Below are positions 1 through 41,812 of a DNA stretch of 41,812 nt, piece after piece (position 1 is the first letter of the stretch; the number at the start of each line of letters is the position of its first letter). This stretch comes from Paludibacter sp. Its GTDB lineage: Bacteria; Bacteroidota; Bacteroidia; Bacteroidales; Paludibacteraceae. The notes beneath the pieces are model-generated. The model was not told the DNA's origin. It worked only from the letters and a program-made list of their open reading frames with translations, and did not search any database. The position numbers and the translations under genes were made by a program. The stretch covers positions 1 through 41,812 of the forward strand of contig JAAFGX010000029.1 of NCBI GenBank assembly GCA_010365115.1, read 5' to 3'.

Positions 1-93
1 CCGTGCAAAAATTTCGCTACTCCCCTTGCGGGTGTAAAACGATAATTTGCCGATGCTTCCGGTTAGTTGGTCGAAGTTTTTTACACGTGCCAT
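1..93 (-). CDS. Conserved hypothetical protein, 5' end only (MARVKNF family)
   Basis: Reading the minus strand from the ATG at 93 gives 31 open codons beginning MARVKNFDQLTGSIGKLSFY and running off the left edge. I recall small Bacteroidota proteins of unknown function with this opening (a basic N-terminus, then QLTGxIGxxSFYTRxGS), but this is memory, not a search. A good minus-strand -7 box (TACCTTTG) lies about 60 bp upstream, which supports the start. The gene is divergent from the HTCS and probably does not belong to the polysaccharide locus. Only the N-terminus is visible, so no function can be given. Confidence 0.6.
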   Translation of the reverse strand, partial: MARVKNFDQLTGSIGKLSFYTRKGSSEIFAR

Positions 94-155
94 GTTTGTT
101 GAGTTTATAGTTTGAAGTCAATAGTTTATAGTCAATACAATGCATGTTTTAATTA

Positions 156-163
156 CAAAGGTA
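156..163 (-). promoter_or_regulatory. Bacteroidota -7 box for the minus-strand gene ending at the left edge
   Basis: On the minus strand this reads TACCTTTG, a full match to the Bacteroidota -7 consensus TAnnTTTG. A TTTG that could act as the -33 element lies at 188-191 on the same strand, with a slightly long spacer of 24 bp. The box is 63 bp upstream of the ATG at 93. Confidence 0.5.
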
Positions 164-649
164 GTAAAATAAAATATAATTTGTATTCAAATAGTATATA
201 TTTTACTTTAAAAGATACATAACATATACCTTATATATACGAGATATATACATAATATATACTATATATATTAAAATATAACTATTAGTTGAAGAGATTT
301 AGGGGGCGTTGCTTGAGTATAGCATAAATGTCTGTATAAGAAGTATTTTAAAAAGATGAATATAGTTTATCCAATGAAGGAATTTCTTCAAATTTATTGT
401 ATGAATAATGCAAACAATAGTTCGTTAAATCTTTGTGTTAAACGTATTTTTATCAAGAAAACAACCTTGAACGCATTTATATAAGTCATTAAAAACAAGC
501 GTCTTTATAGATAATTCAACCTCTATAAAAACTTGATTGAAAAGAGTCTTATATCATACTGCTCCTGTGTGAACATTGTTTTAAATTTTATCCACAAACG
601 CTGAATAACCTAGACAATTTTTATTTCAACATAAACCTAAAAAAATTAT

Positions 650-657
650 TATCTTTG
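650..657 (+). promoter_or_regulatory. Bacteroidota -7 box of the HTCS gene
   Basis: TATCTTTG matches TAnnTTTG and lies 40 bp upstream of the HTCS start codon. I see no good TTTG -33 element at the usual distance. The TTTACC(C/A)CC elements found before the two surface-protein genes are absent here, so autoregulation by the same site is not evident. Confidence 0.5.
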
Positions 658-697
658 CAAGGCATTATCTTTTTTATCACACCTTACATTAAAATCA

Positions 698-3600
698 ATG
701 CGTAGATACATCTTTTTAATTGTTTTATTATTTATTCTACTGTTTCATTCAGTGGCACAATATAGCTACAAAATAGAAACATTGAATACGATAAATGGAC
801 TCGCACAAAATGATATCAATGCGATATTACAAGATTCTAAAGGTTTTATGTGGATCGGCACAAATGGAGGTTTAAACAAATTCGATGGTTACACTTTTAC
901 ATTGTTTGATGCTGATAATACAGGCAATAAATTAAATACTGGCATTATTAATGCAATAGTTGAAGACAGGAAAAAAAATATCTGGATTGGATCGGGAGAT
1001 AGGGGACTTTTTATGTATAATTCAGACAAAGAGTCTTTTCAACAAATTATCAGTGAAAAAATAACCGGAGTGGTAAATAGTCTTTCAATTGATAAAAATA
1101 ATATATTATGGATAGGGGCATCAAAAGGGGTTTTCAAACTTGATTTGATTCAAAATAATAATAGAAAAATTTCAGTTTGCATATTTCCAAAATCAACTTT
1201 TGATTATAATGTAAGAGAAGTGTTATCGGAGGGTATAGAAACATTAATATTAAATACGTACGGCAATTTATATGTATCAAGCTATAAATCAAACGATATC
1301 AAACTTTTACAGACTCCAAATGTGCTTAACTCAACTATTATCAATATTACAAACCTTTATAATAAAATTCTTTTACTTTATAATAATGGTGAACTTTATA
1401 TTAGCGATGAAAAAGGGGGAAAATTTAAAAGATTATTTTTTTCTCCCATATTAAAAATACTATCAGTAAAAAAATCGCGCATATATTTTAATACATTTAA
1501 TGGAGTTTGTTTTTCAGATTTAAAACATGATCAGTTATCAGAACCAATTTATGTTTTAAAAAACAAAAAAAATAAGATTAAAACAACATTTATTGATGAC
1601 AACGACATACTTTGGATAGGAACTTACAGATCAGGGATTACGACGATAAAACCAATTTTAAAAAATTTCAGACATTACAAATCAGCGTCCAAAGAAGGAA
1701 GTATTAGTGATGATAAAGTTGAGCAAATAGTAGAGGATAGTAAAAAAAACTTATGGATTGCGACCCGTAGTGGGGGTATTGATATGTTGCCTGCTGGTAA
1801 AGAAAACTATAACACTAATTTCCAGCTTATTTCGAGTATAAAGAGTGAGTGTATAGCTGTTGCAGTGCCAAAAGAACCAAGTAATTACAAGTTGCTTTTT
1901 GGAGATTTGAATGGCGTTAATGGAATTAAACAATTCAAGGTATCAGATATTTTATTTCGCATAAATTTTATTGATCACAATAAAATGAGTGAAAACTACA
2001 TCATGAGCATGTATTGTGATAAGTCATATTATTGGATAGGTTACCACAGTCAAGGACTTGTCCGACTCAACAGCGATAATCAACATGATATTAAACGGTT
2101 TATTCATAACGAGAAAGATAGCACTTCAATTAGTTCAGATATTATCAGAAGTTTTTGTAAGGACTCAAAGGGAAACCTTTGGGTGGGAACTTCAAACGGA
2201 ATCTCAATACTCACTTCTCAAGAACAATCGAAAGATACCCCAATTTTTATTCGATTGAAGAAATCAGATAAAAAAATATCATTATCGAACAATTATATTT
2301 TGCCTTTGCATGAGAGTAAAGATGGTTCTATGTGGGTAGGAACATTTGGTGGTGGTTTGAATAGATTAAGATTGAATAGTAATTTTCAAATAATTGAGAT
2401 TACACATTACACAACAAAAAGCGGACTTTCAGATAATACCATTAAAGGAATTGAAGAGGACGAAGCTGGGAATATTTGGATATCAAACAATAGGGGAATT
2501 AACCGGATAAATCCGAGGACTGGGGAGGTGAAAAATTATGATATAAACGATGGTTTACAAGATTATGAGTTTAGTGAATTATCAAGTTGCAGACGTAACA
2601 ATGGTGAAATGTTATTTGGGGGAGTAAATGGATTTAATGCTTTTTTCCCAAATGAGATAAAAGATAATAATGTAGAGCCCAGACTTCAGATTACCAATTT
2701 TGTCCTTTTCAACAAGAACGTAAAACCGTTGGAAAAGGTGAAAAATAGGATTCTTCTTGAACATTCCATTTCAAATACTAAACAGATAGTTTTGGATTAT
2801 GATCAAAATAGTTTTTCCTTTGAGTTTGCAGCATTACATTATATAGCTTCAAAAAAAAATAAGTATAAGTTTCAGTTAGTAGGTTTTGATGAAACCCCTA
2901 TCATAGTTACTGCTTCAAATAGAATTGCAAAATATACTAATTTGAAGTCAGGGAAATATAGATTTATACTCTCGGCATCAAATAACGATGGAATTTGGAT
3001 AAAAAACCCAATACGTATTGACATTGTAATTAGGCCTCCTTTTTGGGCACGTTGGTACGCATATTTAACGTATTTGTTGTTGATTATAGTTTTGATATGG
3101 TACATACGAAGGAGTATTATTGTTTCCCAAAAACAAAAATTCGAAATTCTTAAAGCCAATCATGAAAGCGAGCAGACGCAAAAAATGGCTGACTTAAAAA
3201 TGAATTTTTTTATGGATATTTCTCATGAGTTTAGAACTCCACTTACCCTTATAATGGCTCCACTTCAAAAAATTATTGAGGAAAACAAAGAGAAGCTTAA
3301 TAAAGAAATTTATTCTAATTTATTAATTATCCAGTCCAATGCCAAAAGTTTGTTCCGATTGATCAATCAATTATTGGATTTCTCCAAAGTAGAACAACAA
3401 AAAATGATATTACGTCCGAATGAAGGTGATATTTGTGCATTCAGTCAGCAAATTATTCATCAATTTGAATCTTGGGCTGACGAAAAAAATATAAATTTAA
3501 GTTTCAAATCTAAAGTTGCAAGTATATTGCTGTGGTTTGATGAGGGATTAATGGAACAAATATTTTATAATATTATTTCCAATGCCATTAAACACTGTCG

Positions 3601-4708
3601 AGTTGATGGTCATGTTATGTTAGAAATTGAAGCTTTTGAGAGTAAAATAATAATTTCTGTATCTGATGAAGGATTCGGAATTCCGAAAAATTTAGTGTCT
3701 AAAATTTTTGAGAGGTTTTTTAGCCAGACAGACATAAACTCGCAAAACGTTAAAGGAACTGGGATAGGTTTATCACTTACAAAAAGTCTGATTGAACTTC
3801 ATGGTGGTAAGATTTGGGTTGAAACGGAAGAAGGCGTAGGAAGTACATTTTTTTTAGAATTAGAACTTAACACAAATGTCGCACAACAAAATAACACTAA
3901 AAAAGAGGAAAATTCTTTCGAAATTAAAAATGTTATAACTGTAAATAATGAAGAAAAGAATACTTTATTAATAGTAGATGACAATTCTGAAATTATAGAA
4001 TTGCTCGTGAGCATATTTTCAGATATATATATCATAATGACTGCAAGAGATGGAGAGGAAGCTTTAGAAAAATGCACATTATATCTTCCAGATATTGTTT
4101 TGTCAGATGTAATGATGCCAAAGATGGATGGACTTACACTTTGTCAAAGAATTAAAACGAATGAACGAACTTCACATATCCCAATTGTATTACTCACTGC
4201 GCGTGGCAGTACTGATGATTTTATAGAAGGCATGTCCGTACATGCTGATGCTTATTGTTCAAAACCTTTCGATATTAAAGTTTTAAAAGCAACTTTAGGT
4301 TCAGTATTATATAACCGTTTGACTTTACGTACTAAATTCAAAAGCAATTTGTCATTTACCCCTTCTGAGATAACTACAAGTGCTTTAGATGAAAAATTCC
4401 TTAATAAACTGTTGAGAATTATTGAGCAAAATTTATCAAATTCTGATTTTACAGTTGAGTTTATAGCAACTGAGATGGGGTATGATCAAGAGATTCTGAA
4501 TAAGAAATTAAAATCCATTACAGGACAAACGGCAAAGCCATTTGTTCGCATTGTTAGGCTTAAGAGAGCTGCAGAGATGCTTAAAACCAAAAGATATTCT
4601 ATATCGGATGTAACATACGAAGTTGGCTTTACCGATTTAAAGTATTTCCGTGAATGTTTCAAAACTGAGTTTGGAGTTTCTCCGTCAGATTATATGAACG
4701 GGATTTAG
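698..4708 (+). CDS. Hybrid two-component system sensor/regulator (HTCS)
   Basis: One-protein signalling system that senses a glycan fragment in the periplasm and controls the adjacent PUL. Order of parts in 1336 residues: signal peptide/anchor (about 1-20); two-component propeller repeats (at least nine WIGT-like blades, for example WIGTNGGL and WVGTFGGG); a Y_Y_Y domain (about 690-775); a transmembrane segment (about 787-803); histidine kinase with SHEFRTP, phospho-acceptor His843; ATPase with N box (NIISNAIKH) and GTGIGLS near 1021; receiver domain with acceptor Asp1137 (LSDVMMPKMDG) and the KP motif near 1188; C-terminal AraC-type DNA-binding domain (about 1230-1334). All catalytic residues are present and the length is normal for the family. 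It is transcribed in the same direction as the PUL. The likely targets are the promoters at 4849-4909 and 37690-37750, which is inferred. Confidence 0.96.
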   Translation: MRRYIFLIVLLFILLFHSVAQYSYKIETLNTINGLAQNDINAILQDSKGFMWIGTNGGLNKFDGYTFTLFDADNTGNKLNTGIINAIVEDRKKNIWIGSGDRGLFMYNSDKESFQQIISEKITGVVNSLSIDKNNILWIGASKGVFKLDLIQNNNRKISVCIFPKSTFDYNVREVLSEGIETLILNTYGNLYVSSYKSNDIKLLQTPNVLNSTIINITNLYNKILLLYNNGELYISDEKGGKFKRLFFSPILKILSVKKSRIYFNTFNGVCFSDLKHDQLSEPIYVLKNKKNKIKTTFIDDNDILWIGTYRSGITTIKPILKNFRHYKSASKEGSISDDKVEQIVEDSKKNLWIATRSGGIDMLPAGKENYNTNFQLISSIKSECIAVAVPKEPSNYKLLFGDLNGVNGIKQFKVSDILFRINFIDHNKMSENYIMSMYCDKSYYWIGYHSQGLVRLNSDNQHDIKRFIHNEKDSTSISSDIIRSFCKDSKGNLWVGTSNGISILTSQEQSKDTPIFIRLKKSDKKISLSNNYILPLHESKDGSMWVGTFGGGLNRLRLNSNFQIIEITHYTTKSGLSDNTIKGIEEDEAGNIWISNNRGINRINPRTGEVKNYDINDGLQDYEFSELSSCRRNNGEMLFGGVNGFNAFFPNEIKDNNVEPRLQITNFVLFNKNVKPLEKVKNRILLEHSISNTKQIVLDYDQNSFSFEFAALHYIASKKNKYKFQLVGFDETPIIVTASNRIAKYTNLKSGKYRFILSASNNDGIWIKNPIRIDIVIRPPFWARWYAYLTYLLLIIVLIWYIRRSIIVSQKQKFEILKANHESEQTQKMADLKMNFFMDISHEFRTPLTLIMAPLQKIIEENKEKLNKEIYSNLLIIQSNAKSLFRLINQLLDFSKVEQQKMILRPNEGDICAFSQQIIHQFESWADEKNINLSFKSKVASILLWFDEGLMEQIFYNIISNAIKHCRVDGHVMLEIEAFESKIIISVSDEGFGIPKNLVSKIFERFFSQTDINSQNVKGTGIGLSLTKSLIELHGGKIWVETEEGVGSTFFLELELNTNVAQQNNTKKEENSFEIKNVITVNNEEKNTLLIVDDNSEIIELLVSIFSDIYIIMTARDGEEALEKCTLYLPDIVLSDVMMPKMDGLTLCQRIKTNERTSHIPIVLLTARGSTDDFIEGMSVHADAYCSKPFDIKVLKATLGSVLYNRLTLRTKFKSNLSFTPSEITTSALDEKFLNKLLRIIEQNLSNSDFTVEFIATEMGYDQEILNKKLKSITGQTAKPFVRIVRLKRAAEMLKTKRYSISDVTYEVGFTDLKYFRECFKTEFGVSPSDYMNGI

Positions 4709-4710
4709 TA

Positions 4711-4764
4711 GGAGATTAGACACTATTACGGTTACTAGTGTGTTGTTCTCCGCATCTCTTTTTT
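4711..4764 (+). terminator. Putative terminator after the HTCS gene
   Basis: An interrupted stem pairs GGAGA (4711-4715) with TCTCC (4747-4751) and ACACTA (4720-4725) with TAGTGT (4736-4741). A T-rich tract follows at about 4757-4768. Placement directly after the HTCS stop codon supports a terminator, although the stem is interrupted. Confidence 0.45.
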
Positions 4765-4848
4765 ATTTGATACATTAATTATCGAATAAAATTAATTAAT
4801 TTATCATCTTTCTCCCGTATTGAGTGCTATATTTGTTTATTTCCTGAT

Positions 4849-4909
4849 TTTACCCCCTATATAAACTGTAGTTTACCACCCACCATTAAAGTTTTATCAT
4901 CTATCTTTG
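4849..4909 (+). promoter_or_regulatory. Promoter and putative activator sites of the first surface-protein gene
   Basis: Two direct elements, TTTACCCCC (4849-4857) and TTTACCACC (4872-4880), start 23 bp apart, about two helical turns. A perfect -7 box TATCTTTG (4902-4909) follows. No TTTG -33 element is present; the second element sits roughly where it would be, as in an activator-dependent promoter. Nearly the same arrangement, with the same spacing, lies at 37690-37750. The natural candidate to bind it is the AraC-type domain of the upstream HTCS, which is inferred. Confidence 0.6.
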
Positions 4910-4984
4910 CAGTATTCAATAATTCTGAATTTTGGGATTATTGATATTAATTATATTTTACAACCCAATTAAATTTATTTTATT

Positions 4985-6631
4985 ATGAAACAAACAATTT
5001 TACTCTTGGGATTAGTCCCTTCAATTTCAAAAACACACAGCGTGCGTACCCAATTTTTGGGGTTGTTATTATTTTTTGGCATAAGTTCATCTACTTTTGC
5101 TGCCTCAATTAGTTACACAGGAGCATCAGGTGGCAATTGGAATGTCGCAAGCAACTGGGGTGGTGGTGTGTTGCCAGGTTCATTAGACGATGTAACTATA
5201 AATGGTAAAACAGTTGTTATTCAATCAGGAGATGCTATCACGATAAACCGCCTGTTAGTACAAACTTCAGCTACTACCGCTGGGATTTTAAATATCACGG
5301 GTGGTAGCCTGATTATCAATCAAACAACGGGTACTGCATCTAATGATGCTTGTTTTTTAATGGGTGGCACTATTAATAATTCCGCAGGAACGGTGAGTAT
5401 AACCAATGCTATAACATCAGCAACAGGTTCAGGTCTTCGCCTAGGCGCTTCAGCAGGTGCTTTTAAAGCATCCAGCACATTTAACAATACAGGTTCGGGC
5501 ACTTTAAGTGTCAGCACACCTACCTCAGGTAATGGTTATCCATGTATTATGCTGAATCAAAATGATGCAGGCTACTATCCTACTTTCACAATCGGTGGAA
5601 CCATTACATTCACACCAAATAGCGGTGCTGCAACAATGGCTATTGACTGTGGATCAACGATTGGAGCAATAATTAATGGTACAGGAACCCTCACTGCCGG
5701 AACATCAGAAAATCCGGTTAAATACTCCTTTGTGCGATCCAATACGGGCAATTCTGCAGCATATTTAATAACAATCGAAACTGGGGTAACTATCAATTAT
5801 TATGGTTCTAGTGCTTGCATTCAAGTTTCAACAGCAGGTACAACTGCGGACAAGTCCGCTACAATCATCAATAAAGGTATTATCAACTTAGGTGGTACAG
5901 TTCGTTGGCCGATTTATATCTCATCGAATAATACACTGAGTGCTTGTACATTCGAAAATCAGGGTACCATAACTGCAAATGGGGCTTTTTCTACAGGAAT
6001 TTCTGGTGTCATCTATATAGTAGGTGCAGGCATAAGTAACTTTACAAACTCTGGTAATCTGAACTTTAATACCACTGCTGACCAAACTACAGAATGTAGT
6101 GTAGTCGCAGTAAATGCAAGTACTGTAAATGCAACCATCACAAACAGCGGCACTATTAATGTTGGTTCAAGCAAAGATCTTACCAATGCTATCGTATTGG
6201 GAGACAGCAAAAGCACCTTTACTAATACTGGAACAATCAATATCGCCTCTGGAAAGATTAAAGGTATCACTGGCACTGGGAAAGCAGCATTCAACAACAA
6301 TACCGGTGCTGTAATCAATACATCAAAAACAGATGAGGCTGGTGCTTTTGATAGTAATACTATCGCATTGACAAATAACGGAACTATAAACTATAATTTT
6401 ACTACACTAAATGCAATTGTTGAAATAGTAAATGAGGAAAAGATTGTGACACCCATTAAAAATGCTATTGTCTCAAATGCAAATGGGGAACTAACAGTGC
6501 TATCTTTTTCTGGCAAAGTAATTACAACTAAAAAAGTAATCGTAGGTGAAAGCATCTCATTGCCTTCGGGAGTTTATATCATCCTTCTGACATCTGAAAA
6601 GAAGTCTTCCGTTCAAAAAATTATTATCTAG
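4985..6631 (+). CDS. Secreted beta-repeat surface protein with T9SS-like C-terminus (copy 1)
   Basis: 548 residues. An unusually long N-terminal leader (about 39 residues) ends in a hydrophobic stretch and STFA before the mature ASISYTG. The body is a Gly/Thr/Asn-rich chain of short beta-strand repeats (NxGTI, NNSG) that begins with a GGNWN...NW...P...DDVTI motif, as in beta-solenoid adhesins. The last 60 residues (LSFSGKVI...LPSGVYIILL...KIII) resemble a shortened type A T9SS sorting domain. This suggests export across the outer membrane and attachment at the cell surface, perhaps in glycan contact; no enzyme motif is seen. The N-terminal module recurs at 6769 and 39178. The start at 4985 is supported by copy 3, which shares the same N-terminus and leader. 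Confidence 0.8.
   Translation: MKQTILLLGLVPSISKTHSVRTQFLGLLLFFGISSSTFAASISYTGASGGNWNVASNWGGGVLPGSLDDVTINGKTVVIQSGDAITINRLLVQTSATTAGILNITGGSLIINQTTGTASNDACFLMGGTINNSAGTVSITNAITSATGSGLRLGASAGAFKASSTFNNTGSGTLSVSTPTSGNGYPCIMLNQNDAGYYPTFTIGGTITFTPNSGAATMAIDCGSTIGAIINGTGTLTAGTSENPVKYSFVRSNTGNSAAYLITIETGVTINYYGSSACIQVSTAGTTADKSATIINKGIINLGGTVRWPIYISSNNTLSACTFENQGTITANGAFSTGISGVIYIVGAGISNFTNSGNLNFNTTADQTTECSVVAVNASTVNATITNSGTINVGSSKDLTNAIVLGDSKSTFTNTGTINIASGKIKGITGTGKAAFNNNTGAVINTSKTDEAGAFDSNTIALTNNGTINYNFTTLNAIVEIVNEEKIVTPIKNAIVSNANGELTVLSFSGKVITTKKVIVGESISLPSGVYIILLTSEKKSSVQKIII
5081..6400 (+). repeat. Surface-protein module, copy 1
   Basis: This segment is closely similar at DNA level to 6850 to about 8090 (copy 2) and to 39274-40620 (copy 3). 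With copy 3 the similarity also extends upstream through the leader peptide, the 5' leader and the promoter. Confidence 0.85.
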
Positions 6632-6665
6632 TTTTTATCTCCAAAAAAAGATAACTGTAACATTC

Positions 6666-6722
6666 ACCTAATCTCCTTCCAAAGTATCTTCTGCCAAATA
6701 TTTGGATGGAGATTAGGTTTTC
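6666..6722 (+). terminator. Strong hairpin terminator between the first two surface-protein genes
   Basis: ACCTAATCTCC (6666-6676) pairs perfectly with GGAGATTAGGT (6708-6718). After one mismatch the stem continues with TCCAAA (6678-6683) and TTTGGA (6701-6706). A short T-rich run follows. Leaky termination here would give more of the first gene than of the downstream run, since I see no separate promoter before 6769. Confidence 0.75.
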
Positions 6723-6768
6723 TGTATCTATAATTCTGAAAAAACCACACATAGTAATAAAACATAGA

Positions 6769-9700
6769 ATGGATACCCTTAAAGACAAAATTGTTTCAAT
6801 ATTACTTTATTATTTAAAATACTGTCTATATTTATTATTACTCCTAACTATAAGTTCATCTACTTTTGCTGCCTCAATTAGTTACACTGGAGTAACAGGT
6901 GGAAATTGGAATGTACCAGGTAACTGGAGCGGTAGTGCATTACCTACCTCATCAGACGATGTAACTATTAATGGCAAAACAGTTGTTATTCAATCAGGAG
7001 ATGCCATTGCGATAAACCGCTTGTTAGTACAAACTTCAGCTACTACCGCAGGGATTTTAAATATCACGGGTGGCAGCCTAACTATCAATCAAACAACGGG
7101 TAATGCATCTAATGATGCTTGTTTTTTAATGGGTGGCACTATTAATAATTCTGCAGGAACAGTAAATATAAACAATGCAATTACATTAGCAACAGGTTCA
7201 GGCCTTCGCCTAGGCACTTCAGCAGGTGCTTTTAAAGCATCCAGTACATTTAACAATACGGGTTTGGGCACTTTAAGTGTCAGTACACCTATGTCGACCA
7301 ATGGGACTCCTTGTATCTTATTCAATCAAAACGATGCAGGTTACCATCCTACTTTCACAACAGGCGGTACCATTACCATCACACCAAATAGCGGTAGTGC
7401 CACGATGGCTATCGAGTGCGCCTCACCAGTTGGAGCGATAATTAATGGTACGGGTACACTGACAGCTGGTACTTCAGGCAGTCCGGTTAGCTACACATTT
7501 ATCCGTTGTCAGGCAGGTAACTCAGCAACCTTATCGGCTAAAATTGAATCTGGGGTTACTCTCAATTATTTTGGTTCTAATTCTTGTATCTATATAGTAA
7601 CAGGAGGAACTACCGGGGCATATTCTGCAACAATTACCAATAAAGGAACTATCAATGTGGGTGGCACAACCCGTTATCCGGTCTATATTCTTTGTACAAA
7701 TCCATTAAGTGGCGTAGCCTCTACTTTCGACAACCAAGGTACCATAACAGCAAATGGGGCTTTTTCTACAGGAATTTCTGGTGTGATCTATATGGCTGGT
7801 GCAGGTACATTAAATAGTTTTACAAACTCGGGTACTATCAACTTCAACACAACTGCTGACCAAACTGCAGAATGTAATGTAATCAGGGTAAGTGGAACTA
7901 ATGTAAATGCAAGTATTGCCAACAGTGGCACTATTACAGTTGGTTCAAGCAAATCCCTTACCAATGCTATTGTTCTGGGAGATAGCAAATCAACACTTAC
8001 CAATACCGGAACAATCAATATAGCCGCTGGTCAAATTACAGGGACAACTGGAACTGGTAATGCTACTTTCAACAACGTAGGTGGAGTCCTGAACTTAACC
8101 AACACCACTGCTTCAGCTACCCTCATAAGTAATACAGCCATTGCCTTAAATAATAATGGAGGTACCATTACCTCCGGTTCTACAGCTAATACTGTCACTT
8201 TAAATACTGGTACACCCGGTACTGTTTTTTCAGGTGCCAGTATTCTTAATCCTGGTGGAACTAACACGAATGGGAAACTAACTTTCACCAATTCTGTGTC
8301 TTTGACAGGTACGGTGAATATGAATGTCAGTGGCGTTAATACTGCTGGCACTGATTACGACCAAATTATATCTTCTACAGCTTCTTCGATGATAACTGTA
8401 TCTGGATCTCTTGTACTTACGATGATGGCGTCAGCACCAATAATCGGAACTACTATAGATATTATTAAATCGACCAATGGAGCAATAACCGGCACATTCA
8501 GTTCTGTCACTGGCTTGGCTAACGGGTGGGTGGTACTCTATACAGCCAAAGCAATAAGTTTACAGTATGGTTCTCTATCGGGATTAGGTGAAAAAAATGG
8601 TAGTAGTTTAAGCCTGTATCTTTCACCCAATGGGAATGATGCAAATACTGGCAAGATGGGAAGTCCGTTTAAAACACTCATTCGTGCCAAAGATGTGGTT
8701 AGATTTTTGAAACAATATGATACAACCCTTAAAAATTATCATGTAATCTTTAGAGAAGGAACTTATACGCTTGACAGCACTTTGGAGTTTACAGCCGATG
8801 ATTCAGCACCTGCATCAGGAAAGATCAGTTATGAAGCCTACACGGGAGAAGTTCCTGTTATTAGTGCAGGATTAGAGATTGCGGGATGGACAGTAGAAAA
8901 CGGAGTATGGGTAGCAAATTTACCGAAAGCAGGTTGGAATTTCGAACAACTTTTTGTGAATGGTAAACGTGCTGTACGTGCCAGAACTCCTAATGTCGGT
9001 TATAATTATGTTGATTTGTGTGGAGCTTATCAAAATGGAGAGGATATATCTTATAAAAGCTTTTATGTACTCAATGCAAATGATGTGGCAGGTATTCAAG
9101 GGAACAACGATGAAATAGTAACGCTCATTTACGACAACTGGCTTTCAGGCAGATTTAGAATAAATAATTATAATGCACAAACCAAATTACTGACTTTTAC
9201 CGGAAACCCGACAAACGTAGGTTCAAATAATAATATTCGCAGAGGGACACGCTACATCATTGAAGGGATTCGTCAAGCAATGGATGCACCAGGAGAGTGG
9301 TATTTAGACAGAACAGCCAATAAGGTGTATTATATTCCTCTTGCAACGGATACTCTTTCTGCTATAAAAGCGTATGGTTCAAATCTGGATAAACTTATGA
9401 TTTTCAGTGGGGAACCTGATAATGGAAGCTTTATCAGCAACATTGAATTCAACAACTTAGTTTTCAGGTACGCTGCTACAAATACGCCACAGTACGGAAC
9501 CGAAATGTTTCAGGCTTCTTGTAATGTAACATCCAATATTCTTTTGGACGGGGTAAATAATGTCAATTTCATTGGCTGTGAGGTTTCTCATGTGGGAGGT
9601 TATGCAATTCAATATCGCAATGGATGCACAAACAGCAAAGTGCAAAACTGTTTACTTTATGACTTGGGATGTGGGGCTATTTATCTGAGTGATGGGAAAT

Positions 9701-11520
9701 ACTGGGGAAAATTACCAACACTTCCAAATTACACTAAAAATATTGTTATTGATAATAATATTATATTTTCCGGAGGGCGGGTTTATAGGGATGCAATAGC
9801 CATATTTGCACCTCAATGTTCTGATCTCACTATATCACACAACGAAATAGCCGATTTTTACTATGGTGGAATTTCTGTTGGATGGTCATCAGATGGACTT
9901 GCATCAAGCTCCTTAGCCCAACGTAATAGTATAGAATATAATCATATACATCATATCGGACAAGGTGTATTGAGCGATTTAGGTGGTATTTATACACTAG
10001 GAGAATCATCCGGCTCTGTCCTAAAGGGCAATAAGATACACGATATAGCGGCTTATTATTACAATGCCATGGGAATATATACCGATAGTTGGACTAATGG
10101 AATCCGTATTGAAAAAAATCTTGTTTACAAGGTCGAAGATGCTGGTTATAATATGGGAGGAGCAAATAGCAATAATACTATCACCAATAATATTTTCGCA
10201 CTAGACGGTAATGCTCAAACAATTCGTTTTAGTAGTACTCCAAGTTTTAATTTTAGCAAGAATATTGTGTTTTCAACAAACGGTATTGTAACTCAAAGTA
10301 GCACTTCGACGAATCCCAACGGTGTTTTTGAAAGTAACCTCTACTGGAATCCAACAGGCAATATTAGTTTTGCTGGAAAAACATTTGAACAATGGCAAGC
10401 CTTAGGAAAAGACAATCTTTCTATAAAAACTGATCCGCTTTTTGTGGATCCTCTGAACTTTAATTTTACTCTTAAATCGGGCTCTCCTGCATCTCAAATC
10501 GGGTTCATTCCGTTCGACATTAGTCTGTCCGGTGTTTATGGAAGCACTAGTTGGCAAACAAAAGCTGCTTCTACGCCTACACCTGAAAGAGAAGCTATAA
10601 AAAATGTACCGGCACTTACCCCACTTCAATTTGACGAGAATTTTGAGTCTTTAGTTGTTGGAACAAACCCTCCTTATTCAGTTATTGCACCTGTAAATGT
10701 ATTTCCTGCAGCTGGAGTATGGGTAGGAACTACAACAGAACAATCAAAAAGTGGAACGCATTCATTCAAGATGTCAGAGGGAGATAATTCATTAACAGGT
10801 TACCTTCCCGAAATGACATTTATGCCTTGTCACTTTGGGGGAGCAACGACATTCTCTTTTGACGTGAGACTTGCATCTGCTGGCTCGCCCATATTAAACT
10901 TAAATTTTCAGGATCGTTCAAACGTAACTTCAGTATATGGATTCTCACTTAGTTTTAAAGATAGTGCATTGTATGTGGGAAGCACTAAAATAGTAGCAAT
11001 TCCAAAGGATCAATGGGTACATGTGGGAATTTTTAACATAAAAACAGGAGCAGATGCCAATGGGAAATGTGATTTGACTATTACTTTGCCTAATGGAACG
11101 ATTGTTCAAAAACAACTAAGCGTCAATAGTGCATGGAACTACCTTGATTTTCTCGAATTTAATATGGGTGGTAATTTAGCACAAACGGTCTATCTAGACA
11201 ATTTAAAACTTACAAACACAAATGGATTAGCAACACTGCCTGAAAATATTACGATAGATAGCAACACATTACATCAAAATTATCCAAATCCATTCAGCAT
11301 TGCCACAGTTATTCCGTTCACACTTAATAACGATGCTGTTGTGACTTTATCGGTATTCAACACAAAAGGGCAAGAAGTGGCAGTATTGATGAATAATCAT
11401 CTGGTGGCAGGTAATTATAACTGTAATTTTAATGCAGCTAAACTATACTCAGGAATTTATTTTTACAAAATCAAAATCAATGAGTTTATGGTAGTCAAAA
11501 AAATGATAATTATGAAATAG
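6769..11520 (+). CDS. Giant T9SS surface protein: beta-repeat module + beta-helix enzyme + jelly-roll domain
   Basis: The start is placed at the ATG at 6769 (MDTLKDKIV..., then a hydrophobic signal segment ending STFA), giving 1583 residues. An upstream in-frame ATG at 6706 lies inside the terminator stem and is unlikely. Domains: beta-repeat module shared with copies 1 and 3 (about 28-445); further beta-strand repeats to about 605; right-handed beta-helix starting at LSPNGNDANTG (about 616-1260) and containing FVNGKRAVRARTPN; a concanavalin/LamG-like jelly roll (about 1284-1484); a classic type A T9SS sorting domain with NYPNPF, GQEVAVL and SGIYFYKI (about 1500-1583). The beta-helix part resembles the proteins at 23485 and 27627 and GH141-type enzymes (inferred). 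It is probably a cell-surface glycan-cleaving protein and the first gene of the run reaching to 22451. Confidence 0.85.
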   Translation: MDTLKDKIVSILLYYLKYCLYLLLLLTISSSTFAASISYTGVTGGNWNVPGNWSGSALPTSSDDVTINGKTVVIQSGDAIAINRLLVQTSATTAGILNITGGSLTINQTTGNASNDACFLMGGTINNSAGTVNINNAITLATGSGLRLGTSAGAFKASSTFNNTGLGTLSVSTPMSTNGTPCILFNQNDAGYHPTFTTGGTITITPNSGSATMAIECASPVGAIINGTGTLTAGTSGSPVSYTFIRCQAGNSATLSAKIESGVTLNYFGSNSCIYIVTGGTTGAYSATITNKGTINVGGTTRYPVYILCTNPLSGVASTFDNQGTITANGAFSTGISGVIYMAGAGTLNSFTNSGTINFNTTADQTAECNVIRVSGTNVNASIANSGTITVGSSKSLTNAIVLGDSKSTLTNTGTINIAAGQITGTTGTGNATFNNVGGVLNLTNTTASATLISNTAIALNNNGGTITSGSTANTVTLNTGTPGTVFSGASILNPGGTNTNGKLTFTNSVSLTGTVNMNVSGVNTAGTDYDQIISSTASSMITVSGSLVLTMMASAPIIGTTIDIIKSTNGAITGTFSSVTGLANGWVVLYTAKAISLQYGSLSGLGEKNGSSLSLYLSPNGNDANTGKMGSPFKTLIRAKDVVRFLKQYDTTLKNYHVIFREGTYTLDSTLEFTADDSAPASGKISYEAYTGEVPVISAGLEIAGWTVENGVWVANLPKAGWNFEQLFVNGKRAVRARTPNVGYNYVDLCGAYQNGEDISYKSFYVLNANDVAGIQGNNDEIVTLIYDNWLSGRFRINNYNAQTKLLTFTGNPTNVGSNNNIRRGTRYIIEGIRQAMDAPGEWYLDRTANKVYYIPLATDTLSAIKAYGSNLDKLMIFSGEPDNGSFISNIEFNNLVFRYAATNTPQYGTEMFQASCNVTSNILLDGVNNVNFIGCEVSHVGGYAIQYRNGCTNSKVQNCLLYDLGCGAIYLSDGKYWGKLPTLPNYTKNIVIDNNIIFSGGRVYRDAIAIFAPQCSDLTISHNEIADFYYGGISVGWSSDGLASSSLAQRNSIEYNHIHHIGQGVLSDLGGIYTLGESSGSVLKGNKIHDIAAYYYNAMGIYTDSWTNGIRIEKNLVYKVEDAGYNMGGANSNNTITNNIFALDGNAQTIRFSSTPSFNFSKNIVFSTNGIVTQSSTSTNPNGVFESNLYWNPTGNISFAGKTFEQWQALGKDNLSIKTDPLFVDPLNFNFTLKSGSPASQIGFIPFDISLSGVYGSTSWQTKAASTPTPEREAIKNVPALTPLQFDENFESLVVGTNPPYSVIAPVNVFPAAGVWVGTTTEQSKSGTHSFKMSEGDNSLTGYLPEMTFMPCHFGGATTFSFDVRLASAGSPILNLNFQDRSNVTSVYGFSLSFKDSALYVGSTKIVAIPKDQWVHVGIFNIKTGADANGKCDLTITLPNGTIVQKQLSVNSAWNYLDFLEFNMGGNLAQTVYLDNLKLTNTNGLATLPENITIDSNTLHQNYPNPFSIATVIPFTLNNDAVVTLSVFNTKGQEVAVLMNNHLVAGNYNCNFNAAKLYSGIYFYKIKINEFMVVKKMIIMK
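6850..8090 (+). repeat. Surface-protein module, copy 2
   Basis: Similar in DNA to 5081 to about 6300, with long identical tracts and scattered, mostly synonymous, changes. Similarity to copy 1 stops near 8090, where the protein moves into different beta-strand repeats. The leader peptide and promoter of copies 1 and 3 are absent. Confidence 0.85.
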
Positions 11521-11599
11521 CTCAAATAATAAATGTGAAGTTCAAAAGAAACGAAGAAAAACAAAATAAATAATAACTCTAACAACAAATCAAATCAAA

Positions 11600-12589
11600 A
11601 TGAAAACAAATCTTAAAACAGTAGTAGCAATTATGCTACTTGGATTATCAACTTCATTATTCGCAGTTGAAACAACATTAACATTGGATGCTAATGGCGG
11701 AAATTTTGGAACTACTAGTATTTCAACAATTAAATTAGAACAGGGGAAAAAGTTATCAAAACAGAAGAGCAGTATCATAGATCCGAACAAACAAGGATTG
11801 ACACACAAATTGAAAGGATGGTATGATGCTCCAACGGGTGGTGTTAAATTTGATATCACAAATGGTGTTATTACCACTCCTACTTTGACTTTGTATGCTC
11901 AATGGGAAAATGAGACAATACAAGATGTTGAGGGCAATAAATATCCAACCGTTCGAATAGGAGAAGATGTATGGATGCAAAGCAGCCTTAGGGCAACCAA
12001 ATTTGCTGATGGAAAGCCATTGGATCTTATTAATTCATCTGAAACTTTTCAAAGAAAGAAAAGATTACCTGCGTATGCAAATTGTGGGTTTAGTGACATT
12101 GCAGATAATATTGAAATGTATGGCAGATTATACAATTCATCAGCGGTGTTTGCTCCAAATCAATTTATTGAAGGTTGGCACATTTCTACAGCTGCCGATT
12201 GGACGAATATGATTTCCTTTATTTTGCCTACCTACTCACCAGGAACTGCTGAAACACCTGAACATGTTAGAGGTTCTTTCAGTGTAGCTACATTAAAAGC
12301 AACAACCGAGCAGGGTTGGTATGGCGTTAGTCCTGGAACAAATTATTCTGGTTTTAAAGTGCTTAATGGTGGTTATTGCGTGAATGGGATAGTTATGGAA
12401 TGGAAAGGTATGTCGTCCGATCCAACTCCTCCAAAACAATATACTGCACGATTTGCAACTTCTACCATGATTTCAGGCGACAAATATCTAAATGCAAATA
12501 TGACTACGAACTCAACAGGTTTAAGTTGGGGCGGCTGGGAATTTAACATGGCCCTTTTTAGCGTTCGTTTAGTAAAGAACAAAGAGTAA
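11600..12589 (+). CDS. Secreted FISUMP-domain protein with one Listeria-Bacteroides repeat
   Basis: 329 residues. Signal peptide of about 22 residues (ends SLFA). One Listeria-Bacteroides/InlB-B type repeat follows (about 24-104: LDANGGNFG ... LKGWYD ... LTLYAQW). A FISUMP (Fibrobacter succinogenes major paralogous) domain fills about 105-329: VEGNKYPTVRIGEDVWMQ, GWHISTAADW, GFKVLNGGYC, ending FSVRLVK. FISUMP function is not settled; the GW.. and RLV motifs recall C-type-lectin/FGE-like folds, so ligand binding is a reasonable guess. It lies 80 bp after the giant surface protein and 25 bp before the next gene, in the same operon, and is a paralog of the C-terminal half of the lipoprotein at 19451. 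There is no lipobox, so it is either periplasmic or secreted. Confidence 0.85.
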   Translation: MKTNLKTVVAIMLLGLSTSLFAVETTLTLDANGGNFGTTSISTIKLEQGKKLSKQKSSIIDPNKQGLTHKLKGWYDAPTGGVKFDITNGVITTPTLTLYAQWENETIQDVEGNKYPTVRIGEDVWMQSSLRATKFADGKPLDLINSSETFQRKKRLPAYANCGFSDIADNIEMYGRLYNSSAVFAPNQFIEGWHISTAADWTNMISFILPTYSPGTAETPEHVRGSFSVATLKATTEQGWYGVSPGTNYSGFKVLNGGYCVNGIVMEWKGMSSDPTPPKQYTARFATSTMISGDKYLNANMTTNSTGLSWGGWEFNMALFSVRLVKNKE

Positions 12590-12614
12590 TAAAACATATA
12601 AACGATAATGACTT

Positions 12615-14264
12615 ATGTGTATTTTGAGAAATAACAGTTTGGTTGCTTTTTTTATAATATCCTTTAGTGCTTTAGCACAAAATAATGCTAAGCTTCCACT
12701 TATTATGGACATGGTTCACAATAATCCAGGTGAACCTGTCTATATAAGTCAGTATAACAATCCTGATGTATTGACTAAGATGGGGTATAATTCAAAATGC
12801 TTCTTTTTGTTCGATTCACCCATGCTTGCTATCAATTGGGACGAATTAGATATTGATGTTTTTCCCAAAGGGTCAGCTTCTCGCGCTTGGGTTGAACACA
12901 AAGCAAAGAGATTAGATAGTTTATACAGTGATTGCAAAAAAAATGGTATTGATGTATACGCTATGAGTGACTTAATATTATTTCCAAAGAAATTAGTTCA
13001 AAAGTATGGCATCGAAAATATATTCGGAAATCCTCAAAATTCTCAAACTGAGAAATTTCTTCGTTTTCAATTACACCAAATGTTCGCTCAATTTCCTCAA
13101 ATGGATGGTTTAGTGGTACGAATAGGTGAAACATATTTAGAAGATGCACCTTATCATGTGGGAAAAATCAAAAATAAGGAAGATGCTCAAAACACAATTA
13201 TTCCATTGTTAAAAATCCTCAGAGATGAAGTCTGTGTAAAACTGAATAAGAAAGTAATTTTTCGGACATGGTATAGCTTTGATGTGAATGAGAAAACTTA
13301 CCGTGAAGTAGATGCAGCTATAGAACCGCATAAAAATCTGATTATTTCTGTAAAACATTGTGAGGGAGATTTTCATAGAGGAAATCCTTTTAGTAAGGTG
13401 CTAGGGATAGGTCGTCATAAACAAATAGTGGAGGTACAATGTGCCCGGGAATATGAAGGAAAAGGAGCCTATCCTGATTATATTGCAAATGGCGTTATCA
13501 ATGGATTTGAAGAGCATAAGTCATTGGAGGCAGAAGGAAAAATTTGGAATCTTAAAGGCCTTGCAAAAACAGGGAAACTGTATGGTGTTTGGACATGGAC
13601 GCGTGGAGGCGGCTGGGAAGGACCATATATTAAAAATGAGCTCTGGTCGGATCTCAATGCATGGGTGATGGCACAGTGGGCAAACAATACCAACCAGACT
13701 GAAGAATCTATCTTTCAGCGTTATGCAACAGAACGCTTGAAACTAAGCAACGATGATGCCGCAAAATTCCGTCAACTGGCTCTACTTTCGGCTCAGGCAG
13801 TAATTCGTGGTAGAAGAAGCGTAGAGTATTTTAATGATATTAACACATGGTGGACTAGGGATGAATATATTACATTTCCAGTTTTACCAAAAGATGAGAC
13901 TAAAGTAAAAGTTATTCTTGCTGAAAAAGATAAATCGATTGCGATTTGGAAAGAGATTGTAGCCATTAGCAAACAAATTAAATTCAAAAACAAAGCGACA
14001 GAGCGAACAGTGATTTGTTCATCATTATATGGATTATATCTCTATCGAATCTATCGTTCCTTGTTCTACCTGTCGGCCATAGATAATGGCACTTATTCAA
14101 GAAAAGAGAAAGCTAATTATATTGCCGAATACGATGCTGCATGGAAGGATTACCAAGTTCTTCCGGTACAATACCCTGATGTATGTGCGACACTTTACAA
14201 TAAAAGTATAATTAGGAGAACAACAGGAGAAGTAGCTGACCTAAAGGTCGATAAAATGAGATAA
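12615..14264 (+). CDS. Putative secreted TIM-barrel glycoside hydrolase, family not identified
   Basis: 549 residues with a signal peptide (FFIISFSALAQ). Sequence character suggests an (alpha/beta)8 hydrolase acting on glycan: strand-like segments IDVYAMSDLILFP, GLVVRIGETY, KVIFRTWYSF, LIISVKHCEGDF, QIVEVQCAREYEG and GVWTWTRGGGWEGPY, followed by a helical C-terminal region. Conserved-looking acids Glu172 (RIGET) and Glu250 (HCEGDF) are candidate catalytic residues. The WEGPY segment and helical tail are reminiscent of alpha-glucuronidases (GH67/GH115), but I cannot assign a family and this is weak. It lies directly upstream of susC (30 bp), so it probably acts on the same imported glycan. Start chosen at the ATG giving a clean signal peptide. 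Confidence 0.6.
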   Translation: MCILRNNSLVAFFIISFSALAQNNAKLPLIMDMVHNNPGEPVYISQYNNPDVLTKMGYNSKCFFLFDSPMLAINWDELDIDVFPKGSASRAWVEHKAKRLDSLYSDCKKNGIDVYAMSDLILFPKKLVQKYGIENIFGNPQNSQTEKFLRFQLHQMFAQFPQMDGLVVRIGETYLEDAPYHVGKIKNKEDAQNTIIPLLKILRDEVCVKLNKKVIFRTWYSFDVNEKTYREVDAAIEPHKNLIISVKHCEGDFHRGNPFSKVLGIGRHKQIVEVQCAREYEGKGAYPDYIANGVINGFEEHKSLEAEGKIWNLKGLAKTGKLYGVWTWTRGGGWEGPYIKNELWSDLNAWVMAQWANNTNQTEESIFQRYATERLKLSNDDAAKFRQLALLSAQAVIRGRRSVEYFNDINTWWTRDEYITFPVLPKDETKVKVILAEKDKSIAIWKEIVAISKQIKFKNKATERTVICSSLYGLYLYRIYRSLFYLSAIDNGTYSRKEKANYIAEYDAAWKDYQVLPVQYPDVCATLYNKSIIRRTTGEVADLKVDKMR

Positions 14265-14294
14265 AAAAGCATTAACTTTATAAAAGATACAAGA

Positions 14295-17200
14295 ATGAAA
14301 AAAATAGTTATAACATCTGTCATTATTTTGTTGACACTTATCGCTGGTAATTTGCATGCTGCAGAACCTCAGGTTATTACCGGTGTGGTTCTCGACGAAA
14401 GAAACCAACCTGCGGTAGGGGTTAACATTTTAATAAAAGGTGAGGCAAAAGGGGTTGCAACTGATGCTAATGGAAAGTTTTCAATTGCAGTTAACCCTAA
14501 AAATGTACTAGTCATTAGCTATCTAGGCTACATAACTCAGGAACAAATTGTGGGTAGTAAAAAATCCTTTGTTTTTGTTTTGAAAGAAGACACAAAAATC
14601 CTCGATGAAGTTGTAGTAGTTGGTTATGGTACTATGAGACGAAAAGATTTAACAGGAGCTGTTTCTTCTTTAGGTGAACAAACCTTTAAAGACATACCTG
14701 TGGCTAATATTGCAGATGCATTAACCGGACAAATAGCTGGTGTAAATGTAACAAAATCGCAAGGAGGTCCAGATTCTCAGGCAAGTATTAAAATTCGTGG
14801 TGCAGGTTCATTAAATAATGACAACTCACCCTTGTATATTGTAGATGGGTTTCCGGTAGATGATATTTCTAATATTTCTCCACAAACGATTTCATCTATA
14901 GATGTTTTGAAAGATGCATCATCTACTGCTATTTATGGTGCCAGAGGTGCAAATGGGGTCATTATTATCAATACGAAATCGGGTTTCGAAGGTAAAACCA
15001 CTATAACCTATACTGGATTTATGGGCTTTAGTCAAACTAAAAAATTTGCTGAGGTTTTAAATCCTTTCGAGTATGTTTTCTCGCAATATGAAGGCATGGC
15101 ATTAAGCACAATTTCAGGAACAAGAAATATATGGGAGAACGACTATGGATCATTGTCCGACATCAATATCTATAAAAGTTTGAAAGGGAAAAATTATCAA
15201 AAATATATTCTAGGTAATACGGGGACAACTTATTCAAATAATTTATCCGTATCAGGAGGTACCCAAACAGTAAGGTACACTACAACATTTACCAACCAAG
15301 AGGACAAAGATGTGATGATCGGATCAAGTTCTAATTTGACTACTATTACAGGAGCATTATCTTTTGATGCAACCAAATGGCTTAAATTCTATACAAATGT
15401 CTTTTTTTCAAACAAAGATATATATGGCGCTGGAACTTCAACAACCACTTATTCAGGATCGGTAGGTTCACCACTTTCCGCCATGATACAGTTTAGACCA
15501 GTCAATGGTGTAAGCGATTTTGTAGATAATGCAGATATTCTTCAAAGTGCTTACTGGATAGTTGATCCGGTAGGAAACACTGAAGACTCGTACAGGAGGT
15601 ACCAAAGTATAACCACTCGTTTTAGTGCTGCAGCTGTTGTTACATTATCAAAAGCACTCAGTTTTAGGTCAGACTATAGTTTTCAATTCGGTGATAGGCC
15701 TATTCAGGCATTTTATGGTCAGCGTACCAGTCAGGCTAGAGCATCTTCGCAATTACCTAATGCTATGATTGCTTATTATCATAATGATTATTGGCGATTA
15801 TCAAATGTATTAAATTATAGAAAGAATATAAAACGTCACAATATTACCGCAATGTTTGGTGAAGAGTTAGTTTATTCTGGGGGAAATTCTACTCTTGCAA
15901 CAATTTTGAATTTCCCTGCGAATACTACTCCACAAGCAGGATTGTCATCAGCACAAATTGGAAAGCCAAATCCTATTAGAACTAATGAATCTACACCAAT
16001 AACTACTTCTTCGCTATTTACACGTTTGAATTACGATTATAAGAGCAAATACATTGTAAATGCTTCAATTAGAGCCGATGGTTCAAGTAAATTCGCACCA
16101 AGTAAAAGATGGGGTCTTTTCCCATCGGTTGGAGTTGCGTGGCGTGCGTCTTCAGAAGAATTTATGAGCAGCATGAACTCATGGTTACAAGATTTAAAAG
16201 TACGTGCCAGTTGGGGTCAGTCTGGAAATGATAGAATAGCTGCTGATTCATGGCAAAATGTAATGACCTATGGTTCCTCAAATTCTGTATTCTTAGGTTC
16301 TGATAAAACAATCCCAACTGCATATCTCGTTCCAGCATCCATGCTATATAATCCTGATCTTAAATGGGAAACGACTACTTCTACCAATATTGGGTTAGAT
16401 TTTTCTTGTTTTGATGGAAGATTAAGTTTAACTGTTGATGTCTATGAAAAAAGAGTTAGCGATTTGTTACTAAATGCTGTTATTCCTTATAATACAGGAT
16501 ACACAACACAATATCAAAATATAGGGCAAACTTCGAATAAAGGTATTGAGCTATCTTTGAAAAGTAAGTTGATTAAAGCAAAAAAATTCAATATGGACAT
16601 TTCTGCCAATATTGCTTTTAATAGAAATAATATTGACAATTTAGGAGCCACTAAATCATGGACTGAAAGTTCACAATGGGGTTATCCAACAAGACCAACT
16701 AATGATTATTTAATCCAGGAAGGAAAACCTATGGGGCAAATGTATGGTTATGTATATGATGGGCTTTACACTTTTGATGATTTTCAGTATAGCAATTCAG
16801 GTTCCTCAGCATTAACGAACTATTATACAATAAAACCAGGTATTCCAAGTAACCGAGTTGAACTTCCCGGTTCGCCAAAATATAAAGATTTGAATCATGA
16901 TGGGAAAATAGACGAAAATGACAAAACAATTATTGGCAACGCTTTCCCTCTTGCTACAGGTGGCTTTACCTTATCAATGTCATACAAAAACTTCGATTTC
17001 TCGTCATTCTTTAACTGGTCTTACGGTAACGATATCTATAATGCAAATACTATTGTATTTACCAGTAGTAATCGACAATACGTAAATATGTATAACTCGA
17101 TGAACTCAAATAATCGATTTGTATATGTTGACCCAAACAATCCGGAGCTAATTACCATTCCAACAAATCCGACTTCGGTTAGTACGCCTGGATTGATTGT

Positions 17201-17540
17201 CGATCCTATTAGTCTATACGAAATCAATAAAAATAAAGAAATGGCATCGTTTACAAGAACACGGCCTAATGATTTGTCAACATTGGATATTGAAGATGGT
17301 TCTTTCCTACGATTAAATACAATGACATTGGGTTACTCATTACCGAATAAACTTGTGAAGAAAGCAAGTCTTTCCCAGGTACGATTTTATGTAGTTGTTT
17401 ACAATCCATTTGTTTGGACTAGATACTCTGGCGATGACCCCGAAGTCAGTCTGGCAGGTAGTCAGCTGACTCCTGGTATTGACTGGAATGCTTACCCCAG
17501 AAGTAGGTCTTTCAATTTTGGTATTAATATTAAATTATAG
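14295..17540 (+). CDS. susC: SusC-family TonB-dependent outer-membrane transporter
   Basis: Imports oligosaccharides across the outer membrane using TonB energy, capped by the SusD lipoprotein. 1081 residues: signal peptide (ends LHAAEPQ); CarboxypepD-regulatory-like domain (about 25-105, ITGVVLDERNQPAVGVN); TonB-box-like DEVVVVGYGT (near 105); plug domain (about 115-225, LTGQIAGVNV, IYGARGANGVIIINTKSG); then a 22-strand type beta-barrel ending in FNFGINIKL. Length and motif order are normal for the family. It is separated from susD by only 3 bp, as usual. It lies in the middle of the gene run rather than at its start. The susC symbol denotes the family, not substrate specificity. Confidence 0.96.
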   Translation: MKKIVITSVIILLTLIAGNLHAAEPQVITGVVLDERNQPAVGVNILIKGEAKGVATDANGKFSIAVNPKNVLVISYLGYITQEQIVGSKKSFVFVLKEDTKILDEVVVVGYGTMRRKDLTGAVSSLGEQTFKDIPVANIADALTGQIAGVNVTKSQGGPDSQASIKIRGAGSLNNDNSPLYIVDGFPVDDISNISPQTISSIDVLKDASSTAIYGARGANGVIIINTKSGFEGKTTITYTGFMGFSQTKKFAEVLNPFEYVFSQYEGMALSTISGTRNIWENDYGSLSDINIYKSLKGKNYQKYILGNTGTTYSNNLSVSGGTQTVRYTTTFTNQEDKDVMIGSSSNLTTITGALSFDATKWLKFYTNVFFSNKDIYGAGTSTTTYSGSVGSPLSAMIQFRPVNGVSDFVDNADILQSAYWIVDPVGNTEDSYRRYQSITTRFSAAAVVTLSKALSFRSDYSFQFGDRPIQAFYGQRTSQARASSQLPNAMIAYYHNDYWRLSNVLNYRKNIKRHNITAMFGEELVYSGGNSTLATILNFPANTTPQAGLSSAQIGKPNPIRTNESTPITTSSLFTRLNYDYKSKYIVNASIRADGSSKFAPSKRWGLFPSVGVAWRASSEEFMSSMNSWLQDLKVRASWGQSGNDRIAADSWQNVMTYGSSNSVFLGSDKTIPTAYLVPASMLYNPDLKWETTTSTNIGLDFSCFDGRLSLTVDVYEKRVSDLLLNAVIPYNTGYTTQYQNIGQTSNKGIELSLKSKLIKAKKFNMDISANIAFNRNNIDNLGATKSWTESSQWGYPTRPTNDYLIQEGKPMGQMYGYVYDGLYTFDDFQYSNSGSSALTNYYTIKPGIPSNRVELPGSPKYKDLNHDGKIDENDKTIIGNAFPLATGGFTLSMSYKNFDFSSFFNWSYGNDIYNANTIVFTSSNRQYVNMYNSMNSNNRFVYVDPNNPELITIPTNPTSVSTPGLIVDPISLYEINKNKEMASFTRTRPNDLSTLDIEDGSFLRLNTMTLGYSLPNKLVKKASLSQVRFYVVVYNPFVWTRYSGDDPEVSLAGSQLTPGIDWNAYPRSRSFNFGINIKL

Positions 17541-17543
17541 ATA

Positions 17544-19418
17544 ATGATTATGAAAAAATATTCAATAAAAGCTCTTTTAATTGTAATTATATTTTTGAGT
17601 GTGGCTTGTAACGATTTTCTTGACACGTCATCAGCTTCGGTATATACAATTGAAACATCATTTTCACAAATTAGTACGGCTGAAGCTGCAGTAGTGGGAA
17701 TCTATTCTAAATTTGGTGCAAATTACGATTTATTAATTCCGTATTGTTATCAAGCCAATGATATTGAATTTGGGACATTTCCGCTCGATGCAACACAAGG
17801 GAATATTTCAGCTTACAATGCAACGCTAAATAATGGATTGTTAATGTACCTATGGCGAAATTGCTATGCTGCAATTGACCAAGCTAATATATGTATTGAA
17901 AATTTGCCTTATAGTCCAATATGGCTAACAAAAGATTCTACAAAATCAAAGCAGTTGTACGCCGAAGCAGTAGCTTTACGGGCAAATGCTTACGGAGAAC
18001 TTATTCATACTTTTGGAGATGTACCTTTTACAACTCAATCAACCAGTGAATCAGATCGAATGTACCTGTCTAAAACAAATAGGGATTCAATATATGAATA
18101 TCTTATTGAAGATTTGTATAAAGTAGAAAATTATAGCCCTTGGTCAAAAGATATAAATACTAATATTCGAGTAACAAAAGGATTTGTAAAAGGGTTGCGT
18201 GCCCGTTTGGCCTTAGCTTATGCAGGATTTTCATTGCGTAATGGTGGTAACCACGAAACTCGCAGGGGAAGATACGCTGATGCTTATTATCAAATTGCTG
18301 ACCAGGAGTGTGGTGAGATTATCAACAGTGGAAAGCATTCACTTGCGCCCGATTATCTTACACTATTTAAAGACCTTCATGCCTACCGGACAAATACTGA
18401 TGAGATAATTTTTGAGTGGTCATTTAGTCGTTCGCTTTTTGGATATTCGCTAGGAAATACTTTCGGGATGCAAGTCAATATTAATGATAAAAAATATGGT
18501 CGAGCATCTGCTGCTAATGCTTTCTCGCCACCAACCTACTTTTACGGCTTCGATAGTTTGGATATTAGAAGGGATGTTACTGTAGAGCTCTATGATTATG
18601 CTAACTCTTCAGCTACGGTAACTAAACAAACTCCTGTAGCTTCACCAAGTGGAACACGTATATCAAAATGGCGTCGTCCCTGGGTTTTCCCTGCAATGGG
18701 TGGTGATATGTCTGCAAATCAAAATTTAGGTATTGATTTTCCTATTCTTAGATATGCCGATATATTGCTAATGTATGCCGAGACACAAAATATACTATAC
18801 GGCAGTCCTACTAATGCAGCAAAAGATGCATTAAAAGCGGTTAGAAAACGTGCATTTGCACAGAATTATTGGACTGAAAAGGTGGATAATTATGTAAATG
18901 CTGTTGCTGTTGATTCATCCACATTCTTCAATGCTATAGTGGATGAAAGAGCCTGGGAGTTGGGTGGTGAAGGTATTCGTAAGTATGACTTGATTCGTTG
19001 GAATATGCTCGGAAGTAAAATCCAACAAATGAAAAATAATTTAAAAGATCTGTTGAGTGGGTTTTATACGAATGTTCCTGACTATTTATTCTGGAAATAT
19101 GATCCGAGCGATCCTACTCGTGAAAGGATCATTATTCTAAATAAATCAAGTATTATACCAGGTGCTGTAAGCATCGCCTATTTACCAGGTCAAAGTAACG
19201 GTGGTATGACTGTAAATGGTTGGAATAAGACCACGTGGATGGGCGTAGGTGGCACCACAGGTGATAGCAATATCGCATCTCTCTTTAATGGCGTAAATTC
19301 ATATATAGTTAGAGGATGTTCATTAGATCCTGCAAAAAACAATTATCTACAACCAATTAATTCACTGATTATTGGTGCAAGCAAAGGAACATTAAATAAC
19401 GACCAGCTTGTTCAATAG
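17544..19418 (+). CDS. susD: SusD/RagB-family surface glycan-binding lipoprotein
   Basis: Outer-membrane lipoprotein that binds glycan and closes over the SusC barrel. 624 residues; lipobox SVAC with Cys22, followed by NDFLDTSS, typical of SusD. The family helices are visible (LMYLWRNCYAAIDQANICIENL; YAEAVALRANAYGELIHTFGDVPF; FPILRYADILLMYAE; VDERAWELGGEGIRKYDLIRWN). A second ATG at 17550 would remove two residues; either start keeps the signal peptide. It is translationally close to susC (3 bp) and 32 bp from the next lipoprotein gene, so the three surface components are probably co-expressed. Confidence 0.96.
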   Translation: MIMKKYSIKALLIVIIFLSVACNDFLDTSSASVYTIETSFSQISTAEAAVVGIYSKFGANYDLLIPYCYQANDIEFGTFPLDATQGNISAYNATLNNGLLMYLWRNCYAAIDQANICIENLPYSPIWLTKDSTKSKQLYAEAVALRANAYGELIHTFGDVPFTTQSTSESDRMYLSKTNRDSIYEYLIEDLYKVENYSPWSKDINTNIRVTKGFVKGLRARLALAYAGFSLRNGGNHETRRGRYADAYYQIADQECGEIINSGKHSLAPDYLTLFKDLHAYRTNTDEIIFEWSFSRSLFGYSLGNTFGMQVNINDKKYGRASAANAFSPPTYFYGFDSLDIRRDVTVELYDYANSSATVTKQTPVASPSGTRISKWRRPWVFPAMGGDMSANQNLGIDFPILRYADILLMYAETQNILYGSPTNAAKDALKAVRKRAFAQNYWTEKVDNYVNAVAVDSSTFFNAIVDERAWELGGEGIRKYDLIRWNMLGSKIQQMKNNLKDLLSGFYTNVPDYLFWKYDPSDPTRERIIILNKSSIIPGAVSIAYLPGQSNGGMTVNGWNKTTWMGVGGTTGDSNIASLFNGVNSYIVRGCSLDPAKNNYLQPINSLIIGASKGTLNNDQLVQ

Positions 19419-19450
19419 AAAAATATATTTATATACTAATACAAAAGAAA

Positions 19451-21718
19451 ATGAAAAACAAAATATATAGTTTGGTTTTACCAATACTTATAACATTATT
19501 AACACTTTTATCATTACCTTCCTGCACAGAAGATAGTTATAATGCTCTTGTGCCCGATCAGCTTACAAATCAATTGTTTAGACCATTGGGGACTTATGGT
19601 TCACCAAGTTCTAATAGTTCACTTAGCGACAGTATTGGTTTGATTGCAACAATAAAGTGGAGATCTTTATCATCAAGTTCTTATATAGCAGAAATCAGTA
19701 ATGATTCTCTTTTTTCTACAGTATTATTTACTAAAACTGGAATGAATTTAATGTATATTACAGGTAGTGATTCTGTAAAATGTCAGTTTGGCTCCTTAGT
19801 AGGTAATACACGCTATTTTGTACGTGTGAAAGCTATAAGCAATAATCCTAAACAGGAGGACTCAGGCTATCTTAGATGGATAATTACGACTCCTCAGGAA
19901 CAGATATTTTCCAATATAGTCCTTTCTGCAACTAATATTTACAATTTGAAAAGTGAGGATGTGGATACAGCTTCTGTAATATTGAGATGGAATCCCATGA
20001 TGAAGGTTACTTCGATAATTAAGCAAAAAACATTACCACTTCCTGCAACCAGAGATACTATTGCTTTAACTGGAGGTAATTTGGTTTCAGGGAATGTCAC
20101 TCTTTCTAGTTTGGATAACGATGCTACTTATACGTTTAATATTCTACGTGATAGTTATCTTCGCGGCAGTATTACGCAAACAATAGCCAAAAGAATTGTT
20201 TCTTTTAATTCTAATGGTGGAACTCCAGTCACACCAATAACTGTAAAAAAGGGATCTACTTCTATTCAACCGCAGAATCCCACTCATCTAACGAATCCCG
20301 CATTTGAGTTTAACGGTTGGTACAAGGAGCTTGGTTTAATTAATGTGTTTGATTTCGCAAAAACCACCATTGAAAATAATATTAAATTGTATGCCAAATG
20401 GACAATCAGATACACTGTTGATTTCAGTAATAATGGAATAGTTTTAACTGCAAATCAACAGAAAGTTTTCCCGAATGATAAGGTTGTCAAACCTTCCAAT
20501 CCAACCCAACCACCTATTGGCAAGGATAATTACATTTTTGATGCATGGTATAAAGAACCTACATGTATTAATAAATTCAATTTCGATGTAGATGTTATTG
20601 CTACGAATACGATTTTGTACGCCAAGTGGACACCTCCTAGCTACAAAATAACCTATCATGCAAATGGTGGAACTTTTGGAACAATACCTTATCCTATTCC
20701 TCCGCTACCGTCTTTAACAATGCCTGTTGTACCTACAGTGTTAACATGGGATACCACTAAGGTGGATATCGGTTTCACTACTATTCCAAGTGTAGTTCCA
20801 ACTCGTCAGGGTGTAAATCATTCTTTTAAAGGTTGGTATAAAGAGTCTCAATGTATAAATCAATTTATATTCAACATAGATCAAATTACAGGAGATGTTA
20901 ATCTCTATGCTAAGTGGGGAACAGAAACAATGAAAGATGGTGACCAAAATGTATATCAAACGGTAAGAATAGGTAAACAAGTTTGGATTACAGAAAATTT
21001 AAAAACAACATCTTATGCCGATGGGACTCCAATACCAGAATTACAACCTACAGGAATTACAAATGCTACCTATAAAACAAGTCCTGCGTTTTGTAAGTAT
21101 CCGGATGTGACAAATATAACGCTTGGAGTTGATACTAAAAGCTATTACGAATGGTATGGTGCGCAATATAACTTTCCAACCATTGATCCTGCAAATCCAA
21201 AAAAGATTGCTCCTGAAGGTTGGCGTGTCCCAGCCCGGGATGACTTGTTGACATTGTTGTATTATCTTGGAACAGGCGCAGGTAGTACAGGTGCAGGTCC
21301 TAAATTAAAAGCAAATCATCCTTGTTGGACGTATAATGGTCCAAGTGGTGTATCAGTAGCAAATAATGGCAATAACTTGTCAGGTTTTTCACTTTTAGCA
21401 GGTGGTTTGGCTTATGGCAATTCACCAGGAAGTGGATATATCAATAATTCTGTTTCTTCAAGAACCGGCGGAATTGATAATGTACCGGCAGCAGGTAGAC
21501 AAAACGAATGGACAGCAAATCTATGGACTTCTACAAAAGGTGATAATGTGGCTTTTCAGTATTATTATTCAACAAGTGCCGGAGGCAAGAATACCATAAC
21601 TGTAAATACTACTTCAGCTTATATCATAATATCAGGAAATAACGGTCCTAGTTTGACTTTAAGTTCGTATGCAATAAATAACTCATTTCTTTTAAGCGTG
21701 AGATTGGTGAAAGAGTAA
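19451..21718 (+). CDS. SusE/F-position surface lipoprotein with FN3-like, Listeria-Bacteroides repeat and FISUMP domains
   Basis: 755 residues; lipobox LPSC with Cys25, so probably an exposed outer-membrane lipoprotein. Parts: two fibronectin-III/DUF4957-like domains (about 55-255; VILRWNPMMKVTSI, YTFNILRDSYLRGS); three Listeria-Bacteroides repeats (about 255-320, 322-395 and 399-495; each has NGG- or NNG-like starts, WYKE and LYAKW); a C-terminal FISUMP domain (about 497-755; VYQTVRIGKQVWITENLKTTSYADG, GWRVPARDDLL, FSLLAGGLAYG, SVRLVKE). In most PULs this position holds SusE/SusF-type glycan-binding proteins, so FISUMP may do the binding here (inferred). The C-terminus is homologous to the protein at 11600 and the N-terminus to the one at 21777. 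Confidence 0.87.
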   Translation: MKNKIYSLVLPILITLLTLLSLPSCTEDSYNALVPDQLTNQLFRPLGTYGSPSSNSSLSDSIGLIATIKWRSLSSSSYIAEISNDSLFSTVLFTKTGMNLMYITGSDSVKCQFGSLVGNTRYFVRVKAISNNPKQEDSGYLRWIITTPQEQIFSNIVLSATNIYNLKSEDVDTASVILRWNPMMKVTSIIKQKTLPLPATRDTIALTGGNLVSGNVTLSSLDNDATYTFNILRDSYLRGSITQTIAKRIVSFNSNGGTPVTPITVKKGSTSIQPQNPTHLTNPAFEFNGWYKELGLINVFDFAKTTIENNIKLYAKWTIRYTVDFSNNGIVLTANQQKVFPNDKVVKPSNPTQPPIGKDNYIFDAWYKEPTCINKFNFDVDVIATNTILYAKWTPPSYKITYHANGGTFGTIPYPIPPLPSLTMPVVPTVLTWDTTKVDIGFTTIPSVVPTRQGVNHSFKGWYKESQCINQFIFNIDQITGDVNLYAKWGTETMKDGDQNVYQTVRIGKQVWITENLKTTSYADGTPIPELQPTGITNATYKTSPAFCKYPDVTNITLGVDTKSYYEWYGAQYNFPTIDPANPKKIAPEGWRVPARDDLLTLLYYLGTGAGSTGAGPKLKANHPCWTYNGPSGVSVANNGNNLSGFSLLAGGLAYGNSPGSGYINNSVSSRTGGIDNVPAAGRQNEWTANLWTSTKGDNVAFQYYYSTSAGGKNTITVNTTSAYIIISGNNGPSLTLSSYAINNSFLLSVRLVKE

Positions 21719-21776
21719 AGAAAAATAGAAACATCGGAGTACTCTAAGAGCATTAAATTTAATAAAAAGTAAAAAA

Positions 21777-22451
21777 ATGAAAAAAACATTAGAATTGGTT
21801 ATTGTTGTGATTCTGTTATTGCCCTCATGTAGCAGTAATGATGGATTAGGTGGAATTCAATTCCCAACCATGCAACTCATTATCTATAATGCCCAAAGTC
21901 GGGCAGATGGTCCATCAATGAAATTTCAATGGAACAAGATAGAAAATGCAAAAACATATACATTAGAATTCAGTAAGGACAGCCTTTTATTTAGTAATGA
22001 ACTTCAAACTATTGAATTGGGCGATACCCTCAATTTTGAAATGGACAGCTTATTAAATAATACTAACTATTCAGCTAGAATAAAAGCGTTTGATTCTACT
22101 GGGAAATTGTTGGATTCTCATGCTTCATGGGGAAAATGTGCCGAAAATATTTTTGTTGGTGCTATGCAAGGTTGGACTTCAGGAGTTTCATCTATTTCTA
22201 CAGACCGAGTCGCATTAAAATGGACAAAATATGTAATGTTAACGCCATCAAAAATCATTTCTGAAGTGATGAAAGTTACCCGAATAGTCGCAATATCCTC
22301 TGACGGGACTGTAATAGAAACCATTTTAAATCAATCAGAGGTGTTAGCCGCTCAAAAAGTGATAATTGGACTAAGCTCAGGAATTCAGTATAGATTTGAA
22401 ATTTATCAAGGAGATATGATTCGCGGATTTACAACTGGGATAACGAATTAG
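21777..22451 (+). CDS. Small surface lipoprotein with two FN3/DUF4957-like domains
   Basis: 224 residues; lipobox LPSC with Cys18. Two short beta-sandwich domains follow. The first has MKFQWNKIENAKTYTLEFSKDSLLFS and the second has VALKWTKYVMLTPSKII ... YRFEIYQGDMIRGFTTG. They parallel the two N-terminal domains of the preceding lipoprotein (IATIKWRSL...ISNDSLFS; VILRWNPMMKVTSII ... YTFNILRDSYLRGSIT), so the gene looks like a paralog lacking the repeat and FISUMP parts. It is the last gene of the first run. Probably an accessory surface glycan-binding protein; no catalytic residues are seen. Confidence 0.75.
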   Translation: MKKTLELVIVVILLLPSCSSNDGLGGIQFPTMQLIIYNAQSRADGPSMKFQWNKIENAKTYTLEFSKDSLLFSNELQTIELGDTLNFEMDSLLNNTNYSARIKAFDSTGKLLDSHASWGKCAENIFVGAMQGWTSGVSSISTDRVALKWTKYVMLTPSKIISEVMKVTRIVAISSDGTVIETILNQSEVLAAQKVIIGLSSGIQYRFEIYQGDMIRGFTTGITN

Positions 22452-22569
22452 ATTAATGCAACACTTTGTCGTATTCAAGAATATTATGTAGCACTTAAGA
22501 AAGAATACTGATTTACTTGAATATAAGCTAAGCATCTAATTAAATTAATAATTAAATAATAATAAACTT

Positions 22570-22602
22570 CTGTACAAGCTCTTTTTTTAAGAGACTGTAC
22601 AG
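22570..22602 (+). terminator. Hairpin between gene runs: weak terminator or leader structure
   Basis: CTGTACA (22570-22576) pairs with TGTACAG (22596-22602). After a two-base internal loop CTCT (22579-22582) pairs with AGAG (22590-22593), around a T-rich loop. It ends 16 bp before the next start codon, in a 167-bp gap. No long T-run follows, so it may be an mRNA stability or attenuation element, or an operator with TGTACA half-sites, rather than a terminator. Confidence 0.4.
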
Positions 22603-22618
22603 ATAAATCTTTAAAAAA

Positions 22619-23473
22619 ATGAAAAAAACGATTTTTGTTATTTCTATTGCATTATTGACATTCATTACCGTCAACTTACATGCCATTCAGCCAGCAGTTC
22701 AACCACTTGTAATAAATGCGCCAAAAATGGATTGTCCTGCGTTTACTATTTACGACATCCCATTTGCTAAAGATATTTTGATTATTCTTTGTCCACAAAA
22801 ACCATTAAGAGGCAATCCGTGGGTACTTGCAGGCTCATTTTATGACATGCGTAATTCAGCAGTATTAAATATGACTCGTACTGAGTTGGAGTTAGTCAAA
22901 GAGGGATTTTATGTGATTGCCTTTGGTTTAGGAAATACTTTTGGTGCCCCTGATGCCATAGTAAAATGGGACTTAGTGTATAAGGAGATGACTGAAAAAT
23001 ATGGAATGTCCAAACGTGTTGCATTAATGGGTGTAAGTCGTGAAGGATTACCTATTGCCCGATGGGCGGCTAATAATCCAGGAAAGGTCTCATGTCTTTA
23101 TATGGACAGGGCTGTATGTGATTTCAAAAGTTGGCCGGGAGGAAAGTATGGAGTTGGTAAAGGAAGTCAGAATGAATGGAAAAACCTAATTACAGCCTAT
23201 AATTTTAGTTCAGAAGAGGAGGCTATGTCATACAACCAAAACCCTATTGATTTAGCACCCAAACTTGTTGCAGACAAAGTTCCAATACTGTATATTGCAG
23301 GTGATCAGGACAATATCGTACCTTTCTCTGAGAATGGTGAACGTATGAAACAGGTGTATGAAAAATTGGGAGGAACTTTTGAAGTAATTATGAGTAAAGG
23401 TGAAGGTCATTGGCCACACGGATTATTAGATCCAACACCTGTCATTAATTTCATTAAAAAATATGAACTTTAA
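22619..23473 (+). CDS. Secreted alpha/beta hydrolase, probable carbohydrate esterase
   Basis: 284 residues with a signal peptide (ends NLHA). Alpha/beta-hydrolase features: nucleophile motif GVSREG with Ser140, acid in GDQDNIVPF, and His in GEGHWPHG near the C-terminus; a conserved-looking CDFKSWPGGKYGVGKGS segment lies after the nucleophile. The elbow has Glu where the usual GxSxG has Gly. The family acts on esters in general; removal of acyl groups from the PUL glycan is inferred from context. First gene of the second run, 11 bp before the beta-helix-PDZ gene, behind the hairpin at 22570-22602. Confidence 0.75.
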   Translation: MKKTIFVISIALLTFITVNLHAIQPAVQPLVINAPKMDCPAFTIYDIPFAKDILIILCPQKPLRGNPWVLAGSFYDMRNSAVLNMTRTELELVKEGFYVIAFGLGNTFGAPDAIVKWDLVYKEMTEKYGMSKRVALMGVSREGLPIARWAANNPGKVSCLYMDRAVCDFKSWPGGKYGVGKGSQNEWKNLITAYNFSSEEEAMSYNQNPIDLAPKLVADKVPILYIAGDQDNIVPFSENGERMKQVYEKLGGTFEVIMSKGEGHWPHGLLDPTPVINFIKKYEL

Positions 23474-23484
23474 TTTTAAGTGAT

Positions 23485-25830
23485 TTGAAAAAGAAAATTG
23501 ATTTAATCGCATTCTTCTGTATCCTATTTCTGCATGGATATTCTACAATTATTGTAGTATCTCCAAAGGGGAATAATACCAATATAGGAAATTTCCAACA
23601 ACCCTTAAGAACGATTGATGCTGCAATTATAAAGGCTAAAAATAATAGAGATTCAAAGATTGAAATAATTCTACGACAAGGTACATACTACCTCGATAAA
23701 GTTTTAGAATTGAACTCAACTTCATTTGCAGGCAAAACAGTATGCATTTCTAATTTCAAGGGTGAGGAGGTTGTTATTAGTGGTGCAAAAAAAATTAATG
23801 TTAAGTGGGTTAAAAGTTCAATTCGAAATATATGGGAAGCAAATCTGGATTTGCCAGAGTTAGACGTTCTCTTTGTAAATGGTGAAAAGCAAGTACAAGC
23901 ACGGTATCCTAATTACAATAAAAATGCTCGTGTATTTAACGGAACTTCTGAAGATGCAATAGCATCTGACAGAATTGAAAGATGGAAAAATCCGACAGGA
24001 GGTTATATTCATGCACTCCATTTTAGGGAGTGGGGCGATATTAGTTATCGGATTCTTGGTAAAAAAAACAATGAATTGGTACTTGAGGGTGGATGGCAAA
24101 ACAACCGACCTTCACAAATGCACCTCAAATATCGCTTTGTTGAAAATATCTTTGAAGAGCTGGATGCTCCAAATGAGTGGTACTATAATAAGGATAAAAA
24201 GATCTTATATTACTATCCGGCTAACGAGGAAATTTTATCGAATGCAACAATCGAAATAGCAACCTTAGCTCATCTTGTTGAATTGCGTGGAACTCTCGAA
24301 AAACCTTTAAAAAATGTCTCTATTATAGGAGTGAAATTTGTGCAAACAAAGAGAACTTTTATGGAAACTAAAGAGCCACTTATGCGCAGTGACTGGACAA
24401 TTTATAGAGGAGCTGCAGTCTTTTTTGAAAATACAGAGAATTGTTCTATTACAGATTGTGAATTTACAAATTTAGGTGGGAATGCAGTGTTTTTGTCAGG
24501 TTATAATTATGATGATAAAATAACAGGATCATATTTCTATAAAATTGGTGCAAGTGCAATTTGTTTAGTTGGCGATACTTCTGCTGTTCGCTCTTGCGTA
24601 AACAAGTATGAAAAATTCACACCTCTTGAAAATATGGATTTCACACCCGGACCTAAAAATAGCAAATATCCGAGACAATGTATTATTGAAGATAACTTAA
24701 TACATAATATTGGCGAAGTTGAGAAGCAAACCGCAGGAATTGAGTTACAGATAGCCGCACAAATAACAATCAGACATAATACCATTTATAAAGTACCCAG
24801 AGCCGCTATCAATATAGGTGATGGAGCTTTTGGTGGTCATCTAATTGAATACAACGATGCTTTTGATACTGTTCTTGAAACTGGAGATCATGGTGCTTTC
24901 AACTCTTGGGGTCGTGATAGGTATTGGCATCCTCAACGTAATGTAATGGATAGTCTTGTCACCAAATACCCACAGCTGATAATGGCTGATGCCATATACA
25001 CTACTGTAATTCGTAATAACCGTTTTAGTTGCAATCATGGATGGGATATTGACTTAGATGATGGTAGTTCTAACTATCATATCTACAACAATCTTTGTTT
25101 GAATGGAGGATTGAAACTACGTGAAGGATTCTACCGTGTGGTAGAGAACAATATTTGTATTAATAATTCTATTCATCCGCATGTATGGTTTAAGAACAGC
25201 CACGATATTATACAACGAAATGTCCTGACAGCCCCTTATTTTCCTATTAGAATGAACTATTGGGGAGAAAGAATAGACCATAATTTTTTCGTAAGCGAAA
25301 AATATCTTGAGAAAGCCCGCCTCAATGGGACAGATTTTAATAGTATGTATGGCACCATCACGTTTACAAATCCAAAAACAGGAAACTATAGTATTAATTT
25401 AGATTGTAATGCATTCAAAATTGGTTTTGAAAACTTTCCGATGGACAAATTTGGGGTGCAAAAGCCATTATTGAAAACCCTTGCTAAAAATCCTGTATTT
25501 AATGAAATCATTACCGTTGTCAGTGTAGACAAAGATAAGCCTATAGCATGGTTAGGGGGAAAATTACGTTCCATAAATGGACTGGGAGATCGTTCAGTCT
25601 ATGGTCTTCCTGACGAAAAAGGGGTGTTAATTTTAGAAGTAACTAAAGGGGGATTATTAGATCTGTCAGGGATTAAAACAGGCGATGTGATTCTTAAATC
25701 AAGTGGTAAAATTGTAGATGATATAGCGTCCTTAATGGATGCCGAGAGTATTAGCAGATATAAAGGTGTTTTAGAAGTGGAAATAATTCGAAATCAGCAA
25801 TTTATAAACAAAACTATCTTACTAAAATGA
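23485..25830 (+). CDS. Secreted right-handed beta-helix protein with C-terminal PDZ domain, GH141-like
   Basis: 781 residues, starting at TTG (23485); this start leaves an intact signal peptide (LIAFFCILFLHGYS), and no ATG offers one. The opening VSPKGNNTNIGNFQQPLRTI is typical of beta-helix enzymes, followed by LFVNGEKQVQARYPN (about 128-142) and LDAPNEWYYNKDKKILYYYP. The parallel beta-helix fills about 260-650. The last 75 residues form a PDZ-like domain (VLILEVTKGGLLDLSGIKTGDVILKSSG). The VNG...ARYPN signature is shared with the proteins at 6769 and 27627 and, as I recall, with GH141 (alpha-L-fucosidase or xylanase) enzymes; the activity is inferred. It overlaps the following GH29 gene by 4 bp (ATGA), so the two are translationally coupled. 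PDZ may recruit a partner or the enzyme's own substrate. Confidence 0.8.
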   Translation: MKKKIDLIAFFCILFLHGYSTIIVVSPKGNNTNIGNFQQPLRTIDAAIIKAKNNRDSKIEIILRQGTYYLDKVLELNSTSFAGKTVCISNFKGEEVVISGAKKINVKWVKSSIRNIWEANLDLPELDVLFVNGEKQVQARYPNYNKNARVFNGTSEDAIASDRIERWKNPTGGYIHALHFREWGDISYRILGKKNNELVLEGGWQNNRPSQMHLKYRFVENIFEELDAPNEWYYNKDKKILYYYPANEEILSNATIEIATLAHLVELRGTLEKPLKNVSIIGVKFVQTKRTFMETKEPLMRSDWTIYRGAAVFFENTENCSITDCEFTNLGGNAVFLSGYNYDDKITGSYFYKIGASAICLVGDTSAVRSCVNKYEKFTPLENMDFTPGPKNSKYPRQCIIEDNLIHNIGEVEKQTAGIELQIAAQITIRHNTIYKVPRAAINIGDGAFGGHLIEYNDAFDTVLETGDHGAFNSWGRDRYWHPQRNVMDSLVTKYPQLIMADAIYTTVIRNNRFSCNHGWDIDLDDGSSNYHIYNNLCLNGGLKLREGFYRVVENNICINNSIHPHVWFKNSHDIIQRNVLTAPYFPIRMNYWGERIDHNFFVSEKYLEKARLNGTDFNSMYGTITFTNPKTGNYSINLDCNAFKIGFENFPMDKFGVQKPLLKTLAKNPVFNEIITVVSVDKDKPIAWLGGKLRSINGLGDRSVYGLPDEKGVLILEVTKGGLLDLSGIKTGDVILKSSGKIVDDIASLMDAESISRYKGVLEVEIIRNQQFINKTILLK

Positions 25831-27602
25831 AAATAATAATAAAAGCACTTTTCACCCTATTTGTCTCGTTCGTACTAATTATGAATGCATTTTCACAGGA
25901 CACTGGTGCTGAGTGGGGGGTGAAAACTTCGCACAACAAAGAAAATAACAGTAAACAAGCACAGGTTTTTAGAGATGGAAACTATGCCATGTTTATTCAT
26001 TGGGGATTATATTCTCAAATTGGTAATCTGTGGAAAGGGAAAACATATTACGGCATTGGGGAGTGGATTATGGAAAAAAGGATGGCCAATATTCCAATCA
26101 ATGAAATGAAGGAATATGCTAGCACTTTTAATCCAAGTAGTTTTGATGCAAAAACAATCGTTCAACTGGCAAAAGATGCAGGGATGAAATATATTGTTCT
26201 TACTACCAAACATCATGATGGTTTTGCGATGTACCATTCTAAAGTCAATAAGTTTAATATTGTTGATGCTACTCCATTTAAGCGCGATCCACTCATGGAA
26301 CTTGCCACGGAATGTAAGAAACAAGATGTTGGTTTGGGATTTTATTATTCACATAATGTTGACTGGACAGCACCTGGGGCTTCCCGCGGACCAACCAAAG
26401 ATGACAATGGCAAGGAGAAAAATTACGATGATTATATGAGAGAAAAGTGTCTACCTCAATTAGAAGAGATTACTACACAATATGGTCCCATTCAACTGGT
26501 TTGGTTTGATCAACCGGGTAATATGCCAGTTAAATATGCCAAAATGTGCGCTGAAGTGGTACGCAAAAATCAGCCTGATGCATTGGTGTCAGGTCGGGTT
26601 GGATATGGTTTAGGTGATTATACAACCTTGGGTGATATGGAAGTGCCTATAGAGAATGTGGAAGGAATGTGGGAAAGTGTTGATGTAACAAACGATTCGT
26701 GGGGTTATGCATGGTATGATCAAAACTGGAAATCTCCAAAGCAAATACTAAAAACAGTCCTATCTACTATAGCCCGTGGTGGTACGTTGATGATGAATGT
26801 AGGTCTTGATGGAAAAGGTCAAATCCCAGAGCCTGCTAAGCTATCTCTGTTGTCTGTCGGTAAGTGGATTCAACAGTATCCTCAGGTTGTTTATGGGGTA
26901 GATGCGTCGCCGTGGAAACATGCTTTGCCGTGGGGCGATGTTGTAAGAAACGGACAAAAACTTTATCTGGTAGTATATGATTGGTCTGTAGATGGCAAAC
27001 TTTATTTGCCAGGATTGAAGTCAGGGATAGATTCGTCCAAGCTACTGAATAATAAAGTTGAAACTACAATTACTTTTAAAAAAACCGAAAATTTAGTTTG
27101 CTTTAATTTGCCTTCTGCACCTCCTGATAAGTTTGCCTCGGTGTTAGAATTAACATTAACTGGAGAAGTTAAAGTCGATACTGCTTTTGCCGTTGATCCT
27201 AATATTGGAATTTACATACCGGCAAAATTTGCAGTTAACTACGGTAACGAAAAAGCAGATAAACAGTGGATGGAAAAATTTGGCGAGTGGAAGACATTGA
27301 ACCAAATTACCAAGTGGAGTTCTGACGCAAAAGCAACATGGGATTTTGAAACATTTCGTTCCGGATATTACAAGATAGATATCTCTTATACAGGTGTAGG
27401 TAAAATCGTTTGGAAGGTTCGTACTGATGAGGGAGAAGAAATTCAAAACCAACAAAATTCATCTCACATATACTCAAGTTTTCCTATTGGGTGGATTAAG
27501 ATTAATAAACCCGGAAAGCATAATATTACGGTAACACTAGAGGATGGGAATAGAGAAAGTGCTAGTGTTAACGGCATAAAAATTACACCTGTAGAATTTT
27601 AG
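25827..27602 (+). CDS. Alpha-L-fucosidase, glycoside hydrolase family 29 (first)
   Basis: Removes terminal alpha-L-fucose by a retaining mechanism, in the periplasm or at the surface. 591 residues with a signal peptide (ends NAFSQ). GH29 landmarks: YAMFIHWGLYSQ; YIVLTTKHHDGFAMYHSKVNKFNIVDATPFKRD; catalytic nucleophile Asp228 in LVWFDQPG; WGYAWYDQNWKSP; ARGGTLMMNVGLDGKG. The region after about 430 is a beta-sandwich, longer than in the second GH29 (591 against 443 residues), and may bind carbohydrate. The start codon overlaps the stop of the beta-helix-PDZ gene, implying a matched product ratio. Confidence 0.95.
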   Translation: MKIIIKALFTLFVSFVLIMNAFSQDTGAEWGVKTSHNKENNSKQAQVFRDGNYAMFIHWGLYSQIGNLWKGKTYYGIGEWIMEKRMANIPINEMKEYASTFNPSSFDAKTIVQLAKDAGMKYIVLTTKHHDGFAMYHSKVNKFNIVDATPFKRDPLMELATECKKQDVGLGFYYSHNVDWTAPGASRGPTKDDNGKEKNYDDYMREKCLPQLEEITTQYGPIQLVWFDQPGNMPVKYAKMCAEVVRKNQPDALVSGRVGYGLGDYTTLGDMEVPIENVEGMWESVDVTNDSWGYAWYDQNWKSPKQILKTVLSTIARGGTLMMNVGLDGKGQIPEPAKLSLLSVGKWIQQYPQVVYGVDASPWKHALPWGDVVRNGQKLYLVVYDWSVDGKLYLPGLKSGIDSSKLLNNKVETTITFKKTENLVCFNLPSAPPDKFASVLELTLTGEVKVDTAFAVDPNIGIYIPAKFAVNYGNEKADKQWMEKFGEWKTLNQITKWSSDAKATWDFETFRSGYYKIDISYTGVGKIVWKVRTDEGEEIQNQQNSSHIYSSFPIGWIKINKPGKHNITVTLEDGNRESASVNGIKITPVEF

Positions 27603-27626
27603 AAATCAACAAAAATAAAAATAGAG

Positions 27627-30002
27627 ATGAAAATCATTAAAATTACATTTATAGGATTGCTTATATTCCTAACAGATAGTCTTATATGGGCTAATACAAA
27701 CATTCCAAAAAAAGAATTTTTTGTAACAACAAAAGGGAATGATAAAAATGATGGAACTAAAGAAAAACCTTTTGCTAGCATTCAAGCTGCACGTGATGCC
27801 ATTCGTAAAATAAAGGGGATAAATGAGTACCCTAAGGGCGGTATTACAGTTTGGATTGGTGGTGGTGTATATGAACTTACCACAAGATTTGATCTTGCTG
27901 AACAAGATAGTGGCACCGAAGATGCTCCAGTTATCTATACATCAATTAAAGGCGAATTGCCAAGATTTGTTGGAGGCATTAGAATACCTGCTAATAAGTT
28001 TATGGCTGTATCTGATATTAATTTTTTAAAGAATTTAGTTGATAAGTCTGTACAATCACATATTCTTCAAGTCAATTTAAAGGACCTAGGCCTTACTGAT
28101 TATGGTAAAATTAACGATTTACATGCTGTTGATTTTGGATCAGACACACATTACCTGCCTGCCCCCATGGAGGTATTCGTAGATCAACAGCCTATGAGTT
28201 TATCCCGATGGCCCAATAGAAATAATGATATTCCCTTTATGGGGAACGTTGACAGAGCAAAAATACAAATGGTAAATGATGAGCAGGGTAAACCAAAGCA
28301 ATATTCCGTATTAAATGTAAACGATGTACTTTGTCATAAAAATGCTTCTACTGAAGATGGCGATTTGTCTGGAATAAGTCCGAAAATGGCTTTTGGACAT
28401 TTAAAATTATGGACAACCAAGGAAGATGTCATGGTGGGTGGGTGTTTAGTGAGAGGCTATGCCCACACTGCCAGAAAAATTGCATCTATTGACAGCAATA
28501 AGGGAACTTTTACATTTCAAAATTCAGTTAATTTATGGCCAACGTATAACCAGGAAGAGGCTTCTATGATTTATTTCTATAATTTACCCGAAGAAATTGA
28601 CATACCTGGAGAATATTATATCAATCGAAATACCGGCATATTATACCTATATCCGCCGAAAGATTTTAATTCAAATTCAGAGGTGGTTGTATCCACCCTT
28701 AACGATGTATTGATTTCTATAGAAAATTGCTCTCATATACGTTTAAAAGGTCTGACTTTTGAAGTTACCCGCACAAGTGCAGTCTTCATATCTGGTGGTA
28801 AGGACAATGTTCTTGAATCTTGTACCCTGCGAAATACTGGTATAGTAGGAGTACAAATTGGCAAAGGATATGATAGTAAAACTCAAAAATTGATTTCCCG
28901 TCTGCCTGGTGACTATCGGAATGCACTTTGTACAGGACTGGAGGTAGGAGGTCCTATTCAATCTGCTACTAAAACACACCCACGTACAGGCACTTCATTG
29001 AATCGTGAAGGTGGTGAAAAGAATGGTCTTGATGGATGCATTATTTATAACACGGGTATTGGTGGCGTTTTATTAGGTGGTGGTGATAGAAAAACACTTA
29101 CTCCTGCTAACAACTTTGTAAAAAACTGTAATATATATCGCACTGATCGTCTGATTACATATTATGCCGAAAATATAACAGTTGATGGCTGTGGTAATCA
29201 TATTGAAGCTAACTATTTGCATGATAATCTTGGTGGTATTCTTTATATACATGGTAATGATCACATCATTGAATACAACGAAATTTGTAGAGGAATAACC
29301 GGCAGTGTGGATGGTGGTGCTATAGAAATAAGGCAAAATCCATCACAACTTGGAAATGTTTTACGGTTTAACTACATACATGACAATGCCAGAGATTTCA
29401 ATTCACATACAAGAGCTATTTATTTAGACAATGAAACATGTGGCATTCAAATATTTGGTAATGTATTCTACAGAAATAAAGGGAGATTTGGGATGCTTGG
29501 GAACACTACCGGTGTAATTTTTATAAATGGTGGTTATGAAAATAAAATTCACAATAATCTCTTTGTTGGGAATTTTGGTTCAGATATTATAGATGGCCAC
29601 GAATTCAAAAAAATGCGTTCAACTATGATATATGCTCGAGGTTTCATGATGGAAAAAGATGTTGACATTACTAAACCGCCCTATTCAACCCGATACCCTG
29701 AAATGAGTAAAATATTTACGGGTTTTAAAGCTAACGATTCCACCATTGTGATAGCAAATCATGTATATGACAATGTTTTTGTAGGAAACGGTGGTAAAAA
29801 ATTAAGCGAGGGTCGCTATCCTGATAAAAAATTCAGATATAACAACATTGAATTTGATGTCATGCAACAAGTTGATTTTGTGGACGATAACAAGAATAAC
29901 TTTGAACTAAAACTAAGCTCACCGATTTTTAAACAAATTCCAGGATTTGCACCTATTCCATTCAAAAAAATGAATCAAGCTATTAGGTGGGAAAATAAAT
30001 AA
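27627..30002 (+). CDS. Secreted right-handed beta-helix glycosidase, GH141-like
   Basis: 791 residues with a signal peptide (ends IWANT). N-terminal FFVTTKGNDKNDGTKEKPFASI, then EVFVDQQPMSLSRWPN (about 187-202), a variant of the VNG...ARYPN signature of the proteins at 6769 and 23485. The parallel beta-helix spans about 370-700, with strand motifs such as IRLKGLTFEVTRTSAVFISGG, IIEYNEICRG and VLRFNYIHDN. It lacks the PDZ domain of its neighbour and any T9SS tail, so it is probably periplasmic. Glycosidase function of the GH141 type (fucosidase or xylanase) is inferred from the architecture and from lying next to GH29; a polysaccharide lyase cannot be excluded. It is 24 bp after the GH29 gene and 10 bp before the next gene. 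Confidence 0.78.
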   Translation: MKIIKITFIGLLIFLTDSLIWANTNIPKKEFFVTTKGNDKNDGTKEKPFASIQAARDAIRKIKGINEYPKGGITVWIGGGVYELTTRFDLAEQDSGTEDAPVIYTSIKGELPRFVGGIRIPANKFMAVSDINFLKNLVDKSVQSHILQVNLKDLGLTDYGKINDLHAVDFGSDTHYLPAPMEVFVDQQPMSLSRWPNRNNDIPFMGNVDRAKIQMVNDEQGKPKQYSVLNVNDVLCHKNASTEDGDLSGISPKMAFGHLKLWTTKEDVMVGGCLVRGYAHTARKIASIDSNKGTFTFQNSVNLWPTYNQEEASMIYFYNLPEEIDIPGEYYINRNTGILYLYPPKDFNSNSEVVVSTLNDVLISIENCSHIRLKGLTFEVTRTSAVFISGGKDNVLESCTLRNTGIVGVQIGKGYDSKTQKLISRLPGDYRNALCTGLEVGGPIQSATKTHPRTGTSLNREGGEKNGLDGCIIYNTGIGGVLLGGGDRKTLTPANNFVKNCNIYRTDRLITYYAENITVDGCGNHIEANYLHDNLGGILYIHGNDHIIEYNEICRGITGSVDGGAIEIRQNPSQLGNVLRFNYIHDNARDFNSHTRAIYLDNETCGIQIFGNVFYRNKGRFGMLGNTTGVIFINGGYENKIHNNLFVGNFGSDIIDGHEFKKMRSTMIYARGFMMEKDVDITKPPYSTRYPEMSKIFTGFKANDSTIVIANHVYDNVFVGNGGKKLSEGRYPDKKFRYNNIEFDVMQQVDFVDDNKNNFELKLSSPIFKQIPGFAPIPFKKMNQAIRWENK

Positions 30003-30012
30003 TTATTGATCT

Positions 30013-31227
30013 ATGAAAAATACTAACAAAATACTGGTGCTGTTAATGCTGTTTAATGCAAATATGTGCCTATTATCTGCTTTAAATAAAAAAGTAAATA
30101 AAACATGGAATATTGCAGAATTAAACCAAGCACCTAATTACCAGATAATATCACAAAAGGATGGTGTTTATGGCATTATCTATAAAGGCACAATGTATAA
30201 AGGACAAAAATCAGATGTGTTTGCATATTATTGTACACCGGGTATTTTGAACGGTGACAGGTCATTGGATAAAAATTTACCAGCGGTTGTGTGCGTGCAT
30301 GGTGGCGGTGGAAAAGCATATATGCAGTGGGTAAAGGCTTGGGCTGAAAAGGGCTATGCAGCAATCTCGATGGATTTGCGTGGGTATGGACCAGATGGTT
30401 TGCCTCTGCCGAATGGATTTATTGAAATCGACTCCAAGACACCTTATTTCGCATACAATGAAAACATTACAAACGATTGGTATTATCAAGCTGTAAGTAG
30501 TGTAGTTTATGCTCACTCGCTAATGTTGAGTTTTAAAGAGGTCGATTCACAAAAAACAGCCATTACAGGTATTAGTTGGGGTGGAATTATTAGCACTTTA
30601 GTTAGTGGCTTAGATAATCGATTCAAAGTTGCTTGTCCTGTATATGGTTGCGGTTATTTGTACAAATCAGGAGCTATGGCTCCTCAAATAAAACATTTAT
30701 CGGAGTTGGGACAGCAACGCTGGAAAGACCAATATGATCCTTCAATTTATCTTGAAAATATTCAAATACCGATACTATTTGTGAATGGAACAAACGACAA
30801 TTTCTTCTATTTAGATCAATTTTCCGACACATATAAACATGTTAAAAACAAAGATATTAGCATTCGTGTGGGACTTATGCATGGGCATCAAAACGCATGG
30901 AAAATACCTGAAATTGAGAATTATATAGGCGATAAGTTAAATGTGTCGAAAACTATTTCAATCGTACAATTTGAAAATTTTAAAGTTAAAGATGGACGGA
31001 TTACAGCACTGCTTTCAGCTAATGTAAAAAAAGCATATTTAAGCTACACTTTAGACAGTATTATTTCACCTAAAGCACAATGGGTTGAAAAAGAAATACA
31101 AACTGAGAATAAAACAATAAACTGTGAGATTCCTCTTGATTTTAAAATTTGTTTCATTTCAGTAGAAGATGAAAAACAAAATCGAATTAGCACTGAATTG
31201 TATTTTAAAAATAGAATAAACAACTAA
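30013..31227 (+). CDS. Secreted alpha/beta-hydrolase esterase (acetyl-esterase / dienelactone-hydrolase-like)
   Basis: 404 residues with a hydrophobic signal segment. Alpha/beta-hydrolase core: oxyanion segment VCVHGGGGKAYMQW, nucleophile elbow GISWGG with Ser188, acid in FVNGTNDNFFYLDQ, and His in MHGHQNAW. A C-terminal beta-rich tail follows (about 320-404). It resembles the esterase at 35252 in the HGGGG, WGG, CGY and NDFFY-like motifs; the two are paralogs within the locus. Probably removes acyl groups from oligosaccharides before glycosidases act. Part of the tight run 22619-32510. Confidence 0.78.
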   Translation: MKNTNKILVLLMLFNANMCLLSALNKKVNKTWNIAELNQAPNYQIISQKDGVYGIIYKGTMYKGQKSDVFAYYCTPGILNGDRSLDKNLPAVVCVHGGGGKAYMQWVKAWAEKGYAAISMDLRGYGPDGLPLPNGFIEIDSKTPYFAYNENITNDWYYQAVSSVVYAHSLMLSFKEVDSQKTAITGISWGGIISTLVSGLDNRFKVACPVYGCGYLYKSGAMAPQIKHLSELGQQRWKDQYDPSIYLENIQIPILFVNGTNDNFFYLDQFSDTYKHVKNKDISIRVGLMHGHQNAWKIPEIENYIGDKLNVSKTISIVQFENFKVKDGRITALLSANVKKAYLSYTLDSIISPKAQWVEKEIQTENKTINCEIPLDFKICFISVEDEKQNRISTELYFKNRINN

Positions 31228-31238
31228 AGTTCAAATTT

Positions 31239-32510
31239 ATGAGAAAATTAATATTTTTAGCTCTATGTATTTCTATCTCAGCATTTTCATTTGCGCAAAT
31301 CAAAGTAGAAGTAATGCCAGATCATACAGATTGGTTGTATAAGATTGGCGAAAAGGTAAAACTGCAAGTAAATATAACAGATAATGGAAAATTAGTAAAT
31401 AATGTAAGTATTAACTATAAAATTGGAGCTGAACAGATGACTCCAACCATTGATAAAACAATAGTATTAGAGGATGGTAAAACTGTAATCGAAGCAGGTA
31501 CTTTAGATTCCTGCGGATTCCTTCGCTGCAAAGTAACCGCAGAATTAGGTAGTAAGCAATATGTAGGTCTGGCAACTTGTGGTTTCGAACCCGAAAAAAT
31601 AAAACCGATTACTCCAATGCCTCGAGATTTTAATAGTTTTTGGGAGAGAAATATGAAAGATGCCCAAAAAGACCCTCTTAATCCACAACTGAAATTATTG
31701 GCGGATAGATGTACTGATAAAATAAATGTTTATAGTGTTTGCTTGCCCAATAAAAAAAATAGTTCTCAAGAGGTATATGGAGTTTTAAGCACCCCAAAAG
31801 CAAAAGGGAAGTATCCTGCTGTACTTGAACTTCCAGGCGCGGGAGTTAGATCTCTTAGTGGAAATATAAAAATGGCTGAAAAGGGTTTGATAAATTTTCA
31901 GATTGAAATTCATGGTTTACCTATGGAGTTGGATTCAGCCGTATACCGACAATTTGGATATGGAGCCATTACGAGTTACTGGAAGTCAAATCTAGATGAC
32001 AAAAACACATATTATTACAAATATGTATTAATGCGTACCGCTAGAGCAGTTGAATTTCTTTCTACCTTAGCTGAATACGATGGAGTAAATTTAGCTGTGT
32101 GGGGTGCAAGTCAAGGTGGTGGATTAACATTAATGACTACAGCATTAAACACTAAAGTTAAGTGTTTCGTTGCAATGTGTCCCGGTTTATGTGACCATTA
32201 TGGATTTTCAGTAGGGAGAGCCTCTGGTTGGCCTCAGTTTTTCAGTGACAAGAAGCAAATTACTAAGGAAAAGATGGAAACCGCAACGTATTTTGATGCT
32301 GTAAATTTTGTAAAAAATATTAAAGTTCCGGGATTTATAATTCTGGGATACAACGATGTAACTGTACCTCCAACAACGGTATATGCAGCTGTTAATTCTG
32401 CCAAATTTCCACTAAAAGTTTATGTTGCAAAAGAAGCAGGGCATTCGCTTGATAGAGATTCAAGAATTGCTGCTGATGAATGGTTGCTAAAACAATTTAA
32501 TATTAAATAA
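31239..32510 (+). CDS. Acetyl-xylan-esterase-like carbohydrate esterase, CE7 type
   Basis: 423 residues with a signal peptide (ends SFAQ). N-terminal immunoglobulin-like domain (about 20-120), then an AXE1/CE7-like alpha/beta hydrolase: PMPRDFNSFWERNM, PAVLELPGAGVRS, nucleophile GASQGGG with Ser291, acid in ILGYNDVTVPP, and His in KEAGHSLDRD. CE7 enzymes deacetylate xylo-oligosaccharides and other small acetylated sugars; exact specificity is not readable here. It is the last gene before the terminator at 32551-32574. Confidence 0.87.
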   Translation: MRKLIFLALCISISAFSFAQIKVEVMPDHTDWLYKIGEKVKLQVNITDNGKLVNNVSINYKIGAEQMTPTIDKTIVLEDGKTVIEAGTLDSCGFLRCKVTAELGSKQYVGLATCGFEPEKIKPITPMPRDFNSFWERNMKDAQKDPLNPQLKLLADRCTDKINVYSVCLPNKKNSSQEVYGVLSTPKAKGKYPAVLELPGAGVRSLSGNIKMAEKGLINFQIEIHGLPMELDSAVYRQFGYGAITSYWKSNLDDKNTYYYKYVLMRTARAVEFLSTLAEYDGVNLAVWGASQGGGLTLMTTALNTKVKCFVAMCPGLCDHYGFSVGRASGWPQFFSDKKQITKEKMETATYFDAVNFVKNIKVPGFIILGYNDVTVPPTTVYAAVNSAKFPLKVYVAKEAGHSLDRDSRIAADEWLLKQFNIK

Positions 32511-32550
32511 ATGTCGTAGTTTTTGACTCAAAATATAATAATACAACCAA

Positions 32551-32574
32551 GAAGCAAAACAATGCTTCGTTTTT
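32551..32574 (+). terminator. Small intrinsic terminator after the CE7-like gene
   Basis: GAAGCA (32551-32556) and TGCTTC (32563-32568) form a six-base stem with a six-base loop, followed by GTTTTT. It lies in the 97-bp gap between the esterase and SGNH genes. The stem is short, so read-through is likely. Confidence 0.6.
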
Positions 32575-32607
32575 ATTATTAAGTTACAAACTAAAATAAT
32601 TAAGCCA

Positions 32608-33876
32608 ATGAAGAAGTTAACGATTCTACTCGTAATCGTTTGTTTTGTAGATATTTGTGCGTTAAAAGCACAAAAAAATAAGTGTGAGTTTGCTTCATAC
32701 AGTAATACTAATAATTGTGTTGACACCATTTATCGACAATTGCCATCTTGTAAAGTAAAACATTATATCAATCTACGTGGAAATCTCAATAATTCACGCA
32801 TAATTTTCGAAAATGAAAGAGTGAGTCGTGTGGCATTTCTTGGAGGGTCAATCACCGAAATGAAAGGTTGGCACAATATCGTTATGGCACAATTGAAAGA
32901 ACGCTTTCCTTATACTAAATTTGAGTTTGTCGAAGCTGGTATTGGTTCAACGGGATCAACACCTGGAGCTTTTCGATTGAAAAATGATGTTTTGAAGAAT
33001 GCGAAAGTTGATTTATTGTTTGTGGAAGCTGCGGTGAATGATGATACCAATGGATTTGATTCTATTTCCCAAATTCGTGGTATGGAAGGAGAAGTACGTC
33101 GGGCATTATTGAGTAACCCCAATATGGATATTGTGATGCAACATTTTATTTATGACCCATTCATTCCCATTCTAAATATAGGAAAAATGCCCAATGTCAT
33201 TTTGAATCACGAAAAAGTAGCTGAATATTATCAGATACCATCAATAAATCAGGCGCAAGAAATAGCTGAACGCATCCGAGCTGGCGAATTTGATTGGAAA
33301 CAGTTTGGTGGAACACATCCTGCACCCTTAGGACAAAAGTATTATGCAGCAGCTATCGAAACACTTCTGGATCAAATGTGGTCGGTTTCTTATCCAGATT
33401 TGCAGCTAAAACCACACGTTTTACCCGAAAATCCTCTCAATGCTTTTAGCTATTACAACGGAAAATTAGTTGACCCCCGCGAAGCAAAAGTAAAAAAAGG
33501 CTGGACGTATGAACCGTTGTGGACACCAAAAGAAAAAGGATCTGTATGCGAAAAAAACAAAAATACAGCCATTCTGGAAGCCCTAACTGCTGGTGCTGAA
33601 CTGAGTTTGAAATTTGAGGGCACAGCCGTTGGCATATATTGCCTTGCCGGACCCAATGCTGGAATCATTGAATATAAAGTGGATGGTGGCAAGTTTAAAA
33701 CACTCGATTTATATACCCGATGGAGCGGTAATTTATACATTCCGTGGGTTTATATGTTCGAAACGGAACTAAAAAACACCAAGCACAAACTAACCCTCAA
33801 AATATCAGCCGAAAAAAATCCAACTAGCAAAGGAACAGCTTGCCAGATTTATTATTTTGCAGTGAATGGAAAGTAG
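32608..33876 (+). CDS. Secreted SGNH/GDSL-family esterase
   Basis: 422 residues with a signal peptide (ends LKAQ). SGNH blocks: I, FLGGSITEMKGW with Ser81; II, Gly in EAGIGSTGST; III, Asn in VEAAVNDDT; V, His237 in GGTHPAPLGQ. The residue three before the His is Gly rather than the usual Asp; the nearest upstream Asp is eight residues away (Asp229), so the enzyme may work with a Ser-His dyad or an atypical triad. The C-terminal 150 residues are a beta-sandwich (LSLKFEGTAVGIYCLAGPNAG). This type is common in carbohydrate acetyl-esterases. Start of the third gene cluster, after the terminator at 32551. Confidence 0.85.
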   Translation: MKKLTILLVIVCFVDICALKAQKNKCEFASYSNTNNCVDTIYRQLPSCKVKHYINLRGNLNNSRIIFENERVSRVAFLGGSITEMKGWHNIVMAQLKERFPYTKFEFVEAGIGSTGSTPGAFRLKNDVLKNAKVDLLFVEAAVNDDTNGFDSISQIRGMEGEVRRALLSNPNMDIVMQHFIYDPFIPILNIGKMPNVILNHEKVAEYYQIPSINQAQEIAERIRAGEFDWKQFGGTHPAPLGQKYYAAAIETLLDQMWSVSYPDLQLKPHVLPENPLNAFSYYNGKLVDPREAKVKKGWTYEPLWTPKEKGSVCEKNKNTAILEALTAGAELSLKFEGTAVGIYCLAGPNAGIIEYKVDGGKFKTLDLYTRWSGNLYIPWVYMFETELKNTKHKLTLKISAEKNPTSKGTACQIYYFAVNGK

Positions 33877-33914
33877 AAATTTAATCCTTATAAAAATAAA
33901 AATTATATATACAC

Positions 33915-35246
33915 ATGAAATCAAAAAAATATCAAGTTTATTTGCTAACGGGCTTACTCTTATGCATTCAATTCCCTGTTCAAAGCCAGTCAATAGCAAA
34001 TGACAACACGCAATGGTTCAGCGATGCTCGTTTTGGAATGTTTATTCATTGGGGGCTTTATTCTATCCCTGCCGGTATGTGGGATGGGAAATCAACTCCG
34101 GACAAAAGGTATATAAATCCTTATGCTGAACATATTATGTTGCTAAATAAAATTCCATTAAAGGAATATTCAAAATTATGCAACGACTTTAATCCAGTAG
34201 GTTTTGATGCTGATAAAATTGTAAAAATGGCAAAAAATGCTGGTATGAAGTATATTGTTTTTACGGCAAAACACCATGAAGGATTTGCCATGTATAAAAG
34301 TGAGCATCCCTATAATATTTTTGATGCAACTCCATATAAAAAAGATCCAATTGAAATGTTAGCAAAAGCCTGCAAGAAAGAGGGTGTAAAACTTGGAATT
34401 TATTATTCTTTGGGTCGCGATTGGCAGGATTCAAATGCTGTTTGTGGAGATTGGAGAAGAAATACATGGGATTTTCCTGATACAAAGGGTTTGGACTACC
34501 AAAAATACATAGATTTAAAAGTGAAGCCTCAAATCAAAGAGCTATTAACCAACTACGGTGAAATTGCCTTAATATGGTTTGATACACCTGAACTGACAAC
34601 TTTGGCTCAAAGTAAAGATTTGGAGGAATACGTTAAATCAATTCAACCTCATTGCCTAGTCAATTCAAGGATTGGTAACGATTTGGGTGATATTCTCGAA
34701 ATGGAAGACAATGAAATTCCGGCTGACAAAGAAACAAGGCCATGGGAAACTCCGGGAACCATGGCTGAAAGTTTCGGATACAGTATTTTAGATACCAAAG
34801 AGTATTGGAAGTCATCAGAAGAATTAATTCGTAAATTAGTGGAAATAACTGCTAAAGGTGGAAATTATCTTTTAAATGTGGGACCCGATGGGAATGGAGT
34901 GTTACCTGATTTAGCTATCAATCGTCTAAATGATTTTGCAAAATGGATGAAGGTAAACAAGGAAGCAATTCAAGGAACAAAACCCTATTCTCTCAACAGA
35001 AAGGAATATAGGGGGTACTTTACCGAGAAAGGAAATGTACTTTATGTTCACCTTTTTGATAGCCCCGAAAACCATGTACTCTCACTAAATATAGACCCTT
35101 CCACAATTGTTAAGGTTGAATTATTAGAAGAAAATGGTCCAAAGAAGTTGTCTTATTCAGCGACCTACGGACAAGGAATTATTATAAATTTACCCAAAGA
35201 ATTGCCTTTTAAATCTGTATCAGTTATAAAAATAAGTCGTAAATAA
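33915..35246 (+). CDS. Alpha-L-fucosidase, glycoside hydrolase family 29 (second)
   Basis: 443 residues with a signal peptide (ends QSQS). GH29 landmarks: FGMFIHWGLYSIPAGMW; YIVFTAKHHEGFAMYKSEHPYNIFDATPYKKD; catalytic nucleophile Asp223 in LIWFDTPEL; WKSSEELIRKLVEITAKGGNYLLNVGPDG. The C-terminal beta-sandwich is short (about 350-443). It is only moderately similar to the GH29 at 25827, so the two probably cut different fucosyl linkages; I cannot assign subfamilies reliably. It lies 38 bp after the SGNH esterase and 5 bp before the next esterase. Confidence 0.95.
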   Translation: MKSKKYQVYLLTGLLLCIQFPVQSQSIANDNTQWFSDARFGMFIHWGLYSIPAGMWDGKSTPDKRYINPYAEHIMLLNKIPLKEYSKLCNDFNPVGFDADKIVKMAKNAGMKYIVFTAKHHEGFAMYKSEHPYNIFDATPYKKDPIEMLAKACKKEGVKLGIYYSLGRDWQDSNAVCGDWRRNTWDFPDTKGLDYQKYIDLKVKPQIKELLTNYGEIALIWFDTPELTTLAQSKDLEEYVKSIQPHCLVNSRIGNDLGDILEMEDNEIPADKETRPWETPGTMAESFGYSILDTKEYWKSSEELIRKLVEITAKGGNYLLNVGPDGNGVLPDLAINRLNDFAKWMKVNKEAIQGTKPYSLNRKEYRGYFTEKGNVLYVHLFDSPENHVLSLNIDPSTIVKVELLEENGPKKLSYSATYGQGIIINLPKELPFKSVSVIKISRK

Positions 35247-35251
35247 ATAAT

Positions 35252-36544
35252 ATGAAAACTACAAAAAAAGTTATTTTGCTTGTAGTAACTAATTTAGTTA
35301 TTTCAATTAGCCTATTTGCTAATAATGACCCTTTTAACAAGTATCTCGACTCAAAACCTCCAACTATTATAAGAGAAATCTCAATAAAAGAGTCATTAGG
35401 AGTAATTGTTCGGGAGGTTACTTTTTTTCTTAAAGATAGTTCAGCCGTTTATGCCGTGATAGCTACACCCAAAGCAAAAGGTAAATATCCGGGCATACTT
35501 ATTTTGCATGGGGGCGGCGGTATGGCCGAGAAAAAAAAGGCAATAGCCTGGGCACAAAGGGGATATGTGGCGGTTGCTCCCGATTTACCTGGGATAGCAA
35601 ACCCTTATGATTTGATTTATACCAAAGGGCGTTGGAATGAACTCAAGTATGGAACAGAACGTTATGTCGCAAAACCCGATGTTACTACAAGCGTAATTTT
35701 CGATGCAGTACTTAGTGGTATGAAATCTCTTTACCTGCTTAGGTCTCAGCCCAGCGTTATTTCCTCAAAAATTGGTGTCGTTGGTGTATCTTGGGGTGGA
35801 TATTTAACGACTATGATATGTGGGCTTGCTGGAAATCAGGTAGAAGCTGGATTCTCGGTATTTGGATGTGGATTTTATGAGCTTACATCGCAACAACCCA
35901 CGCTTCAACAAATGTCCGAAACAGAGCGCAAACAATGGCTTAAGTATCTTGATGCCGGACGTAGAGCTAACAATATAAAGGCAGCCTTTTTCATAGCTGG
36001 AGCTGCCAATGATTTTTTTTATTGGCCTAAAGCTGTTCAAAAAACACTCGATGTTATCACTGCAGAAAAAAATCATGTCTATGCGCCAAATGTAACACAT
36101 AAAATTCCACTACCGGGAGGCTCTGTATTTGAGGTTAAACCAGCAACAACTTTCACACCTACAGCCTTTCAACCTTATCCTACTCCAAGCGGTAGTGGAG
36201 CTAACTGGTTGGCAATGGAAGTGCCTTATATGGACTTTTACCTCAAAGGGGTTGGCAAGCCCTTTCCAAAAGTTATTGTCAATAAAACAGAAGATGCTCA
36301 GATAGCAAATTTCACAATAGAGACTTCGGTTGCTATTTCGAAAGTTGAAGTTTATTGGAGTATTAATTGTCCCGAACCAACAAAATGTTTGTGGAATGCC
36401 ATTATTCCAGTAGAAATAGGAGTTAATAAATATCAAGTTAAACTTCCTGATGATGCCGCCGAATGGTTTGTTGTTGCTTCAGACGAAAGACCGGTAAGCG
36501 TTTCGAGTGATTTAATGTATACAAATAATAACTTACAAAAATAA
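35252..36544 (+). CDS. Secreted alpha/beta-hydrolase esterase, paralog of the one at 30013
   Basis: 430 residues with a signal peptide (ends LFANN). Core motifs: GILILHGGGGMAEKKK, nucleophile GVSWGGY with Ser180, acid in AGAANDFFYWPK, and a candidate His in NVTHKIP. A C-terminal beta-sandwich (about 345-430, VEVYWSINCPEPTKCLWNA) follows. Peptidase S9-like and acetyl-xylan-esterase-like folds are both possible; esterase is favoured from the PUL context and the paralogy with 30013. It follows the second GH29 by 5 bp, so it is co-translated with it. Confidence 0.78.
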   Translation: MKTTKKVILLVVTNLVISISLFANNDPFNKYLDSKPPTIIREISIKESLGVIVREVTFFLKDSSAVYAVIATPKAKGKYPGILILHGGGGMAEKKKAIAWAQRGYVAVAPDLPGIANPYDLIYTKGRWNELKYGTERYVAKPDVTTSVIFDAVLSGMKSLYLLRSQPSVISSKIGVVGVSWGGYLTTMICGLAGNQVEAGFSVFGCGFYELTSQQPTLQQMSETERKQWLKYLDAGRRANNIKAAFFIAGAANDFFYWPKAVQKTLDVITAEKNHVYAPNVTHKIPLPGGSVFEVKPATTFTPTAFQPYPTPSGSGANWLAMEVPYMDFYLKGVGKPFPKVIVNKTEDAQIANFTIETSVAISKVEVYWSINCPEPTKCLWNAIIPVEIGVNKYQVKLPDDAAEWFVVASDERPVSVSSDLMYTNNNLQK

Positions 36545-36556
36545 AAACCAAATTAA

Positions 36557-37501
36557 ATGAAATCAATTATTTTAATATCACTGACGATATTTTGTTTTAG
36601 CAGCAGCCTTTCTTCGAAATGCTACGTTAGCTATTCGCCTAAAGAATACAAAGATTTGCCAACGGTTCATATATTTTTGGAATACCCAAATTCGGATTAT
36701 TACGTTGGATATACTATTGCTAATCGATACGACACGACTCAAACGGTGTACAATAATCACTTTGAAATATATGATGCTTTCGAGTATAAGTTTGATGGAC
36801 AAAAGATGACTAAAACAGGTAATCAGATAATACTAAACGTTGAGAGTGAATTTGCTCTTTTAATCAAAGGGAGAGCAGATTATACGGGAGGCGTTCATGG
36901 TGATGAACAGTATGTTAACATCAAGTATTTTGTTGATGGAAAACTTAAAGAGTTTACAAAGACAGAAAATTTAATTCCCTGCAATGAGTTTAGTTACGTG
37001 CAGGAGTCAACTTTACACGAATCACCCACAAAGATGAATGGAATAGTAACTGCCAATCCTTTACATCCTGTTGAAGCTTTACATTTTAAGAAGACTACTT
37101 TTAAGAATACAGGATATCAAACTTTTAATAGAGTAACATGGGAAAAATCGTTAGAAGTAAGCCATTGGTTTTTCGGAATCTGTTGTGTTCACAAAGATAA
37201 TGCAATGAATTTTCATAATGATTTGGACAAAATTGAATACAAAGCTACAAGTTCAGGTGAGTTCATTATGAAAGATGTTATCGGAGCAAAAACAGTATTC
37301 TATACCAATGATGAAAAAAGATTGTCATCGGTAGTTACCAGTGCCTTACTTCTACCAAAAAATCAGGAGCAAAATTGTAAACTTATGGTTTGGGACAGAG
37401 ATAATGATACAAAGTATTATCGCGGATATTATCCTACAAGCAAAGTAACTTTGGATGAAATTTGGGAGGGCGTTATGACAGTAAATCATTTTCGAAAGTA
37501 G
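36557..37501 (+). CDS. Secreted protein of unknown function at the end of the enzyme cluster
   Basis: 314 residues, not recognised. N-terminal signal peptide (SIILISLTIFCFSSSLSS), so exported; no lipobox and no T9SS tail. The mature part is beta-rich and aromatic. Segments that look conserved or functional are GRADYTGGVHGDEQYVNIKYFVDGK, about 110-140, with Gly-Gly-x-His-Gly-Asp-Glu; WEKSLEVSHWFFGICCVH, with adjacent Cys residues; and LMVWDRDNDTKYYRGYYP near the C-terminus. It starts 12 bp after the esterase and is the last gene before the duplicated promoter, so it is part of the same operon and probably handles the same glycan. A lyase or binding protein with a jelly-roll fold is a guess only. 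Confidence 0.6.
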   Translation: MKSIILISLTIFCFSSSLSSKCYVSYSPKEYKDLPTVHIFLEYPNSDYYVGYTIANRYDTTQTVYNNHFEIYDAFEYKFDGQKMTKTGNQIILNVESEFALLIKGRADYTGGVHGDEQYVNIKYFVDGKLKEFTKTENLIPCNEFSYVQESTLHESPTKMNGIVTANPLHPVEALHFKKTTFKNTGYQTFNRVTWEKSLEVSHWFFGICCVHKDNAMNFHNDLDKIEYKATSSGEFIMKDVIGAKTVFYTNDEKRLSSVVTSALLLPKNQEQNCKLMVWDRDNDTKYYRGYYPTSKVTLDEIWEGVMTVNHFRK

Positions 37502-37689
37502 AAAAAATCATTACAATAAATCTTCTGACTTAAATACAGTTTTCACTTAAATGTTCAAATAAAACTTAGGTGAATTCAGCATTATGAAGAATGGTCTGCT
37601 GAAAAACTCTTGTTGGAGTTTGTGTATACTGTAATGCATTAAGCCTCTTTTTACCATATTAAGTAGCACATTTGGGTGTATTTACTAAT
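37502..37689. other. Intergenic region after the enzyme cluster
   Basis: No coding sequence. Two small hairpins occur in tandem: TTCAGCA (37575-37581) with TGCTGAA (37597-37603), and AAACTC (37604-37609) with GAGTTT (37616-37621). Neither has a good T-run. They may mark the transcript end of the preceding cluster, but this is weak. Confidence 0.35.
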
Positions 37690-37750
37690 TTCACCCCCTA
37701 TAAAAGCAGTAGTTTACCACCTACCATTATAATTATATAGCCTATCTTTG
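37690..37750 (+). promoter_or_regulatory. Duplicated promoter and putative activator sites, now separated from their gene by an IS
   Basis: Elements TTCACCCCC (37690-37698) and TTTACCACC (37713-37721) start 23 bp apart, exactly as at 4849/4872. A perfect TATCTTTG -7 box (37743-37750) follows. A shared leader (CCAACCCAATTAAATTT at 37772-37788, also at about 4962) continues up to the IS left end at 37799. The original target gene is the surface protein at 39178. Confidence 0.6.
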
Positions 37751-37792
37751 CGTCGATCGTTTTATATTTTTTCCAACCCAATTAAATTTCTT

Positions 37793-37798
37793 TTATTA
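37793..37798. repeat. IS target-site duplication, left copy
   Basis: TTATTA directly flanks the left IS end and is repeated at 39173-39178. Removing the IS and one copy restores a leader matching that of copy 1 (4961-4987) except for one base. Confidence 0.85.
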
Positions 37799-37816
37799 CA
37801 ATGGTTCGTTATAAAA
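37799..37816. repeat. IS terminal inverted repeat, left
   Basis: CAATGGTTCGTTATAAAA; perfect inverted match to 39155-39172. Confidence 0.93.
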
Positions 37817-37826
37817 CAACTAAACA

Positions 37827-39044
37827 TTAGGCTGCAATTTTGCCCCAGTTCCTAAGTTCTGCTATTATTTGTTTGTTTTTAGTTGAGTTCGGGTTAATGC
37901 CGAACCTTTCAATAAATGTTTTTAAAAGTAATTCGTTGTTATACATTGTTTTATAGTCTGACATAGAGAACTGCAAATTGTCGTCTGTTTTTGTGTTTAA
38001 CCAATCAACTTTAGCTAAATTGACAGCGGTCAATGCAGCATTAAAGTGGAACGCAAGTTTATTTTGGCTACGAGCCTGACAATTGGTCAAGCCACAGTAT
38101 TGTTTTGCATCTCTGTAAAGGAATTCGATTTGAAAACGAGAACAATAGTATCTAAAGATTTTATCTGCGCTTAAATCTAAGTTTGTTGAGAAATAAATTT
38201 TCCGGGTAACTTCTTTTCCGTTTTTATAAAACAGGGCTACAGCAATTTTAATATCTCTTTTAAATGCAACAGAGTAAACTATGGCAGAATAAACTTTTAC
38301 GTGATCTTCACAAACAACTTCTGTGAAATGCTTCATGTTAAGAGATTTGAGATTGAATTTTCCGTCATATTTTTTGTTTGCGCCTTTTTTACAATTTTGT
38401 TCCCCAGTGAATTTATACTTCAAATTAGAGTCACTGCGTAATCGACTGATAAAATGCAGACCCAAAGAAAGCATTGTGTCAACGACTTCTTTCTTAGAGA
38501 AGTAGGCATCGGCAACCATATATTTTGATAAATCTTTGAAATACAAATAATTATCTTTAACTATCTGACAATAATACACTAATAAGGTCATACCTTCTAT
38601 GGGAGGTGTTTGAATTGCATTTAAATGAAATGCTGTGTTTCGCAAAACATCAATGGCAGCAAAACCGCAAATCTCTAAGCCCCATTTGGCTTTTTTTGCA
38701 CAACCTGACCAATACATATTTAGACCAAAGGTCATTTTTCCACTTTTGGAAATGTAGCTCGGATCGAAAGCAACTAAACATTCTTTAATAGATTGTTCAA
38801 GAATTAGCTTAAGATTAAAATCTTGAAAGTTGAATTTATTCTCAAAGTTAATCCGAAAGTACTGTTCGCAGTTTTTGGAAAAACGTGAGAGTTGTAGAAA
38901 ATTTATTCTACCTTTGATACTTAAAAAAAGCACTAAAACGTTTGCAATAAACTGTTTTCTTGACTCTTTTAATGTTGAAAACTTGTCTGATTCTAATGTA
39001 CTATATATCAATGATATAGCATTTGGGTGTTCGTTGGATGGCAT
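37827..39044 (-). CDS. IS4-family transposase
   Basis: 405 residues; catalyses cut-and-paste movement of the surrounding IS. The DDE residues are visible: Asp94 (AFDPSYISK), Asp179 (MVADAYFSK) and Glu307 within the IS4 signature Y-(2)-R-(3)-E-(6)-K (Tyr300, Arg303, Glu307, Lys314; YCSRFQIEFLYRDAK). Full length, with no frameshift. The stop codon lies 10 bp inside the left inverted repeat. The gene faces away from the surface-protein gene at 39178, so its own promoter would not drive that gene. Confidence 0.93.
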   Translation of the reverse strand: MPSNEHPNAISLIYSTLESDKFSTLKESRKQFIANVLVLFLSIKGRINFLQLSRFSKNCEQYFRINFENKFNFQDFNLKLILEQSIKECLVAFDPSYISKSGKMTFGLNMYWSGCAKKAKWGLEICGFAAIDVLRNTAFHLNAIQTPPIEGMTLLVYYCQIVKDNYLYFKDLSKYMVADAYFSKKEVVDTMLSLGLHFISRLRSDSNLKYKFTGEQNCKKGANKKYDGKFNLKSLNMKHFTEVVCEDHVKVYSAIVYSVAFKRDIKIAVALFYKNGKEVTRKIYFSTNLDLSADKIFRYYCSRFQIEFLYRDAKQYCGLTNCQARSQNKLAFHFNAALTAVNLAKVDWLNTKTDDNLQFSMSDYKTMYNNELLLKTFIERFGINPNSTKNKQIIAELRNWGKIAA

Positions 39045-39154
39045 ATTTGTTTGATTACGGAATAATCTGTAAATATACTGATTTCCAATGAATTACCCAA
39101 ATGTTTTAACTCTTATTTTTTAGTTATTTTTCTCATTATCAAATACTTATTTCA

Positions 39155-39172
39155 TTTTATAACGAACCATTG
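39155..39172. repeat. IS terminal inverted repeat, right
   Basis: TTTTATAACGAACCATTG; perfect inverted match to 37799-37816. Confidence 0.93.
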
Positions 39173-39178
39173 TTATTA
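39173..39178. repeat. IS target-site duplication, right copy
   Basis: TTATTA; its last base is the A of the ATG start codon at 39178, so the insertion left the reading frame intact. Confidence 0.85.
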
Positions 39179-41812
39179 TGAAACAAATAATTTTACTCTT
39201 GGGATTAGTCCCTTCAATTTCAAAAACACACAGCGTGCGTACCCTGATGTTGGGGTTACTTTTATTTTTTGGCATAAGTTCGTCAACTTTTGCTGCCTCA
39301 ATTAGTTACACAGGAGCATCAGGTGGCAATTGGAATGTCGCAAGCAACTGGGGTGGTGGTGCATTACCTACCTTATCAGACGATGTAACAATAGTAGGTA
39401 AAACCGTTTTGATTCAATCGGGTGATGCCATAACCATTAACCGTCTGATTATACAAACTTCAGCCTCTGCCGCAGGGATTTTAAATATCACGGGTGGCAG
39501 CCTCACCATCAATCAAACAACGGGTACTGCGAGTAACGAAGCCTGTATTCTTATGGGTGGAACTATTAATAACTCGGCCGGGACAGTAAGCATTACCAAT
39601 GCCATTGCCTCGGGAACGGGTGCAGGTCTTCGCCTTGCCTCTGCCAATGCCGGTACATTTTCCAGTACTTTTAACAATGCCGGAACGGGTACACTAAGTA
39701 TAAACACCACTGCTACAACCACGTCTTGGCCCTGTATCACGATAAATCAGAATACAGCCTCTACCACTCCCACTCTCACCGTGGGTGGCACCATTACGCT
39801 TACCCCAAACCCCGGCACCGTTGTGGGCGTTATTGATGTGAATGGGTCAGCTCCGGCTCAGATTAATGGTACAGGCACCATTAATATCGGCTCTGCACTC
39901 AGCCCTGTTGGATACTCTTTCTTACGATGCGCCTCCGGTAACCAGGCATCCTTCTCGGCCACTATCGAAACGGGGGTCACGCTGAATTATTATGGAAACA
40001 ATAACACCAATGTTTCTTGTCTTTACATATCCACATCGGGAACCACCGCCGCCAAATCGGCCACAATTACCAATAAGGGTACAATCAATGTTGGTGGCAC
40101 TACCCGCAATCCGATTAGTATTTCAGGAGCCAGCACCCTGAGTGGGTCAACCGCAAGTTTTGTCAATCAGGGCACTCTGACTGCAAACGGTGCTTTCGCC
40201 GGCAATACCACCCCCGGTGTTATCTTTATGGCAGGTGGCGGATATTCCAACGTTTTTACAAATTCAGGTACTATCAACTTCAACACAAGTGCCGACCAAA
40301 CTACAGACTGTAGTGTAATCAAGGTATATGGAAATACTGTAAATGCAAGTATTGCCAACAGCGGTACTATTAATGTTGATTCAAGCCAAGCGCTTACCAA
40401 TGCTATCGTTTTGACAGATAGCAAATCAACACTTACGAATACCGGAACAATCAATATAGCTACTGGTCAAATTACAGGAACATCCGGAACGGGTTATACA
40501 GGTAGTGCAGCATTCAATAACAATGCGGGTGCTTTTATTAATACATCAAAAACTAATCAAACAACAGCATTTACAAGTACTATCGCATTGACAAATAATG
40601 GGACTATAAACTATAATTTCCCAAACATTAACGGAAATGTAAATTTATCAACTTTAGGCAACTGTTCAAATTGCGATTTATCTGTTTCAAATGGCGGAGA
40701 ATTAGTTATCGATGCAACCAAAACCCTGAAAAGTCTGAGTATTGCAGCTGGTGGAAAATTGACTATCAATGCAGCGCTCACCACCACCAATGGCCTCACC
40801 CTCCAAAGCGATGCAAACGGCACAGCTACAATGTTGAATAGCGGAACGTATACAGGAACTGTTACGGCAAATCAATACTTGGGTTCTGCCCGAAATTGGT
40901 ATGTATCCAGCCCTGTACAAGCTGCAACTTCGCCTGCAAACAACATTACCCGTTATTATGAATATGTAGAGGCGGGAGATAATAATTACCCAAAAGATGG
41001 CAGCAATAATCCTATAAATATCGGAGAAACAAGTTATTGGAAGTATTGGGCGACAGGAAATTCGATGACAGTAGGTAAAGGCTATATTTCGCAAGCCAAT
41101 GCCGAAACTACAGTTTCGTTTTCGGGAACACCCAACAACGGACCTATCACAACAAGCTTCGACCTTACACGCAACGATACCAAAGGCAAAGGTTTCAACT
41201 TAGTAGGAAATCCATATCCATCGTACATCGACTGGACAGTTGTGGCAACAGCCAATCCGAACTTAGAGAATACCTATTATTACCGTACTAAAAACACGGT
41301 TAATGCTTATACTTTTGTAACATACAACGGATCAGGGAGTTCTTATGTAGTCAGCAACGGAACGGCAAATACTAACATTACCCACTTTATTCCACCCACA
41401 CAAGCATTCTGGGTGAAGGTAAAAACAAACAACAGTAATACCAAAATGTATTTCAATAACGATATGCGAGAGCATCGTGATGATAACGGCAACCTGATGA
41501 AAGCTCCCAAACAGGATCAGCGAAAAACAATACGTCTGCAAATACAAAATGGCACTGAAAGTGATGAATTATTGATTTATCAGGATGCTGCGGCAAGTAA
41601 TGAATATGACAGCTTCGACTCACCAAAAATGATGAACAACAGCGCTACAATACCCGATTTGTATAGTAAGGCAGGTAACGAACGCTTGGTAATTAATGGA
41701 TTAAATGCAGTTACCGACAATATGGAATTGCCGTTGGGTTTCAGCTTAAATGCAGCTGCTACCTTAAAACTGAAAGCCACCCAACTAAGCAATTTTGCCG
41801 AAGGCACGAAAG
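39178..41812 (+). CDS. Secreted beta-repeat surface protein, copy 3 (3' end beyond the window)
   Basis: Open from the ATG at 39178 to the window end (878 codons, no stop). The long leader (MKQIILLLGLVPSISKTHSV ... FFGISSSTFA) is almost identical to that of copy 1. The shared beta-repeat module runs to about residue 480 (ends TINYNF). After it comes a region not found in copies 1 or 2: a beta-solenoid-like stretch (LVIDATKTLKSLSIAAGGKLTI), then GSARNWYVSSPVQ, GKGFNLVGNPYPSYIDW, PPTQAFWVKV and related motifs typical of large T9SS-exported Bacteroidota proteins just before their sorting domain. A T9SS tail is expected past the window but not seen. The IS now separates this gene from its promoter. 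It reads as intact, not a pseudogene. Confidence 0.85.
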   Translation, partial: MKQIILLLGLVPSISKTHSVRTLMLGLLLFFGISSSTFAASISYTGASGGNWNVASNWGGGALPTLSDDVTIVGKTVLIQSGDAITINRLIIQTSASAAGILNITGGSLTINQTTGTASNEACILMGGTINNSAGTVSITNAIASGTGAGLRLASANAGTFSSTFNNAGTGTLSINTTATTTSWPCITINQNTASTTPTLTVGGTITLTPNPGTVVGVIDVNGSAPAQINGTGTINIGSALSPVGYSFLRCASGNQASFSATIETGVTLNYYGNNNTNVSCLYISTSGTTAAKSATITNKGTINVGGTTRNPISISGASTLSGSTASFVNQGTLTANGAFAGNTTPGVIFMAGGGYSNVFTNSGTINFNTSADQTTDCSVIKVYGNTVNASIANSGTINVDSSQALTNAIVLTDSKSTLTNTGTINIATGQITGTSGTGYTGSAAFNNNAGAFINTSKTNQTTAFTSTIALTNNGTINYNFPNINGNVNLSTLGNCSNCDLSVSNGGELVIDATKTLKSLSIAAGGKLTINAALTTTNGLTLQSDANGTATMLNSGTYTGTVTANQYLGSARNWYVSSPVQAATSPANNITRYYEYVEAGDNNYPKDGSNNPINIGETSYWKYWATGNSMTVGKGYISQANAETTVSFSGTPNNGPITTSFDLTRNDTKGKGFNLVGNPYPSYIDWTVVATANPNLENTYYYRTKNTVNAYTFVTYNGSGSSYVVSNGTANTNITHFIPPTQAFWVKVKTNNSNTKMYFNNDMREHRDDNGNLMKAPKQDQRKTIRLQIQNGTESDELLIYQDAAASNEYDSFDSPKMMNNSATIPDLYSKAGNERLVINGLNAVTDNMELPLGFSLNAAATLKLKATQLSNFAEGTK
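39274..40620 (+). repeat. Surface-protein module, copy 3
   Basis: Similarity to copies 1 and 2 varies along the segment. The first 250 bp are nearly the same as copy 1. About 39600-40250 is more diverged and visibly richer in G and C. About 40260-40490 follows copy 2, and 40510-40620 again follows copy 1. Confidence 0.8.

Follow-up and report, generated by a model that had tools for sequence, protein, structure and literature searches.

What becomes of a gene when an insertion sequence (IS) comes to lie between its promoter and its start codon is the question raised by a locus of Paludibacter sp. The window, the stretch of 41,812 nucleotides that was analysed, is the whole of contig C116 of a 4.79-Mb draft genome in 207 contigs. 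It constitutes a polysaccharide-utilisation locus and encodes a hybrid two-component regulator (698-4708), a SusC-like receptor (14295) and a SusD-like protein (17544). Two alpha-L-fucosidases, acetyl-xylan-esterase-like and other hydrolases and T9SS cargo proteins are also encoded on this contig. The gene concerned (39178-41812, plus strand) has a coding frame that is untouched, as a preliminary description of this DNA had noted, and that runs on without a stop for 878 aa until the contig ends. Contig C57 begins with the final 93 bp of the window, and its first ORF (155 aa) has a T9SS sorting domain at its end; as the same bases (94 bp) also close contig C163, the join to C57 is ambiguous. 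C57 is probably the continuation of the 39178 gene and, by way of this ambiguous join, the gene product is probably a T9SS cargo protein. The protein had been called a surface antigen, for which T9SS cargo protein at a polysaccharide-utilisation locus is the better name.

The IS extends over 37799-39172, a length of 1374 bp, with the transposase on the minus strand. Comparison of the ends gave a left (37799-37816) and a right (39155-39172) terminal inverted repeat, identical over all 18 bp once reverse complemented. The target duplication TTATTA is present on the plus strand as a left copy (37793-37798) and a right copy (39173-39178), the latter consisting of leader positions -5 to -1 and, as its final base, the A of the ATG (39178-39180). 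These coordinates bear out the arrangement first described, an IS with perfect 18-bp repeats and a TTATTA duplication between a promoter and an ATG. The duplication overlaps the ATG as claimed, but the IS does not end immediately before it, the actual gap being 5 bp. The transposase ORF (405 aa, 37827-39044, minus strand) runs opposite to the gene and the -7-like box of the native promoter, TATCTTTG (37743-37750, plus strand), lies 48 bp to the left of the IS, both as reported earlier. Upstream of this box, the block GTAGTTTACCACCYACCATTA is found (37709-37729, plus strand). At the window site, the bases just outside the repeats, A and T, also permit a reading with repeats of 19 bp and TATT as a 4-bp duplication; because the relatives of the element show duplications of 5-7 bp, their sequences favour the 6-bp duplication.

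A natural empty site, the strongest control and one that the preliminary description had left unmentioned, is offered by a paralogous gene (4985-6631, plus strand, 548 aa, with a T9SS sorting domain; 69% identity over query residues 1-506), which retains its own leader intact, with promoter, leader and start uninterrupted over 4859-5007 (plus strand). The window pieces 37700-37751, 37765-37798 and 39173-39200 all align to this one continuous leader (ATG 4985), and the last two of them, which align to paralogue positions 4952-4985 and 4980-5007, have exactly TTATTA in common. A chimeric contig was considered and rejected, both IS flanks aligning to a single contiguous paralogous leader; since the leader pieces adjoin in the paralogue with an overlap of TTATTA, such an artefact is strongly disfavoured. 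The best explanation is a single insertion event that hit one of two paralogues with a common promoter type in its AT-rich leader, and this event looks recent. The -7-like box also precedes the paralogue (4902-4909), and the upstream block is shared only with the paralogue promoter (4868-4888), these two being the only matches at up to three mismatches when the window and its own draft genome were searched. Because GTAGTTTACCACCYACCATTA occurs only at these two promoters in the draft genome, the 39178 and 4985 genes are probably under a common regulator. The neighbouring hybrid two-component regulator would be the obvious candidate for this shared control.

Through the insertion, the distance from the native box to the ATG would have risen from 47 to 1427 bp, and transcripts from the native promoter would have to cross the transposase in antisense. 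Their path includes a terminator-like hairpin followed by a T-run (38677-38692, plus strand, antisense to the transposase). The surrounding region (38660-38710) was predicted to fold at -9.8 kcal/mol, with two of 200 shuffles as stable (z -2.6). Over 37500-39300, three terminator-like sites were counted on both strands versus a shuffle mean of 0.5, one of the three being on the plus strand within the IS. The same hairpin is present in the closest relative of the element, of which the transposase is 89% identical; being located in a coding stretch, it may be a by-product.

RNA reading through the element would receive a new leader, in which the AUG is predicted to pair with IS sequence into a hairpin, at a pairing probability of 0.89-0.99 versus 0.48-0.81 in the paralogue. 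The local hairpin at the start codon is itself unexceptional (-6.7 kcal/mol, a stability reached in 21 of 200 shuffles). The phylum Bacteroidota is largely without Shine-Dalgarno sites. For Flavobacterium johnsoniae, the available text of PMC6847099 describes that structure near the start tunes initiation and that an A at -3 favours translation. The 6-bp duplication preserves leader positions -5 to -1 with the A at -3, which would favour the translation of any transcript that arrives.

The IS could also have brought an outward promoter of its own, complete or formed at the junction, by which the gene would become constitutive or differently regulated. There is precedent in Bacteroides caccae, likewise a Bacteroidales host, where IS614 upstream of norM raised transcription on RNA evidence and was also located upstream of susC in isolates (PMC7260799, available text); IS-borne promoters are reviewed in PMC9330008, as far as its available text goes. 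The insertion leaves the frame and the A at -3 in place, and three candidate promoters can be put forward. The preliminary description had seen no outward TAnnTTTG box, which holds for the right 128 bp of the IS, but it missed an exact one farther in, TACCTTTG (38909-38916, plus strand), about 260 bp before the ATG. This is a weak candidate lacking a good -33 element, and the motif occurs in the window at chance level (63 found, 61.5 expected). The best -33/-7 pair near the right end (39046-39053, plus strand) has an exact -33 TTTG and a -7 TTTGTTTG without the A; it scores 9 of 10 points and is weak too, and it counts against silencing. The third candidate is a sigma-70-like site facing the 39178 gene (39051-39079), one of 12 such sites in 37500-39300 versus 7.9 (sd 2.2) in shuffles. 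None of these candidates matches both elements fully. The 39046 and 38909 sites are moreover altered in the 89% identical relative, the pair being lost and TACCATTT standing in place of TACCTTTG.

In the paired scan of the plus strand of the IS, no site combined an exact -7 box with an exact -33 element. The scan was run without shuffles and has little power, four plus-strand IS sites reaching 9 of 10 points and the native box only 7. With the TAnnTTTG, paired and sigma-70-type scans, all low in power, no convincing outward promoter was found in the IS that would stand in for the native one. While IS614 has a described outward promoter and RNA-backed activation of norM (PMC7260799, available text), the element studied here is known from its sequence and shows no convincing promoter. 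Activation or re-wiring from within the IS is possible but less likely than silencing.

As the native promoter is displaced, the antisense path holds a hairpin, the AUG would be paired and no convincing replacement promoter is present, we infer, at slightly better than even confidence, that the 39178 gene is silenced or strongly down-shifted while its coding sequence is intact. The silencing that the preliminary description considered probable is supported in this form, as a likely loss of expression read from the hairpin, the AUG pairing and the promoter scans. It is very improbable that the IS is a neutral passenger of little effect, with a gene expressed only by read-through from upstream genes. 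The upstream genes do share the direction of the 39178 gene as far as 37501, but the gene has its own conserved promoter at 37709-37750 and the IS is located downstream of it, such that read-through likewise must cross the IS.

An on/off state, suggested as possible at first, would require precise loss of the IS at an appreciable rate to restore the leader and give phase variation. The exact duplication and the intact frame mean that precise loss would restore the site, but the same would be true wherever an IS has simply inserted and made an exact duplication, and precise excision is rare for ordinary IS elements. Only the occupied state was seen and nothing pointed to precise excision. In an ortholog search with gene residues 1-500, no IS-free allele was found in 48 genomes of the genus and 358 of the family. 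The sole match outside the own genome at E <= 1e-25 among the 358 family genomes was 36% identical, and at E <= 0.001 weaker matches of 30-44% identity were present in eight other genomes of the 48 in the genus. A reversible switch is therefore the least credible of the effects considered, and the suggestion is not upheld.

The transposase matches the Pfam model DDE_Tnp_1 with 55.1 bits (cut-off 23) and has the catalytic triad D94, D179 and E307, as a DDE transposase of the IS4 family does. D94 and D179 are kept in all 21 aligned transposases and E307 in 20 (window included). The YREK motif is complete, with Y300, R303, E307 and K314 (YCSRFQIEFLYRDAK from residue 300), and its pattern Y(2)R(3)E(6)K is matched by 19 of the 21. 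All NCBIfam scores remained under the cut-offs: IS701_3 scored best (90.5 bits, cut-off 170), the IS4 models reached 52.4 of 250 (IS4_4), 52.3 of 115 (IS4_1) and 48.2 of 152 (IS4_2), and IS1634 reached 18.7 of 100. Target duplications were determined for full-length copies at 11 sites including the window, with 5 bp at three, 6 bp at five and 7 bp at three. At seven further sites with both ends placed, some of them uncertainly (L026, L032, L082, L087, L088, L096 and L033, which equals L080), an exact repeat of at least 5 bp was absent, and at four (L030, L084, L085, L086) the elements run into contig ends.

In the available text of De Palmenaer 2008 (PMC2266710), the IS4 family is characterised by a complete YREK motif and a 7-13-bp duplication, and IS701, ISH3 and IS1634 are set apart from it by an incomplete YREK motif and 4-6-bp duplications. 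Held against this text, the element resembles the IS4 family in its DDE transposase, complete YREK motif, 5'-CA ends and length of about 1.4 kb. The end consensus of the IS4 subgroup is matched at positions 2-5 (-AATR) and unmatched at positions 14-16 (WTW). The element differs from the IS4 family in its duplication, which is 6 bp at the window site and 5-7 bp when the relatives are taken together, not 7-13 bp, and in scoring below the NCBIfam IS4 cut-offs. With IS1634 it shares short AT-rich duplications, which are 5-6 bp in that family and mostly fit in length; the complete YREK motif (mostly incomplete in IS1634) and the 1374 bp (1500-2000 bp in IS1634) do not. The IS701 model gave the best NCBIfam score, but IS701 has an incomplete YREK motif and a constant, exact 4-bp duplication; the duplications found here vary in length and a 4-bp reading is possible at the window site alone. 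On these sequence features the element is IS4-related, with a clean fit to none of the published groups. This wording was chosen in place of the plain IS4 membership given earlier, because the YREK motif is that of IS4 and the duplication length that of the other groups. A complete YREK motif combined with 5-7-bp duplications does not conform to the 2008 rule that divides IS4 from IS701, ISH3 and IS1634.

The preliminary description had advised a search for other copies of the IS in the genome. In the own draft genome the transposase proved unique at E <= 0.001, with an intact ORF. Besides the ends of the IS itself, the terminal repeat was matched three more times at one mismatch or none, one of these matches being a relic on contig C17 that retains about 50 bp from the left end. 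Transposase matches at E <= 0.001 were present in 43 of 358 family genomes, and at E <= 1e-30 in 18 of 393 order genomes and three of 395 class genomes, the own genome being counted each time. The closest other transposase, with 89% identity, belongs to a genome of the genus (G275), and every plasmid relative (57 records) is less than 60% identical. When 48 genus genomes were scanned for a 17-bp IS end at up to one mismatch, 25 of them had matches, 262 in total and up to 60 in one genome, versus four matches for the backwards pattern used as a control.

Many of these ends belong to miniature derivatives. In 40 stretches taken from four genus genomes (G268, G258, G251 and G261), at least 38 such elements were counted, each as two inverted ends separated by 138-475 bp. 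Duplications flank 28 of the 38 (5 bp in 17, 6 bp in 10 and 7 bp in one) and none was found at the other 10. Pooled with the full-length copies, 35 of 39 duplications are 5 or 6 bp and four reach 7 bp. The miniature elements, as read from their flanks, thereby support the duplication length independently. They are mostly intergenic, with no ORF of at least 100 codons open at either junction in 33 of 38; an ORF is open at a junction in the remaining five (L141, L147, L148, L176 and L177), and in L141 the ORF start sits just past the junction. A comparable case is that of the BrickBuilt miniature elements of Porphyromonas gingivalis, which also have a Bacteroidales host and are reported as always intergenic, but differ in their terminal repeats and in having internal 23-bp tandem repeats (PMC4596501, available text).

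Some duplications extend into a start codon, covering either its A or all three bases, and the window site could be one instance of a preference of this IS family for start-codon leaders, a reading that is compatible with the others. In a distant copy in G283 (L031, transposase 46% identical) the duplication ACATG overlaps the start codon of a RibD_C gene, and in a miniature element in G268 (L141) the duplication ATAATA overlaps that of a DUF190 gene. Both starts have domain support, from residue 2 for RibD_C and from residue 8 for DUF190. A start was located within 6 bp of three of 55 full-length flanks (window included) versus 0.54% of AT-rich positions, and of two of 76 miniature-element flanks versus 0.63%. 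With the window left out (130 of 131 flanks) and intergenic AT-rich positions as the control, four flanks were observed where 1.5 were expected (P = 0.06). Two of these four, L073 and L148, are candidate starts, and the observed count admits ORFs open at a junction where the control does not, which biases the comparison toward targeting. Within 10 bp, starts were found at seven of the 130 flanks (four full-length and three miniature, window out) versus 3.0 expected (2.3%); one of the seven (L023) is doubtful, with a same-strand ORF open at both junctions like an interrupted gene.

The excess at 6 bp is not significant, and start-codon targeting beyond a preference for AT-rich intergenic DNA was rejected as an explanation and kept only as a possibility, one that we judge distinctly unlikely. 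The plain explanation is a preference of the elements for intergenic DNA rich in A and T, leaders included. Similarly doubtful, if slightly less so, is the wider proposal of an undescribed Bacteroidales IS4-like branch with a complete YREK motif, 5-7-bp duplications and many miniature copies, which would recurrently land in AT-rich leaders and re-wire leaders throughout the genus.

The locus is best regarded as an ordinary IS insertion that was correctly observed; it probably silences the gene, and the IS family to which the element belongs is mildly unusual. A single insertion mutation for which the paralogue serves as a clean natural control, it makes a modest test case for expression, and the miniature derivatives across the genus constitute a ready set for studies of leader alteration.

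Miniature elements carrying the terminal repeats of the IS were numerous across the genus, for which 48 genomes were scanned (sites L141–L179). Among the matches listed, 38 end pairs were inspected, with sizes of 138–475 bp and a mostly intergenic location; duplications of 5–7 bp were present at 28 of them. A left-end relic of a related IS was located at positions 34218–34292 of contig C17 of the draft genome from which the window comes, with a second, imperfect end-like repeat nearby. The end of an ORF close to this relic resembles a transposase of the IS30 type. In another genome of the genus (G275, contig C194, site L028), the relative of the IS with an 89% identical transposase sits within an inverted repeat, AATGGTA ... 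TACCATT, that served as its target and is similar to part of the IS end.

Where the IS end now adjoins the start of the gene (39150–39185 of the window), a new hairpin is predicted, formed by pairing between UUUCAU from the IS and AUGAAA from the gene.

The window and contig C163 finish in the same 94 bp (41719–41812 of the window), and the start of contig C57 overlaps the window end by 93 bp. Despite the identical final 94 bp, the last 1.1 kb shows only 74.5% identity with C163. These shared ends are a branch in the assembly, perhaps due to recent gene conversion or to mixed strains.

Upstream of the two paralogous genes, starting at 39178 and 4985, a 21-bp block was observed at 37709–37729 and 4868–4888, and at no other place in the draft genome. 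This block is a candidate for the operator of the neighbouring hybrid two-component regulator (698–4708).
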